Shown here one piece after another: positions 1 through 64,000 of a stretch of 64,000 nt of DNA. The notes beneath the pieces are model-generated. The model did no database searches. It saw only the letters and a program-made list of their open reading frames with translations, and was not told the DNA's origin. A program made the translations under genes and the position numbers. The DNA is taken from contig NZ_MUNR01000012.1 in the NCBI RefSeq assembly GCF_002001045.1, forward strand, positions 434,001 through 498,000. Direction: 5' to 3'. The first letter of the stretch is position 1, and each line of letters opens with the position of its first letter. The stretch is from Rhodanobacter sp. C01. GTDB lineage: Bacteria; Pseudomonadota; Gammaproteobacteria; Xanthomonadales; Rhodanobacteraceae.

Positions 1-694
1 AGTCCCATGACGGCTTGGCCGCTTCGGCTGCCAGCTCGGCGATCGCACGGATCGCGACCTGCATCTGCTGGTGACCGAACATCACTGCGCCGAGCATCAC
101 GTCTTCGGACAGCAGCTTGGCTTCGGATTCCACCATCAGCACGGCACCCGAAGTACCGGCGACGACCAGATCCAGCTCGGAGGTCTTCAGTTCGGTATGC
201 GACGGGTTCAGCAGATACTGGCCATTGGCGTAACCGACGCGGGCTGCGCCGATCGGACCCTTGAACGGAATGCCGGCCAGCGACAGCGCGGCGGACGCGC
301 CGAGCAGCGCGACGATGTCGCCGTCAACCTCGGGGTTCAGCGAGACGACCTGTGCGATGACCTGCACCTCGTTCTTGAAGTCTTCCGGGAACAGCGGACG
401 CACCGGACGATCGATCAGACGCGAAGTCAGCGTCTCTTTCTCGGTCGGACGGCCTTCGCGCTTGAAGAAACCGCCCGGGATGCGACCGGCGGAGTAGAAC
501 TTTTCCACGTAGTCGACGGTGAGCGGGAAGAAATCCTGCCCTTCCTTCTGCTTGGTGGCCGCCACGGCGGTGACCAGCACCACGGTGCCGCCCATGCTGG
601 CCATCACCGCGCCGGACGCCTGGCGGGCAATTTCGCCCGTCTCCAGCGTGACTTCGTGACTACCGTACTGGAATGACTTGGTTACTTTTGCCAC
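1..694 (-). CDS. pnp: Polyribonucleotide nucleotidyltransferase (PNPase), N-terminal part
   Basis: Phosphorolytic 3'-5' exoribonuclease of the RNA degradosome. Only the first 231 codons or so of a roughly 700-residue protein are present; the 3' end lies beyond the left edge. The start is a GTG giving [11 protein letters not shown], preceded by a clear GAGGAG Shine-Dalgarno. The visible part is the first RNase PH-like core, with the family segments [12 protein letters not shown] and [14 protein letters not shown]. It follows rpsO by 25 nt, the standard rpsO-pnp arrangement, so both probably share a transcript. Confidence 0.97.
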
Positions 695-719
695 GTTGTT
701 CTACTCCTCGTCCGGTGGA

Positions 720-989
720 TTAACGGCGCAGGCCGAGGCGTTCGATCAGGGTCTGGTAGCGCGCAAGATCGCGATCTTTCAGATAGCTGAGCAGGCGCTT
801 GCGCTGGTTGACCAGCTTCAGCAGGCCACGGCGGGAATGGTGATCCTGCTTGTGTTCCTTGAAGTGGCCGGTGAGATGGTCGATGCGGGCGGACAGCAGG
901 GCCACCTGGACTTCGGTCGAACCGGTGTCGTTCGGCACGCGGCCGAAATCAGCAATGATCTTGCCGGTCTGTTCTGCAGTAAGAGACAT
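720..989 (-). CDS. rpsO: 30S ribosomal protein S15
   Basis: S15 binds the central domain of 16S rRNA early in 30S assembly and in many bacteria represses its own mRNA. The ATG chosen gives [10 protein letters not shown] and an 89-residue protein, the usual S15 length; an in-frame upstream ATG would add 14 atypical residues. Family segments [14 protein letters not shown] and [18 protein letters not shown] are present. It lies between truB and pnp as in E. coli. A very stable hairpin sits about 30 nt upstream of the start and may shape expression of this gene. Confidence 0.98.
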
Positions 990-1017
990 GGGTATGTGTT
1001 TCCTTGGAAAGGCGATG

Positions 1018-1063
1018 CGAAGCTTGTGCATGCATCATCTGGATGACGCATGCACAAGCTTCG
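1018..1063 (-). other. 16-bp perfect inverted repeat in the rpsO leader
   Basis: The arms CGAAGCTTGTGCATGC (1018-1033) and GCATGCACAAGCTTCG (1048-1063) are perfectly complementary. Beyond an A/C mismatch the loop adds a short TCATC/GATGA stem, giving a nearly continuous hairpin of about 20 bp. It lies between truB and rpsO. No T-run follows on the minus strand, so it does not look like a simple intrinsic terminator. An RNase III-type processing site or an S15/PNPase control structure is more plausible, but this is inference. Confidence 0.8.
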
Positions 1064-1156
1064 TCTAGTTGAATGAAAGCGTTGAATTAACTTGTCTATT
1101 CTACTGATGGGAGTGGTGTTACAACAAGTGCGGAGCGGCTTATCGGCGCAATTTCT

Positions 1157-2083
1157 TCAGCCGGGCGGCAAGTTGAAGCCACGCAGGATGCGCGCGCGGC
1201 CTGCCTCGTCCGCCTCCAGCACGGCCAGCAGTACGCCATCACTGGCGAACGCGGCACAACGGCCGGCAGCCGGCAGCCCCGGCAGGACGACTTGCTGACC
1301 GCGTGAAATGGCCATGCCTTGCGCTTCGTCGAGCTGCAACGATGGCAAATCGGACAATCCGGCCGAAACGGGCAACAACCACGCCAGCAACGCCTCGTCG
1401 TCCTGCTCCGCCGCCTGCTCCAGTTCAGCCAGCGAGACCATGCGCGGTTCGCGAAACGGTTCCACCCACAGCCGACGCAGAGCGGTCAGGTGCGCACCAC
1501 AACCCAGATCCTCGCCCAAATCCACCGCCAGCGAACGCACGTAGGTGCCGGAGCCGCATTCCACCAGCAGTGTCAGCGCATCGTCCGTACGCGCCAGCAG
1601 TTCGAACCGGTGAATTTCCACCTCGCGCGCAGGCACTTCGACGATCTCACCACGGCGCGCCTTGGCATACAGTCGCTCGCCATCCAGCTTGAGCGCCGAA
1701 TACATCGGCGGCACCTGCATGATGCGCCCGCGCAGTTTTGCCAGTGCCGCCTCGATGATGGCTTCATCGAGCTTCGGTACGGGACGCTGCTGCAAAATTT
1801 CGCCTTCACGATCGGCCGTATCAGTGGTGATGCCGAGCCGACACTCGGCTACATAGGCCTTGCGAGCGCCAAGCAGGCTGCCGGCCAGCTTGGTCGCTTC
1901 GCCGAAACACAGTGGCAACAGGCCGGTGGCCAGCGGATCGAGCGCTCCGGTATGGCCGCCCTTGGCCGCGCGCAAAAGCCGGCGCACGGTTTGCAATGCC
2001 TGGTTGGAACTCAGACCCAGCGGCTTGTCCAGCAAGACGATGCCGTGCAGATCACGGTGCTGGATACGCGGCAGACGACTCAT
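1157..2083 (-). CDS. truB: tRNA pseudouridine-55 synthase TruB
   Basis: TruB isomerises U55 in the T-loop of tRNAs. The catalytic Asp lies in GGHTGALDPLATG, with the upstream GIVLLDKPLGLSSN segment and the later GTYVRSLAVDLGE motif typical of the family. The ATG giving MSRLPRIQHRD is preferred; a TTG six codons upstream is also in frame. The protein is about 308 residues, normal for TruB with a C-terminal PUA-like part. It follows rbfA closely in the nusA-infB operon, the conserved order. Confidence 0.97.
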   Translation of the reverse strand: MSRLPRIQHRDLHGIVLLDKPLGLSSNQALQTVRRLLRAAKGGHTGALDPLATGLLPLCFGEATKLAGSLLGARKAYVAECRLGITTDTADREGEILQQRPVPKLDEAIIEAALAKLRGRIMQVPPMYSALKLDGERLYAKARRGEIVEVPAREVEIHRFELLARTDDALTLLVECGSGTYVRSLAVDLGEDLGCGAHLTALRRLWVEPFREPRMVSLAELEQAAEQDDEALLAWLLPVSAGLSDLPSLQLDEAQGMAISRGQQVVLPGLPAAGRCAAFASDGVLLAVLEADEAGRARILRGFNLPPG

Positions 2084-2110
2084 CGGTTCAGCAGCACCCA
2101 ATGTCCCGGT

Positions 2111-2494
2111 TCAATCCTGCTTGTCGCCGGTCGGCGGCATCAGATCACGCGCCTGTTCACGCAGGAGCGATTCGATGCGTTCGCCCTTGTCGACCGAGTC
2201 GTCGTACTTGAATTTCAGCTCCGGCACCCGGCGCATGCGCATGCCGCTGTGCGCCAGTGAGTGGCGGATTTCGTGGCCCATCGCATTCAGTGCCTTCACG
2301 GTCGGCAACCCCTGCTCGGGCAGCATGGCTGTCACCCATACGGTGGCCCAATCCAGGTCACGGGTGATTTCCACGTCCGATACGCTGACCGACGGCAGCC
2401 CATGATCACGCACGGCCGCATGCACCAGCAAACCCAGTTCGCGGCGCAACTCGGCACCGATGCGGTCGGTACGCTTGAAATCACGGGATGGCAT
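2111..2494 (-). CDS. rbfA: Ribosome-binding factor A
   Basis: RbfA is a small KH-fold factor that helps mature the 5' end of 16S rRNA in late 30S assembly and cold adaptation. The chosen ATG gives MPSRDFKRTDRIG with GGAGAG just upstream, and a 127-residue protein, the usual size. The segment VSDVEITRDLDWATVWVT and the PELKFKYDDSVDKGERI region are characteristic. It lies between infB and truB; an inverted repeat separates it from infB. Confidence 0.97.
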   Translation of the reverse strand: MPSRDFKRTDRIGAELRRELGLLVHAAVRDHGLPSVSVSDVEITRDLDWATVWVTAMLPEQGLPTVKALNAMGHEIRHSLAHSGMRMRRVPELKFKYDDSVDKGERIESLLREQARDLMPPTGDKQD

Positions 2495-2514
2495 GAGTCT
2501 CTCCAAATCAGATC

Positions 2515-2547
2515 GAGGTCCGTCGCCATGATACGGCGACGGACCTC
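2515..2547 (-). other. 13-bp inverted repeat between infB and rbfA
   Basis: GAGGTCCGTCGCC (2515-2527) and GGCGACGGACCTC (2535-2547) are perfectly complementary with a 7-nt loop. It sits in the short gap between infB and rbfA and has no following T-run, so it may stabilise or process the transcript rather than end it. Confidence 0.75.
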
Positions 2548-2583
2548 GCCCTTCCCCCTTTGCAGGGGAAAGGCAACAGTTCA

Positions 2584-5400
2584 TTACAGGGTGCGCGCCA
2601 CTTCCGTGCGCTCGAAGCACTCGATCTGGTCACCCGGCTTCACGTCGTTGTACTGCTTGACCGCGATGCCGCACTCCATGCCGTTGCGCACTTCGTCGAC
2701 CAGATCCTTGAAGCGACGCAGCGATTCCAGCTCGCCCTCGAAGATCACCACGTTGTCACGCAGCACGCGGATCGGCTTGCTGCGCTTGACCGAGCCTTCG
2801 GTGACCATGCAACCGGCCACGGCGCCGAATTTGGAGCTGCGGAACACGTCGCGGACTTCGGCGGTGCCGATGATGTCCTCGCGCACTTCCATGCCGAGCA
2901 GGCCAGTCGCCGCCTGGGTCACCTGGTCGATCACGTCATAGATGATCGAGAAGTAACGTACATCCAGGCCAGCCGTCTCGATCACCTTGCGCGCCGACGC
3001 GTCGGCGCGCACGTTGAAGCCGATGACCAGCGCCTTCGAAGCCGCCGCCAGGGTGGCGTCGGATTCGTTGATGCCGCCCACGCCGGACGAGACCACGTTG
3101 ACCCTGACCCGATCGTTGCCGATCTGGGTCAGCGACTCGCGCAGTGCCTCGACCGAACCCTGCACATCGCCCTTGACCAGGATGTTGAGCGTCTGCTGCT
3201 CCACGCCCTGACCCATCTTGGCGATGATGTCCTCGAGCCGGTTGCTCTTGCTGACCATGCGCGTTTCGCGGCGCTTGAGCTCGCGCTCCTGCGCCACTTC
3301 GCGGGCGAGGCGCTCGTCCTCGACGCAGACGAAGTCGTCGCCGGTTTCCGGCACGCCGGACAGACCCAGCACCTGCACCGGGATCGACGGACCGGCTTCC
3401 AGCACCTGCTGGCCGGTTTCGTCGATCAGCGCGCGCATGCGGCCATATTCGATACCGCAGACGACGAAGTCGCCCTTGCGCAGCGTGCCCTGCTGCACCA
3501 GCACGGTCGCGACCGGGCCGCGGCCACGATCCAGACGGGACTCGATCACCACGCCGGAGGCGCGGCCATCGGCGACGGCCTTGAGTTCCATGACCTCAGC
3601 CTGTACCGAGATCGCATCGAGCAGATCCTCGACGCCCGCGCCGGTCTTGGCCGATACCGGGATGAACTGGACGTCGCCGCCCCAGTCTTCCGGCACGACT
3701 TCATACTGCACCAGGCCCTGCTTGACGTTGTCGGGGTTGGCGCCGTCCTTGTCCATCTTGTTGACCGCGACGATCAGCGGCACCTTGGCGGCGCGCGCAT
3801 GCTTCACCGCTTCCACCGTCTGCGGCATCACGCCGTCGTCGGCGGCTACGACCAGGATCACGATGTCGGTCGACTGCGCGCCACGGGCACGCATCGAGGT
3901 GAACGCGGCATGGCCCGGGGTATCCAGGAACGTGATCACGCCCTTGGATGTTTCCACGTGGTACGCACCGATATGCTGGGTGATGCCACCGGCTTCGCCG
4001 GCAGCCACCTTGGTGCGACGGATGTAATCGAGCAGCGAGGTCTTGCCGTGATCGACATGGCCCATGATGGTCACCACCGGCGGGCGCGTGACCTTCTCGC
4101 CTTCCAGCTCGACGTTCTGGGTATGTGCCGCCAGCGTTTCCTCGGCATTGTTCTGGGTATCGGCCACCGGTGTGTGGCCAAGCTCCTCGACCACCAGCAC
4201 GGCAGTGTCGTGATCGATGGTCTGGTTGATGGTCGCCATCACGCCCATCTTGAACAGCGCCTTGACCACCTCGGAACCCTTGACCGCCATCTTCTGTGCA
4301 AGCTCGGCGACGATGTTGGCATCGCCCACCATCACTTCGCGCACCACGGGAGCCGTCGGTCGCGAGAACCCGTGCGGGCCGGACGGTGCATTGCTGCTAC
4401 GGCTCAATTCGCGAACACCGCCACGACCTGGCTTGCCGCGCTTGTTGCTGGAGGAGGAACGGCGAGCCCGATCGGCATCGCTCAGATGCATCTGGCCGCC
4501 AGCAAAACGCTTGCTGCCATCACGCTCTTCCTTGCTGCCGTTGATCTCGTCGCGTTCGCGGCCATGTCGCGGAGCCTTGCCGCGACCGGCGTCACCCGAA
4601 GCAGCCGGTGCTGTCGCGTTGACGGCTGGACCCGGGCGGGCCGCTGGCGTTACCGGGGCCGCCGGAGCAGCCGGGGCGGGTACAGGTACCGGCTTGACCA
4701 GCTTTTCGCGTTTGCGCGGCTCATGGATGCGCGGCAGGATCATGCCCAGATCGCGCTGATCCATGCGCTGTACAGCAGCAGATTCGTCTTCGCTCTTGTC
4801 CGTCGCAGCAGTCTCGGCGACCGGCGTCGTGATGGCCTCCTGCGCACTGGCAGCCACATCTGTCTCGACGGCGACCTGCGCCTCGGACTGGCGCCGCGCC
4901 TGTTCCTGCTGCTCATCGAGGGCACGCTGCTGCGCCTCTTCATGACGGCGCTGTTCGGCCTCGATGCGCTCGCGTTCTTCCTGCTCACGCTGCTGCTGGG
5001 ATTCCTGCAGCTTGCGCACAGCCTCCTCGCGTTCGCCGTCGACACCGGCTTCCTCGGCGATCGCACTACGCTTGACATACGTCCGCTTGGCACGCACTTC
5101 GACGTTGACCGTCTTGGCTGCACCGGCTGCACCGCGGCCACCAGGCGTGGCCACCTTCAGCTCGCCGACAGTACGGCGCTTGAGGGTGATCTGGCGCGGG
5201 GCGCTGTCCTCGACTTCGGCGGCGGCTTCATTCTTGCCATGCGTGCGGCGCAGGAAGCCCAGCAGTTTCACCTTTTCGGTGCTGCTGATGACCTGCTCCT
5301 GATCGGAGAATTTCATGCCTGCCTCACCAAGCTGCGTCAACAGCTTGTCGACCGGCATGCCCAGTACCTGGGCGAGTTGTTTGATCGTGACGTCCGACAT
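2584..5400 (-). CDS. infB: Translation initiation factor IF-2
   Basis: IF-2 is the GTPase that brings fMet-tRNA to the 30S P site. The 938-residue protein starts [14 protein letters not shown], the N-terminal IF2N fold, followed by a long charged linker rich in Glu/Arg/Gln (residues about 110-330). The G domain has G1 [10 protein letters not shown]3 DTPGHAAF and G4 NKMDKD. The C-terminal domains end in [14 protein letters not shown], typical of the family. It lies downstream of nusA and is co-directional with rbfA. Confidence 0.98.
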
Positions 5401-5547
5401 CGTGTTCTTTGCTCCGCCGTTCCCGCGCTTGGGCCCCGTTCGGCCCTTATCGTCTGTGCGGCATTATCTGCGCGCCACCTCCATCCGTGGTGAAAGGCTC
5501 TACCGAGCCCTTCTCGGCGCACCCATCCAGGGTGCGGCCGTCCGCGG

Positions 5548-7053
5548 TTAGCCGCCTTTCTCCAGCCGCTCGATCATCGGTGCACGCGCGGCCATGATCA
5601 GTGCCGCGGCGCGCTCCTCGTCCATGCCTTCGATATCGATCAGGTCGTCCACTGCCAGGTCAGCCAGGTCATCGACCGTACTCACTTCACGAGCCGCCAA
5701 CGAATACGCGGTCGCCTCGTCCATACCCGGCAGCTCGAGCAGCTCAGCGGACGGCTTGTGCTCGTCAACGCCCTCTTCCACGGCCAGTGCCTCGGTCAGC
5801 AACGCGTCGCGGGCACGGGCGCGCAACTCCTCGACGATGTCCTCGTCGAAGCCCTCCACCGCCAGCAGCTCGGCGCTGGGCACGTAGGCGATTTCCTCGA
5901 TGCTGGAGAAACCTTCCTGCACGAGAATGACAGCGATTTCCTGGTCCACCTCGAGCTTGTCCATGAACAGCTGGCGCGCGGATTCCTGCTCGGACTCGCT
6001 CTTCGCGGTGACCTGATCCTGGGTCATCACGTTGAGCTGCCAGCCGGTCAGCTTGCTTGCCAGACGTACGTTCTGGCCACCGCGGCCGATCGCCTGGGAC
6101 AGCTTGTCCTCGGCCACCGCGATGTCCATCGAGTGCTTTTCCTCGTCCATGATGATGGACTGCACTTCCGCCGGCGCCATCGCATTGATGACGAACTGCG
6201 CCTGGTTCTCGTGCCACAGGATGATGTCGACGCGCTCGCCGTTGAGATCGTTGGAGACCGCCTGCACACGCGAGCCGCGCATGCCGATGCAGGCACCGAT
6301 CGGATCGGTGCGGCTGTCATGCGCCAGCACGGCAATCTTTGCGCGATCGCCCGGATCGCGAGCACAGCCCTTGATCTCGACCAGACCCTGGCCGACTTCC
6401 GGCACTTCCAGCTTGAACAGCTCGATCATGAATTCCGGCGCCGCACGCGACACGAACAGCTGCGGACCACGCGCTTCGGACTTCACTTCGTAAAGGTAGC
6501 CGCGCACGCGGTCGCCGACGCGGGCCGATTCGCGCGGAATCGTCTTGTCGCGCGGAATGAACGCCTCGGCGTTGCTGCCCAGGTCGAGGTAGATGTTGCC
6601 ACGCTCGACGCGCTTGACGATGCCGGTGACCAGTTCACCGACGCGGTCGGCAAAGGCATCGACCACCTGCTGGCGCTCGGCTTCGCGCACACGCTGCACG
6701 ATCACCTGCTTGGCGGCCTGCGCGGCAATGCGGCCGAATTCGGCGTTCTCGACCTGCTGCTCGATGTATTCGCCCACCTCGGCGTCTGCACGTTCGTCCA
6801 GCGCATCCATCAGGCGCAGCTGGTAGAACGGCGATTCCATCTCGCCATCGTCGGCAATCACTTCCCAGCGACGGAAGGTTTCGTACTCGCCAGTGTCGTG
6901 ATTGATCGACACGCGAATGTCGGGTTCCTCTTCCGGATAGCGCTTCTTCGCGGCCGAGGCCAGCGCAGCCTCCATCGCCTCGAAAATCACATCGAGCGGC
7001 ACGCCCTTTTCATTGGCGACCGCCTCGACGACCAGCAAAAGCTCTTTGCTCAT
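5548..7053 (-). CDS. nusA: Transcription termination/antitermination factor NusA
   Basis: NusA binds RNA polymerase and modulates pausing, termination and antitermination. The ATG giving [17 protein letters not shown] is the family start; the frame stays open 34 codons upstream with no typical NusA sequence. At 501 residues it has the N-terminal RNAP-binding domain, an S1 domain (residues about 135-200), two KH domains including [14 protein letters not shown] and [13 protein letters not shown], and two acidic C-terminal repeats ([28 protein letters not shown]). It lies between rimP and infB as in E. coli. Confidence 0.98.
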
Positions 7054-7158
7054 TGCAGCTACTCCACAGGCGCCCATCGGCGTCCAATCGTTAACTTTCG
7101 CATCCGTCCAGGACGCCGTGATCAACAAACGACCATCCATGGCCGCACTCTTCAATTC

Positions 7159-7707
7159 TTAACCAGCAGTGTTCTTCTTGCCGGGTATCTTGCTGCCGGG
7201 CTTGGGCTGCGGTGCATAACCAAGCGCTACCCAGTCCGGCACCACACGCGCACTTTCCACCAGCGCATGCTCGAATTCGAATGTCTTGCCTTCGGCTTCC
7301 AGCACGATGCGCTCGCCTTCCACCGAAACCAGCTTGCCGCGCAGACGACGACGCCCTTCCAGCGGTGCTTTCAGCAGCAATTTCACTTCCTGCCCATTCA
7401 CCTTTGCAAACTGTGCCGCCGTGAACAGCGGCCGATCGATGCCCGGCGAGGAAACCTCGAGCACGTAATGACCCGGGATCGGATCCTCCACGTCGAGCAG
7501 CGCAGACAACTCGCGGCTGGCGCTCTCGCAGTCCTCGATGCCAACCTCGCGGCGTTCATCCTCGGCTGCACCATCCTTGTGGAGCAGATCCAGGTAAACG
7601 CGCAGCGTACTCTGTCCATGCGACGGGGTGAACTCCACGCCGAGGCATTCCAGGCCCAGATCGGCCAGGATACCGGTGAAGCGTTGTGCCAGTGCCTGTG
7701 TATCCAT
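7159..7707 (-). CDS. rimP: Ribosome maturation factor RimP
   Basis: RimP (YhbC) assists 30S subunit maturation. The ATG giving [18 protein letters not shown] is the family-like start and yields 182 residues. The motifs LECLGVEF and [19 protein letters not shown] are diagnostic. It is the first protein gene of the nusA-infB operon, downstream of the initiator tRNA and a terminator-like hairpin. The 3' end has an extended basic tail ([14 protein letters not shown]). Confidence 0.96.
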
Positions 7708-7856
7708 GGATTCGCCTTCCCAGCTCACTCTCAGAACAGCAGAAACAAAAAATGGGCTCCAACGGCCCATTTCCCTATCTCGCCGATGTCCTTCCTCGTA
7801 CAGCTCCTTCCGGCGCCGAAGCCTAGCTCAGCTCCGTGCAACGCATCCATGCGCCC

Positions 7857-7883
7857 AACAAAAAAGCCTCACGAGGAGGCTTT
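7857..7883 (-). terminator. Intrinsic terminator/attenuator between tRNA-fMet and rimP
   Basis: On the minus strand an AAAGCCTC/GAGGCTTT stem with a 5-nt loop is followed by a run of T residues. It lies directly after the initiator tRNA and before rimP, so it should release tRNA precursors while letting partial read-through into rimP-nusA-infB, as for E. coli metY. The read-through role is inference. Confidence 0.85.
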
Positions 7884-7901
7884 CTTGCATCAAGAAAGAT
7901 C

Positions 7902-7978
<77 letters not shown>

Positions 7979-7991
7979 TCAGAGTCCGAAG

Positions 7992-8020
7992 AGTTTAGCG
8001 GGGTGGCCGGTTTCTTGCAA
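7992..8020 (-). promoter_or_regulatory. Sigma-70-type promoter for the tRNA-fMet/nusA operon
   Basis: On the minus strand TTGCAA (8015-8020) and TAAACT (7992-7997) are separated by exactly 17 nt, and the -10 ends about 13 nt before the mature tRNA. Assigned by sequence match only. Confidence 0.6.
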
Positions 8021-8056
8021 GCCTCGATCCGAGAAATCCGTCATTTTGCAGTGAAC

Positions 8057-8076
8057 CATCGTGCCATGACACGATG
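8057..8076 (-). other. Hairpin after nuoN
   Basis: CATCGTG and CACGATG arms with a 6-nt loop lie about 20 nt past the nuoN stop. On the minus strand no T-run follows, so it may be a transcript-end stabiliser or a weak terminator of the nuo operon. Confidence 0.4.
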
Positions 8077-8095
8077 ATTTTCCATCAACTATAGA

Positions 8096-9550
8096 TCAAA
8101 GTCCGAAAGCGGAACGGCACCAGCCCAGCAGCGGCCCCCAGTACAAGCCAAGCGCCAGCAGCGACAACGCGTTCAGCGAGAGCACCACACGCAATGGCTT
8201 GTCCTGCTGCACCGTCAGCACGCTGCCCTCTGCCGGTTTGTCGAAGTACATCACCTTGATCACATACAGGTAGTAGTACAGGCCGATGATCGCGAACACG
8301 ATGCCGACGATCGCCAGCCATAGCATGTTCGCGTGAATCGCCGCTTCCAGCACCAGCACCTTGGCCCAGAAGCCGAACAGCGGTGGCACACCGGCCAGCG
8401 AGAACATCGCCAGCAGCATCAGGAACGCCATCCACGGCGACTTCTGGTTGAGCCCCTTGAGATCAGCGATTTCCTCGCACTCGAAACCTGCACGGCTCAG
8501 CGCCAGCATCACACCGAACGCAGCCACACCCATCAGCGCATAGCAGATCGCGTAGAACATCGCCGCGGCATAACCCTCCGGGCCGGCAGCGGAAAGACCG
8601 AGCAACAGGTAACCCATGTGCGAGATGGTGGAATACGCCAGCATGCGCTTGAGGTTGGTCTGCACGATGGCGACCAGGTTGCCGATCGCCAGCGAGATCA
8701 CCGCCAGCACGGCCAGCATCAGATGCCAATGCTGCGACAGGTCGCCCATGCCCGAGCTCAGCAGGCGAAATGCCATGCCGAATGCAGCCAGCTTGGAGCC
8801 GGAGGCAATGAACGTGGTGATCGGAGTCGGCGCGCCCTGATAGACGTCCGGGATCCACATGTGGAACGGTGCAGCGCCAAGCTTGAAGCCGATGCCGACG
8901 ATCATGAAGATCAGCCCGAACAACAGCAGATTCGGTGCCGTGGTGTACGTCATCACGTTATGCAGCTGCGCCAGGTCCAGACTCGGCGTGCCACCCATGC
9001 CGGAGGCGCCGTAGACCATCGACATGCCGTACAGCAGCATGCCTGAAGCCAGTGCGCCCAGCACGAAGTACTTGATCGCAGCTTCCGACGGCAACCTTGC
9101 GTCGCGGTTCAGTGCGACAAGCGCGTAGGACGACAGCGAGAGCAGTTCCAGGCCGAGATAGACGGTAAGCAAATTGCCAGCCGACACCAGCAGCATGATG
9201 CCAAGCACTGCAAAGATCATCAGCGTGTAGAACTCGCCGATCAGCAGCTTGCGGTCGATCAGGTAGGGCCGCGCATAGACGAACACCAAGGCCGTGGTAC
9301 CCAGTGCGAAGACCTTGAGTATCTCGGCCACGTCGTCGCGCACGAACATGCCACCGAACGCCGTCGCGGCCTGCTCCGGTTGACCGGCAATCACCAGGTA
9401 GATCCCCACCAGCAGGACGAAGATCGAAATCCAGTGCAGATGCGGCCGCTGCTCGGGCTTCATGAACGCGTCTGTCAGCAACAGTACGCATGCCGCAGCC
9501 ACCAGATAAAACTCCGGCAGCATGATCAGAATGTCATTGAAAGTCGGCAT
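8096..9550 (-). CDS. nuoN: NADH-quinone oxidoreductase subunit N
   Basis: Antiporter-like membrane subunit of respiratory complex I, part of the proton-pumping arm. The 484-residue protein is almost wholly hydrophobic (about 14 membrane helices) and carries the Mrp-type segment KLGAAPFHMWIPDVYQGAPT and the later LKRMLAYSTISHMGYLL. It is the last gene of the nuo operon, 12 nt after nuoM. Confidence 0.97.
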   Translation of the reverse strand: MPTFNDILIMLPEFYLVAAACVLLLTDAFMKPEQRPHLHWISIFVLLVGIYLVIAGQPEQAATAFGGMFVRDDVAEILKVFALGTTALVFVYARPYLIDRKLLIGEFYTLMIFAVLGIMLLVSAGNLLTVYLGLELLSLSSYALVALNRDARLPSEAAIKYFVLGALASGMLLYGMSMVYGASGMGGTPSLDLAQLHNVMTYTTAPNLLLFGLIFMIVGIGFKLGAAPFHMWIPDVYQGAPTPITTFIASGSKLAAFGMAFRLLSSGMGDLSQHWHLMLAVLAVISLAIGNLVAIVQTNLKRMLAYSTISHMGYLLLGLSAAGPEGYAAAMFYAICYALMGVAAFGVMLALSRAGFECEEIADLKGLNQKSPWMAFLMLLAMFSLAGVPPLFGFWAKVLVLEAAIHANMLWLAIVGIVFAIIGLYYYLYVIKVMYFDKPAEGSVLTVQQDKPLRVVLSLNALSLLALGLYWGPLLGWCRSAFGL

Positions 9551-9562
9551 GTTCGATTCCGA

Positions 9563-11071
9563 TCAAATCTTGTGAATGGCGATCTGGTGCACGAGCTGGG
9601 ATACCGAGCTGTCCATCAGATGCACCAGCGGCTGCGGCCAGATGCCCAGCGCCAGCACGGCAGCAGCAAACGCCACCAGCACGAAGGTTTCGCGGCCGTT
9701 GATTTCCTTCATCTCGGCTACGTGCGGATTGGTGATGTCACCCCACAGCACGCGCTTGACCAGCCACAACGTGTAGGCAGCGCCGATGATCAGGGTGAAC
9801 GCGGCGAACACGGCAATCCACGGATTCGCACTGAAGCTGGCCAGGATCACCATGAACTCGCCGACGAAACCGCTGGTGCCCGGCAGGCCGCAGTTCGCCA
9901 TCGCGAACAGCACATAGAAGAAGCCGAACCACGGCATCACGTTGATGACGCCGCCGTAATCCTTGATCGAGCGGGTATGCATGCGGTCGTACAACACGCC
10001 AATGCAGGTGAACATCGCACCGGAGACGAAGCCATGCGAGATCATCTGGATCATGGCACCCTGCATGCCCAGCTGCGCCATGTCGGTATTGGCCGAGCCG
10101 CGCACCAGCATGAACGCGATGAAGATGCCCAGGGTGACGAAGCCCATGTGGGCCACGGACGAATACGCCACCAGCTTCTTCATGTCTTCCTGCACCAGCG
10201 CCACGTAGCCGATATAGACCACGGCGATCAGGCTCAGCGCGATCACCACCCAGGCGAAGTGCTCGGAAGCATCGGGCACGATCGGCAGCGAGAAGCGCAG
10301 GAAACCGTATCCGCCGATCTTCAGCATCACCGCCGCCAGTACCACCGAGCCACCGGTCGGCGCCTCCACGTGGGCATCCGGCAACCACGTGTGCACCGGC
10401 ACCATCGGCACCTTGATCGCGAACGCGATCAGGAACGCGAAGAAGATCCAGCTCTGCTCCTTCAGCGTCAGCGGCAGCGCCGCCAGCGTGGCGAGATCGA
10501 ACGTGTGCGCCTTCTGGTACAGGTACAGCAGCGCGATCAGCATGAAGACCGAGCCGAAGAACGTGTAGATGAAGAACTTCAGCGTCGCATACACACGGCG
10601 CGGGCCACCCCAGATTCCGATCAGGATGAACATCGGGATCAGGATCGCCTCGAACAGCGCGTAGAACAGCAGTGCGTCAGTGGCGCAAAACACGCCGATC
10701 AGCAGGCCCTCGAGGATCAGCATCGCGGCCATGTACTGGTGCGGCCTGTCCTGGATGACTTCCCAGGCACCGGCGATCACCAGGATGCCGACGAAAGTGG
10801 TCATCAGGATCAGCGCTACCGAAATACCATCGACCGCCAGCCCGTAGTGGACGCCCCACGAAGCGATCCACAGATAGCTTTCGGTCAACTGCATGCCGCC
10901 GGTATCGGGGTTGTATTGCACCAGCAGGAACAGGCTGACCACGAAGGTCAACACCGCTACCAGCAGCGACAACCAGCGCGCCAGATTGGGACGCGCCGAG
11001 CCGGCGAGCAGCACGGGAATCGCGCCAGCGACGGGGAGCCAGATCAGCAGGCTGAGCAAGTGATTGAACAT
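9563..11071 (-). CDS. nuoM: NADH-quinone oxidoreductase subunit M
   Basis: Second antiporter-like subunit of complex I. The 502-residue protein has many membrane helices, the conserved Glu/Lys-containing segments typical of NuoM (LFEAILIPMFILIGIWG, VPMVPVHTWLPDAHVEAPT) and KKLVAYSSVAHMGFVTLG. The length matches the family. It lies between nuoL and nuoN with gaps of only 12-15 nt. Confidence 0.97.
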   Translation of the reverse strand: MFNHLLSLLIWLPVAGAIPVLLAGSARPNLARWLSLLVAVLTFVVSLFLLVQYNPDTGGMQLTESYLWIASWGVHYGLAVDGISVALILMTTFVGILVIAGAWEVIQDRPHQYMAAMLILEGLLIGVFCATDALLFYALFEAILIPMFILIGIWGGPRRVYATLKFFIYTFFGSVFMLIALLYLYQKAHTFDLATLAALPLTLKEQSWIFFAFLIAFAIKVPMVPVHTWLPDAHVEAPTGGSVVLAAVMLKIGGYGFLRFSLPIVPDASEHFAWVVIALSLIAVVYIGYVALVQEDMKKLVAYSSVAHMGFVTLGIFIAFMLVRGSANTDMAQLGMQGAMIQMISHGFVSGAMFTCIGVLYDRMHTRSIKDYGGVINVMPWFGFFYVLFAMANCGLPGTSGFVGEFMVILASFSANPWIAVFAAFTLIIGAAYTLWLVKRVLWGDITNPHVAEMKEINGRETFVLVAFAAAVLALGIWPQPLVHLMDSSVSQLVHQIAIHKI

Positions 11072-11086
11072 GTGTGCTTGCTTCCC

Positions 11087-13162
11087 TTATTGCCCGACCA
11101 GGCCGGAGCCGATCAGCCCAGAACCAAAGAACCAGTACCCACCAAGCAGCAGGATCAGGCCAAGAATCATCGCGAAGGCGTAGTGATAGAGATAACCCGA
11201 CTGCAGACGGCGCGTCATGGCAGCGACACGGTGAATCAGGCTTACCGAACCATTGACCATGGTGTCGTCGATCACCGCCGTGTCACCCGCCTTCCAGAAC
11301 AGCCGACCGAGTTTGAGGCCGCCGCGGGCGAACACCGCGAAGTACACGTCGTCGACCCAGTACTTGCGGTCGAGCACGGTCCACAGCGGCTTCAACGCCG
11401 ACTTGATCTTGTCTGCCATCGAGGGGTTGAACAGATAGATGTATGTCTGGATCACGAAAGCCAGCAGCACCAGGCCAAACGGGCCGATCAGGGAGAACCC
11501 GTGCAGGGCCATAGAAAGTGAACCGTGGAATTTCTGACCCAGTTCGCCCAATACGTTGTTCGCTTCGTCAACGTGGATCGCGCTGCCGAACCAGCCACCG
11601 AACAGCATCGGACCGACCGTGAAGAAACCGACCAGCAGCGACGGTATCGCCAGCAACACCAGCGGCAGCGTCACCACCCACGGCGATTCCTTCGGTGCAT
11701 GTTCCAGCACGCCCGGCTCATGGTGACCATGATCGTCGTGATGATCGTCATGCGCATCGTGATGAGCATGGCCATGATGCGCGACGACGGTGAAGCGCTC
11801 CTTGCCATGGAACGTCAGATACATCTGGCGGAAGGTGTAAAGCGACGTGACCAGCGCACCAGCCATTACGCAGAAATACGCGTAGTGCGAACCCCAGCGA
11901 TGCGACTCGCCGACCGCCTCGATGATCGCGTCCTTCGAATAGAAACCCGAGAAGAACGGCACGCCGCACAGCGCCAGCGAACCGATCCACATGGTGATCC
12001 AGGTGATCGGCATGTACTTGCGCAGGCCGCCCATGTAGCGCATGTCCTGCTCGTGATGCATCGCGATGATCACCGAGCCGGCGCCGAGGAACAGCAATGC
12101 CTTGAAAAACGCATGCGTCATCAGGTGGTATACCGCGCCGCTGTACGCCGATACGCCGAGCGCCACCGTCATGTAGCCGAGCTGCGACAGCGTGGAATAC
12201 GCCACCACGCGCTTGATGTCGTTCTGCACGATACCAATCAGGCCGGTGAACAGCGCGGTGGTGGCACCGATCACCATCACGAAGCTGAGCGCGCTCTGCG
12301 ACAGCTCGAACAGCGGCGACATGCGCGCCACCATGAAGATGCCCGCGGTCACCATCGTGGCCGCATGGATCAGCGCGGAGATCGGGGTCGGGCCTTCCAT
12401 CGAGTCAGGCAGCCACACGTGCAACGGCACCTGCGCCGACTTGCCCATCGCACCGATGAACAGGCAGATGCAGATCACCGTGGCGGCATCCCACTGCGTG
12501 CCTGCGGTGATCTGCAGGGTCTTGCCGATCAGCGAAGGCGCCGAATCGAACGCGGTGGCGTAATCCAGCGTACCGAGGAAATACAGCACCGCCGCGATGC
12601 CGAGCAGGAAGCCGAAATCGCCTACGCGGTTGACCAGGAACGCCTTCAGGTTCGCGAAGATCGCGGTCGGCCGCTTGTACCAGAAACCGATCAGCAAGTA
12701 CGACACCAGGCCGACCGCTTCCCAGCCGAAGAACAGCTGCATGAAGTTGTTGCTCATGACCAGCATGAACATCGAGAAGGTGAACAGCGAGATGTAGCTG
12801 AAGAAGCGCTTGTAGCCATCGTCGTCGGCCATGTAGCCGATGGTGTACACGTGCACCAGCAGCGACACGAAGCTCACCACCACCAGCATCATGGCGGTCA
12901 GGCGGTCGACCAGGAAACCGACGCTGGCGTTGAAGTGGCCGATCTGGAACCAGGTATAGATGTTCTGGTTGTACGTCTCGGCGCCGCCCAGGGTGAGCTG
13001 GTACAGCACGTAGAACGACAGCGCGCAGGAGATCGCCACGCCGAGGATCGTGACCGTGTGCGAACCGGCGCGGCCGAGGAACTTGCCGAGGAAGCCGGCC
13101 AGCACGCAACCGACCAGCGGTGCCAGTGCGATCGTCAGCAGAATGGATGTCGAAAGACCCAT
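11087..13162 (-). CDS. nuoL: NADH-quinone oxidoreductase subunit L
   Basis: Largest antiporter-like subunit of complex I, with the long lateral helix at its C-terminus. At 691 residues it has the motifs SAQVPLHVWLPDSMEGPTP and KRVVAYSTLSQLGYMTVALG. Between membrane segments at about residues 457-480 there is a strongly His/Asp-rich loop with some 11 histidines in about 22 residues, not a usual feature of E. coli NuoL. The gene starts 4 nt after the nuoK stop. Confidence 0.97.
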   Translation of the reverse strand: MGLSTSILLTIALAPLVGCVLAGFLGKFLGRAGSHTVTILGVAISCALSFYVLYQLTLGGAETYNQNIYTWFQIGHFNASVGFLVDRLTAMMLVVVSFVSLLVHVYTIGYMADDDGYKRFFSYISLFTFSMFMLVMSNNFMQLFFGWEAVGLVSYLLIGFWYKRPTAIFANLKAFLVNRVGDFGFLLGIAAVLYFLGTLDYATAFDSAPSLIGKTLQITAGTQWDAATVICICLFIGAMGKSAQVPLHVWLPDSMEGPTPISALIHAATMVTAGIFMVARMSPLFELSQSALSFVMVIGATTALFTGLIGIVQNDIKRVVAYSTLSQLGYMTVALGVSAYSGAVYHLMTHAFFKALLFLGAGSVIIAMHHEQDMRYMGGLRKYMPITWITMWIGSLALCGVPFFSGFYSKDAIIEAVGESHRWGSHYAYFCVMAGALVTSLYTFRQMYLTFHGKERFTVVAHHGHAHHDAHDDHHDDHGHHEPGVLEHAPKESPWVVTLPLVLLAIPSLLVGFFTVGPMLFGGWFGSAIHVDEANNVLGELGQKFHGSLSMALHGFSLIGPFGLVLLAFVIQTYIYLFNPSMADKIKSALKPLWTVLDRKYWVDDVYFAVFARGGLKLGRLFWKAGDTAVIDDTMVNGSVSLIHRVAAMTRRLQSGYLYHYAFAMILGLILLLGGYWFFGSGLIGSGLVGQ

Positions 13163-13166
13163 GTGA

Positions 13167-13472
13167 TCAGCCCTTCATGCTGTCGATGTCGGCGATATTG
13201 ATCGTGCTGCGATTGCGGAACAGCAGCACCAGGATCGCCAGGCCGATGGCAGCTTCTGCCGCGGCCACGGTGAGGATGAAGAACACGAACACCTGCCCCG
13301 ACACGTCGCCGAGGAAGCTCGAGAACGCCACGAAGTTCATGTTCACCGCAAGCAGCATCAGCTCGATCGACATTAGCAGCACGATCACGTTCTTGCGGTT
13401 GATGAACAGGCCGGCGACGGCGATGCAGAACAGCACCGCGCCGAGCACGATGTAGTGCGAGAGCGTGATCAT
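13167..13472 (-). CDS. nuoK: NADH-quinone oxidoreductase subunit K
   Basis: Small three-helix membrane subunit of complex I, 101 residues, with conserved acidic residues in [19 protein letters not shown]. Its ATG overlaps the nuoJ stop (ATGA), implying translational coupling. MrpC-like proteins are similar, but position inside a full nuo operon settles the call. Confidence 0.97.
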
Positions 13473-14119
13473 GACTTGGACTCCTGCGGCGGGGCCGGCG
13501 TTTCGTCGACGGGACGCTCGGCCGCCATCTTCACGATGCGGACGCGATCACGCGGGCTGACCTTGACCTGCTGGCTGGCCGACTCGTAACGCGCGTCGCC
13601 GCGCTGGCGCAGGGTCAGTGCCACCGCCGCGACCACACCCACGGTGAGGATCAGTGCGGCGACCTCGAACGGCAGCAGATACTGCGTATACAACGCATGG
13701 CCCAGCCATGCCGTGTTGGACGTGCCCGCTGTAGCAGCCGGATCGGCCCCCATGACTTGCGTGTGCATCGCGCGCACGCCGATCAGGCCGAGCATCTCCA
13801 CCAGCATCGCCGCCGCCACGATCAGGCCGATCGGCAGGAACTTCACGAAGCCCTCGCGCAGTTTCTCCTGGTCGAGGTCGAGCATCATCACCACGAACAG
13901 GAACAGCACCATCACCGCGCCGACATAGACCACGATCAGCGCCAGCGCCAGGAACTCGGCATCCAGCAGCATCCACAGGCAGGCGGCACTGAAGAACGTC
14001 AGCACCAGCGCCAGCACCGCATGCACGGTGTTCTTCAGCGTGATCACCGACAACGCGGCGGCCACGGTGACGAAGCCGAAGGCGTAGAAACAGATGAGTT
14101 GGAACAGTTGGGGATTCAT
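13469..14119 (-). CDS. nuoJ: NADH-quinone oxidoreductase subunit J
   Basis: Membrane subunit of complex I. The ATG giving [16 protein letters not shown] is chosen because it starts the first hydrophobic helix; upstream codons in frame overlap nuoI. The 216-residue protein has five predicted helices, the conserved [25 protein letters not shown] region and a hydrophilic tail ([15 protein letters not shown]). It overlaps nuoK by 4 nt. Confidence 0.96.
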
Positions 14120-14127
14120 CGTTGGCC

Positions 14128-14619
14128 TCAGCGGTACGCCGCGTCTTGCGCACGGTCGGCGGCAATCTGCAGCTCGAAGCGGTCGCCGATGGCCAGCAGC
14201 TGCTGCTTGGTCACCACGTTCTCGCCGCGATGCTCGAAGTGATACTCGTGGATGCTGGTCTCGACGATCGAATCGACCGGGCAGCTTTCTTCGCAGAAGC
14301 CACAGAAGATGCACTTGAACAAGTCGATGTCGTAGCGCGTAGTACGGCGCTGGCCGTCGCTCTCGCGCGGTGCCGAGTCGATCGTGATCGCCAGCGCCGG
14401 GCACACCGCCTCGCACAGCTTGCACGCGATGCAGCGCTCCTCGCCGTTCGCATAGCGGCGCAGCGCATGCAGGCCGCGGAAGCGGTTCGACTTCGGGATG
14501 TGCTCCATCGGATAGCGCACGGTGTACTTCGGCTTGAACATGTAACGCAGGGTCAGGCCCATGCCCTGGAACAGCTCGACCAGCAGCAGGCTCTTGAAAT
14601 AATGGGTAATGCGGGACAT
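14128..14619 (-). CDS. nuoI: NADH-quinone oxidoreductase subunit I
   Basis: Ferredoxin-like subunit carrying clusters N6a and N6b in the peripheral arm. The ATG giving [16 protein letters not shown] yields 163 residues. Two 4Fe-4S motifs are intact: [12 protein letters not shown] and [12 protein letters not shown]. It is 8 nt downstream of nuoH. Confidence 0.97.
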
Positions 14620-14627
14620 GGCTTTCT

Positions 14628-15656
14628 TCAGACCCCCGTGCCGATGGTGACCAGGCCGTAGTACTTCATGCAGCCGGCCACGAGAACCCACACGATGGCG
14701 ATGGGGATGAACACCTTCCAGCCCAGCCGCATGATCTGGTCATAGCGATAGCGCGGAAAGGTGGCGCGGAACCACAGGAACAGGAAGGCAAACAGGAACG
14801 CCTTGATGAACAGCCAGATGAAACCACCCTGCCCGATGAAGCCCCACGTATCGGGGAATGGCGACAACCAGCCGCCCATGAACAGGATCGCGGCCAGGAA
14901 GCTGACCAGGATCATGTTGGCGTATTCGGCCAGAAAGAAGATCGCGAAGGCCGAACCGGAGTATTCCACATGGAAGCCGGCGACGATTTCCGACTCGCCC
15001 TCGGCCACGTCGAACGGCGCGCGATTGGTCTCGGCCACGCCGGAGATGAAATAGATCACGAACACCGGCAGCAGCGGCAGCCAGAACCAGCCGAACAGAC
15101 CCTTGTGACCCGCCTGTGCGTTGACGATGTCGGTCAAGTTCAACGAACCGGCCAGCACCAGCACGCAGACCAGGCACAGACCCATCGCCAGTTCATACGA
15201 GATCACCTGCGCCGCCGAACGCATCGCACCGAGCAGTGCATAGCGCGAGTTGGATGCCCAGCCGGCCAGGATGATGCCGTACACGCCCATCGAGGTCATC
15301 GCCAGCAGATACAGCACGCCGGCATTCGCGTTGGACAGCACCATCTTGCTGCTGAACGGAACCACGGCCCATGCCGCCAGCGCCGGGATCAGTGCCAGCA
15401 ACGGCGCCAGGTAATACAGCGCCCGGTTCGCCTTGGTCGGCAGGATGACTTCCTTGATCAGCAGCTTGACCACGTCGGCGAACGCCTGCAGCAAGCCGAA
15501 CGGACCGATCTTGTTCGGCCCCATGCGCACGTGCATCCAGCCGATGACCTTGCGCTCCCAGTACACGAACATCGCCACCGCGATGATCAGCGGCAACACG
15601 ATGGCCACGATGTACAGCACCGGGATCAGGAGCTGATGGATAAGTTGATCAGCCAT
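14628..15656 (-). CDS. nuoH: NADH-quinone oxidoreductase subunit H
   Basis: Membrane subunit forming the quinone-binding interface of complex I. The ATG giving [17 protein letters not shown] yields 342 residues and eight or so helices. The conserved [23 protein letters not shown] loop region and the [20 protein letters not shown] loop with its glutamates are present. It is 5 nt from nuoG. Confidence 0.97.
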
Positions 15657-15661
15657 GATGC

Positions 15662-17985
15662 TTATGCCTTGCTCAAGGTGATGGCCGCGCCATACGGCGG
15701 CAGCGTGGCGGTGAGATCCTGGGCAGCCTCGATCCATGCCGCGCCATCCGGCACGGCCACATCGACGACCAGCGGCAGCAGCACGTCGCCGATGCGCGCC
15801 TGCGCACCGTGAACCAGACCGAGCCGCTGTGCCTCAGCCGCATTCAGACGTATCGCCGGGGCACGGTTGAGCGGATGGGCATTCAACGCGGTGGCACGGC
15901 GCAACACAGCATCGCCACGATAGATCGGCCAGGTGGCGAGACGGGTCAGTCCGGCGGCAGCCGCGCGTGCGGCCAGACCGCTGCGCGGCGCCACGGCACG
16001 TTCGCTGATGCCATCACGCAGACCAGCCAGGTCGTCGAACTCGAAACCGGCCAGTTGCAAGGCGCCACCCAGTGCACGCAACACCTTCCAGCCCGGACGG
16101 GCCTGACCGGGTGCCTTGGCACCGGCGCTGACACCCTGCGCCAGGCCATCGACATTGACCAGAGTCGCGTCGATCTCCGGCAGCAGAGCGATCGGCAGGA
16201 TCACGTCGGCCACTTCGCGCAACGCGGCGCTGGCGTAGGCGCTGAACGCCACCACCTGCTCCGCACTGTGCAACGCCTTCAGGGTTGCCGCGCCATCGGC
16301 GAAATCGTGCGGCGGCTCGACGCCATACAGCACGTAGCTCTTGCGCGGCTGCGCCAGCACCGCCTGCGCGTCGAGCCCGCCGTTGCCAGGCAGCACGCCG
16401 AGCTTGGCGAGACCGACGGCATTCGCGCCAACCGGCAGTTCGTTGTAACCGGCACCGGTGGCGTCGGCGATGAAGCGGGCCAGCACACGCAGCCACGAGG
16501 CCTGCGGATGTGTGACCGCAGCTTCGCCGAGTATCACCACCGTACTACCCGACTTCAACGCAGCGATCGCGTCGCTGTCGCCCTGATCGTTCGACGCAGC
16601 ATTGATCGCATCGGCCAGCGGCGCCGGTGCCGTTGCGCCGGCAGCCACGGCCGCCTTGGCCAGCGCCAGCAGCGCATCGACCAGCGCCTGCGGCGCGACG
16701 ATCGATTCGCCGGCCAGGCTGTAATTGAAATCGAAGCTCGCCGGATTGACCGTGTAGACCTTGGCGCCCTTCTTCACCGCCTGATGCAGGCGATGATTGA
16801 GCAAGGGCATTTCGTGACGCAGATCGGAGCCGACCAGCAACGCAGCCTTGACCTGCGCGACGTCGGTAACCGGCAACGCGAAACTGCTGGCCACGGCATT
16901 GTCGGCAAAGTCGAGCTGACGCAGACGGTGATCGACGTGTGCGCTGCCCAGACCACGAGCCAGACGCATCAGCAGATCGCCCTCTTCGTTCGAGCTGGCC
17001 GGATGCACCAGGATGCCCAGCTCGCTGCCCGGTACCTTCTTCAGCGCTTCGCCGGCAAACTGCAGCGCATCTTCCCAGGTGGTCGTCTGCCACTGGCCGT
17101 TGCGCTTCACTTCCGGCGCATGGAGTCGGTCAGCCGCATACAGGCCCTGGTGGCTGTAGCGGTCGCGATCGGACAGCCAGCATTCGTTGATCGTTTCGTT
17201 GTCGCGCGGCACCGTGCGCAGCACCTCACCACGGCGCGTATGCAGCCACAGGTTGGAGCCGAGCGCGTCGTGGTAGGCGATCGACGGCTTGGCGATCAGC
17301 TCCCAGGCGCGTGCCTGGAACTGGAACGGCTTGTTGGTCAGCGCGCCGACCGGGCAGACGTCGACGATGTTGCCCGACAGCTCCGTCTCGATCGTCTTGC
17401 CGATATAGGTGCCGATCTGCAGGTTCTCACCACGATTCATGCCTCCCAGTTCGTAAGTGCCGGCAATCTCACTGGTGAAGCGCACGCAACGGGTGCACTG
17501 GATGCAGCGGGTCATCTCGGTGGCGACCAGCGGCCCGATGTTCTCGTCAGCGATGGTGCGCTTGCGCTCGGTGTAGCGCGACACGCTGCGGCCGTAACCC
17601 AGCGCCACGTCCTGCAGCTCGCACTCGCCGCCCTGATCGCAGATCGGGCAGTCGAGCGGATGGTTGATCAGCAGGAACTCCATCACGTCTTTCTGGAACT
17701 TCAGCGCCTTGTCCGAGCGCGTCATCACCTTCATGCCATCCGCTACCGGAGTAGCACACGCCGGCTGCGGCTTGGGCATCAGCTTGCCGCCCATCTCCAC
17801 GTCGACCAGGCACATGCGGCAGTTCGCGGCGATCGGCAGCTTGCGGTGATAGCAGAAGCGCGGGATCGCGACGCCGATCGCGTCGGCCGCCTCGATGATC
17901 ATCGCGCCCTTGCGGATCTGCGTGGGCTTGCCGTCGACCTCGATGTTGATCAGGTCGGGCGCGGCGTTGTTGCTGGGCTGCGCAC

Positions 17986-17989
<4 letters not shown>
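15662..17989 (-). CDS. nuoG: NADH-quinone oxidoreductase subunit G
   Basis: Iron-sulfur subunit of the NADH-oxidising arm; 775 residues. The N-terminal part has a 2Fe-2S ligand set ([12 protein letters not shown]), the His-Cys3 type cluster region [19 protein letters not shown], and a [10 protein letters not shown] 4Fe-4S motif. The C-terminal two thirds is a molybdopterin-oxidoreductase-like fold without an obvious cofactor role, Ala-rich in this species. Its start overlaps the nuoF stop by 4 nt. Confidence 0.97.
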
Positions 17990-19310
<1,321 letters not shown>

Positions 19311-19311
<1 letters not shown>

Positions 19312-19838
19312 TATTTCAACCCATCCAGAATTTCGTCGAGCTTCTCGGTAGTGAGACGCTCGTGGTAATGCCCATTCACCGTCATCGCCGGCGCGTACAC
19401 GCAGGCAGCGATGCATTCCTCTTCCTGCTTCAGATAGATGCGGCCGTCCGGCGTGCTCTCGCCAGTCTTGATGCCGAGCTTCTTCTCGCAGTGGCGCACC
19501 AGACCTTCCGCGCCGTTGAGCCAGCACGAGATGTTGGTGCAGATCGCCACGTTATTGCGGCCGACCGGCTTGGTCTCCAGCATCGAGTAGAAGCTGGAAA
19601 CCTCATACGCCCACACCGCCGGCAGGTCGAGGTACTTCGCGACCGCAGTGATCAGTTCGTCGGTGAGGAAGCCCTGGTTCTGCTCCTGCGCGGCAAACAA
19701 AGCCTGGATCAGCGCCGAGCGCTTGCGATCCGGCGGGAACTTGGCCACCCACTCATCGATGTGATGGCGGGTATGGTCGGTGAGTACGACGAGCGGATCG
19801 ACGTTCCTGACCTGCTCGAAATGTCCGGTGGCTTTCAT
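19311..19838 (-). CDS. nuoE: NADH-quinone oxidoreductase subunit E
   Basis: Thioredoxin-like 2Fe-2S subunit (cluster N1a) of complex I, 175 residues. The four cysteine ligands are seen in CTNISC and [27 protein letters not shown] is a typical NuoE segment. It lies between nuoD and nuoF. Confidence 0.97.
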
Positions 19839-19859
19839 GCGTTTCTCCGTCGTGCCGGC

Positions 19860-21113
19860 TCAGCGATCCACTTCGCCGAACACGAGGTCATAGGTACCGA
19901 TCATGGCCACCACGTCGGCGAGCATGTGGCCGCGCACGATGGTGTCCATGGATGACAGGTGGGCAAAACCCGGTGCGCGCAGGTGCACGCGAAACGGCTT
20001 GTTGGCGCCATCGGAAACCAGATAGCAGCCGAACTCGCCCTTCGGCGCCTCGACCGCGGCGTAGGTCTCGCCGGCCGGCACGCAATAGCCCTCGGTGAAC
20101 AATTTGAAGTGATGGATCATGGCTTCCATGTCCTCCTTCATCTCGACCCGCGACGGCGGTGCGACCTTGAAGTTCTCCACCATCACCGGGCCGGGATTCG
20201 CCTTCAGCCACTTCACGCACTGCTGGATGATCCGGTTCGACTGGCGCATCTCTTCGACGCGGCACAGGTAACGGTCGTAGCAGTCGCCGCCGACGCCGAC
20301 CGGGATGTCGAAATCCATCTCGGCGTACTTCGCATACGGCTGCTTCTTGCGCAGATCCCACTCGACGCCCGAACCGCGCAGCATCACGCCGGTCATGCCC
20401 CACTGCTGGGCCAGCTCCGGGCTGATCACGCCGATACCGACAGTGCGCTGCTTCCAGATGCGGTTGTTCGTCAGCAGGTCTTCGTACTCGTCCACCTTCG
20501 ACGGGAAGTCGCTGGTGAACGCCTCGAGATAGTCCAGCATCGAACCTTCGCGCCAGCTGTTCAGGCGCTTGAGGTCGTTGCCCTTGTGCCAGGGCGACTC
20601 GCGGTATTGCGACATCTGCGCCGGCAGGTCGCGGTAGACGCCGCCGGGACGGTAGTAGGTCGCGTGCATGCGCGCGCCCGACACCGCCTCGTACACGTCC
20701 ATCAGTTCCTCGCGCTCACGGAACGCATAGAGGAACACCGCCATCGCACCGAGATCGAGCGCGTTCGAGCCGATCCACATCAGGTGGTTCAGGATGCGGG
20801 TGATCTCGTCGAACATGGTGCGGATGTATTGCGCCCGTTCCGGCGCCTCGATCCCCAGCAGGTTCTCGATCGCCTTCACATAAGCGTGCTCGTTGCACAT
20901 CATCGAGACGTAGTCGAGCCGGTCCATGTAACCGATCGACTGGTTGAACGGCTTGGACTCGGCCAGCTTCTCGGTGCCACGATGCAGCAGGCCCACGTGC
21001 GGATCGGCGCGGATGATGGTCTCGCCGTCCATCTCCATGATCAGGCGCAGCACGCCGTGCGCGGCCGGATGCTGCGGGCCGAAGTTCATCGTGTAGTTGC
21101 GAATTTCTTGCAC
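19860..21113 (-). CDS. nuoD: NADH-quinone oxidoreductase subunit D
   Basis: The 49-kDa type subunit lining the quinone pocket, related to NiFe hydrogenase large subunits. A GTG giving [16 protein letters not shown] is chosen because GAGGAAC lies at ideal spacing; a TTG six codons upstream would overlap nuoC by 16 nt. Conserved [26 protein letters not shown] and the C-terminal DLVFGEVDR are present; 417 residues. Confidence 0.96.
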
Positions 21114-21115
21114 GA

Positions 21116-21844
21116 TCAGTTCCTCTGCCAATCGTCGGCCGCTTCGGCCTTGGCCTGCATCAGGTCGGCATCGTTGCGGATGGTGCGCGGTACCAGCACG
21201 CGCGGCTCGATCGACACCGGCTCGTAGATCACCCGCTTCTGCTCAGGGTCGTAGCGCACCTCGACATTGCCGATCAGCGGGAAGTCCTTGCGGAACGGAT
21301 GGCCGACGAAACCATAGTCGGTCAGGATGCGGCGCAGGTCCGGATGGCCATCGTAGATGATGCCGTACAGGTCGAACGCCTCGCGCTCGAACCAGTTCAC
21401 ACCCGGCCACACCTGGGTCAGCGACGGCACCACCGGCATGCTGTCGTCCGCGCAGAACACGCGCAGGCGCAGACGACGATTGTGTTCGATCGACAACAGA
21501 TGGACCACCGAGGCAAAGCGACGCGGCTCGTTGTCGCCACGCGGACGCTGGGCCCAGTCGAAGCGACCCATCGCCTGGCCTTCCACGCCACGCGAGAAGC
21601 CGGTCCATGAGATATCGGTCGTATCCCACTCGGTCTGGCCGTAGCCGAGGTAGTCTACGCCGCACAGGTCGATCAGCTCGCTGAAACGGAAGCCTGGCTC
21701 GTCGCGCAACGCGGTGGCCACCGCGATCAGGTCGGCAGCGGCCAGTTCGGCGGTGATTTCGTTGCGCTGGGTGCTGATCATCAGCGTGTCGCCGAATCGC
21801 GCAGCGAGGCGTTCGGCCAGCGAGGTCGCAGGTGTGTCGGACAT
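21116..21844 (-). CDS. nuoC: NADH-quinone oxidoreductase subunit C
   Basis: The 30-kDa type subunit of the peripheral arm. The 242-residue protein contains the family signature [20 protein letters not shown] followed by [19 protein letters not shown]. It is a separate gene, not fused to nuoD as in E. coli. It lies 9 nt after nuoB. Confidence 0.97.
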
Positions 21845-21853
21845 ATCAGGGCC

Positions 21854-22401
<548 letters not shown>

Positions 22402-22411
<10 letters not shown>

Positions 22412-22758
22412 TCCAGCGCTCCCTTCTTCCACACGTAGGCAAAACCGATGACCAGCAGCAGCAGGAACAGCGCCATCTCGACCAGCGCGACGATGCCGAT
22501 CTGCTGGAACACCACCGCCCACGGAAACAGGAAGGCGATTTCCAGATCGAAAATGATGAACAGGATGGCGAGCAGGTAGTAGCGCACGTCGAAGCGCATG
22601 CGCGCATCTTCGAATGCCTCGAAGCCACACTCGTAGGGAGCGAGCTTCTCCGCCTCGGGACGGCTAGGCCCCACCAGCAGACCGACGGCCAGCAACACCA
22701 GGCCAAGGCCGGTGGCTACGCCGATGAACAACAGAACGGGCCAGTATTCGGCAAGCAC
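22402..22758 (-). CDS. nuoA: NADH-quinone oxidoreductase subunit A
   Basis: Three-helix membrane subunit of complex I, 118 residues. The [20 protein letters not shown] loop and the following [14 protein letters not shown] helix are diagnostic. First gene of the operon; the upstream 272 nt carry no gene and should hold the nuo promoter. The secG and tRNA-Leu genes found before nuoA in some relatives are not here. Confidence 0.97.
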
Positions 22759-22936
22759 GATGCAACTTACCTCCGCGCCATCAGGCGCATCAGTGACCGT
22801 GGGGCTTGATCCAGCAACTCACGGTCCGGCGACTTCGATTCGGCAGGGCTGTGGGGCCATGGGCTGCTCAACCACGCATGCAGGCATGAAACCGCAAACG
22901 TCCGATGTTCCGCGAGATGAGTTCGCGAATCTCGCC

Positions 22937-22942
22937 ATTGTA
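22937..22942 (-). promoter_or_regulatory. Possible -10 element for the nuo operon
   Basis: TACAAT on the minus strand lies in the gene-free stretch between nuoA and pilZ, with a TTGTCG-like -35 at a long spacing (about 19 nt). It is the best match seen in 22759-23030; otherwise that stretch shows nothing recognisable. Confidence 0.3.
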
Positions 22943-23030
22943 TCAGCGCGCATGGGTACAACGACAAGCCTTGACGGCCGATGCCATGCGGATTATCGCC
23001 ATGCATTGCAGCCATGGCGTGACGGTGCCG

Positions 23031-23384
23031 TCACATGGTGTGGGTAGCGCGCTCTGAATTGAGCGTACCGGCAAGGATGTTCTCGATGCGACTGCGCGCA
23101 GCTTCGGCGTCGCTCGACTCGTTGAAGTGGACGCCGATCCCGGCGGTGCGGTTTCCCTGTGCGCCCAGCGGACTGATCCAGACCACCTTGCCGACCACTG
23201 AAAGTCGCTCGGTTTCCTCGGCCAGGGTCACCAGCAGTACCACCTCGTCGCCCAGCGAATAGGCCTGTGCGGTCGGCGCGAACAGACCGCCATGCTTGAG
23301 GAACGGCATGTACGCGTTGTACAGCGACGCCGCATCCTTGATTTTCAGTGAAATGATGCCCTGACGGGCGCCCATGGGTTTCAT
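23031..23384 (-). CDS. pilZ: Type IV pilus PilZ-domain protein
   Basis: Small PilZ-fold protein needed for type IV pilus biogenesis in pseudomonads and xanthomonads. The 117-residue protein has GIISLKIKDAASLYNAYMPFLKHGGLF and the VVWISP / GIGVHF strands of the family. It lacks the N-terminal RxxxR and D/NxSxxG residues that bind c-di-GMP, as in orthodox PilZ, which acts through protein contacts. It lies beyond a GGDEF-EAL gene and near holB; in xanthomonads pilZ usually directly follows holB. Confidence 0.88.
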   Translation of the reverse strand: MKPMGARQGIISLKIKDAASLYNAYMPFLKHGGLFAPTAQAYSLGDEVVLLVTLAEETERLSVVGKVVWISPLGAQGNRTAGIGVHFNESSDAEAARSRIENILAGTLNSERATHTM

Positions 23385-23501
23385 GCTGGCTCCTGCCGGG
23401 CGATCCCGCCGCCCGATCGATGGTATTGATCTTAGACGCTGCCACCCGTTGGCACCACTGCTGCGGCACCGTCACGGCATGGCCTGCCCTTCGTGACAGC
23501 C

Positions 23502-26381
23502 TTACGCGCTGTCGGACTGGCCCGTCAGCAGCGACTGCCGCTCGCTCACCAGCCGTGCCCACGAGGCTGGCGGTACCCAGCCGGTGACCCACGCCGGCAC
23601 CGCCTCGGCAGCCAGCGGCCGGGAAATCGAGAAGCCCTGCAGCTGGTGGCAGCCGAGCGAGGCAAGCAGGTCGCCCTGCTCCGCCGTCTCGACGCCTTCG
23701 GCAATCACCGTCTTGGCCAGCATGCGTGCGGTGGTGATGACGCCTGCGGCAATCGCCATGTTGCGCTCGTCACTGAGAATGTCGCGCACGAAACTCTGGT
23801 CGAGCTTGATGTGCTCGATATCCAGCTGCTGGATATGACTCAGCGACGCGCTGCCCGTGCCGAAATCGTCCAGTCCGACGCGGATACCTCGTCGCCGGCA
23901 CTCCTCGATGACGGCTTTCGCATGGGCATGATCCATCGAGGGGCCGGTCTCGGTCACCTCGATGCCGAAGCCCACATCCATCACGTCCGGATAGGTGTCG
24001 AGCACGGCGTCGATATCGCTGAAAAACGCCGGATGCAGCAGGTGGCGGGTGCTGATGTTGACCGAGACCGGGATCGACATGCCCTCGTGCATCCAGGCCT
24101 GGCACCGCCGCAAAGCCTCGTCCAGCACATAGCGACCAATCGGTCGCGCCAGCTGGGGGTCGTCAAGCACATGCATGAAACTGGCAGGCTCGATCAGCTC
24201 CTGTCCAGTGTCATTCAGGCGCAACAACGCCTCCATCCCCGCCACCCCGTGCAGGCCGGGAAGACCGTCGATGAACACGATCGGCTGGAACATCAGCTGC
24301 AGGTGCGACTGCTGCAATGCCTGCGCAATCCGCTCACGCATCGCCTGCAGGCGCAGTTGCTCCATTTCCATCACCGGCTCGTACAACGCGCCCCGGTCCT
24401 TGCCGGCTTCCTTTGCCGCATACATCGCCAGATCAGCATGCCGCACCAACCCCTCGGCATCGGACTGGTCGAGCGGGAACAGGGTCCAGCCGACGCTGGC
24501 GGACAGGTAGAGCTGCTCGCTCATCAGGTTGAACGGTGCGCGCAGTGCCTGCAGGATGCAGCGACTGATCACATCAAGCTGCTCTCGGCTGTCGAGACCG
24601 GAAATCACCAGTGCGAACTCGTCACCACCAAAGCGCGCCAGCACGTCAGCTTCACGCAACATGCCCAGGATCCGGGCAGCAGCCTCGGCCAGCACGCGGT
24701 CACCGCCGGCGTGCCCGATCGTATCGTTGACGCTCTTGAAGCGGTCGAGATCAAGCACGCCGACGGCGAGCTGCGAGTTCTGGCTGCTGGCCCGTGCCCG
24801 CGCCTGTTCAAGCATCTCGAACAGCAGACGCCGGTTCGGCAGTCCGGTGACCACGTCGTAGAAGGCCAGTCGCTCGACCCGGGCCTCATGCATCTTCTGC
24901 TCGGTGATGTCGCGCTGTTGCCACAAACGTCCCTGTGCCACGCCATCGACCCTGATCGGCACGAAGTCGCGCAGGAAGATGCGATTGCCCTGCATCGATA
25001 CCTCTTCGCCCTCGACCGGTTCGCCCCGGGCCAGGATTTGCTGGATCCGGGCCCATTCACGTTCGGGATCCTCATACGCCGACTTCAGGCGGCCGTACAT
25101 GCTGGCAGCCGGCTGACCCTCCAGTTCAGCCGGTGTTTCGGACAACCCGAACAGCGTGCAAAAGGCCTCGTTCGCAAACTTCACCCGGTTGTCTTCGGAA
25201 ACCACCAGGATGCCGGTGTACTGTGTGGACAGGATGGTGCGGAAATGCTGCAGGGTGAGCCGCAGATTCTGTTCTGCCGCAACACGGGCTGCGTGTGCAC
25301 GCTGCATCTGGATGCCGAGGCCAAGCTCGACCGTCATCTCCGAAAAAACCTCGACTTCGATGGTACTGAAGGCATCTGCCCCGGCCGCGGCGATCACGAA
25401 CACACCGATGATCGCTCCGTCGACCCGCAACGGCAGAGCCAGCACCGCGTGCAACCTCGTCATGCCAGCCACGAACGGCCAGTCCACGCGACCCGATGAA
25501 AGCCGACGACTGATTCGTGCCTGTCCGGTTGCCATGGCGATCACGGCCGCATCGTGGACACGCCCGGCATCGTCCAGATCGAGCTTGGTGTCCGTACCGA
25601 TACTGGCGTCCAGTCCATCTTGGGCGCACAAATGCACGATGGTGCGGGAACCTTCCTGCAGCAAACCTATCCAGGCCGCCCGGTACCCACCGATACGCCG
25701 TGCGGCACGACATGCTTCGGCCAGCAATGCCGGCTCGTCCACGCTGTGCGTGGCCAGCTTGATCATTTCACCGAGCAGTCGCAGCGCGTAGCGCTGTCGC
25801 GCCTCGTCCTGTGCTGACTGCAGCAGCCGCATCCGCTGTCCATGCGCCTCCAGTCCCAGCCCGATGCTTGCCGCGACCTGCTGCAGCAGATCGATCATCT
25901 GCGGGGAAAAGAAACTGGCGCGGGAGGAACGTATCGCGAGCGCAGCACACACCTCACCGAATTTCAGTACCGGTACCGCAGCTGCTGCCGCGATGCCGTG
26001 TCGCACGTACGCAGGACGGAGCATCTCCAGATCCTGCACATGCCGGATATCGGTTTCCACCTGGGGGGCACCTTGCCAGAACGCCGGTCGCGCGACGGTG
26101 AACGACATGCTTTCGGGATAGATATCCTCCGTGCCGGGAGCTACCCGCGCCGGCGCGATCCGTCGGAACCGCCTGCTTTCGCGATCCAGCTCACCCACCA
26201 TCGCGAAGCGTGCGCCGATCCGGCGCTCGAGCACCTCGACGACTGCCTCGTAAAGCACCGGCGGATCGAGCGAGCGGACCAGCAACTGTCCGATCTCGGA
26301 CAGCGCCGCATAGAAGCTCTCGCTGGATGCGACAGCTGCTTCGGCACCGATCTGCGTCGAATTCTGATCCCGATTGTGCAT
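23502..26381 (-). CDS. GAF-GAF-PAS-GGDEF-EAL cyclic-di-GMP signalling protein
   Basis: Bifunctional-type c-di-GMP enzyme. Two GAF-like sensor regions (residues about 60-190 and 225-345) precede a PAS/PAC region (about 390-490), a GGDEF domain with intact RFGGDEF, and a C-terminal EAL domain with MEALLR, DDFGTG, KLDQSFV and AEGVET. Diguanylate cyclase and phosphodiesterase residues both look intact. The ATG giving MHNRDQNSTQ is used; a GTG 17 codons upstream is possible. No signal peptide or membrane segment is evident. It sits between an LmbE-type gene and pilZ, suggesting, but not proving, a link to pili or surface behaviour. Confidence 0.9.
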   Translation of the reverse strand: MHNRDQNSTQIGAEAAVASSESFYAALSEIGQLLVRSLDPPVLYEAVVEVLERRIGARFAMVGELDRESRRFRRIAPARVAPGTEDIYPESMSFTVARPAFWQGAPQVETDIRHVQDLEMLRPAYVRHGIAAAAAVPVLKFGEVCAALAIRSSRASFFSPQMIDLLQQVAASIGLGLEAHGQRMRLLQSAQDEARQRYALRLLGEMIKLATHSVDEPALLAEACRAARRIGGYRAAWIGLLQEGSRTIVHLCAQDGLDASIGTDTKLDLDDAGRVHDAAVIAMATGQARISRRLSSGRVDWPFVAGMTRLHAVLALPLRVDGAIIGVFVIAAAGADAFSTIEVEVFSEMTVELGLGIQMQRAHAARVAAEQNLRLTLQHFRTILSTQYTGILVVSEDNRVKFANEAFCTLFGLSETPAELEGQPAASMYGRLKSAYEDPEREWARIQQILARGEPVEGEEVSMQGNRIFLRDFVPIRVDGVAQGRLWQQRDITEQKMHEARVERLAFYDVVTGLPNRRLLFEMLEQARARASSQNSQLAVGVLDLDRFKSVNDTIGHAGGDRVLAEAAARILGMLREADVLARFGGDEFALVISGLDSREQLDVISRCILQALRAPFNLMSEQLYLSASVGWTLFPLDQSDAEGLVRHADLAMYAAKEAGKDRGALYEPVMEMEQLRLQAMRERIAQALQQSHLQLMFQPIVFIDGLPGLHGVAGMEALLRLNDTGQELIEPASFMHVLDDPQLARPIGRYVLDEALRRCQAWMHEGMSIPVSVNISTRHLLHPAFFSDIDAVLDTYPDVMDVGFGIEVTETGPSMDHAHAKAVIEECRRRGIRVGLDDFGTGSASLSHIQQLDIEHIKLDQSFVRDILSDERNMAIAAGVITTARMLAKTVIAEGVETAEQGDLLASLGCHQLQGFSISRPLAAEAVPAWVTGWVPPASWARLVSERQSLLTGQSDSA

Positions 26382-26588
26382 GCTCTGACCAGCCAGTGGA
26401 TGGAATCGGCCGCTACTGCCTCGACCTGCCACATCTGTGATCGCCCGGATTCATTGCTGGCTTTGATGACGCTTCCGACACCGGCGGCAACCAGGTCACC
26501 CTGCCGACCTGTCCGACCATCACTCAGCTGCCCCTGATTCCCCTTTCCGTCAAGCTAGCCCTGTCCATCGACCTATGCAAGAGCGGAA

Positions 26589-27569
26589 TCATGCGCGTGG
26601 TTGATCGACCTGCAATTCGCACCAGCCCCAGTGATCGAATATCCATGGTGACTGCAGGGTTGATGCCAGCCTGGCGAACTGCGGCTGGCCGGCCATGCCA
26701 TGCGCTGGCGAGACCCAGTAATCACCACGGGAGTCACGCGACAGCGGCGCATCATGCCAACGCCAACTCTGTGCACCCATCGTGCTGACCAGGCTCAGGC
26801 GCAACCACGGCAGCAACCAGAAGGGTGGCCGCCACGGCAGCACCGGCGATGATGACGCCGGCGCAGCATAACGCTCGGGCCGCGCAGCCAGCAGGCGCAT
26901 GCGACGACCGCTCAAGGCCATCTGGCTGCCGTGCGCCGTGAGTGCCATCTGCTTGGTCGCCACTTGCCCAGGTGGACTGCCAAGTTCGATGAATCCGGCG
27001 TCACGGGCCTGACCATGCACCAGGTAGGTCAGCAATCGCGGCGCATCGGACTGTCGCGCCAGGGCCAATCGAACCAGCACATGCGCGGCACCATGATCGG
27101 GATGACGATCGTCGATCGAGGGCAACGCGATCAGATCGGGGCGGAATCGGCTTATCGCCGCAGCCAGCAAAGACACAGCCACAGCATCTGGCTGCAGCAG
27201 ACAGTCGGCAAGACCCATGTCGGGCCAGCCCATGCTTTCCAGCGCCGACGCCGGCAACCCGAGCCGCTGCAGCGCCTGCAGCATCTCCGCATGGCGACGC
27301 TGCCCCCAGCGTCGCCGATCGGCATCACCAATTCGCAAACGCCGTTCCAGCCAGCGTTGTGGCCACGGATTGTTGTCACCGCGGGTCAGCAGCAGGATCC
27401 GGACGTCACCGCCGGCTGCACGTACCTGCTGGATCAGCAGGCCGGTGGCGATGGTTTCGTCATCCGGATGCGGCGCCACCACCAGCAAGCGGGTCTTTTC
27501 GGAAAATGGTGGCAACCCGGGTATTGCCGCCCCCCGCAGTGCGCGCATGGCAGCTTCGGTCAGCGCCAT
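26589..27569 (-). CDS. LmbE/PIG-L family deacetylase
   Basis: Zinc-dependent deacetylase-fold protein, family acting on N-acetylglucosaminyl or related substrates. The metal motif PHPDDE and the later DDRHPDHGAAH are both present. The ATG giving MALTEAAMRALRG is chosen; it overlaps the end of holB by 10 nt, so it is probably co-translated with that cluster. About 326 residues. The substrate cannot be told from sequence; the C-terminal half (residues about 200-326) has no recognised motif. Confidence 0.8.
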   Translation of the reverse strand: MALTEAAMRALRGAAIPGLPPFSEKTRLLVVAPHPDDETIATGLLIQQVRAAGGDVRILLLTRGDNNPWPQRWLERRLRIGDADRRRWGQRRHAEMLQALQRLGLPASALESMGWPDMGLADCLLQPDAVAVSLLAAAISRFRPDLIALPSIDDRHPDHGAAHVLVRLALARQSDAPRLLTYLVHGQARDAGFIELGSPPGQVATKQMALTAHGSQMALSGRRMRLLAARPERYAAPASSSPVLPWRPPFWLLPWLRLSLVSTMGAQSWRWHDAPLSRDSRGDYWVSPAHGMAGQPQFARLASTLQSPWIFDHWGWCELQVDQPRA

Positions 27570-28495
27570 TGCGCCAGCAGTTCCAGCAACAACAGATCGC
27601 CGCGCAGCGGACCGCGCAGCCCTTCGCGGGTGCGATTGGCCGCGTTGTACCAATGACCCAGTGCCTCGACGTCCAGTGCACTGGCCAACGGCCCGGTACT
27701 TGCGGTAGCTCGCGCCTTGATTTCATCCGCGGTGGCCTGGGCCGCAAACCACAACCGCTGTGCCGGCTCGCTGTCCAGCCAGCGCTTGACCACCTCGGTC
27801 GGCTGGCCGCGACCAGCGGCCAGCGCAGCGAGATCCTTGCGTACTTCCAGCCGCCGATCGAGTGCGCCCTCCTGGGCCCAGGCGCGTGCCTGGCCGGGAT
27901 TGCCGCTCGCAGCAGTCAGTGCAACTGAAGCCTCGTGGACACCTTCAGCCTGCAACCATGCCAATGCTTCGGCGGTTGCCGGCAACTGAAACTCGATCCG
28001 CTGGCAACGACTGCGGATGGTCTGCGGCATCCGCCATGGCGCATCGGCGAGCAGCAGCAGCATGGTCTGCTCCGATGGCTCCTCCAGCGTCTTCAGCAAG
28101 GCGTTGGCGGCCGCGGTATTCATCGCGTCGGCTGGATCGATCGTGGCTACCTGCCAGCCACCGAACTGGCTGCGCATGGCCAGCCGCGCCGACAATTCAC
28201 GGATCTGCTCGACCACGATCTCGCTGCGCTGCACGCCGTCCTTGCGCAGGCCCAGGCTCGACGCGATCACATCCGGATGCGTACCGGCCATCGCCAGCAG
28301 GCAGCTGCGGCAATTGCCACAAGCATCACCGTCGATCGGTCGCTCGCACAACAACCCGCGGACGAAGCGCTGGGCGAATGCACGCTTGCCGAGACCGGCT
28401 GGCCCGCACAGCAACAACGCATGCGGCAGCGCGTCGCGCTGGCGCCGTGCCTGCAAGCGTTGCCAGTGCTCCGCATGCCAGGGCATCGCGCTCAT
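27560..28495 (-). CDS. holB: DNA polymerase III subunit delta'
   Basis: Clamp-loader AAA+-like subunit of the replicase. The 311-residue protein has a P-loop-like GPAGLGKRAFAQRF, a four-Cys zinc module (CGNCRSC area) and the sensor-type TLEEPSEQTMLLLLAD. Its ATG overlaps the tmk stop (ATGA). The tmk-holB order is conserved in gammaproteobacteria. Confidence 0.95.
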   Translation of the reverse strand: MSAMPWHAEHWQRLQARRQRDALPHALLLCGPAGLGKRAFAQRFVRGLLCERPIDGDACGNCRSCLLAMAGTHPDVIASSLGLRKDGVQRSEIVVEQIRELSARLAMRSQFGGWQVATIDPADAMNTAAANALLKTLEEPSEQTMLLLLADAPWRMPQTIRSRCQRIEFQLPATAEALAWLQAEGVHEASVALTAASGNPGQARAWAQEGALDRRLEVRKDLAALAAGRGQPTEVVKRWLDSEPAQRLWFAAQATADEIKARATASTGPLASALDVEALGHWYNAANRTREGLRGPLRGDLLLLELLAQWR

Positions 28496-29130
28496 GCGGT
28501 TGCCTCGAACAGATGAGCCAACGCGGCCAGCGCCGCCTTCAGCACAGCCGCTGGCGACTGGCTGGCATCGATCATGCGGAAACGAGCCGGCTCGGCAGCA
28601 GCGCGCTCACGGTACGTCGTGCGCACGCGCTCGAAGAAACTGTCGGCCTCCACCTCGATGCGGTCGGCATCGCCACGGCCAGCCGCCCGGGCACGCCCGG
28701 TCGCCACCGACAGATCGAGCAACAGGGTCAGATCCGGCTTGACGCCGGCACAGGCCCACTGTTCCAGCTCGGCGATGCGCGATTCCGGCTGGCCGCGGCC
28801 GCCGCCCTGATAGGCGTAGCTGGCGTCGGCAAAACGGTCGCACAGCACCCACTGGCCCGCATGCAGGGCTGGCTCGATCACTTCGCGCACCAATTGCGCG
28901 CGCGAAGCAAACATCAGCAGCAATTCAGTCTCGGCAGCCAACTCGCGCCGTTCCGGATCAAGCACGATGGCGCGCACGGCTTCACCGACCCGGGTACCGC
29001 CGGGTTCGCGTGTCTGCACCAGGGCGATGCCATGCTGTTCGATGCATTCCCGCAGCCCGGCCAGCAGGGTGCTCTTGCCGGCACCCTCGCCACCTTCGAG
29101 GCTGATGAATTTTCCGCGTACCGCGCTCAT
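28492..29130 (-). CDS. tmk: Thymidylate kinase
   Basis: Phosphorylates dTMP to dTDP. P-loop GGEGAGKST, the DRFADASYAYQGGGRG region and the TREPGGTRVGEAVR segment are typical; about 212 residues. The ATG giving MSAVRGKFISLEGG overlaps the mltG stop as ATGA, so it is preferred to a TTG two codons earlier. Confidence 0.96.
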   Translation of the reverse strand: MSAVRGKFISLEGGEGAGKSTLLAGLRECIEQHGIALVQTREPGGTRVGEAVRAIVLDPERRELAAETELLLMFASRAQLVREVIEPALHAGQWVLCDRFADASYAYQGGGRGQPESRIAELEQWACAGVKPDLTLLLDLSVATGRARAAGRGDADRIEVEADSFFERVRTTYRERAAAEPARFRMIDASQSPAAVLKAALAALAHLFEATA

Positions 29131-30158
29131 GGACAATGTTTCCGCTGGTAACAGTCGACGTTACGATTGTGTTCCTCCAGCGTGCTGGAAAACGCATGGG
29201 CGCCGTCACCACGGGCAACAAAATAGAGGTCGGTGCCGGGCGCCGGGTGCAGGGCCGCCAGCAGCGCCGGCTTGCCCGGCAGCGCGATCGGCGTCGGCGG
29301 CAGACCCGGTCGGGTATAGGTGTTGTAAGGCGTGTCGGTGGTGAGATCGGTCTTGTGGATATTGCCGGTGTAGCTCGCACCCATACCGTAGATCACGCTG
29401 GGGTCGGTCTGCAGCAACATGTGATTTTCCAGGCGCCGCACGAACACGCCGGCGATCCGTGCACGCTCATCGGCGCGACCAGTTTCCTTTTCCACGATCG
29501 AGGCCAGGATCAGTGCATCGTACGGCGTGGCCAAAGGCAAATCCTTGTCACGGGCAGGCCATAGCGCATCGAGCGTCCTGAGCATGTCGGCGTGCGCGCG
29601 CTTGAGGATGTCCAGATCGCTGTCGCCTTTCACATAGGCATAGGTCTCCGGCAGGAAGCGCCCTTCCGGCGCTTCACCGGGAGCACCGATCTTCTGCATG
29701 ATCGTTGCATCGTCCAGACTGGCACTGTTGTGATCAAGCTTGTCGGCCTTGGCCAGCGCCTGGCGCAGATCCGCGAAGGTCCAGCCGTCGACGATGGTAA
29801 AATTGCGCTGCAGCACCTTGCCGGCCGCCATGTTGGCGAGCAGCTGGCGCGGCGTGATGCCGACGGCCAGTGCGTACTCACCGGCATGCAGCTTGCCGGC
29901 CACGCGCATCTGCTCGGCCAGCAGTCGCCAGTACAGCGGATTGACCGTGCTCAGCTTGCGCTGGCTCAGCTCACCGACGATGTTCCTGAAGCTGGTGCCG
30001 CGACCGATATCGATGCTCTCCCCCTGCGCAGTCACCTGCAGCGGCGCATTGCTGAAACGGTTGAAGTCATTCCAGCCATACAAAAGCGCACCGGCGATCG
30101 CCAACAGCACAAGCAGCACCCATGGCCATGCGCGTCCGCGTATCGATCGGTGACTCAT
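29127..30158 (-). CDS. mltG: Endolytic murein transglycosylase MltG
   Basis: Inner-membrane lytic transglycosylase (YceG) that cuts nascent glycan strands. One N-terminal membrane helix (WPWVLLVLLAIAGALLYGW) and the catalytic-glutamate region SIVEKETGRADERARIAG are visible; 343 residues. It overlaps pabC and tmk by 4 nt each, the same pabC-mltG-tmk-holB order as in E. coli. Confidence 0.96.
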   Translation of the reverse strand: MSHRSIRGRAWPWVLLVLLAIAGALLYGWNDFNRFSNAPLQVTAQGESIDIGRGTSFRNIVGELSQRKLSTVNPLYWRLLAEQMRVAGKLHAGEYALAVGITPRQLLANMAAGKVLQRNFTIVDGWTFADLRQALAKADKLDHNSASLDDATIMQKIGAPGEAPEGRFLPETYAYVKGDSDLDILKRAHADMLRTLDALWPARDKDLPLATPYDALILASIVEKETGRADERARIAGVFVRRLENHMLLQTDPSVIYGMGASYTGNIHKTDLTTDTPYNTYTRPGLPPTPIALPGKPALLAALHPAPGTDLYFVARGDGAHAFSSTLEEHNRNVDCYQRKHCP

Positions 30159-30982
30159 CCGTCCTGCTCCATCGAAAAACCGAGATTGTGCCAGTGCAGT
30201 TGCAGCTGGCGCGTGAGTGCGCCTGGCGCATACGACTGCTCACCCAGTGAATGTACCGGCACGATGCCGCGCACGCTCGAGCTAAGAAAGACCTCGCTCG
30301 CGCCCAGCAACGCATCCAGTGTCAGTTCGCCCACCTGTGCCTGCGGATAGGTCGCCAGCACTTCGGCACGGGCCACGCCAGCCACACCGCAGCGATCGAG
30401 TGCCGGCGTCAGGAGTACACCATCGACCACCGCAAACAGGTTGGCCATGGTCGCCGAAATCACCCGGTCGTGACTATCGCAGAGCACACCCTCGGCGATC
30501 GCCGGATCGTTCCATTCGGCACGCGCCAGCACCTGTTCAAGCCGGTTCAGATGTTTCATACCTGCCAACAGCGGCTGTTCGGCCAAACGGAGATCGCAGA
30601 CACGCATGCGCACGCCGTGCACATACGCCGAATCCACGACCTGCGGCGGTGCGAAGGCCGCCACCACACGCATCGGTCGCGGCAATGCCGGCAACGCATA
30701 ACCGCGCTCGCCGACACCACGAGTGACCGTGATGCGCAGCACCGACTGCGGCATGTCGTGGATGGCGACCAAGGCTTCGCGCCACAACTGCACCGTATCG
30801 GGCACCGGTATCCGCAGGCGTGCGCAGCTTTCGTCAAGTCGCCGCATATGGCGCGGCCACAGGGGTGCCACGGCACCGACGAAACGGATGCTCTCGAACA
30901 GGCCATCGCCATAGGCCAGGCCGCGATCCAGTGCCGGAACCTGATCGGCCGGCGCGCCGTCGATCAGCATGCGCGCGGCCAT
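30155..30982 (-). CDS. pabC: Aminodeoxychorismate lyase
   Basis: PLP fold-type IV enzyme that makes p-aminobenzoate from aminodeoxychorismate in folate synthesis. The PLP lysine is in GMKHLNRLEQVLAR, with DRGLAYGDGLFESIR near the N-terminus and SATMANLFAVVDG later. 275 residues, ATG overlapping the pabB stop by one base. Its partner pabB is immediately upstream. Confidence 0.95.
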   Translation of the reverse strand: MAARMLIDGAPADQVPALDRGLAYGDGLFESIRFVGAVAPLWPRHMRRLDESCARLRIPVPDTVQLWREALVAIHDMPQSVLRITVTRGVGERGYALPALPRPMRVVAAFAPPQVVDSAYVHGVRMRVCDLRLAEQPLLAGMKHLNRLEQVLARAEWNDPAIAEGVLCDSHDRVISATMANLFAVVDGVLLTPALDRCGVAGVARAEVLATYPQAQVGELTLDALLGASEVFLSSSVRGIVPVHSLGEQSYAPGALTRQLQLHWHNLGFSMEQDG

Positions 30983-32346
30983 CAGTCCGGTACTCCCAGC
31001 GCATGCAATAGCCCACGGGCCTTGGCGCGGGTTTCATCCAGTTCCAGCGCGGCCAGCGAATCAGCGACGATGCCAGCACCCGCACGCAGGCTGACTTCAT
31101 TGCCGATCAGGGTCAGGGTGCGGATCAGGATGTTCAAGTCGAGGTCACCGTTGCGATCGAGGTAGCCCAGCGCGCCGGTATAGGCGCCACGCGGCGCATC
31201 TTCCAGTGCGGCAATGATTTCCATGCAGCGCACCTTGGGACAACCGGTGATGGTACCGCCGGGAAAGGTGGCGGCAATGACTTCACCGGGCGTCACTTCG
31301 GCACGCAGTCGGCCTCGTACATTGGAGACAATGTGGTGAACGTGGGCATAACTCTCCACCGCCATCAATTCGTCGACCTCGACCGTACCCGGCACGCAGA
31401 CGCGACCGAGGTCGTTGCGCTCCAGGTCGATCAGCATCACATGTTCGGCGCGCTCCTTGGGATGCGCGCTCAATTCACGGATGCGTGCCAGCTCATCATC
31501 ACCCGGCAGCCGTGGCCGCGTACCGGCGATCGGCCGGGTCTGCGCCACGCCACGGCGCACTTCGACCAGCCGTTCCGGCGAGGAACTCACCACCGACCAT
31601 CCTGGTTGCTGCAACAGGCCGGCAAACGGCGCCGGATTGGCCCGGCGCAGCACGTCATACAACGTGGCCGGCGTAGGCATCTGCGCGTAACGTGCCCGCC
31701 AGGCTCGTGACAGGTTCACCTGGAAAATATCGCCAGCGTGCAAGTGATCGTGGATACGGTTCACGCCGTCGAGGAAGCGTTGCGGCGCGTCCTCATCCCA
31801 GGCGACCAGCACCGGCAATGACGGGATCGGCGGTGCGGCAGCAAGATCCGACTCCAGCGCATCAAGCAGATCCTCATGCCCGGATTCGGCAAGAAGGATC
31901 GTGCAATCCCGCGCATGATCGACGATCACCGCCGCTGGGCAGCGCACTGCCAGTGCCACCGGCAACGCCGATGGCGGTCGCAGCTTCAGCCTTGGCTCGA
32001 TCTCGCCAGCCAGTTCGTACGCCAACAGCAAGACCCAGCCACCATGGAACGGCAGCTCATCGTTGTCTGGCGGCAATCGTTCGGCTTGCCAGGCTGCGTC
32101 CAGCGTATCGAGAAAGCGCCCTGCACGTGCATTGCCTGCGCCATCACACAAACGACCGTCCGCGTGCAGCGTGAGCCGATCACCCGGAAACGCGAACAAG
32201 ATGTCGTAACGCGATTGCGCAGTACCGCGCACCACGCTTTCGAGCAGACACGGATAACGTTCCGGAAACGAAGCGGCCGGCGCGAGCAAATCGCGCCGGC
32301 CGGCCAAGGTACGCCGATGGCAGGTCACGCCTGATCGATCAGTCAA
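30982..32346 (-). CDS. pabB: Aminodeoxychorismate synthase component I
   Basis: Chorismate-binding enzyme aminating chorismate for folate synthesis. The 454-residue protein has the chorismate-binding core: [32 protein letters not shown] and [13 protein letters not shown]. The PIAGT motif has Ala where E. coli PabB has a catalytic Lys (PIKGT). The alternative call, anthranilate synthase TrpE, is disfavoured by adjacency to pabC. The start is a TTG overlapping the fabF stop; a GTG six codons later is also possible. Confidence 0.88.
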
Positions 32347-33581
32347 ACGCGACGGAATGCCAGCGTGCCGTTGGTGCCGCCAAAGCCGAACGAGTTGGAG
32401 ATCACCACGTCGAGCTTCGCTTCGCGTGCGATATGCGGCACAAAGTCCAGATCGCAGCCTTCGCTTGGCTCGTCCAGGTTGATCGTCGGTGGCAGTACCT
32501 GGTCGCGCAGGGCCAGGATGCTGAAGATGGCCTCGACGCCACCGGCTGCACCGAGCAGATGGCCGGTGGTCGATTTGGTCGAGCTCATCGCCAGCTTGTA
32601 GGCGTGATCACCGAACACCTTCTTCGCCGCCATCACTTCGCCCAGATCGCCGAGCGGCGTGGAGGTGCCGTGTGCGTTGACGTACTGCACGTCGGTAGGA
32701 TTGAGGCCGGCATCGTTCAGCGCGGTCTGCATGCAGCGTGCTGCGCCTTCGCCACCCTCACTCGGCGCGGTCATGTGGAACGCGTCGCCGCTCATGCCGA
32801 AACCGACCAGCTCGGCGTAGATGCGCGCGCCGCGGGCCTTGGCGTGTTCGTATTCTTCCAGCATCAGCACGCCAGCACCGTCGGACAGCACGAAACCGTC
32901 GCGATCCTTGTCCCACGGGCGGCTGGCCTTGGTCGGCTCGTCGTTGCGGGTGGACATCGCCTTGGCCGAGCAGAAGCCCGCCATCGCGGTACCTGTGGTG
33001 GCGAACTCGGCGCCGCCGGCGATCATCGCGTCGGCATCGCCGTACTGGATCATTCGCGCGGCCAGACCAATGTTGTGCGCGCCCGTGGTGCATGCGGTGA
33101 CGCAGGCGATGTTCGGACCTTTCAGGCCGAACATGATCGAGAGCTGGCCCGAGGCCATGTTGATGATCGAGCTGGGCACGTAGAACGGCGACACCCGGCG
33201 CGGGCCCTTGGCGGCCAGCTCAAGCGTGGTGGCTTCGATCGTGTACAGACCGCCGATACCGGCGCCGACGGCCACACCGATGCGCGGTGCGTTTGCCTCG
33301 GTCACTTCCAGTCCGGAGTCGCGCAAGGCCTGGGTACCCGCTGCCACGCCGTAGTGGATGAACGGGTCCATCTTCTTGACGTCCTTCACCGGCATCCACT
33401 GTGCCGGGTCGAAACCGCTGACCTGGCCGGCAATGCGCGTGGAATAAGCGGAGGTGTCGAAATGGGTGACCGGGCCGATTCCGCTGATGCCCTTCAGGAC
33501 ACGCTCCCAGGCGGTGGCGAGTTCGTTGCCGACCGGCGAGATGATGCCCATGCCGGTCACTACCACACGTCGCTTGCTCAT
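32343..33581 (-). CDS. fabF: 3-oxoacyl-ACP synthase II (KASII)
   Basis: Condensing enzyme of fatty acid elongation. The catalytic triad is visible as the Cys in TACTTGAHN, His in [11 protein letters not shown] and His in [15 protein letters not shown]. 412 residues, ATG giving [12 protein letters not shown]. About 236 nt separate it from acpP, including a terminator-like hairpin, so it may have its own promoter. Confidence 0.97.
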
Positions 33582-33710
33582 GCTGATCTTCCTTCGTGAT
33601 TCCGTAAACCCGCCGCAGGCAGATGCCTTGCAGCACGGATCGTAGATACGTCACCCACCTCGACAGGGCGCATCCTGCGCACCATACGGGGTCGGACGTT
33701 ACAAATTGCA

Positions 33711-33739
33711 GAAACGAAAACTGCGCCAAAAAGGCGCAG
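33711..33739 (-). terminator. Intrinsic terminator between acpP and fabF
   Basis: On the minus strand CTGCGCC and GGCGCAG arms with a TTTTT loop are followed by TTTTCGTTT. It lies about 80 nt after acpP and 130 nt before fabF, so it should uncouple high acpP expression from downstream genes. Confidence 0.8.
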
Positions 33740-33817
33740 CATTCGTTATCGCTGTGTGGATCGACTGGCCCGCAGAGTGCCGGCCAGTCAGGCGCACAGC
33801 GATCAATGGCGTACCGA

Positions 33818-34057
33818 TCAATCCTTGGAGTGGGCCTTGATGTAATCAACAGCCTGCTGCACGGTGGTGATCTTCTCAGCGTCTTCGTCGGGAATCTCGG
33901 TCTCGAACTCTTCCTCGAGCGCCATCACCAGTTCCACCGTGTCCAGCGAATCTGCGCCCAGATCGTCCACGAACGAAGCGTTCGCCGTGACTTCATCTTC
34001 CTTCACGCCCAACTGCTCGATGACGATTTTCTTGACGCGCTCTTCGATGGTGCTCAT
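33818..34057 (-). CDS. acpP: Acyl carrier protein
   Basis: Carrier of acyl chains in fatty acid synthesis. The ATG giving [12 protein letters not shown] yields 79 residues, acidic throughout, with the phosphopantetheine serine (Ser37) in [12 protein letters not shown]. It lies between fabG and fabF, with gaps of about 200 nt on both sides, consistent with separate, strong expression. Confidence 0.98.
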
Positions 34058-34259
34058 GTTGCCCATACCTCTCAAGGTGTAATTGTTTGTCTGTGCCGGC
34101 GCTAGTTGCCTGCAAAAGGCCGGCCGCATTGTAGTGGCTAAACCGCGAGGCCGCCACGATCCACCGGTGATACCAGAGCGCACGGTCCCTGGGGGACCGA
34201 CGCGAAAGGGCAATTGTCGCCTAAAACGAGCCCGCTGGCGACAACTGCCTGCGCAGGCC

Positions 34260-35003
34260 CTACGGCATATACATGCCACCGTTGACGTGCAGGGTTTCGC
34301 CCGTGATGTAGGCCGCCGCTGGCGAAGCCAGGAAACCCACCGCCTTGGCGATGTCCGCTACCTCACCGAGCCGGCCCAGGGCGATCTGGCCGAGCAGCGC
34401 CTGCTTCGACTCTTCGGGCAACGCGCGGGTCATGTCGGTATCGATGAAGCCCGGCGCAACCACATTGACGGTGATCCCGCGCGTGCCGATTTCGCGCGCC
34501 AGCGACTTGGAGAACGCGATGATGCCGGCCTTCGCCGCCGCGTAATTCGCTTGGCCCGGATTGCCGGTGAGTCCGATCACCGAGGCGATCGAGATGATGC
34601 GGCCCTTGCGCGCCTTCATCATCCCGCGCATCACCGCCTTGGAGGTGCGGTAAACCGAGCTGAGGTTGGTGTCGAGGATGACGTTCCAGTCTTCTTCGCG
34701 CATGCGCATCAACAGCTGGTCGCGGGTGATGCCGGCATTGTTGACAAGGATCGACACCGCGCCGAATTCCTTCGCGATGCTGTCGACCAGCGCGTCGACC
34801 GCGGCGCTGTCGGTGACATTCAGCACGCGACCATGGCCACCATGTGCCGCCAGTCGATCACCGATCGCCGCAGCACCGCTTTCGCTGGTCGCGGTGCCGA
34901 TCACGGTGGCGCCCATCGCCGCCAGTTCGTCGGCAATCGCCGCACCGATACCGCGGCTGGCGCCGGTGACCAGCGCGATTTCACCTTGCAGTGGGTTGCT
35001 CAT
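34260..35003 (-). CDS. fabG: 3-oxoacyl-ACP reductase
   Basis: NADPH-dependent short-chain dehydrogenase of fatty acid elongation. Cofactor motif [12 protein letters not shown], and the Ser-Tyr-Lys centre in [21 protein letters not shown] are intact. The ATG giving [14 protein letters not shown] has AGGAAC upstream; 247 residues. It follows fabD. Confidence 0.97.
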
Positions 35004-35059
35004 CTGTAGAGGTTCCTGACATTCAATCAATAGAAGAAATCATGCGTGTCGCGGGAAGG

Positions 35060-36007
35060 TCACGCCCACTCGGCGAGCGCAGCATCCAGTTCGGTCGGCG
35101 CACCGATCGCGCGCGCCTCGAACGTCTTGTCGATGCGCTTGATCAGGCCGCTCAGCACCTTGCCAGGGCCACACTCCGCGATGCGGGTAGCCCCACCCGC
35201 AGCCAGCGCCTGCACGCACTCGGTCCAGCGCACCGGCAGGTACAGCTGGCGCTGCAACGCGCCACGAATCTCCTCGACCGTGTCGTAGCTGCGTGCCTCG
35301 GCGTTCTGCACTACCGGAATGCGCGGCAACTGCCAGTCGATGGATGCCATCCGCTCACCCAATCGGTCGGCCGCCTCGCGCATCAATGCGCAATGCGATG
35401 GCACCGAGACGGCCAGCTTGATCGCCTTCTTCACACCCAGCTCGGCGAGCCGTGCCAGCGCGCGATCGACCGCCTCGGCATTGCCGGCGATCACCAGCTG
35501 ACCGGGCGAATTGAAGTTGGCCGGCGACACGACCTGCCCCTGCGCGACTTCCTCGCACACGGCAGCAATCTGCGCGTCGTCACCACCGAGGATCGCCGCC
35601 ATCGCGCCGACGCCGGCCGGCACGGCTGCCTGCATCAGCCGGCCTCGTTCAGCCACCAACGCCGCCGCGTCATGCAACGACAGTGCACCAGCACAGACCA
35701 ACGCGCTGTATTCGCCCAGGCTGTGACCGGACAACTGCGCCGGTTGCACACCACCCAGCTTCTGCCAGACCCGCCACACCGCCACGCTCGCGGCGAGCAG
35801 TGCCGGCTGGGTGTTCTCGGTGCGGTTGAGCTGGTCTTCCGGTCCGTGCGCGCTCAAGTTCCACAGATCGAGTCCAGCGCCCTGCGAGGCCTCAGCAAAC
35901 GTCGCCTGGACTTCGGCATGTGCGGCAGCCAGTTCGGCCAGCATGCCGAGCGACTGCGAACCCTGACCGGGGAAAACGAAAGCGAGCGAAGCAGAGGTTG
36001 AACTCAT
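35060..36007 (-). CDS. fabD: Malonyl-CoA:ACP transacylase
   Basis: Loads malonyl groups onto ACP. The N-terminal FVFPGQGSQSLGM and catalytic GHSLGEYSAL are intact, as is the later HCALMREAAD region. The ATG giving MSSTSASLAFVFPGQG is chosen; upstream in-frame codons run into the intergenic hairpin. 315 residues. Confidence 0.97.
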   Translation of the reverse strand: MSSTSASLAFVFPGQGSQSLGMLAELAAAHAEVQATFAEASQGAGLDLWNLSAHGPEDQLNRTENTQPALLAASVAVWRVWQKLGGVQPAQLSGHSLGEYSALVCAGALSLHDAAALVAERGRLMQAAVPAGVGAMAAILGGDDAQIAAVCEEVAQGQVVSPANFNSPGQLVIAGNAEAVDRALARLAELGVKKAIKLAVSVPSHCALMREAADRLGERMASIDWQLPRIPVVQNAEARSYDTVEEIRGALQRQLYLPVRWTECVQALAAGGATRIAECGPGKVLSGLIKRIDKTFEARAIGAPTELDAALAEWA

Positions 36008-36100
36008 GGATGCGCAGATCCTGTCGACGAAAACCGCCATGGTGCCAGCATCGCCGCCCATACGCAGCTGTATTCGTTATTTTTGCGGGACGGAAAAGCA

Positions 36101-36124
36101 CGATGCCGCCTGAAGGCGGCATCG
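36101..36124 (-). other. 10-bp hairpin between fabH and fabD
   Basis: CGATGCCGCC and GGCGGCATCG form a perfect stem with a 4-nt loop. On the minus strand it is followed by TGCTTTTCC, a weak T-tract, so partial termination between fabH and fabD is possible. Confidence 0.55.
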
Positions 36125-36149
36125 TCGAGAAAGCTTGAACCAAGGCGAC

Positions 36150-37124
36150 TCAGTAGCGCAGCAACGCTGAGGCCCAGGTGAAGCCGCCGCCGAACGCTTC
36201 CAGCAACAGGTTCTGGCCACGCTGCACCTTGCCCGAACGCACCGCGTAATCAAGCGCCAGCGGCACCGAACCGGACGAAGTATTGGCGTGCTTGTCGACC
36301 GTGACAATGACCCGCTCCATCGACATCTTCAGTCGCTTGGCGGTCGCTTCGATGATGCGCAGGTTCGCCTGATGCGGGATCAGCCAGTCGATGTCCGACT
36401 CGACCATGCCGGCAGCCTGCAGGGTTTCCTCGACCAGCGAGTCGAGCGTCTTCACCGCGACCTTGAACACTTCACGGCCGGACATCTTGATGCGCACGCC
36501 ATGGTTGGGCTCGTCCTTGAAGCCGACCGAGACGCCCACCGGGTTGTACAGCAGATGCTTGAAACCGCCATCGGCATGCAGGCAGGTGGCATAAATGCCC
36601 GGTTCGCTGGAAGCTTCCAGCACCACGGCACCGGCACCATCGCCGAACAGCACACAGGTTTCACGCTCGGTCCAGTCGACCATCCGGGTCAGTGTCTCGG
36701 CACCGATCACCAGCACCTTCCTCGACTGCCCGCTCTTGATGAACTTGTCGGCAACGCCCAGCGCATACACGAAACCGGAACAGGCCGCATTCACGTCGAA
36801 CGCCGCACAGCCATTGGCACCCAGACGATGCTGTACCAGACAGGCGGTGGACGGAAAGATGATGTCCGGCGTGGTGGTACCGACCACGATCAGATCAAGT
36901 TCGGAAGCCTTGACGCCCGCTGCTTCCAGCGCATTCAGCGCCGCCTGAAAGGCCAGGTCGCCAGTGGTCTCGCCATCCGCGGCAATATGGCGCTGACGGA
37001 TGCCAGTGCGGGTGTGGATCCACTCGTCGCTGGTGTCGACGATCTTTTCCAGATCGACGTTGGTGACCACGCGCTCGGGGAGCGCACTACCGGTGGCGAT
37101 GATGCGGGAGTAGATCTGGGACAT
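36150..37124 (-). CDS. fabH: 3-oxoacyl-ACP synthase III (KASIII)
   Basis: Starts fatty acid synthesis by condensing acetyl-CoA with malonyl-ACP. The Cys-His-Asn centre is visible in NAACSGFVYAL, IPHQANLRI and KHANTSSGSVPLAL. 324 residues. It follows rpmF after about 150 nt; plsX, which lies here in E. coli, is absent. Confidence 0.97.
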   Translation of the reverse strand: MSQIYSRIIATGSALPERVVTNVDLEKIVDTSDEWIHTRTGIRQRHIAADGETTGDLAFQAALNALEAAGVKASELDLIVVGTTTPDIIFPSTACLVQHRLGANGCAAFDVNAACSGFVYALGVADKFIKSGQSRKVLVIGAETLTRMVDWTERETCVLFGDGAGAVVLEASSEPGIYATCLHADGGFKHLLYNPVGVSVGFKDEPNHGVRIKMSGREVFKVAVKTLDSLVEETLQAAGMVESDIDWLIPHQANLRIIEATAKRLKMSMERVIVTVDKHANTSSGSVPLALDYAVRSGKVQRGQNLLLEAFGGGFTWASALLRY

Positions 37125-37277
37125 TCAGCTATCCATCAACGAAACAGAGGATTGAACGCCGTAGTCGGCGATGTACCGCCACACGTTACGTTCCGGCGTG
37201 CATGAACGCAAAACGGCGCGTCGCCGCGCCGCCTGCATGATCGTATCGCAGGAATCCGGAGGATTCCGCGGAACCGA

Positions 37278-37472
37278 TCAATCCTCGACCGACACCGCAC
37301 CCTTGGTTTCGATCACTTTCTTGCCGCGGTAGTAGCCATCCTTGGTGACGTGATGGCGCAGATGCACTTCGCCACTGGTCGGATCGGTGGACAGCTGCAC
37401 GGTCTTCAGCGCGTCGTGCGAACGACGCATGCCGCGGGTGGACGGGGTACGGCGGCTCTTGGCAACTGCCAT
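37278..37472 (-). CDS. rpmF: 50S ribosomal protein L32
   Basis: Small basic ribosomal protein, 64 residues, beginning [20 protein letters not shown], with [19 protein letters not shown] near the end. The zinc-binding cysteines of some L32 proteins are absent, as in other proteobacterial forms. It lies between the DUF177 gene and fabH, the conserved place. Confidence 0.97.
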
Positions 37473-37555
37473 GGTAGTTCTCCAGCTGAAACTTGATGAT
37501 TGAGACTAGATATTCTGAGTCGACATGATCCGGATCGATTGAACCGGATCGGCGT

Positions 37556-38074
37556 TTACTTCTTCAGTTCGCGCAACACCGCGAACGGATTTTCGGAGCG
37601 CCCTTCACCGGTGGAATCCTCTTCCGGCTCGTGGCCCGTCACTTCGTCGGGCAGGCTGCTGTCCGGGTTGACCGGAATCAGCGGCAGCGCCAACAACAAT
37701 TCATCTTCGATGACATCCGCTGGTTTCAACCGGCCATCCTCGGCCACCAGCAGCGGTTCGCAATCAGGCGGCAAGCCGGCCTCATCGCGCTCCTGCCTGA
37801 TCAGCCCGAGCCGGGTGTTCACCGCCAGCGGCAGTACAAACGGTTCCAGCGTGCGTTGACAGACCAGCGTGAGCGAAGCCTGCGCGCGAACATCGAGATA
37901 GTCCGTACCCAGGTTGTCGCGTCCGAAATCCAGTTCGAACTGCGCCGTCCCATCGGTGCTTGCCAGTGCCTCGCACAGGCGTGACATGGCGGCGATGGGC
38001 AGCATTCCCTCGAACGAACGCCGCGCCGAGACCATGCGCCAAGCGTCCACGGACTCTGGCAGTGTCACGGACAT
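37556..38074 (-). CDS. DUF177 (YceD) family protein
   Basis: Family associated with large-subunit rRNA accumulation and always found beside rpmF. The 172-residue acidic protein contains LDVRAQASLTLVCQRTLEPF, matching the family core, and ends NPFAVLRELKK, a typical YceD terminus. First gene of the rpmF-fab cluster; divergent from the plus-strand genes that follow. Confidence 0.9.
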   Translation of the reverse strand: MSVTLPESVDAWRMVSARRSFEGMLPIAAMSRLCEALASTDGTAQFELDFGRDNLGTDYLDVRAQASLTLVCQRTLEPFVLPLAVNTRLGLIRQERDEAGLPPDCEPLLVAEDGRLKPADVIEDELLLALPLIPVNPDSSLPDEVTGHEPEEDSTGEGRSENPFAVLRELKK

Positions 38075-38219
38075 AATCGCGAAATATTAGGTTTGAAGCC
38101 GTCCCAAGTCAACTGGCACGACTCTCCCAAGCCATGGAACAGCTGCCGGATGCGCCTATTTTGCCTGATCCGGCCCGGATGCGGCAGACTGAATCCCTTC
38201 ATTGCCTGAGCTGCCATTT

Positions 38220-38675
38220 GTGAATGACTACTCGATGCTCGGCTTCGCCGTGCTGCTGCTGTTGCTGGTTGCCGGTGTTGGCTGGACACTGTTCATGCGC
38301 CGGCGCCAGGCGCAGCGCAGCCATAGTTTGCGAAACCTGCTTGATCTGGCCGACCGGCTGGAAACGGACCTCAAGACCTGTCGATCCGGCCTGCAACAGG
38401 CTCATGCCGTGATGTCGCTCAATCCCGACCTGCCCGCCGCCAGCGAACAAGATGCCCGGCATGCCATCGACGGTGGTCTGCGGGCCCTCCTGCAGCAACG
38501 GCTGTGGATTCGCGACCGCTCGGCACAAGCAAGCCAGCATGAACTGGACGAAGCAGCCGCCTCGATGCGTGGCACCCGGGATCGGCTGCAGCCCCTGCTG
38601 CAGGCACTTACCCAGGCCCAGAGCGACCTGAACAGCGCCATGCGCGAGCATATACGGCGCGAATCCGATACATGA
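38220..38675 (+). CDS. Membrane-anchored coiled-coil protein, unknown function
   Basis: No family recognised. One N-terminal membrane helix (FAVLLLLLVAGVGWTLFM) is followed by a basic stop-transfer (RRRQAQR) and about 110 residues of predicted helix/coiled coil (LLDLADRLETDLKTC, LDEAAASMRGTRDRLQPLLQAL). The start is uncertain: GTG used here, TTG six codons earlier or ATG five codons later are possible. Its stop overlaps the Maf start by 4 nt, so the two are coupled. Confidence 0.65.
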   Translation: MNDYSMLGFAVLLLLLVAGVGWTLFMRRRQAQRSHSLRNLLDLADRLETDLKTCRSGLQQAHAVMSLNPDLPAASEQDARHAIDGGLRALLQQRLWIRDRSAQASQHELDEAAASMRGTRDRLQPLLQALTQAQSDLNSAMREHIRRESDT

Positions 38676-39271
38676 TCCCGACAGCTCCGATGGCACCCAG
38701 GCTGGTACTGGGCTCCACTTCGCGCTACCGCGCCGAACTGCTGCGCCGGCTGGTCGTGGATTTCGAACAGTGCGCACCCGGCACTGATGAAACCGCGCTG
38801 GCTGGCGAGGCCGCGGTCGCACGCGCACTGCGACTGGCAATCGCCAAGGCCGAAGCTGCTGCCAGCGAGCGGCATGACGCGCTGGTGATCGGCTCCGACC
38901 AGGTTGCCGAGCTCGATGGCCGGATCCTCGACAAGCCCGGAACCGCCGAACATGCCCATGCTCAGCTCACCGCCAGTTCCGGCCGAGAGGTGCACTTCCA
39001 CACGGCGTTATGCCTGCTGGATACCCGCCATGGCCGTCGATACACCCATGTCGACCACACCCGCGTGCGCTTCCGTGAATTGAACGCGGCGGAAATCATG
39101 CGCTACATCGAACACGAACAGCCGCTCGACTGCGCCGGAAGCTTCAAGTGCGAGGGCCTCGGCATCAGCCTGTTCGAGTCGATCGACAACCATGATCCCA
39201 CCGCGCTGATCGGGTTGCCGCTGATTGCGCTGGTGCGGTTGCTGCGCGAAGCCGGCATGGAACTGCCATAG
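38672..39271 (+). CDS. Maf/YceF-type nucleoside triphosphate pyrophosphatase
   Basis: House-cleaning pyrophosphatase; the YceF subfamily hydrolyses m7GTP. The N-terminal GSTSRYRAELLRRL, GSDQVAELDGRILDKPG and the subfamily signature CAGSFKCEGLGISLFE are present in 199 residues. It lies divergently from the DUF177-rpmF cluster, an arrangement common in gammaproteobacteria. Confidence 0.9.
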   Translation: MIPTAPMAPRLVLGSTSRYRAELLRRLVVDFEQCAPGTDETALAGEAAVARALRLAIAKAEAAASERHDALVIGSDQVAELDGRILDKPGTAEHAHAQLTASSGREVHFHTALCLLDTRHGRRYTHVDHTRVRFRELNAAEIMRYIEHEQPLDCAGSFKCEGLGISLFESIDNHDPTALIGLPLIALVRLLREAGMELP

Positions 39272-39336
39272 GATCGGCCATGCCGGACAGTCGCTACACT
39301 GCCTCTCGCCTCCACCCTACCCCTGCTGAAGAACCC

Positions 39337-40278
39337 ATGTCTGCCATCACCTCGCTTCGCGATGAAGTTCTGCAGCAGCGCCTGGATGCCGCGATGGCCC
39401 AGGTCAACCAGGTCCTGCTGGGCAAGCCACGCCAGGTGAAGCTGGCATTTACCTGTCTGATTGCCGGCGGCCACCTGCTGCTGGAAGACGTGCCAGGTGT
39501 CGGCAAGACCACCTTGGCGCATGCGCTGGCTGCCAGCTTTGCGCTCGACTTCCAGCGCGTGCAGTTCACCAGCGACCTGCTGCCGTCGGACATCATCGGT
39601 GTCAGCGTGTACGAGCGCGAAACCGGTCAGTTCCGCTTCCATCCCGGCCCGATCTTCACCGGCCTGCTGCTGGCCGACGAGATCAACCGCGCCAGCCCGA
39701 AGACGCAGAGCGCGCTGCTGGAAGCGATGGCCGAACATCAAGTCACCGTGGACGGCCAGACCCATTTGCTGGCACAGCCGTTCTTTGTCGTCGCCACGCA
39801 GAACCCGCTCGACCTCAACGGTACCTTCCCGCTGCCCGACTCGCAGCTGGATCGCTTCATGCTGCGGCTGTCGCTGGATTACCCGGACGCCACCGCCGAA
39901 CGTGCCCTGCTCACTGGCAACGATCGCCGCGACCTGCTGACCCGGCTGATGCCGCAACTCGATGGTGCCGCCCTGCTCGCGCTGCATCGGCAAGCACAGA
40001 CCATCACCGCCAGCCCCGCCTTGCTCGACTATCTGCAAGCCTTGCTCGCTGCCAGCCGCCGGCACCCCGAGATCCGCGTGGGCCTGTCGCCACGTGCGGG
40101 ACTCGCCTTGTTGAGTGCTGCACGCGTATGGGCACTGCTCAGCAACCGCACGCATGTCTTGCCGGAAGACATCCAGGCGCTGTTCGTACCATTGGCGGCC
40201 CATCGCCTGCTGCCGGCACGCGGTGCCAATGGCGACACGCTGGCGCGTCAGCTACTGGCCGAGGTGGCGGTGGATTGA
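39337..40278 (+). CDS. MoxR-family AAA+ ATPase
   Basis: Chaperone-like ATPase. Walker A GVGKTTLAHAL and Walker B LLLADEINRASPKTQSALLEAM are intact. The ATG giving MSAITSLRDEVLQ is preferred to one 19 codons upstream. 313 residues. Its stop overlaps the DUF58 start by one base, and a transglutaminase follows, the standard MoxR-DUF58-TgpA triad. Confidence 0.92.
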   Translation: MSAITSLRDEVLQQRLDAAMAQVNQVLLGKPRQVKLAFTCLIAGGHLLLEDVPGVGKTTLAHALAASFALDFQRVQFTSDLLPSDIIGVSVYERETGQFRFHPGPIFTGLLLADEINRASPKTQSALLEAMAEHQVTVDGQTHLLAQPFFVVATQNPLDLNGTFPLPDSQLDRFMLRLSLDYPDATAERALLTGNDRRDLLTRLMPQLDGAALLALHRQAQTITASPALLDYLQALLAASRRHPEIRVGLSPRAGLALLSAARVWALLSNRTHVLPEDIQALFVPLAAHRLLPARGANGDTLARQLLAEVAVD

Positions 40279-41231
40279 TGCGCAGCGTCCTGCAGCGCAT
40301 GCAGACCTGGGCCGAACGCCGGTTGCCTGCGCTTACCCGTTACCGGCGCCCGGAAAGCCTGCCGATCGAGCTGCACCGACGACGCATCTATATCGTGCCG
40401 ACGAGCTTCGGCCTGGGTTTTTCGGTGCTGCTGCTGGTGATGATGGTCGGTGCATTGAACTACACCAACAATGCCGCCCTGCTGCTCACCTGCCTGCTCG
40501 GTGCCGCCAGTGCGGCCAGCATGCTGGTGGCGTTTCGCAGTCTCGATGGCCTCAGGCTGGCGTATGTACGCGCAGGTCATGCCGTGGCAGGCGAGCCGAT
40601 CGAACTCACGCTGGTGCTGGAGTCGCATCGCCGCCGCCATGCGATCCGCGTCGATCTGGACCAGGACTCCACGGCCTTTGCCATCGATGCGAACGGCATC
40701 GCCCAAGTGGTACTGCAGTTGCCAACCCTGCAACGTGGCTGGCTGCCGTTACCCCGACTGCGCCTGTGGAGCAGTTGGCCGCTCGGCCTGTTTCGTGCGT
40801 GGAGCTGGCTGCACCCGGAGCAATCGATCCTGGTATGGCCGCGCCCGGAAACCGCAGGGCCAGCGCCGCACGCCGCCGCGGACGACGCCCGCCACATGCG
40901 CCTGTACCTGGGTGACGAACTGGCTGCGCTGCGCGACTATCGTGCAGGTGACTCGCAGCGGCATATCGCCTGGAAGGCCAGCGCCCGCCACATCAACCTG
41001 CTGGTTAAGGACTTCGAACAGCCGCAAAGCCGTCCGAACTGGCAACTGGACTGGCGTCAGCTACCGGGTCTGGACCATGAGGCCCGCATTGCCCGGCTGG
41101 CTCGCTGGCTCGGCGAGGCGCAAGCCCAGCGACGCAGTTACAGCCTGTGGCTGCCGGGCAACCAGATCGCCAGCGGCAGTGGCCCGCTGCATTACGCGCA
41201 CTGCATGAGCGCCCTGGCGCAACTGCCATGA
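40278..41231 (+). CDS. DUF58 domain protein
   Basis: Partner of MoxR ATPases. Two N-terminal membrane helices (GFSVLLLVMMVGALNY, ALLLTCLLGAASAASMLVAF) precede a beta-rich part and the DUF58 signature LRDYRAGDSQRHIAWKASAR. 317 residues. It overlaps moxR by 1 nt and the transglutaminase gene by 4 nt, so all three are one unit. Confidence 0.88.
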   Translation: MRSVLQRMQTWAERRLPALTRYRRPESLPIELHRRRIYIVPTSFGLGFSVLLLVMMVGALNYTNNAALLLTCLLGAASAASMLVAFRSLDGLRLAYVRAGHAVAGEPIELTLVLESHRRRHAIRVDLDQDSTAFAIDANGIAQVVLQLPTLQRGWLPLPRLRLWSSWPLGLFRAWSWLHPEQSILVWPRPETAGPAPHAAADDARHMRLYLGDELAALRDYRAGDSQRHIAWKASARHINLLVKDFEQPQSRPNWQLDWRQLPGLDHEARIARLARWLGEAQAQRRSYSLWLPGNQIASGSGPLHYAHCMSALAQLP

Positions 41232-43201
41232 TCGCACTGCCATCGCGCAAGGCCCGAACCGAATCACCCGTCCATACCCGTGCGTTTGACCTGCTGACCC
41301 TGACCCTGGCCCTCGTGCTCGGCCTGCACGCATCGCACCTGCCGTGGTGGCTCACCATTGCATTGGCATCGACGCTGGGCTGGCGCTGGTGGCAACGCCG
41401 TCGGCACCCCGGACGGGTTCCGCGCTGGCTCAAGCTGCCCTTGCTGGTGCTGCTGACGCTTGCGGTCGTTGTCCACTACGGAAACATATTCGGCCGCGAA
41501 CCGGGGACCGCGCTTGCCATCGGCCTGCTGATCCTGAAATTGCTGGAGGCCGAATCCGCCCGCGATGTCCGCGTGGGTATCAGCTTCGCCTGCTTCGCGC
41601 TGATGGCTGCGCTGCTGTTCGAGCAGGGACTCGTCGCCACCATCACCGTGGCGCTCGGTCTGCTACCGGCGCTGGCGACCCTGCGGGCCCTGGAGCCGGC
41701 ACAGGCGCAGGTCACACTCCAGCGCTCCCTGCTGCCGGGCCTCGGCTTGCTGGCGGCGGCATTGCCACTGGCTCTGCTCGGATTCCTGCTGGTGCCGCGG
41801 CTGAGCTCACCGCTGTGGGGCGCACCCGCTCCGCGGGATGCGCGCACGGGACTGAGCGACAACATGTCGCCTGGCGACTTTACAAATCTGCTCACCGATG
41901 ACCGCCCGGCGATGCGGGTGAGTTTCGAGGGCACGCCACCATCACCGGAGCAGCGCTATTTCCGCGCCTATGTGATGTGGGACTACGACGGCTCGCGCTG
42001 GAAGTACGTCGATATCGTCAACCGCGCTCCAGTGGAGCTGCAGGCTTCCCGCACCCTCGACTACCAGATCAGCATGGAGCCGACGCATCAATACGTGCTG
42101 CCGATGCTGGACATGCCGCTCGACGCTCCTGCCAGCGCCAGGCTTCGTCAGGATCGCGTGGTCATGGCCGACAGGCCGGTCAACGATCCGCTCACCTATG
42201 CGGGACGGTCGGCCGTCACATACCGTCTGCAACCGGAGCTCGGCATCCGGGCACGCAATCGCGGACTCTACCTGCCTGACGGCTTCAACCCACGCGCTCT
42301 CGCGCTCGGGCAATCGTGGCGTCAACGCTATGGAACCAACGATGTCGCGATCGTGCAGGCCGCGCTTTCACTCTTCCATGATGGCGGCTTCCGCTACACG
42401 CTGTCGCCGGCGCCGCTGGGCCGCGACGCGATGGACGACTTCCTGTTCGATACCCACGAGGGTTTCTGCGAACAGTACTCGTCGGCATTCACGGTCCTGA
42501 TGCGCGCGGCCGGCATCCCTTCGCGGGTCGTCACCGGCTACCAGGGCGGCTACTGGAACACGCTGGGCAGGTACCTGCTGGTACGTTATTCCGATGCCCA
42601 TGCCTGGAGCGAGGTATGGCTGGCCGGACGCGGCTGGGTACGCATCGACCCCACCGGTGCGGTTCGGCCGCAGCGCGTCAGCCTGGGCGCAGCGGCGGCA
42701 GCCGGTGGCCAGCTGCCGTGGTACGAAAACGGCTGGCTGCAATCGATGCGCAATCGCTGGGACATCGTCAACCGCTGGTGGGGTCAAGGCGTTACCGGTT
42801 TCGATGCACTGCGCCAGCGCGGCCTGCTGACCCCGTTCGGCATTCGCAACGCCGATACGACGACGCTGGGCGTGCTGCTCGCGATCAGCTGTGTGTTGTT
42901 CATCGCGCTCGGCATGATGTGGGCGTTGCTGCGGCGGCAGGTACGTGACCCCTTGCGTACCGCGCTGCGCGAGTTGGAGCACAAGCTGGCACGCAAGGGT
43001 ATCGTGCGCCGGCCCAGCGAAGGCCCACAGCATTACCTGAGTCGTGCTGCCCGTGCGCTACCTGGGCAACGCGGGGAGCTCGACCTGTTGATGAGGTGTT
43101 ATCTGGAACTGCGCTATGCCCATGACGAACCGCCGCCTGAATCATTGCGCGACTTTCAGCACGCGGTTCGGGATTTTCGGGTCGTCCGCGTGGTCAAATG
43201 A
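41228..43201 (+). CDS. TgpA-type membrane transglutaminase
   Basis: DUF3488/transglutaminase/DUF4129 protein. About six N-terminal membrane helices (residues about 20-200) lead to a periplasmic transglutaminase core with Cys in THEGFCEQYSS, His in YSDAHAWSEVWL and Asp in WVRIDPTGA. A further helix near residue 555 and a DUF4129-like tail follow. 657 residues. The ATG overlaps the DUF58 stop. In Pseudomonas the homologue is essential; its substrate is unknown. Confidence 0.9.
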   Translation: MIALPSRKARTESPVHTRAFDLLTLTLALVLGLHASHLPWWLTIALASTLGWRWWQRRRHPGRVPRWLKLPLLVLLTLAVVVHYGNIFGREPGTALAIGLLILKLLEAESARDVRVGISFACFALMAALLFEQGLVATITVALGLLPALATLRALEPAQAQVTLQRSLLPGLGLLAAALPLALLGFLLVPRLSSPLWGAPAPRDARTGLSDNMSPGDFTNLLTDDRPAMRVSFEGTPPSPEQRYFRAYVMWDYDGSRWKYVDIVNRAPVELQASRTLDYQISMEPTHQYVLPMLDMPLDAPASARLRQDRVVMADRPVNDPLTYAGRSAVTYRLQPELGIRARNRGLYLPDGFNPRALALGQSWRQRYGTNDVAIVQAALSLFHDGGFRYTLSPAPLGRDAMDDFLFDTHEGFCEQYSSAFTVLMRAAGIPSRVVTGYQGGYWNTLGRYLLVRYSDAHAWSEVWLAGRGWVRIDPTGAVRPQRVSLGAAAAAGGQLPWYENGWLQSMRNRWDIVNRWWGQGVTGFDALRQRGLLTPFGIRNADTTTLGVLLAISCVLFIALGMMWALLRRQVRDPLRTALRELEHKLARKGIVRRPSEGPQHYLSRAARALPGQRGELDLLMRCYLELRYAHDEPPPESLRDFQHAVRDFRVVRVVK

Positions 43202-43247
43202 AAGCCGACACGGTGGCGTACGCCACCGCCCCTATGGAGAAGCTGCC

Positions 43248-43841
43248 ATGTCCCTGTACCGTCCCCTCTCCCTCGCCGCAGCGATCGCCCTGCTGGGCGG
43301 ATGCGCGACGATCCCCCAACCACTCCAGGGCAACTACGCCAACGTCTCGACTGCCAGTGCGCAGCAAGGCGGCGCAGGCGGTACCCGCGTACGTTGGGGT
43401 GGCGAGATCATCAAGACCGAACCGGGTCAGCAGGAGACCTGTTTCTACCTGCTCGCACGCCCACTGGACAGTGAAGCCCGTCCCGAGGGTGGCAATGCCG
43501 GCGAGAACCAGGGACGCTTCGTCGCCTGCCGCGCAGGCTTCTACGACCCCGAGGTATTCACCCGCGGCCGCGAGTTGACGGTGACGGGCACGCTGCACGG
43601 CGCGGTATCGCAGAAGGTGGGTGATTACGACTACGCCTATCCACGCGTCGAAGCCGATGTGGTCTACCTGTGGCCCAAGCAGCCGCGCTACGCCGCCTAC
43701 CCGCCGGGTTACTACGACCCGTTCTGGGGTCCGGGCTTCGGTCCGTACTGGGGTGGCCCGTGGGGCTGGGGCGGTCCGGGATACTACGGCGGTCCACGGG
43801 TGATCGTGGTGCGGCCGCCACCGCCGCCGGCAGGCAAGTAA
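43248..43841 (+). CDS. Slp-family outer membrane lipoprotein
   Basis: A signal peptide with lipobox LLGGC predicts outer-membrane lipidation. The ATG giving MSLYRPLSLAAAIALL has GGAGAAG upstream; about 197 residues. The middle (VRWGGEIIKT, TCFYLLARPLDSEARP, GRFVACRAGFYDPEVF, RELTVTGTL) matches the Slp carbon-starvation lipoprotein pattern. The last 50 residues are a Gly/Pro/Tyr/Trp-rich tail ending in a proline run. A small palindrome sits just before its leader. Confidence 0.8.
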   Translation: MSLYRPLSLAAAIALLGGCATIPQPLQGNYANVSTASAQQGGAGGTRVRWGGEIIKTEPGQQETCFYLLARPLDSEARPEGGNAGENQGRFVACRAGFYDPEVFTRGRELTVTGTLHGAVSQKVGDYDYAYPRVEADVVYLWPKQPRYAAYPPGYYDPFWGPGFGPYWGGPWGWGGPGYYGGPRVIVVRPPPPPAGK

Positions 43842-43848
43842 GCGCATA

Positions 43849-43879
43849 CAGGAACGCCGGCTTGATGCCGGCGTTCCTG
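43849..43879. terminator. Strong 13-bp hairpin between convergent genes
   Basis: CAGGAACGCCGGC and GCCGGCGTTCCTG form a perfect stem with loop TTGAT. It lies between the converging slp-like and HIT genes, so it can serve both transcripts. No clear T-run is present. Confidence 0.65.
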
Positions 43880-43908
43880 TATCTGCCAAACGCATATTGC
43901 GGCTGCAC

Positions 43909-44253
43909 TCAACCCGGGGGCCAGAGCATGCGGCGACCCGCCAGCAGGTGCACATGCAGATGGAACACAGTTTGGCCGCCGTCCTCGTTGCAGTTGATCA
44001 CCGTGCGGTAACCTTTTTCCGCAAAGCCTTCCTGCTTTGCATAGTCGGCGCAAGCCAGCAACAGCCTGCCCAACAGCTCGGCATCACCGACAGTCGCGTC
44101 ATTGAGGGTGGCCAACGGCCGCTTGGGAATGAACAGCACGTGCACCGGGGCCTGCGGATTCAGATCGCGGAAGGCCAGCACCTCGTCGTTCTCGTAGACG
44201 ATGTCGGCCGGTATCTCGTGGCGGATGATCTTGCTGAAGATGGTATCGCCCAT
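43909..44253 (-). CDS. HIT-family (HINT-type) nucleotide hydrolase
   Basis: Histidine-triad protein, typically cleaving nucleoside phosphoramidates. HxHxH motif HLHVHLL is present near the C-terminus, with FSKIIRHEIPADIVYENDEVLAF at the start; 114 residues. The ATG giving MGDTIFSKI is chosen. It lies 20 nt after recR. Confidence 0.93.
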   Translation of the reverse strand: MGDTIFSKIIRHEIPADIVYENDEVLAFRDLNPQAPVHVLFIPKRPLATLNDATVGDAELLGRLLLACADYAKQEGFAEKGYRTVINCNEDGGQTVFHLHVHLLAGRRMLWPPG

Positions 44254-44273
44254 GCCCGCTTGCTCCGTGTGAG

Positions 44274-44876
44274 TCAGTCCAGCAACTGCCGACCGCCGAA
44301 CGCATGCGCCAGCGTGCTGCGATCGACGTATTCCAGTTCGCCACCCAGCGGCACGCCGTGTGCCAGCCGGGTCGGCCGCACGCCACCAGCGCGCGCCAGC
44401 TGCGCCAGGTAATGCGCGGTGGCCTCGCCTTCCACGGTGGGATTGGTGGCGATGATCAGCTCCTCGATCTCGCCTTCGCCCAGCCGCTGGGTCAGCTGCG
44501 CCAGCCCCAGCTCCTCCGGCCCCAAGCCGTCCAGCGGCGACAGGCGCCCCATCAGCACGAAGTACTGGCCACGGTAGCCGGTGGCCTGCTCGATCGCCGC
44601 CAGGTCGGTCGGCGACTCCACCACACACAGCACCTGCCGGTCACGGCTGCTGCTGGCACAGAGTGAGCACAGCGGCTCCTCGCTGAAGTTGCGGCACTGC
44701 TTGCAATGGCCGATGCGCTGCATCGCCTGCTCCAGCACGGCCGCCAGTTTCAGCCCACGCTCCCGCTCACGCTCCAGCAGATGGAAGGCCATCCGCTGCG
44801 CACTCTTGCCGCCCACACCGGGCAGACAGCGCAGCGCTTCGATCAAGTCAGCGAGAAGGTTGGACCCGTTGTTCAC
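44274..44876 (-). CDS. recR: Recombination protein RecR
   Basis: Works with RecFO to load RecA at gaps. The helix-hairpin-helix-like [20 protein letters not shown], four-Cys zinc finger [16 protein letters not shown] and Toprim [13 protein letters not shown] are intact. A GTG giving [15 protein letters not shown] is used; a TTG two codons upstream is equally open. About 200 residues. It follows ybaB, the usual dnaX-ybaB-recR order. Confidence 0.95.
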
Positions 44877-44882
44877 GATCAA

Positions 44883-45206
44883 TCAGAACGGCATCTTGAA
44901 GCCGGCCGGCAGGTTCATCCCGGCGGTGACGCCGCCAAGCTTGTTCTTGCTGACCTCAGCGACCTTGTTCACGGCGTCGTTGATGGCCGCGGCGACCAGA
45001 TCCTCGGCCATCTCCGGATCATCGGCAAAGGTCTGCCGATCAATCTGCACGCGACGCACCTCATGCGCACCGGTCATCACCACGCTGACCAGACCACCGC
45101 CGGCGCTGCCGGTGACTTCCAACTTGGCGATCTCGTCCTGCGCACGCTTCATGTCTTCCTGCATGCGCTGGGCCTGCTGCATCAGCTGACCGATCTGTCC
45201 TCTCAT
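44883..45206 (-). CDS. YbaB/EbfC nucleoid-associated protein
   Basis: Small DNA-binding protein, 107 residues, starting MRGQIGQLMQQAQRMQEDMKRAQ, with the GLVSVVMTGAHEVRRVQID strands typical of YbaB. It sits between dnaX and recR as in most proteobacteria. Confidence 0.95.
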   Translation of the reverse strand: MRGQIGQLMQQAQRMQEDMKRAQDEIAKLEVTGSAGGGLVSVVMTGAHEVRRVQIDRQTFADDPEMAEDLVAAAINDAVNKVAEVSKNKLGGVTAGMNLPAGFKMPF

Positions 45207-45235
45207 CTCACTGCTCCGGCTTCAACTTCAAGGAT

Positions 45236-46930
45236 TCAACTATCAAGGGGTTTGACGGACTGCGGTACTACACGCGCGCCGAATTCGCGCTTCAGCGACT
45301 GCACCAGCGGATCAGCTTCGATCGCCTGTTCGGCGGCCGCCTGAGCGTTGTCGCGCGCCTGCGCAGCACGCGCCGCCGGCGTCTGTGTACCCGCTTCCCG
45401 GCTGTTGCTGACAAAGCGCAGACGGATGCGCTCGCCAAGTACCTGGCCGATGCGCTCTTCCATCTGACTGACCATCGGTTCTACCGCCAGATTCATGTGG
45501 GCCGGCTGCAGCGCGAGCACCAGGGTCTGGCCATCGCGTTCACGCAGCACCGCGTTCTGCGCGAGCAGACCGAACGGACCGCGCAAGCCGGCCTGTTCGA
45601 TCAAGGCCTCCCAGTTCGGCAGGCCGTTGGCATCCTGCAACACCGCTGGTGCTGTCACGACAGCCGCTGTTGGTACCGGGAGCGCTGCCGGTTCCACACG
45701 TGGCGGTGACAGGGGATCCTGCCTCCGCTCGCCCACGGCGGCAGGGCGCGCAGGCGTTGTCGCACTTGGTCGTGGCGATGTCACTGACGGCATCGGGTTG
45801 CTGGCAGCGGCCGCCCTTTCAGTACGAGTTGCCGGCGCACCATCGCCTGGTCGAAACGCCAGCATGCGCAGCAGCGCCATCTCGAAACCGGTACGTGCAT
45901 CCGGCGCCAGCATCAGGTCACGCCGGCCGGAGGTGGCAATCTGGTAATACAGCTGCACGTCTTCCGGCGTCATCCGCTCGGCCAGTGCAACCAGCGCGCC
46001 GTCATCGTCGCTGTCTTCTTCCGGCCGGTAGCCGGGAATCAGCTGAATCAGCTGCAAGCGGTGCAGCACGCTGGCCAGATCGTCCAGCACGCCGCCGAAG
46101 TCCGGCGAGTACGATGCGATCTGCGTGCACTCGACCAGCAGCCGTTCGCCATCGCCGGCCGCCAGCGCGTCGAGCACACCCAACACCTGCCCGCGCGCGA
46201 CACTGCCGAGCATGGTGCGCACGTCGTCGGCATGCAGCGCGCCGCCGCCGTACGCAATCGCCTGGTCTAGCAGCGACAGGCCATCGCGCAGGGAGCCATC
46301 GGCAGCACGCGCAAGCTCGCCGATCGCACTGTCTTCGTAGGCAATGTTTTCCGCAGCGAGGATGTGCCGCATCTGGCCGGATATCTGCTCCGGCAGCAAG
46401 CGCTTCAGGTTGAACTTCAGGCAGCGCGACAGCACCGTTACCGGCAATTTCTGCGGATCGGTGGTGGCGAGCAGGAACTTCACATGCGGCGGCGGTTCTT
46501 CCAGCGTCTTCAACAACGCGTTGAACGCGTTCTTCGACAGCATGTGCACCTCATCGACCAGATAGACCTTGAAGCGGCCGCGCGACGGCGCGTACTGCGC
46601 ATTCTCGATCACCTCGCGCACATCGTCCACGCCGGTATTGCTGGCCGCATCGATTTCCAGCAGGTCGACAAAACGCCCTTCATCCACCGAGGTGCACACC
46701 GAGCATTCACCGCATGGATCAGACGACTGCCCGCGCTCGCAGTTCAGCGACTTGGCGAAGATACGTGCGATGGTGGTCTTGCCGACACCACGAGTGCCGG
46801 TAAACAGGTAGGCGTGATGCATGCGTCCGGTCTCGAGCGCATTGGTGAGCGCGCGCACCACATGCTCCTGTCCGACCAGCTCGGCGAACTTGCGCGGGCG
46901 CCACTTGCGAGCGAGTACCTGATAAGACAT
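45236..46930 (-). CDS. dnaX: DNA polymerase III subunit gamma/tau
   Basis: Clamp-loader ATPase. Walker A GTRGVGKTTIARI, zinc module CERGQSSDPCGECSVC, VYLVDEVHMLS and sensor LLATTDPQKLPVTVLSRC are intact. At 564 residues it is shorter than E. coli tau; an Ala/Pro/Thr-rich linker (residues about 365-430) precedes the C-terminal part. No A-rich slippery heptamer for a programmed frameshift was seen. 4.5S RNA and tRNA-Ser lie upstream. Confidence 0.96.
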   Translation of the reverse strand: MSYQVLARKWRPRKFAELVGQEHVVRALTNALETGRMHHAYLFTGTRGVGKTTIARIFAKSLNCERGQSSDPCGECSVCTSVDEGRFVDLLEIDAASNTGVDDVREVIENAQYAPSRGRFKVYLVDEVHMLSKNAFNALLKTLEEPPPHVKFLLATTDPQKLPVTVLSRCLKFNLKRLLPEQISGQMRHILAAENIAYEDSAIGELARAADGSLRDGLSLLDQAIAYGGGALHADDVRTMLGSVARGQVLGVLDALAAGDGERLLVECTQIASYSPDFGGVLDDLASVLHRLQLIQLIPGYRPEEDSDDDGALVALAERMTPEDVQLYYQIATSGRRDLMLAPDARTGFEMALLRMLAFRPGDGAPATRTERAAAASNPMPSVTSPRPSATTPARPAAVGERRQDPLSPPRVEPAALPVPTAAVVTAPAVLQDANGLPNWEALIEQAGLRGPFGLLAQNAVLRERDGQTLVLALQPAHMNLAVEPMVSQMEERIGQVLGERIRLRFVSNSREAGTQTPAARAAQARDNAQAAAEQAIEADPLVQSLKREFGARVVPQSVKPLDS

Positions 46931-47021
46931 GCCTGACTACCTTGGGGCGAACAGTGATTGTGCCAAGTCGGGCGGGGTAAGTCAGTAAACGAGGACAGGG
47001 AATCAGTCACCCCGAAAAGGC

Positions 47022-47128
47022 GGCAGCCCCGCCAGCCACACCCCGGCACCCGAATCATTCGCTACCGTTGCTTCCTTCCGGACCTGGCGGAGTTTGCGAA
47101 CTATCGTCGCGGGGGGACCGACGGGGCC
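47022..47128 (-). ncRNA. ffs: 4.5S signal recognition particle RNA
   Basis: The apical hairpin with CCAGGTCCGGAAGGAAGCA is the universal bacterial SRP RNA loop, and the GGCCCCG and CGGGGC ends pair to close a long helix of about 107 nt. It lies just upstream of dnaX, a common place. Ends are approximate to a few bases. Confidence 0.92.
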
Positions 47129-47229
47129 ACCATAGACGTGGGCTGCTAGGCCCTGCCACGACAGCGCGGATAGCTGTCGCAGCACTTCATGTAGCGAGAA
47201 CTCGAAGGCACTCGCACGGTTTCACTCAC

Positions 47230-47320
47230 TGGCGGAGAGAGCGGGATTCGAACCCGCGATACGTTTTACCGTATACACACTTTCCAGGCGTGCTCCTTCA
47301 ACCACTCGGACACCTCTCCG
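47230..47320 (-). tRNA. tRNA-Ser (GGA)
   Basis: A 91-nt type II tRNA with long variable arm (GTATACGGTAAAACGTATC), anticodon GGA, and encoded CCA. It is on the same strand as 4.5S RNA and dnaX, about 100 nt upstream. Confidence 0.96.
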
Positions 47321-47416
47321 CATGGGTGAAACCGCCTTTGTCAGGCTATCAAGGCCCGGCAAAGAAGCGGAAGGATAGCCGCAGGCCCGGATACAGGCAA
47401 GCGGATGCAGCTGGAT

Positions 47417-48178
47417 TCAGCCGGCATCCGCTCGTGGTGCGGACGGTTCGCCCACAGTTATCCGGTCACCCATGGCCGCGATGCGGTAGCCGAGCGCGGC
47501 CAGAGCGGTGCCATCGGCCACACTGCCGTAGTGGTACAGCAGCAGTCGCGAGCGCATCGCGTCGCCCGGATACTCACGCTCGATATCGTCGATGCCCGTG
47601 TGCGACGGATTGCCGACCAGGCTGCAATCGTGCGCGATCACTTCATTGCCGTCGGCGTAGCGTGCGAGGGCTTCGGGGATCGGACGGGTATCGCCGGTGT
47701 AGACGAAGCTGCCGTCCAGCGCGAGGCCATACGACGTGCCCGGCACGTGATGCCGGGTGGCGAACACGTCGAACCACAGCCCGTCGAGCCAGAAACCACG
47801 CGTGCATGGCACCAGGCGAAAAGCTTCCCAGAAGTTGACGCCGCCCTCGGCGAGTGCGCCGGGATAATCCGCCACCCGTGCCTGCAGCCAGGGAATCAGT
47901 CCGGCATGGGCAAACAATCGGGTGGTACCGCGCAGGTGCGGATCGAACCACAACCGGAAGAACAACCGCTCCAGTCCGGCCACGTGATCCATATGGGTAT
48001 GCGTGATGTACAGCGCCGGCGGCAACGCATCGTAGGCGGCCACGTAGCGATCCAGCGTGTCGGGGCCGCAGTCGATCAGCAACTGGGGCACACCGGCGCG
48101 CTCCAGCACCACGGCCGAGGAACCGAGTTCCACCGCATGCGCGGCGCCCACACCTAGAAAATGCAGATGCCAGTTCAT
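47417..48178 (-). CDS. Metallo-beta-lactamase-fold hydrolase (RNase Z/PhnP-like)
   Basis: Binuclear-zinc hydrolase fold, 253 residues. Metal motif THTHMDHVAGLERLF, an Asp-containing VYTGDTRPI and VIAHDCSL are visible; the N-terminal WHLHFLGVGAAHAVELGSS is typical of RNase Z/PhnP-like proteins. The substrate is unknown. Its ATG overlaps the kdkA stop (ATGA), so it is co-translated with that LPS kinase, though no LPS role is implied by sequence. Confidence 0.8.
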   Translation of the reverse strand: MNWHLHFLGVGAAHAVELGSSAVVLERAGVPQLLIDCGPDTLDRYVAAYDALPPALYITHTHMDHVAGLERLFFRLWFDPHLRGTTRLFAHAGLIPWLQARVADYPGALAEGGVNFWEAFRLVPCTRGFWLDGLWFDVFATRHHVPGTSYGLALDGSFVYTGDTRPIPEALARYADGNEVIAHDCSLVGNPSHTGIDDIEREYPGDAMRSRLLLYHYGSVADGTALAALGYRIAAMGDRITVGEPSAPRADAG

Positions 48179-48903
48179 GGGGTCAGCGTACGCTCGTATC
48201 GGTAAAGTAGCGGTTGCCAGATGGTTTTTTCGAAGGCCGCCTCGTCCTGGCCGGCGGCACCGAGTTTGAGCAGCGAACGGCGCAGGCGCTGCAGATTGGC
48301 CTGCTGCCAGGCGACGGCCGGCGTACGCATGCAGCCACGGTCGAAGTCGATCAGGTAAAGCTCGCCCGGCGTCACCAGCACATTGTGCGCATTCAGGTCT
48401 GCGTGCCAGATACCGGCGCGATGAAAGCGTGCCACCAGCGCACCGACTTCTTCAGCCAGCTCGCTATCCAGCCGCCCTTCCGCCAGGCGTTCGGCCAGTG
48501 TCTGCGCATGGGCGATGCAACGGGTGATCAGGTCGGCGCTGTAGAACAGGCCGTGCCGGACATAGCGGGCGGCTACCACCGCCGGCCCGGGCAGGCCGAG
48601 CCGGGCAATTTCGCCGAGCAGCCTGAATTCAGCAAACGGACGCGTGTGATCGGCCCCGACCCACAGATAGCGATCACCCATCAGCGCGGCGACCAGACCA
48701 CCGCGGTGATAATGCCGCAATACGCATTCCCCTGCCGGCGTCGCGATGATCGCCACGCCGCCACGGCCGCCCGCCTGCGTGCGCAAGGCGTTGCGCTCGC
48801 GCCAGTAGTCCGACGCAAACCACTCGTGTCCGACTTGTGGCGACACCGCGGCATCGAACAGAATCGCGCCGACCGCGTCTTTGTATGTGCGTTCCTGCAT
48901 CAT
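48175..48903 (-). CDS. kdkA: 3-deoxy-D-manno-octulosonate (Kdo) kinase
   Basis: Kinase phosphorylating Kdo in lipopolysaccharide inner core, as in Haemophilus and Xanthomonas. Protein-kinase-like motifs are visible: VLRHYHRGGLVAALMGDRYLW, catalytic FHRAGIWHADLNAHNVLV and IDFDRG. An ATG giving MMQERTYKDAVG is used; a GTG ten codons upstream is also possible. It is divergent from a heptosyltransferase gene. Confidence 0.9.
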   Translation of the reverse strand: MMQERTYKDAVGAILFDAAVSPQVGHEWFASDYWRERNALRTQAGGRGGVAIIATPAGECVLRHYHRGGLVAALMGDRYLWVGADHTRPFAEFRLLGEIARLGLPGPAVVAARYVRHGLFYSADLITRCIAHAQTLAERLAEGRLDSELAEEVGALVARFHRAGIWHADLNAHNVLVTPGELYLIDFDRGCMRTPAVAWQQANLQRLRRSLLKLGAAGQDEAAFEKTIWQPLLYRYERTLTP

Positions 48904-48959
48904 CAGTGCCGCTGCACTCCGCTCACCGCTCACTCTCAGGCAATTCTAGCCCAAGCCCC

Positions 48960-50018
48960 ATGACCCCGAACCCGATGACTGCCGCTGCCTCGATCTGCCT
49001 GCTGCGCACCTCCGCCATCGGCGATGTCACCCATGTGGTGCCGCTCGTACGCACCCTGCAACAGGCATGGCCGGATACCGCGCTGACCTGGATCGTCGGC
49101 AAGCTGGAACGCAAACTGGTCGGGGATCTGCCCGGGGTGGAATTCGTCACGTTCGACAAGGCTGCAGGCTGGGCAGGCATGCGTGCGGTGCGTGATGCAC
49201 TGTGCGGACAACGTTTCGATGCCCTGCTGCAGATGCAGGTCGCCATGCGCTCGAACCTGCTGAGCCTGGGCATCAAGGCCGAGCGCCGCGTTGGCTACGA
49301 CCATGCACGCGCAAAGGACCTGCACGGCCTGGTCATTAACGAACGTATCCCGGCGCGCAGTGGCGAACATGTGCTGGATGCGATCGGCAGCTTCTGCGAG
49401 CCGTTGGGATTGAAGCAGACAACGATACGCTGGGACATTCCGATTCCCGATGAAGCGCATGCATGGGCCGCCGAACAACTACCCGGAGACGTGCCAACTC
49501 TGCTGGTCAGCCCTGCCTCCAGCCATGCATTGCGCAACTGGCGCCCGGAGCGCTATGCCGCAGTGATGGATCATGCCTCCGCACGCGGCTGGCGCGTGGC
49601 GCTGATTGGCGGCCCTTCCGCGATTGAGCGCACGATGGCCGATGCCGTGCTTGCCGCGTGCCAGCGCACATCACTCGATCTTACCGGCAAGGACACGCTG
49701 AAAAAGCTGATGGCCATGCTCAGTCGCGCGCAATTGTTGCTGACGCCCGACTCCGGCCCGATGCACATGGCCAATGCGGTCGGCACCAAGGTGCTGGGCC
49801 TGCACGCAGCGAGCAACCCGGATCGTTCCGGCCCCTACTCCGACCGCCGCTGGTGCGTGAACAAGTACGACGAGGCCGCGCGCAAATACCTGGGCAAGCC
49901 AGCCAGCGAGATTGCATGGGGCTGCAAGATCGAGAAGCCTGGCGTGATGGACCTGATCGGCGTCGACGAGGTGATCGAGCGCTACGAAGCCGCAGCGCGC
50001 GAACTAAATTTGTCCTAG
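48960..50018 (+). CDS. Glycosyltransferase family 9 (LPS heptosyltransferase)
   Basis: ADP-heptose:LPS heptosyltransferase-like enzyme of core assembly. N-terminal ICLLRTSAIGDVTHVVPLVRTL and C-terminal LLTPDSGPMHMANAVGTKVLGLHAASNPDRSGPY region mark GT9. ATG giving MTPNPMTAAAS is used; the second ATG (MTAAAS) may be the true one. About 352 residues. Divergent from kdkA with under 60 nt between starts, so a shared LPS-core promoter region is likely. Confidence 0.88.
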   Translation: MTPNPMTAAASICLLRTSAIGDVTHVVPLVRTLQQAWPDTALTWIVGKLERKLVGDLPGVEFVTFDKAAGWAGMRAVRDALCGQRFDALLQMQVAMRSNLLSLGIKAERRVGYDHARAKDLHGLVINERIPARSGEHVLDAIGSFCEPLGLKQTTIRWDIPIPDEAHAWAAEQLPGDVPTLLVSPASSHALRNWRPERYAAVMDHASARGWRVALIGGPSAIERTMADAVLAACQRTSLDLTGKDTLKKLMAMLSRAQLLLTPDSGPMHMANAVGTKVLGLHAASNPDRSGPYSDRRWCVNKYDEAARKYLGKPASEIAWGCKIEKPGVMDLIGVDEVIERYEAAARELNLS

Positions 50019-50024
50019 AAGCCC

Positions 50025-50099
50025 TTGTGGGAGCGACTTCAGTCGCGATGCTCCTATGCCACGAGAGAAGAACATCGCGGCTGAAGCCGCTCCTACAGG
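50025..50099. repeat. Inverted pair of REP sequences
   Basis: TTGTGGGAGCGACTTCAGTC (from 50025) and the inverted CATCGCGGCTGAAGCCGCTC (from 50073) are two copies of the GGAGCGGCTTCAGCCGCGA-type REP motif common in xanthomonads and pseudomonads. They fill the space between the convergent heptosyltransferase and DUF6165 genes. Confidence 0.85.
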
Positions 50100-50104
50100 C
50101 AGCA

Positions 50105-50503
50105 TCAAACCGCGCGGTAATCCTGGTACGACTTTTCCTCGACAAGCTGCGAGCCGAGCTTGAGGTTGATCTCGCGCTTGAACGCTGCGCGCTCGTCGTT
50201 GCGGAAATACACCGCACGCGCCAGTTCGATGAACTCCTGGTCGAACGCCTGGGCGCGTTCCTTCAGACGGATCTTGTCCTCGATATCCCACAGCAGTTCG
50301 TTCACTGCCAACAGGCGCCCACGCTCGTCGCCAATATCGGTCTGCGAGGCCATGTGGTTGGCCCAGGTCGCGTTGAGCAGATCGAGCTCGTTGCGCACGT
50401 TGGCCAGCTTGGCATCGTCGGTGATCCGCTGCGACTTGATCTCGAGGATGGTGATCTTGTCGATCAGCTCGCCGAACGATACGGGGGTTTGGATCAGGCT
50501 CAT
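50105..50503 (-). CDS. DUF6165 family protein
   Basis: Small protein of unknown function, 132 residues, beginning MSLIQTPVSFGELIDKITILEIK, helical and charged (AAFKREINLKLGSQLVEEKSYQDY at the end). It appears near sugar/LPS genes in other bacteria. It lies between an LPS heptosyltransferase and an ammonia-lyase gene; no enzymatic motif is seen. Confidence 0.75.
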   Translation of the reverse strand: MSLIQTPVSFGELIDKITILEIKSQRITDDAKLANVRNELDLLNATWANHMASQTDIGDERGRLLAVNELLWDIEDKIRLKERAQAFDQEFIELARAVYFRNDERAAFKREINLKLGSQLVEEKSYQDYRAV

Positions 50504-50533
50504 GGACTTGGTTCCAGTAAAGGAGATGCGGTT

Positions 50534-52441
50534 TCAGACCACACGGGGCTGACGAAGTGCGCCCTGCTGCACCAAGGCGCAGACAGTACGCACCTCGCCA
50601 TCCATCGCACGATCGCGGTGCATGAAGCTGATGTGCTTGCGCAGGATCGCGTGCGCATCGCGCACGCTGGCGCCGGCATGAAAATCTTCGGCGTTGGCCA
50701 ACGCAGAGGCGAGTTGCTGCACCTCGGCGACAAATTGCGCGTAGTGCGGCTGATCCTCACGCGGTGCGTTGCTGATCTTCGCGGCCAGCGCCTGCCAGCC
50801 ACCGCGACTAGCCAGCCGGCGCGCAGCATTCAACATTGCCTGGCGGTAATCCAGCGCCTGTGCTGCGGTGTATAGCTCCAGCGCCAGCACGTGACTGAGA
50901 TCCTCGGTCATCTCCAGCACGTGGCGCGCTTCGTTCGCGCCCATCGACACGTGATCCTCGGCATTCGCACTTGTTGGCACCGAATACACGCTGGCTGGAT
51001 GTGCGCGGGTAGCGAGATCGTTGACCAGCGCCGCGGCGGTGTACTGCACGATCATGAAACCGGAATCGGTACCGTCCTCGTTGCCGGTGAGGAACGCCGG
51101 CAGACCATCATTGGTGGCCGAATCGACCAGCTTGTTGAGCCGCCGCTCGGAGATCGAGGCCAGCACCGGGATCGCCGCCTTCACGTAACTCATCGCCAGC
51201 GCCAGCGGCATGCCGTGGAAGTGACCGGCCGAGATCACCTGCTCCTCGATGAACTGCGCGCCCTCGTTGTCCGGGAAGATCAGCGGATTGTCGGTGACCG
51301 AGTTCAGTTCGATATCGAACACCCGGCACGCCTGTGCCCAGGCATCGCGCACCGCACCGTGCACCTGCGGCATGCAGCGCAGGCTGTAGGCGTCCTGCGG
51401 CTGATGCTTCTTGCCGCCCTTGAATGGCAGAAAGCGGCTGTAGAACGCCTCGCGGCCGTGCCGCTGGTTGGCCGGCACCCAGTCCCAGCTGATGTCGAAA
51501 CTGAGCGCCTGATCGTCCGGTTCGCTCCACGCCTCGGCACTCCACGACTTGAAGCGCGGCACCAGGTGATACGGAATATCGACCAGGGTGGAGCCAGCCA
51601 GCAGTCCGCGCACACGCGCGGCCGTTTCGACCTGCCCCGGATGCGGACGCAACGCATGTACTTCGGGGCGCAAGGCGCCGCTGCGGCCGGCGAACGCGTC
51701 CAGTGTCATCGACGCGGCCAGGTCGGCGGTATCCAGCAATTGCTCCAGCGTATCCAGTGCCAGCACGCCCGTCGCCAGCATCTGCGCGGTGCCGTTGTTG
51801 AGCGCCAGACCTTCCTTGAATGACAGGCGGATCGGCGTGAGGCCGGCGCGCTGCAGCGCTTCCGCACCCGACACCCGCTCGCCCTGATAAAACGCCTCGC
51901 CACCACCCAGCAGCACGATCGCCAGATGCGACAGCGGCGCCAGATCGCCACTGGCGCCAACCGAGCCCTTCTCCGGCACCACCGGCACCACGCCGGCATT
52001 GAGCATCGCGGTCAGGGCCTCAAGCGTGCTCACGCGAATGCCCGAGTGACCACGCATCAACGTGTTGATGCGGATCAGCAGCATCGCCCGCACCACGTCT
52101 TCGCCAAACGGCTTGCCCACGCACACCGCATGGGTGGTGATCAGGTTGTGCTGCAGTTCTTCCAGCAGCGTACCCTCAGGCTTGTGCGGATTGCCTCCCG
52201 GCAATTCGTCGCGCAGACGATGCGCACCGAGCAGCTTGTCGGCATTGCTGCCGAAACCGGTGGTGACACCATAGGTCGGCTCGCCACAGCTGACTTTCTC
52301 GGCAAGAAAATCCGCGGCACGCTGCACGCGCTTGAGTCCTGCCGGATCCAGTGAAACATTGACTGCATTGCGTGCCACCGACACCAGCTGGGTGCGGGTG
52401 AGGCTGTTGCCGTCGAGAACGATGGTGTCGAATTTGCTCAC
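50534..52441 (-). CDS. HAL/PAL-type aromatic amino acid ammonia-lyase
   Basis: MIO-dependent ammonia-lyase. The MIO triad Ala-Ser-Gly is in VGASGDLAPLSH (residues 163-165), catalytic Tyr57 is in TYGVTTGFG, and YSLRCMPQVHGA and SVPTSANAEDHVSM are conserved. At the selectivity site it has Thr103-His104 (LITTHA), nearer to HutH (Ser-His) than to TAL (His-Leu). At 635 residues it is over 120 longer than HutH, with about 50 extra residues before YSLRC and an extended C-terminus. No hutU/hutI genes are nearby. A GTG start with GAGGCAG upstream is used. Confidence 0.85.
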   Translation of the reverse strand: MSKFDTIVLDGNSLTRTQLVSVARNAVNVSLDPAGLKRVQRAADFLAEKVSCGEPTYGVTTGFGSNADKLLGAHRLRDELPGGNPHKPEGTLLEELQHNLITTHAVCVGKPFGEDVVRAMLLIRINTLMRGHSGIRVSTLEALTAMLNAGVVPVVPEKGSVGASGDLAPLSHLAIVLLGGGEAFYQGERVSGAEALQRAGLTPIRLSFKEGLALNNGTAQMLATGVLALDTLEQLLDTADLAASMTLDAFAGRSGALRPEVHALRPHPGQVETAARVRGLLAGSTLVDIPYHLVPRFKSWSAEAWSEPDDQALSFDISWDWVPANQRHGREAFYSRFLPFKGGKKHQPQDAYSLRCMPQVHGAVRDAWAQACRVFDIELNSVTDNPLIFPDNEGAQFIEEQVISAGHFHGMPLALAMSYVKAAIPVLASISERRLNKLVDSATNDGLPAFLTGNEDGTDSGFMIVQYTAAALVNDLATRAHPASVYSVPTSANAEDHVSMGANEARHVLEMTEDLSHVLALELYTAAQALDYRQAMLNAARRLASRGGWQALAAKISNAPREDQPHYAQFVAEVQQLASALANAEDFHAGASVRDAHAILRKHISFMHRDRAMDGEVRTVCALVQQGALRQPRVV

Positions 52442-52499
52442 TGCTGCCTCACTGAAGAATTACGTCGCCCATTTCCTAATCGCCTGACCGCGAGGGCAT

Positions 52500-53915
52500 T
52501 CAGCCCATCGCGGCGGCCTGCTCCAGCTCCACCCGCAAGGTCTTGATCAATTCGCTGCGCGCGACCTCGAACTGATCCTCGCGGCGCAGGTCCTTCACCG
52601 TCACCACGCCCTTGGCGATCTCGTCTTCACCCAGCACGATCACGAAGCGGATCCCGGCGCGGTCGGCATACTTGAACTGCTTGCCGAGCTTGCTGCCCTC
52701 CAGCACCACCTCAGTGGCGATGCCGGCAACGCGCAATTCGCCGGCCAGCGCGAGATAGGCCGGCAGCTGTGCCGCATCCATCTGAGTCACCAGCACATCG
52801 ACCGTGCTGGTCGCCGTGTTGATCAGGCCGGCATCACGCAACTGCCAGTACAGGCGGGTGAGGCCGATCGAGATACCGACGCCGGGCAGCTGCGACTTGG
52901 TGTACTGGCTGGCCAGGTTTTCGTAACGGCCGCCGGAGCAGATCGAGCCGATCTGCGGATGATCGTTCAGCGTGGTCTCGTAGACCGTGCCGGTGTAGTA
53001 GTCGAGGCCGCGTGCGATCGACAGGTTCAGCGCGTAATGAGTTTCAGGCACGCCGAACGCGTGGATCAGGCCCAGCACTTCCTTCAACTCGTGGCGGCCC
53101 TGCTCCATCGCCTCGGGGCCGACGCCCAGCGCATCGAGCTTGTCGAAAGCATCCTGTAGCGAATTCGAACGGATCTGCACGAAGTCGAGGATCTTACGGA
53201 TAGCGTCTTCCGACACCTGACTACCGTGTTCGAACCTGCTATCCAGTGACAGTTGCAAACGGAGTTTTTCCTTCACCCCATCCGCACCGATCTTGTCGAT
53301 CTTATCCACCTCGCGCAGCACCAGCATCTGCTGCTCGCCGTCGACGATGCCGAGGCTTTCGAAATAGCCGCGCATCAGCTTGCGGTTGTTGAGCTGGATG
53401 GTGAACGCGCCGATGTTCAGTTCGCGGAACACGCTGTAGATCACCGCCGGAATCTCGGCGTCGTAACGCACCGACAGCGCATCCTTGCCGATCACGTCGA
53501 TGTCGCACTGGTAGAACTCGCGGAAGCGACCGCGCTGGGCGCGCTCGCCGCGGTACACCTTCTGCATCTGGTAACGGCGGAACGGGAAGCTCAGGTCGCG
53601 CTCGTGTTCGGCGACATAGCGCGCCAGCGGCACGGTGAGATCGAAGCGCAACGCCAGTTCGGGCATGCCTTCGTCGTCCTTGGCGGCTGCATTCAATGCG
53701 CCGGTGGATTGCACGAAATACACCTGCCGCTCGGTCTCGCCGCCGGTCTTGGTCAGCAGCACGTCGGAGTATTCGATCACCGGCGTCTCGATCGGCAGGA
53801 AACCGAAGCGCTCGTAATTGCGACGGATCACGTCGAGCATGCGCTGGAACGCGATCTGGTCGAGCGGCAGCAGCTCGAGCACGCCGGGCATGGTGCGGGC
53901 CGGGGTAAGCGCCAT
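52500..53915 (-). CDS. hisS: Histidyl-tRNA synthetase
   Basis: Class II aminoacyl-tRNA synthetase. ATG giving [17 protein letters not shown]; 471 residues, longer than E. coli HisS (424). Motif 2 region [20 protein letters not shown] followed by [14 protein letters not shown], and [13 protein letters not shown], resemble the eukaryote/archaeal-like HisRS lineage seen in some bacteria. The anticodon-binding domain is C-terminal. The gene ends 59 nt before the lyase start and is followed upstream by tRNA-Pro on the other strand. Confidence 0.95.
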
Positions 53916-54082
53916 GGAATCCTCTACTGACGATGGGGAACATTCCGTCTGACCGCAGACCGCGCGACGGCAGCCGTCAAGATTAGCAGAACGCCATGCG
54001 GCTTCCGCAGCCGCGCCGGCAACAGGATGCATTGAAACTGTTGCCAAGCTCCCGCCCGACGATTAAGATACGCGGCTTCCCA

Positions 54083-54160
<78 letters not shown>

Positions 54161-54189
54161 GTAAGACCTTGAATTTCAAGGATAAAACA

Positions 54190-54213
54190 GCCGCCTAGCA
54201 GGGCGGCTTTTTT
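54190..54213 (+). terminator. Intrinsic terminator after tRNA-Pro (element side)
   Basis: GCCGCC and GGCGGC arms are followed by six T residues. It replaces the original host terminator, which remains past attR. Confidence 0.85.
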
Positions 54214-54225
54214 GTTGGCCGTTCG

Positions 54226-54248
54226 CCGTAACCGTCTCATAACCGGAA
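54226..54248 (+). repeat. 23-bp end repeat, left copy (candidate integrase arm site)
   Basis: CCGTAACCGTCTCATAACCG followed by GAA matches the right-end copy at 63662-63684 at 21 of 23 positions in the same orientation. Each copy holds two TAACCG units. Position near both att sites suggests integrase arm binding. Confidence 0.55.
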
Positions 54249-54420
54249 TTCACGGAAATCGAAGGCCATTGAGCAGCGCGTTTCGCCACGCAGGCTAGAG
54301 GGTTTCGACAGCGAGGGGCAACGGTAGGTACTGCCCTACCCGCGCGACCCGCTCCTGCACACGTCTGCACACCTTACCCGCAGGCACGTACACTCGTCTC
54401 GCCAACAGCGGGGGAGTGAC

Positions 54421-54909
54421 ATGGACTTGACTCAGGGAGTAACGCTCGGGATTGCCGTGGTCGGCGCCACACTCGGTGTCTTCAACGCTTACTGGATGAT
54501 CCGCAAGGATGTGGTGCGTTTGCGGGTGCTCAGTCGCGTCATGATCATTTCAACCGGGCAAGTGACCGTTTGCATCGAAGTTATAAACACCGGGTACATA
54601 CCTGTGACGATCACAGAAGTCGGTTACACCTCCGGTCGCTTCGCGAAGCAGAAGACGGTGATTACGAATGACTTCCTACGACGAACGCAGTTGCCCTACC
54701 GCCTTGAACCAAGGGCAGGCATGACCGTGACGGTCGAGCCGAGCGCACTAGACAACCCAGTGATGCATCACCTTGCGTACTGCCACGCGAAAACTGCGTG
54801 CGGCATCCTCGTCCGTAGGCGACTCAGCAGGAGCTGGCGGGGTGACGCAGCAAAGCGGCTTCGCGCCGCTGGACAGGCAATTCAGCAAATGTCCACCGAG
54901 CGCGGTTAG
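54421..54909 (+). CDS. Single-helix membrane protein, cargo gene, unknown function
   Basis: No family recognised. The 162-residue protein has one N-terminal membrane helix (VTLGIAVVGATLGVFNAYWMI), then a beta-rich middle (QVTVCIEVINTGYIPVTITEVGY) that resembles an immunoglobulin-like strand pattern, and a basic tail. The ATG has GGGGGAG upstream. First gene of the left-end cargo group, reading away from the tRNA; about 150 nt separate it from the lipoprotein gene. Confidence 0.7.
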   Translation: MDLTQGVTLGIAVVGATLGVFNAYWMIRKDVVRLRVLSRVMIISTGQVTVCIEVINTGYIPVTITEVGYTSGRFAKQKTVITNDFLRRTQLPYRLEPRAGMTVTVEPSALDNPVMHHLAYCHAKTACGILVRRRLSRSWRGDAAKRLRAAGQAIQQMSTERG

Positions 54910-55059
54910 GCACTCTCCGATCAGCACGACACGCTTCCGCACACGCCTGAAGGGGCTATACGCGCAACTCGTTAGATAGGCCCTGCCGGTCGAAGTGGCG
55001 CTCATACAACAATAAGTGAATACTTAACTAGGGAGCCAGCAATGGCAGGGGGAACAATC

Positions 55060-55413
55060 ATGAAGGTTCTTGTCGGCATCGCGCTCGCGTGTGCGCTCGC
55101 CGGATGTAGCACGTACCAAGCGCACAGTAACCTGCCGACGCCTTACGCGCCGACGAACGCCAGTCAAATTCAGATTCTCTACTCGCCGCCGCAGCGCACA
55201 TACACTTCCATCGGCATCGTTTCAGCGAACCGCTACAAGCCCGGCTGGACTGACCCCACGGTCAGCGACGCGATCCCCCAGTTACAAGCTGCCGGCGCGC
55301 AGATCGGCGCTGACGCGGTGATCGTTCGCAGTGATCGAAGCAACAACGACCGGCATGTTGTTGTTGAGGGAGAAGCGATCAAGTTCACAACTGAAACAAG
55401 CGCGCGGCAATAA
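55060..55413 (+). CDS. Small lipoprotein, cargo gene
   Basis: The ATG giving MKVLVGIALACALAGCSTYQ is chosen because a lipobox (LAGC) follows directly and AGGGGGAAC lies upstream; an ATG six codons earlier is possible. About 117 residues. The part IGIVSANRYKPGWTDP, then LQAAGAQIGADAVIVRSD, resembles small lipoproteins with a GADAVI-type core, but no exact family is claimed. The next gene starts 48 nt later. Confidence 0.7.
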   Translation: MKVLVGIALACALAGCSTYQAHSNLPTPYAPTNASQIQILYSPPQRTYTSIGIVSANRYKPGWTDPTVSDAIPQLQAAGAQIGADAVIVRSDRSNNDRHVVVEGEAIKFTTETSARQ

Positions 55414-55461
55414 ATCAAGAATCTCGCTCTTGTACCTTCATCTAGAAACCAAGGAGGGAAC

Positions 55462-56490
55462 ATGACAATTAACATTGCGCTTTGTACGTATGACGGCATA
55501 GTGCTTGGCTGCGACAGCCTTTCAAGCATAACGGAGACTGCATTTTTGCCCTACCGCAATGGGAATACTTCATTTGTACTGGATAAAGAAGGAAACCCGG
55601 TAGCTGATGAGGATGGAAATCTACTACTCAAATTCAACATTAACGACACCAGACAGATGGCAACCACAGTGTTTGGCGGCGTTAGCAAGATGTTTTGTCT
55701 TTACCAAGATGAGGACACGACAGTTGCAGCTGTAACCGCGGGGTTAGCCATTGTTGGAGGCGTCACAATCGCTGAGCAAGCAAAGCGATTTCGGCGAAAA
55801 GTGAGTGCCGATAAAAGGACCTTCAACAAGGTTGAAGACGTAGCCAATGAGTTCAAGGACTTCATGTATGAGCTCTGGCATGAAGACTATAAAAAGTCTG
55901 GGATACCCGATATTCAGTATTTCAGTACAGTCCAATTCATTGTCGCTGGCTACGGGCGGGATGATGTGTATGGGAGAGTTTTTCGCATAAATTGCTCAGA
56001 CAATTCTTTGGTGGAGCAATTTACTGAAGACGACCACACCGGAGTTTGCTGGGGTGGGACTGCAGATTACGCGGAGCGTCTATTACGAGGTTCAGATGGA
56101 TTGTTGCAGTACAAAGTCAATCGAGAGCTTGTGAAGGCAATGAAGCAACAGCGCGAAAGTACAATCAACGACCTTTCCGAAGCCATAACAGCTGCAGGTG
56201 TAGTGTTGCCGAGCGGGCTAGATGTTCAGGTTCGTGAAGAACAACTTCCCACCCTTCCGTGGGATTCAGTCACTGCTGACGTTGACTATGGGAACCTGTC
56301 TACACAATACGCGATAGACTTCGTGGAGCTACTTGTCAACATTCAATCCGGCATGCAACGCTTCGCACGTGGCATTCCTGTCGTCGGTGGTCGTACGCAC
56401 ATCGGAGTACTCAAGCGCGGCGAGCGCTTTGAGATGCTGAACGAACCCAAGCTCCAGCACAAACATACGGGGTATGCAGATGAATTCTAA
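55462..56490 (+). CDS. Proteasome-type Ntn-hydrolase-like protein, cargo gene
   Basis: 342 residues. Removing Met1 would expose Thr as N-terminal nucleophile. The first strand pair TINIALCTYDGIVLGCDS puts Asp at mature position 17, matching proteasome beta subunits. Then an insert of about 40 residues leads to VSKMFCL, where Lys76 may match catalytic Lys33, and VAAVTAGLAIVGG and FIVAGYGRDDVYGRVFRI match later core strands. It is much longer than HslV. A strong AAGGAGG site precedes the ATG. Base composition is clearly lower in GC than the host. Function unknown; protease activity is inferred from fold only. Confidence 0.6.
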   Translation: MTINIALCTYDGIVLGCDSLSSITETAFLPYRNGNTSFVLDKEGNPVADEDGNLLLKFNINDTRQMATTVFGGVSKMFCLYQDEDTTVAAVTAGLAIVGGVTIAEQAKRFRRKVSADKRTFNKVEDVANEFKDFMYELWHEDYKKSGIPDIQYFSTVQFIVAGYGRDDVYGRVFRINCSDNSLVEQFTEDDHTGVCWGGTADYAERLLRGSDGLLQYKVNRELVKAMKQQRESTINDLSEAITAAGVVLPSGLDVQVREEQLPTLPWDSVTADVDYGNLSTQYAIDFVELLVNIQSGMQRFARGIPVVGGRTHIGVLKRGERFEMLNEPKLQHKHTGYADEF

Positions 56491-56689
56491 TCAGTATCTG
56501 AATTCGGGCAAAGCCACCTTTGCGGGCGGAGTTGTGCGCTCTCCTCGTGCCTCGGAGCGCAGCGGCGCGGTGGCAACTAAGGGTTCGACTACCTCTTCAC
56601 CCGTGAAGGTCAAAACCTACTCGGTCACCGTCAAAGACGGCTCGTTGAAGATCGACCAGAAGCCGCGAAAGGTTCCAGGTCAGGAGTAG
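56474..56689 (+). CDS. 71-residue basic, probably disordered protein, cargo gene
   Basis: Overlaps the end of the Ntn-hydrolase-like gene by 17 nt, so the two are probably translated together. The sequence is rich in Ser, Thr, Lys and Gly (RSPRASERSGAVATKGSTTS) with a short beta-like stretch (KVKTYSVTVKDGSLKID) and ends KPRKVPGQE. No family recognised. A second ATG two codons later is possible. It may be a partner or substrate of the upstream protein; that is inference. Confidence 0.6.
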   Translation: MQMNSNQYLNSGKATFAGGVVRSPRASERSGAVATKGSTTSSPVKVKTYSVTVKDGSLKIDQKPRKVPGQE

Positions 56690-56759
56690 ATTTCGTCCCC
56701 ACGAGTTCGATTCGACTAGGTATAGGACGCTGGAATGGCTCGACATGAGCTGTGCAAGG

Positions 56760-57323
56760 CTATCCAGCCTTGCTCATATTCCGCATCCACTGCCACTTTT
56801 CGGCAGGCTCAATCCGCAAAGGGTGAGGTTCTGGCTCGGCAATGACGCGCTTCTCTGCCGGCAGCAACAGCTTGTGACGTTTGAGGTAAGCGCGTTGCGT
56901 TTCGAACTCGGGCGGGTTGTCAGGATCGCCGAACCAAGCTGGGATTCCGTAGTGGTGTGCCGGCGCATAGTTCAGCACTTCGTGCAGCGGCTGGCCTTCG
57001 CCGCATAGCAGTCGGCGTAGTTCGATCAAGCGCGAAGCCATAACGGTGCGCGACCAGCGCCCCAAGTCTTCCGGCGCGAGGCGTGGCGCGTCATACCGCC
57101 ACCACATCGACGGGCGGGTGCCAGGCTTGGTCTTCATCCAATCTGCAAGGATCGTCTTGCGATGTTCTTGCCAGTACGGAAGCAACGCGTTGTAGTGCTC
57201 GCGATCCAACCATACAAAGCGGTTCGCATCGTCGGGCGGAAGCATGTCGTTGAGCATGGCCCAGCGCGTCGGGTCGATACCTTCACGGCGGGCGCGAGTG
57301 CGGAAGCGTCGATTGGTAGGCAT
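56760..57323 (-). CDS. Phage-associated protein, unknown function
   Basis: No family assigned with certainty. The 187-residue protein is Trp/Arg/Pro-rich (KPGTRPSMWWRYDAPRLAPEDL, ETQRAYLKRHKLLLPAEKR) and typical of unnamed proteins beside phage terminase genes. It starts 3 nt after the small terminase stop, so it belongs to the packaging group. No Walker or nuclease motif of a large terminase is present. Confidence 0.7.
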   Translation of the reverse strand: MPTNRRFRTRARREGIDPTRWAMLNDMLPPDDANRFVWLDREHYNALLPYWQEHRKTILADWMKTKPGTRPSMWWRYDAPRLAPEDLGRWSRTVMASRLIELRRLLCGEGQPLHEVLNYAPAHHYGIPAWFGDPDNPPEFETQRAYLKRHKLLLPAEKRVIAEPEPHPLRIEPAEKWQWMRNMSKAG

Positions 57324-57326
57324 GGT

Positions 57327-57665
57327 TCAACTTCCTGCCGGGCGACCGGGCCGATCATGGAGCGGCTCCACGTCCAGATTCAGCGCCTTCAATGCCGCCA
57401 GCATTTGCGAACGGGCATCGCGTTCGGCGGGCAAAAGTGGATGCGCCTTGCGCTGACCGAAGCGGTCTAGAACTGTCACGCCATCGCGCTTGATGGCGGA
57501 CTGCGCAAGGCGCATCCGGTCGAACGCTTCAAGCCCGGTTTGCAACAACAACAAGCCGGCGTCGTCCTCAATCGAATATTCGGACACCAGACGTTTCCAC
57601 CATGATCCCGCTTCCTTCGACAGCTCTTTCGGCGGGGTTTGCGATGCGGTTCGGGCTTTGGTCAT
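57327..57665 (-). CDS. Phage terminase small subunit, P27 family
   Basis: DNA-recognition subunit for packaging. The 112-residue protein has TPPKELSKEAGSWWKRLVSEY, LLLQTGLEAFDRMRLAQ and PLLPAERDARSQMLAALKALNLDVEPL, the P27 pattern. No large subunit is found in the element, which fits a satellite that redirects a helper's motor. The upstream 107 nt hold no gene but an AT-rich patch. Confidence 0.8.
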   Translation of the reverse strand: MTKARTASQTPPKELSKEAGSWWKRLVSEYSIEDDAGLLLLQTGLEAFDRMRLAQSAIKRDGVTVLDRFGQRKAHPLLPAERDARSQMLAALKALNLDVEPLHDRPGRPAGS

Positions 57666-57772
57666 GGATAGATTTTTTGAAAGGCAACCTTGATTACATG
57701 ATTAAAAAATGGACTGAGCGTTTTCCAGCGCAACAGCGCAGGTCATGCGCCACTCCCCCCGGTCGGTGTCGT

Positions 57773-58033
57773 TCAATGAATCCGCTGCGACGCGGGCACT
57801 TCGTTGATCGGAGCGCGAATGCGCATGCCGGATGCTGGCTGCTCGGTGTCGTCCATCACCAAGTCAGTGAGGCAAACAACCTCAAGCATCTTGACGCCAT
57901 TGACCTCGATGATGTGGACGTCCAGTGGAATGATGTCGGCATCGCTGGCGTGTTTGATCTCAGCGACCTGCGCCTTGATCTCGCTCCATGTATGGGGATA
58001 GTCGCGCTGTGCGGCGTTGAAGCTCAGGTTCAT
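57773..58033 (-). CDS. Small hypothetical protein of the capsid gene group
   Basis: 86 residues, not recognised. It starts MNLSFNAAQRDYPHTWSEIK and contains a beta-rich middle (VHIIEVNGVKMLEVVCLTD). It overlaps the preceding 52-residue gene as ATGA, indicating one transcript with the capsid gene. Confidence 0.6.
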   Translation of the reverse strand: MNLSFNAAQRDYPHTWSEIKAQVAEIKHASDADIIPLDVHIIEVNGVKMLEVVCLTDLVMDDTEQPASGMRIRAPINEVPASQRIH

Positions 58034-58188
58034 GCGTGTTCTCCTTTTTCCAGTTCCTTGATGCGCTGGTTGAGTTCCTTGACATGCCGCAGCACGAGCG
58101 CGATGAACTGCGTAAGGTCGCCGCGTGTTGCTGGCGTGTTGCGTTCAGCGTTGGTCATCTCGGCATACATCTTGTCGAAGCGGTTCAT
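58030..58188 (-). CDS. 52-residue hypothetical protein
   Basis: A short frame beginning MNRFDKMYAEMTNAERNTPA and ending in a charged helix LNQRIKELEKGEHA. Its ATG shares one base with the capsid gene stop (TGATG) and its own stop overlaps the next gene (ATGA), which supports it as real. A short coiled coil is likely; function unknown. Confidence 0.6.
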   Translation of the reverse strand: MNRFDKMYAEMTNAERNTPATRGDLTQFIALVLRHVKELNQRIKELEKGEHA

Positions 58189-59186
58189 CAGTAGTCAGCT
58201 CCAGTGATGACCGCGACACCGCCGATGCGCTGGTTCTCCCAGTTCGCACGGATGACCGCCTTCAGCGCCACGGTGTTCGTCTGGAACATCGACACCATGG
58301 TGGCTGGCGAACCCGGTTCATCACTCATCGCGAGAGAAGTTTGGTCGGACTGACTCAGCTCGATGGCGTCCATCGCAACCGCGATGCCGCTCGAGTCCAC
58401 GAGAGCAATTTGACCGCCTGCCGTATCGTGCGGGGAATAGCGGCTCACCAGCAGGGGGATACCAAGGATTGAGCCACCTCTCGGCGATGCGTCTTGAAAA
58501 AGGAAGCTGCCGTTGGCACCACGCACCATTGCCAGTCCGGTAGCCGTGTCGGGATCTGTAATCAAGTAACTGGTGGACATGTCGCCTGCAAAAGCAGATA
58601 CCAACGCTTTCAAGTCGGCAGCCGCGTCGCTGGTCGCGGCAATTGTCGGTGCGCCGTGCGTGACCGATGCAGGGATGGTGTCTGAACCGGCATTGGCTGG
58701 ATCGAGAAGTGCTTGATCAATGGCACCTGCGCAGCCTGTCTCCAAATCGAATTGGAGGCCAGCTTCCACAGCGGGCGATTCTGCACGCAATGCTTCATCT
58801 GTGACCGCGATCAGCGCCACGACCTTTTTAGCAGTGAGAGTGCTGCCAGCAAGTACAGCTTTGAGCATCGGCGCTGGGGAGGACTCTGCGACCCACCAGC
58901 CGATAACACCATTCGTGCGTGCCAACATCCGCTTGTTGAAGGCGGCTGGGCGAGTGACCAAGCCGCCTAGCACGGATTTTTCGCGCACTGCGTTGAGATA
59001 CTCCACCATTTCCGGGCCGAGGTCACCGGTCGTGATTGCTGCGACAGCGGCTTTGGAGATAGCGAAGCCGTCAGGCCATCGTGCCGCCGCAAAAGTGTTC
59101 GTGAGTTCAGGCGAACCACTGCCGCCCCACTGAGCAAGTTTCAACCTGATATAGGAGCGGCCTTTTTGAACAGCGGAAATGGACAT
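58188..59186 (-). CDS. HK97-type phage major capsid protein
   Basis: 332 residues. The segments ISKAAVAAITTGDLGPEMVEYL, GGLVTRPAAFNKRML, WWVAESSPAP, LIAVTDEALRAESPAVE and ILGIPLLVSRYSP follow the HK97-fold capsid pattern. The ATG giving MSISAVQKGRSYIRLK is chosen over a start 24 codons upstream. No long delta/scaffold domain or neighbouring protease gene is present. Small-capsid use of its own shell would fit a capsid-encoding satellite. Confidence 0.8.
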   Translation of the reverse strand: MSISAVQKGRSYIRLKLAQWGGSGSPELTNTFAAARWPDGFAISKAAVAAITTGDLGPEMVEYLNAVREKSVLGGLVTRPAAFNKRMLARTNGVIGWWVAESSPAPMLKAVLAGSTLTAKKVVALIAVTDEALRAESPAVEAGLQFDLETGCAGAIDQALLDPANAGSDTIPASVTHGAPTIAATSDAAADLKALVSAFAGDMSTSYLITDPDTATGLAMVRGANGSFLFQDASPRGGSILGIPLLVSRYSPHDTAGGQIALVDSSGIAVAMDAIELSQSDQTSLAMSDEPGSPATMVSMFQTNTVALKAVIRANWENQRIGGVAVITGADY

Positions 59187-59286
59187 GACGTTTTTGCCTC
59201 GATGAATGGATCGGATACACGTCGAGATTGCGCTAGCGTCTTGATCAAACATGATCAACGGTGATCAAACATGTACATCCGGTGTT

Positions 59287-59604
59287 CTACGACTCGCACT
59301 CATCACTGTTTCGACGTAACCACCACTCCGCCAAATCGCGCATGTTGTAACTGAAGTGTCCGCGGCCTGCCGGCGCATAGATGATGCGTGGGCCTTTGTC
59401 CGCTTTGCGCAGGTTGGCGATCCAGAGCTTGCGTTGACCCAAGAGCTCAGCCGCGACCGATTCGGATACACGACCGCTGGGCATCATGTGACCGCGCTGT
59501 GCGCAACGCTGCTCCCACTCTGCGACTAGTTCAGCAACCCGCTGTTCTAGGTCGGCGGAATCGCGGAACTTGTATTGGCAATTCGGACATATGTGAATGG
59601 TCAT
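59287..59604 (-). CDS. Cys-motif/HTH DNA-binding-like regulator
   Basis: 105 residues. It starts MTIHICPNCQYKFRD with a single CxxC pair, and the C-terminal half (VSESVAAELLGQRKLWIANL, RGHFSYNMRDLAEWWLRR) looks like a MerR/excisionase-type winged helix. AGAGGAAAG precedes the ATG. The frame stays open far upstream through the iteron region, but that part is not protein-like. It lies between the candidate origin and the capsid gene and may control late genes. Confidence 0.6.
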   Translation of the reverse strand: MTIHICPNCQYKFRDSADLEQRVAELVAEWEQRCAQRGHMMPSGRVSESVAAELLGQRKLWIANLRKADKGPRIIYAPAGRGHFSYNMRDLAEWWLRRNSDECES

Positions 59605-59752
59605 GCTTTCCTCTGTGTCTACGCTGTGCCGGGCTTTCTCCGCAGCCTCGGCTACCGGCGAGCCGCGCGACGTGCGCGTGCACATGCCTACGTGGTTTCG
59701 TGCCTGCCGGGGCGAGTCGGTCGCAACGTTGCTGGGGCGATGTATCAAATCG

Positions 59753-60028
59753 TGGGTGCCGACGATACCGACGATAAAGACATACTCCTTACCCCTTATC
59801 TCTCTATCCCTCCTTTTCTTTGTTTTCTTCCGGACAAATAGAAAGTAAACGTCGGTATCGTCGGCACCCAGTAATACCAATGCTTAGAGCCGCCGGCAGT
59901 ATCGTCGGTTGATCGTCGGTTCTATCGTCGGTAGCGCCCATCGAACTACCCGCCGGCAACACCGTTGCGCTCGCCCGGCAGGCCGAAGGGGTGATGATCG
60001 TCGGCATGCCGACGATAGAACCGACGAT
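59753..60028. repeat. Iteron cluster: nine ATCGTCGG octamers, candidate replication origin
   Basis: Perfect octamers start at 59857, 59901, 59912, 59924 and 59997, and their complement CCGACGAT at 59759, 59768, 60009 and 60021; a near copy lies at 59849. They form a 21-bp inverted repeat (59753-59773 with 59850-59870), a 20-bp inverted repeat (59912-59931 with 60009-60028) and a 20-bp palindrome at 59997. A pyrimidine-rich AT patch lies inside the first pair. It is next to the helicase gene, as in satellite origins. The stretch 59605-60049 holds no convincing gene. Confidence 0.75.
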
Positions 60029-60049
60029 AGGTGCCCCTCACGGCAGGCA

Positions 60050-61579
60050 TCAAATATCAACCAAAGCCTTCCCAGCATCATTGAGGTCTATCCCACACCA
60101 GCGCCGTTTTTTCCCGTCCCAACCACGTTGAACACTTTCACCGTACATGCCCGACAGTTCAGCGCTCAACTTGTTGGAGGTGATGACGGGCATTTTCCGT
60201 TGCTGCCGCCACACGTTGTACTTCTCGGTGAAGTAGGTCGGGGCAACCTTCTTATCAGGCTCCAGCACGCAATAGTCCGCCACAAACTCAGCAAGAGGCG
60301 TCCCTGTCTCATACCAATCCTGGCGCGCCTGCTTGGAGCTTTCCGGCTCATCGAATCGACCCCAACCACGCAGTCGCTGATAGCCTTCCATCGCCCACAG
60401 CGCAATGCCCGGTAGCTCATCAATCAGCTTGTCGAGCAGATCATGTTCTTCATGGTCAAAGAACGACCTGCTCAACTTGAGGATCAGGAAACGCGAACTG
60501 ACAGCATCCGAGCTATCCGCAAGCTGCGGCATCTCGTTCGACAGCATCATGACCCGGACGCCAAGCTGATCGGTAATCGGTTCCTTTCCCTTACGATCTA
60601 CCATGACCGGATCATTGCCCACAATGCGAAGTAAGTTCTCAACAACTGCCATCGTGTCTTTCTTACTCGACAGGCGCGCATCGCTCACAAGGAGCAACCG
60701 CTTGTTGATAGAGTCTTGAAGCCCGAACCGCTCGCCAATGGCATTGATCGCCGGGCTGGACACCATCGACTTGCCAAGCAGCCTACGCAGCACTTCGCCG
60801 ATGGTGCCCTTGCCGGCGCGCTTCGGGCCGATCAGCATCAACGCCTTCTGCGCCCAACGGTCACCGGACAACACATAGCCGAACCACTCTTGCAGCAGGG
60901 CTATTTCGTCGGCCTTGTCGCCGAACAGCTCCTCAAGGAAAGCGATCCACCGCTTCGGTTCCGGTGCATTCTTGTCGTAACGCCAGTCCGCACCGTTCGG
61001 CACAAACGTGTGCAAGGTCGGCTTCGACTTCCCTGTCAGCATGTCCACGATTTCGCCAAGACAAACCATCTGTCCCTGCGCATCGACTTCGCGCCAGCTT
61101 CCGTCCGGTTCACGCACACAAGGCACCGTCAGGTCTGACGGGATCGTTTCGTTGTTCTCGATCTGGTAATAGATGGTGTTGACGTTGTGCTGCGACGTCA
61201 CAAAGTCGTGGACTTCGCCTTCTGCATCGACCTGCCGGCAAAGCAGCAGTCGCTTGTACAAGATGCTTTCGACATCTTTTTTGGACACCAGCACCCAGCG
61301 CTTGCGCTTGTACTGGTACCAGTCTTCCCGGTAATAGACCAGCAGCCGAACCCCATCCATCGTGAAGTAGCGAACCAGCACGATGGTTGCCGCGCCAAAC
61401 GGATTGGTACGCAGCGACGGCAGAACAGGGTTGCGTGCATCCGCATCCTCGATCTGCTCTTGTTCGGCTCGGAGCAGTCGACGCGCTTCCTCGCGTACTG
61501 ATTCACCATCGGTTGGCTGCGATGGTGTTTGCGCAACGCGCTCATACGACGCACGCTTGCCCTTAACCTTGGGACTCAT
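60050..61579 (-). CDS. D5/P4-type SF3 replicative helicase
   Basis: 509 residues. A D5-like N-terminal part precedes an SF3 helicase core with Walker A IGPKRAGKGTIGEVL, LLLVSDARLSS as the B-like motif and VMMLSNEMPQLAD as motif C. A separate primase centre (Toprim/AEP) is not evident at the N-terminus. The ATG overlaps the AlpA stop (ATGA). The iterons just downstream are likely its origin. This matches the primase/replicase genes of P4- and PICI-type satellites. Confidence 0.85.
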   Translation of the reverse strand: MSPKVKGKRASYERVAQTPSQPTDGESVREEARRLLRAEQEQIEDADARNPVLPSLRTNPFGAATIVLVRYFTMDGVRLLVYYREDWYQYKRKRWVLVSKKDVESILYKRLLLCRQVDAEGEVHDFVTSQHNVNTIYYQIENNETIPSDLTVPCVREPDGSWREVDAQGQMVCLGEIVDMLTGKSKPTLHTFVPNGADWRYDKNAPEPKRWIAFLEELFGDKADEIALLQEWFGYVLSGDRWAQKALMLIGPKRAGKGTIGEVLRRLLGKSMVSSPAINAIGERFGLQDSINKRLLLVSDARLSSKKDTMAVVENLLRIVGNDPVMVDRKGKEPITDQLGVRVMMLSNEMPQLADSSDAVSSRFLILKLSRSFFDHEEHDLLDKLIDELPGIALWAMEGYQRLRGWGRFDEPESSKQARQDWYETGTPLAEFVADYCVLEPDKKVAPTYFTEKYNVWRQQRKMPVITSNKLSAELSGMYGESVQRGWDGKKRRWCGIDLNDAGKALVDI

Positions 61580-61803
61580 GCTTCGACCTGCGGACGCGCC
61601 TGATACTTCACCGGGCGCCCTGCATCGCTCTCATGCTCAAGGAAGTCCACCCATGCTTCCACGTCCGCCGGGCGGGCGAACCGACGCCGACCAACAATGA
61701 AGGTTTTGAGGTCACCGGCGTTGATCGCAGCACGGATCAGGGGCATTGCCTCGCCCGTCGCCTCTGCGATGTCCGCAAGAGACATTTTCAGCTTCGTCAC
61801 CAT
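61576..61803 (-). CDS. AlpA/excisionase-type regulator
   Basis: 75 residues with a MerR-like helix-turn-helix: MSLADIAEATGEAMPLIRAA, then GDLKTFIVGRRRFARPADVEAWVDFL. AlpA-like proteins start excision or expression in Gram-negative satellites. Its Shine-Dalgarno GAGGTAAG lies inside a long hairpin, so translation may be gated. The stop overlaps the helicase ATG by 4 nt. Confidence 0.7.
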   Translation of the reverse strand: MVTKLKMSLADIAEATGEAMPLIRAAINAGDLKTFIVGRRRFARPADVEAWVDFLEHESDAGRPVKYQARPQVEA

Positions 61804-61805
61804 CT

Positions 61806-61854
61806 CGCTTACCTCTACTTAAAGCCGCGACGAATCGCGGCGGTGAGGTAAGCG
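61806..61854 (-). promoter_or_regulatory. Hairpin covering the AlpA ribosome-binding site
   Basis: CGCTTACCTC (61806-61815) and GAGGTAAGCG (61845-61854) pair over 10 bp and enclose a second stem CCGCGA/TCGCGG. On the minus strand the AlpA Shine-Dalgarno GAGGTAAG is in the distal arm, a few bases before the ATG. A third inverted repeat (TCTCGCG/CGCGAGA, 61867-61889) lies just upstream. It may be an RNA switch or a DNA operator. Confidence 0.6.
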
Positions 61855-61904
61855 TCCCGGCGGCTTTCTCGCGAACTTTGTACGCGAGACAGGAGCGCGT
61901 CTAT

Positions 61905-62411
61905 CTACTTGGCTGGCTTGCGAATTTTCTTCGCATTTAGGGCTTTACTTGTTTTTCGAGTTCGCCCCAAGCGTTCCAACTCTTGCTGAAGCACACGATA
62001 GAGCGTTGCGCGACTAGCAAGCTTCTTCTTGACCATCTCGTCAATGGCCTCGCTCGCATCGCGGTCGCCGGTGGCGATCAAGGTCTTGAACTTCTTGGTG
62101 AGCGAATCCTTCCTGTCAGCAGCTTCATTCGCTTTCGTTGCCGCCGACTTCGCGCCACCACGCGCAGCCCCAACCGGGCGAACACGCGAAGCAATCGCAG
62201 CCTCTGCAACTTCGCGAAGGTGCTGCCGCGCAGACTCTTTTACTATCGGGTCATTGCCCGTCGCCAGGGCTGCCCACTGCTGGATTAGCTGGATCAGCTC
62301 ATCAACCGGGGACACCACCGCATCCTGACCGTCACTCATGCGATAGACACGCGTGATCTGCTGCGCGATGGGCGTGCGCGCTACCTTCTTTGATTTCCGC
62401 GCAGCGCTCAT
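61905..62411 (-). CDS. Basic, probably DNA-binding protein, unknown family
   Basis: 168 residues, very basic at both ends (MSAARKSKKVARTP; SKALNAKKIRKPAK). A helical middle and a short helix-turn-helix-like stretch (KKLASRATLYRVLQQELERL) suggest DNA binding. The ATG overlaps the integrase stop (ATGA), so it is made with the integrase and could be an accessory or regulatory factor. Function not assigned. Confidence 0.65.
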   Translation of the reverse strand: MSAARKSKKVARTPIAQQITRVYRMSDGQDAVVSPVDELIQLIQQWAALATGNDPIVKESARQHLREVAEAAIASRVRPVGAARGGAKSAATKANEAADRKDSLTKKFKTLIATGDRDASEAIDEMVKKKLASRATLYRVLQQELERLGRTRKTSKALNAKKIRKPAK

Positions 62412-63625
62412 TTCCCGCCCCCAAGCATCGCCACCGCAGCCGCCAACTTCTGAGGCGCAAGGTGTGCATAGCGCAGCGTCATCGCAATGTCCGCATGGCC
62501 CAGCAATTCGCGTACCGTATTCAAGTCCACACCCGCCATCACCAGCTTGCTCGCGAAGTCGTGGCGCAGATCGTGAAAGCGAAAATCGGGAAGCTTCGCT
62601 GCTGTCACCAGCCCGTCCCAAGACTTGTTGATATTGCCCAAGCGCTCGCCGCTCGCCCCCGGAAACACCAACCCTTCGCCGCTGCCCTGCTTCTTCCAGC
62701 GCTTCAAAACTGCCAGCGCCTCTGTGTTCAAAGGAATGTGCCGCGCTTTCCTCGACTTCGCGTTGCCAACAGTGACCGTGAGCATCTTGCCGGGGATGTT
62801 CACACTGCCCCAGTCCAGGCTGAACAACTCACCCCGGCGGAGCCCAGTGTTCAACGCGAGCAGGACTAAGGGCATTAGATGATCGGTATAGCTGGTCGCC
62901 GGCCACATCGGACGTCCGTCGCCACCCCGTTCGGCAGACCAAGCATTGCCGCTCATTCGACGCTTGCGGCGCTGTTCCTCGCGCTTTTGTAGCGCTTCAC
63001 GTAGCCGCTTTTCCTCGGCTTTGGTCAAGTAGCGAACTCGACTGTTGTCGGCACCTTTAGCCCGCTTAACAGTGCGCAGCGGATGTTCCGCAACCATCCC
63101 CCAATCAACCGCACGGGACAGTGCTCCACGTATACGGTCTAAGTCCCGGTTCACCGTCGCTGGCATCCTCCCTAACTTCAGCCGCGCTGCCTTGATATCT
63201 TCAACATCGCGCGCACTGACGCCGTTCAAGGGCTTCTGGTACAGCTCGCCGAACGTGGCAGCAATCGCGTCAACCGTCGCCTGCCCCGCCTTTTGATGAG
63301 CCACAGCCCATGGCCCATAGTGGTCGCTGATGAACTCCCCGAAAGTCGTCGGCTTCGCTCCGGGCGGCTTGCGCGCTTCGATCACGGCCAGCGGTGCGCC
63401 GTGCAAGTCCGTCTCTACAAGTAGTCCCTTTGCCTTCACGCGAGCCGATTCGACGGTGACGCCGGGCCACTTGCCGAGCGACTTGTCGGCGTCTGCCTTC
63501 CATCGTACGTACCAAGCCTTCACCCCTGAGGGCTGAACACGGAGGTAGAGTTGCGGAACGACGGCGTCCCACACCCGGTAGGGTTTAGCCTCCGGTTTGG
63601 CCGCCTCAACGATGAGCGGCGACAT
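62408..63625 (-). CDS. Tyrosine-type site-specific integrase
   Basis: Catalyses element integration and excision at tRNA-Pro. Catalytic residues are visible: Arg in NTGLRRGELF, Lys in NAKSRKARHIPL, HxxR in FHDLRHDFASKLV, His in LLGHADIAMT and Tyr in LRYAHL. The N-terminal arm-binding and SAM-like domains precede them. The start is uncertain: ATG giving MSPLIVEAAKPE is used; a GTG 9 codons and an ATG 27 codons upstream are open, but the latter overlaps the 23-bp end repeat. It reads away from attR. Confidence 0.92.
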   Translation of the reverse strand: MSPLIVEAAKPEAKPYRVWDAVVPQLYLRVQPSGVKAWYVRWKADADKSLGKWPGVTVESARVKAKGLLVETDLHGAPLAVIEARKPPGAKPTTFGEFISDHYGPWAVAHQKAGQATVDAIAATFGELYQKPLNGVSARDVEDIKAARLKLGRMPATVNRDLDRIRGALSRAVDWGMVAEHPLRTVKRAKGADNSRVRYLTKAEEKRLREALQKREEQRRKRRMSGNAWSAERGGDGRPMWPATSYTDHLMPLVLLALNTGLRRGELFSLDWGSVNIPGKMLTVTVGNAKSRKARHIPLNTEALAVLKRWKKQGSGEGLVFPGASGERLGNINKSWDGLVTAAKLPDFRFHDLRHDFASKLVMAGVDLNTVRELLGHADIAMTLRYAHLAPQKLAAAVAMLGGGK

Positions 63626-63661
63626 CTTCTTGAGTAACCGTCTGGCGAGCACTGAAAACCT

Positions 63662-63684
63662 CCGTAACCGACTCGTAACCGGAA
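63662..63684 (+). repeat. 23-bp end repeat, right copy (candidate integrase arm site)
   Basis: CCGTAACCGACTCGTAACCG followed by GAA; two substitutions from the left copy at 54226. It lies just upstream of the integrase gene. The stretch from here to attR has only short palindromes such as CTTAC-ATC-GTAAG. Confidence 0.55.
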
Positions 63685-63777
63685 ACCGAAGTATATCGCG
63701 ACGCATCGCGAAGTTTCGCCACTATACTAATCAATCACTTACATCGTAAGTCACTGATCGTAAAGGTCAGAAAATCG

Positions 63778-63825
63778 CGTTCGGGACGTAGAAGTCGCAG
63801 GTTCGAATCCTGTCACCCCGACCAA
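63778..63825 (+). other. attR: displaced 3' end of host tRNA-Pro
   Basis: 47 of 48 bases match attL. The one difference (A at 63814) restores a paired acceptor stem, so this copy is probably the original host sequence. The 5' half of the tRNA is missing here, so it is not a functional gene. Confidence 0.95.
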
Positions 63826-63836
63826 ATTCGATGAAG

Positions 63837-63864
63837 AAGCCGGCCTTGCGCCGGCTTTCTTGTT
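63837..63864 (+). terminator. Original host terminator of tRNA-Pro
   Basis: AAGCCGGC and GCCGGCTT arms with a 5-nt loop, followed by TTCTTGTTT. Its place just after the displaced tRNA 3' end fits the pre-integration tRNA-Pro terminator. Confidence 0.75.
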
Positions 63865-63871
63865 TCCGAAG

Positions 63872-64000
63872 TCAGCTCTCCAGCGCAAGTCCGGCGAGTC
63901 GATCAAGCTCGGCCTCGACAAAACCCGCCTCGAGCCGCGCCGGACGGTTAAACGGCCCGCGCAGGCTGACACCCATGTACTCGCGCAGCAATGCGAAGAA
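63872..64000 (-). CDS. DUF455-like ferritin-fold protein, C-terminal fragment
   Basis: The last 42 codons of a minus-strand gene whose start lies beyond the right edge. The peptide SLRGPFNRPARLEAGFVEAE matches the C-terminal region of DUF455 (ferritin-like) proteins. It lies about 45 nt past attR and is host sequence. Confidence 0.6.
   Translation of the reverse strand, partial: FFALLREYMGVSLRGPFNRPARLEAGFVEAELDRLAGLALES

Follow-up and report, generated by a model that had tools for sequence, protein, structure and literature searches.

The window, by which we mean the whole 64,000-nucleotide stretch of Rhodanobacter sp. C01 DNA that was analysed, carries an integrated element of 9,665 bp, measured between copies of a 48-nt att repeat. 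The repeats, the core genes and the first two cargo genes of the element are as follows:

54083..54159, plus strand: tRNA-Pro (cgg), the integration target, located with ARAGORN
54113..54160, plus strand: left copy of the 48-nt att repeat, formed by the tRNA-Pro 3' half and matching 63778-63825 at 47/48 positions
54421..54909, plus strand: cargo ORF of 162 aa from the ORF list, with a possible N-terminal membrane segment (by eye)
55042..55413, plus strand: cargo ORF of 123 aa, probably a lipoprotein, from a LAGC box identified by eye
56760..57323, minus strand: satellite core ORF of 187 aa, the core gene bordering the cargo slot, kept in L152, L153, L071 and L151
57327..57665, minus strand: terminase small subunit, P27 type (TIGR01558, E 8e-10, under the curated cut-off; phrog_83, E 9e-10)
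57773..58033, minus strand: satellite core ORF of 86 aa, kept in four related elements
58188..59258, minus strand: major capsid protein, longest frame (PF05065, E 7e-14)
60050..61579, minus strand: D5/DUF5906-type primase-helicase, by family matches
61576..61803, minus strand: AlpA/excisionase-like HTH protein (PF12728, E 0.002, under the cut-off; phrog_66, E 0.009)
62408..63706, minus strand: tyrosine integrase (PF00589, E 2e-31)
63778..63825, plus strand: right copy of the att repeat, by match to the left copy

The att repeats, the integrase, the primase, the capsid and small-terminase genes, together with a core common to relatives, identify the element as a phage satellite. Comparison of 15 ORFs with PHROGs returned no portal, large terminase or tail genes, apart from tail and spanin matches at chance level. 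The capsid, 86-aa, small-terminase and 187-aa genes recur in the same order in four relatives, two of them chromosomal (L152, L153) and two on viral contigs (L071, L151), and the primase is found in all but L071. All core genes lie on the minus strand, and the cargo forms the plus-strand end adjoining the tRNA, where the 162-aa ORF, the lipoprotein-like ORF (with weak spanin-like matches only), an ORF of 342 aa and one of 69 aa follow each other; the 162-aa product has family matches at chance level only. Beyond the 187-aa gene, L152 has genes of 190 and 316 aa and L071 a single gene of 392 aa, while L151 ends there, and none of the four cargo ORFs of the window finds a match at E 1e-3 in L152, L153, L071 or L151. 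The cargo slot is therefore variable, and the placement of the 342-aa gene at the cargo end of a satellite, as proposed in the initial annotation, holds, as does the low G+C content ascribed to the cargo (53%, against 58% in the satellite core and 64% in the chromosome to the left). The satellite family as a whole (window 56760-63706; L152, L153, L071, L151) combines capsid and small-terminase genes with this variable slot beside the att site, and in the window copy no portal, large terminase or tail gene was recognised. In the sections of PMC9122126 cited here, the antiviral hotspots of P2 and P4 prophages and satellites have a variable cargo slot of the same kind, whereas the satellite family differs. 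A promoter scan of 54160-56800 returned one promoter-like site, where 1.4 are expected.

The 342-aa ORF of the cargo and its landmarks are listed here:

55451..55457, plus strand: ribosome-binding site AAGGAGG, read from the sequence
55462..56490, plus strand: proteasome-like Ntn hydrolase of 342 aa (ORF, homologues, predicted model)
55465..55467, plus strand: codon of Thr2, the putative Thr1 nucleophile after Met removal (23/23 aligned family members)
55513..55515, plus strand: codon of Asp18, proteasome Asp17 (25/25)
55531..55677, plus strand: first insertion, residues ~24-72, between Asp18 and Lys76 (alignment and model)
55687..55689, plus strand: codon of Lys76, proteasome Lys33 (25/25)
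55741..55743, plus strand: codon of Gly94, presumed oxyanion Gly47 by its position (25/25)

Neither Pfam and NCBIfam nor PHROG and PADLOC gave a meaningful E-value for this protein. The ORF is not a chance frame, since full-length relatives in the main alignment share 46-56% identity; three more members stand at 32-39%. Thr2, Asp18, Lys76 and Gly94 are kept in all 23 aligned members, some of which are close pairs, and in two divergent relatives, in agreement with the Thr1/Asp17 pattern noted initially. Thr follows the start codon directly in every copy whose start is covered, the start itself being ATG, GTG or TTG, and a loosely defined ribosome-site pattern precedes the gene in 20 of 23 loci. 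Methionine aminopeptidase removes a Met that precedes Thr. Judged by these conserved residues, the enzyme is likely of the Thr-nucleophile type. In the phage LPPA33 copy (L003:16731-17753) the annotated start lies 162 bp inside the gene, and homology begins upstream at a TTG.

The evidence for the fold is structural, as a profile search of PDB sequences gave chance matches only. An AlphaFold2 model built from a 19-sequence alignment (mean pLDDT 75.5, pTM 0.68) was compared with the PDB by Foldseek, which matched proteasome beta and Anbu chains at probability 1.00 and E down to 1e-6, and the ORF at 55462-56490 is thus predicted to have the proteasome-type Ntn fold assigned to it at the outset. 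There were 450 PDB matches at E <= 0.001, of which the best 50 were all proteasome or Anbu chains; among the matches listed, TM-scores were modest at 0.31-0.44 (query length) and 0.43-0.66 (target length), with 8-16% identity. The top match in a library of viral models was a siphovirus 'Proteasome beta type-2 subunit'. We are highly confident that the enzyme has the proteasome-type fold and catalytic residues. The insert recognised initially is borne out at about residues 24-72, between Asp18 and Lys76, and is accompanied by a second, mainly helical insertion at about residues 213-280. Predicted pLDDT in the first insertion falls below 50 at residues 21-33 and 63-73 and is higher between them; the second comprises a long helix (213-244) plus an extra segment to residue 280 and is shorter in L022, L023 and L039, with helices numbered by eye.

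Some divergent proteins belong beside this family. Two relatives (L007:1243-2043 and L052:1501-2301), 68% identical to each other, keep Thr2 and lack the first insertion; hhalign with alignment A4 relates them strongly to the family (probability 98.6) and relates L053 and L054 to it weakly (38). Each of the former two has its own ORF of 63-68 aa just downstream, without an R-S-G motif, and L007 lies near an ImmA/IrrE-type gene (PF06114). L054:1286-2769 encodes a larger proteasome-like protein of 437 aa, whose stop is overlapped by a 57-aa ORF, and such small overlapping genes may be frequent in the group. We presume the larger proteins of L053 and L054 to be PMI-4-like, the name being a guess.

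Fuchs, Alva and Lupas described 22 families of proteasome homologues in 2021, some of them in phages (PMC8665760). In the sections of that survey cited here, PMI-5 (Proteasome homolog with Multiple Insertions 5; representative WP_179179973.1) has 19 members at nr90, occurs in Proteobacteria only, and is neither marked as occurring in phages nor credited with a gene context suggestive of function. PMI-5 and the present family have in common a proteasome-like fold, Thr1/Asp17/Lys33, confinement to Proteobacteria and few members, so far as the survey's excerpted description goes. PMI-5 also has an S3/S4 insertion predicted to be unstructured and an H3/H4 insertion, to which the two insertions of the enzyme may correspond. 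Unlike PMI-5 as surveyed there, the enzyme family has an overlapping partner and a mobile setting. By taxonomy, size and putative architecture, as described in those sections, it most resembles PMI-5. A known proteasome homologue of tailed phages has about 140 residues, whereas the enzyme here has 342 with two insertions. The setting was initially taken to be one for which no description could be named, which proved too strong: the survey, in the part cited here, has phage proteasome homologues (PPH, AAH and others; PMC8665760), and the copy in phage LESphi2 is already annotated 'proteasome subunit beta', so that a phage-borne proteasome homologue is not in itself new. A search of one open-access library gave no function for this enzyme family.

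Anbu and HslV share the fold and the catalytic residues with the enzyme, but the enzyme differs from them in its insertions, its mobile setting and its small partner. Membership of HslV itself was rejected, in keeping with the distinction drawn initially: against HslV of the same genome, hhalign gave E 0.14 and a probability of 0.4, and no HslU-like match exists among the element's scanned ORFs. The fold, with Anbu among the best PDB matches, would also suit a self-compartmentalising protease of the HslV/Anbu type that degrades unfolded proteins, a role we consider very improbable given that no AAA+ protease partner is encoded among the same scanned ORFs, that the host has an HslV of its own with an adjacent HslU-like gene, and that the insertions fall at ring-contact sites. 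The insertions lie at sites which, in the sections of the survey cited here, are associated with control of the active site in connectase and with the prevention of double rings (PMC8665760), and so point to a selective enzyme. Rarity speaks against that role as well, with relatives in 4 of the family's 233 genomes and 5 of the order's 398, each count including one genome with a divergent relative only; in a class-wide sample the genome studied here was the sole carrier (1/369).

Overlapping the 3' end of the enzyme gene is a small ORF that was absent from the initial annotation and is added here:

56480..56689, plus strand: overlapping partner of 69 aa, 71 aa from the alternative start at 56474 (overlap, coding signal, alignment)
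56555..56572, plus strand: partner motif E-R-S-G-A-V, residues 26-31 (R-[STA]-G in 18/20 copies)

Of 36 loci, a set of 31 plus L043 and L056-L059 in which near-copies are counted, 35 have an ORF of 64-71 aa that overlaps the enzyme 3' end. The partner ATG precedes the first base of the enzyme stop codon by 8 nt in 33 of the 36 and by 5 nt in two, and the window locus has a further partner ATG at 14 nt. The lone exception is L014, where a frameshift merges the enzyme frame into that of the partner, which is itself open. This copy, from Rhodanobacter FW104-R8 (L014:10001-11209, also L005), has the frameshift near the enzyme's end, and it may be a sequencing error. For a shuffle test, 20 of the 36 loci were used, leaving out the near-copies L001, L003, L023, L026, L027, L028, L030-L032, L034-L038 and L059, and also L014. 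All 20 loci of this reduced set had the overlapping ORF, which arose in 3-19% of trials at each locus when the downstream region was dinucleotide-shuffled; these rates were not multiplied because related loci are not independent. Nucleotide changes in the partner at codon positions 1/2/3 numbered 12/2/33 (L013-L027), 14/10/46 (L015-L016) and 1/1/12 (L023-L039), and the third position led in every one of 11 pairs, strongly so between close relatives and weakly between distant ones. We therefore hold it nearly certain that enzyme and partner constitute a two-gene module. Translation of the partner is probably coupled to that of the enzyme, as its start codon overlaps the end of the enzyme gene. 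Within the literature searched, the contribution of this analysis is the overlapping partner together with the satellite slot.

Two small genes that overlap and travel on mobile elements, one of them encoding a short flexible protein that is plausible as an inhibitor, are reminiscent of a toxin-antitoxin or addiction pair, in which the enzyme harms the host, the partner blocks the enzyme and the element is thereby stabilised. The L005/L014 copy, its enzyme frameshifted and its partner frame open, is as expected were the partner harmless alone, but a single broken copy that is possibly a sequencing error is weak. The enzyme-first order with overlap gives no obvious antitoxin excess, and there was no match to any toxin-antitoxin family, so we regard such a pair as unlikely.

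Partner sequences were aligned in a set of 20 copies (A5: the loci of the shuffle test, with L014 replacing L043). Gly29 is found in 20/20 and is the sole invariant residue besides the start; it belongs to an R-[STA]-G motif in 18 of the 20, and to [ED]R[STA]G[AS] in 13, while SGK, SGF and SGY also occur. R-S-G is present twice in the most divergent members (L056, L057, L058), at a spacing of about 20 residues; in eight others, N-[SAV]-G or S-S-G stands around residues 8-10. The partners of L022, L039 and L043 are without R-[STA]-G. Towards the C-terminus, short beta-like stretches are often separated by N-G, D-G or Q-G, and a low-confidence model shows this part as a hairpin. That model is poor (pTM 0.24), and the R-S-G motif or motifs fall in a region without predicted structure. 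As the partner is probably made together with the enzyme and carries a short conserved motif in a region lacking predicted structure, it is best read as a substrate, inhibitor or regulator; that it is a substrate or other active-site ligand of the enzyme seems to us a reading with slightly less than an even chance.

One way in which such a motif might be used is known from connectase, an archaeal protein ligase (PDB 6ZVZ, named in PMC8665760) that cleaves and religates its KD|PGA site and takes a GGA N-terminus as well (PMC11745163), according to the sections of these papers cited here. Judged by those sections of the survey (PMC8665760), connectase and the enzyme share a proteasome-like fold, an N-terminal Thr and an insertion at the S3/S4 site, matched by eye, but connectase is archaeal, lacks H1/H2 and recognises KDPGA. 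A connectase-like ligase that joins the partner, whole or in part, to another protein at R|S-G-A would fit the first insertion, which lies where connectase and PMI-5/6 carry theirs, that of connectase being a specificity element in the part of the survey cited (PMC8665760). It would also fit the likeness of the partner's [ED]R[STA]G[AS] (13/20 copies) to KD|PGA and to the GGA N-terminus, as given in the sections of PMC11745163 cited. This likeness to the connectase site is suggestive only, a resemblance as short as two or three residues can arise by chance in unrelated proteins, and the SGK, SGF and SGY of other partners depart from it; we consider such a ligase improbable. We give equally little credence to a related scheme, in which the enzyme would cleave the partner at R-S-G, keep part of it as a Thr1 acyl adduct and transfer this as a tag to a phage or host protein.

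Where the relatives occur bears on the role of the module. With tblastn, the enzyme gene was located in 16 of 50,697 phage records, each of them from Pseudomonas, and a set of 72,556 plasmid records gave no match; 12 loci were found on genome contigs of Stenotrophomonas, Rhodanobacter, Luteibacter, Pseudomonas, Salinicola and Vreelandella. Viral contigs gave no match to the window protein alone, 16 loci with alignment A3 and 20 with A4, 16 being common to both. An integrase gene precedes that of the enzyme in two Pseudomonas phage types, BR233a and LPPA33, and likewise in L024, L013 and L023, and a tRNA lies at most 600 bp upstream in L018 and L022. In L025, 57 nt lie between the start of the enzyme gene and a preceding repressor-like gene, which encodes HTH and S24 domains, and in L056 a single 92-aa ORF separates it from an upstream gene with an S24 domain; such positions behind repressor-like genes would suit genes expressed in the lysogen. 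The G+C content of the module is below that of its surroundings in 23 of 23 loci. This spread of relatives is that of a moron gene. The settings are thus largely mobile and Thr2 is conserved throughout, so that neither a lost nucleophile nor a purely housekeeping setting, findings that would have spoken against the initial annotation, turned up among the homologues.

A role in phage morphogenesis, for instance as a virion-maturation protease, was considered in view of L057, where one neighbour of the enzyme gene encodes a head-tail connector (PF12236) and the other, across the gene, an internal virion protein (phrog_418), and of phage AH14a, which has a 156-aa 'proteasome subunit beta', a far shorter protein, near a terminase gene in the part of PMC4936722 cited. 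Against it stand the positions beside an integrase, repressor or att site in the window, in LESphi2-type phages and in L024, L025 and L056, the satellites L152 and L071, which have the same capsid gene and no match to the enzyme, and the copies in L014 and L017, near which no phage genes were recognised by eye (within 4.5 kb). A morphogenesis role is accordingly rather improbable in our estimate.

Among the neighbours, which were picked by eye from few loci and without a background count, a TIR protein in L021 and a DUF2971 protein in L015 (PDC-S31) are related to candidate defence proteins; other neighbours scanned alongside them gave no such match. Beside the Luteibacter copy (L017:11486-14542) lies a gene for a 1018-aa metallophosphatase-STAND protein related to the PADLOC candidate PDC-S60. 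A known anti-phage defence system was rejected as an identity for the module, no PADLOC model having matched either the enzyme or the partner.

We propose that the enzyme is a Thr peptidase or transpeptidase that acts on, or is controlled by, its partner, with phage exclusion as its likeliest use. The pair would be an accessory (moron) module of two genes, carried by temperate phages and satellites, in which the partner is the cognate ligand and expression in the lysogen protects against competing phages; we assign this reading as a whole a probability of roughly 45%. The host methionine aminopeptidase would expose Thr1 of the enzyme, which may then form the active site together with Asp17 and Lys33. 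The insertions, one of them where the active site of connectase is covered, suggest a selective enzyme and not a bulk proteasome. The partner, whose translation is probably tied to that of the enzyme by the gene overlap, would meet the active site with its R-S-G motif as a substrate or pseudosubstrate, and the enzyme would thereby be either loaded or held in check. The module might then be expressed in the lysogen and shield its carrier from rival phages, as its positions suggest. Superinfection exclusion or defence, the latter already suggested from location in the initial annotation, a part of the proposal for which we would put the odds a little below even, is favoured by the lysogen-type positions and the mobile cargo slot. 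Counting against the proposal are the L057 copy among virion genes, where a virion role is possible, a neighbour of the L020 copy that weakly resembles a tape-measure gene, the three partners without R-[STA]-G (L022, L039, L043), the missing PADLOC match and the poor partner model.

The proteasome family has many uncharacterised members in bacteria and phages, for which the 2021 survey, in the sections cited here, found no functional gene context (PMC8665760). An overlapping partner with a conserved short motif offers a hint at function, with the motif as the candidate site of a substrate or an inhibitor. Phage exclusion by the pair would add an Ntn enzyme to the defences that satellites carry, ligation would make the pair a new peptide-tagging system, and should the conjugation scheme hold true, a short genetically encoded peptide would be attached as a tag during infection.
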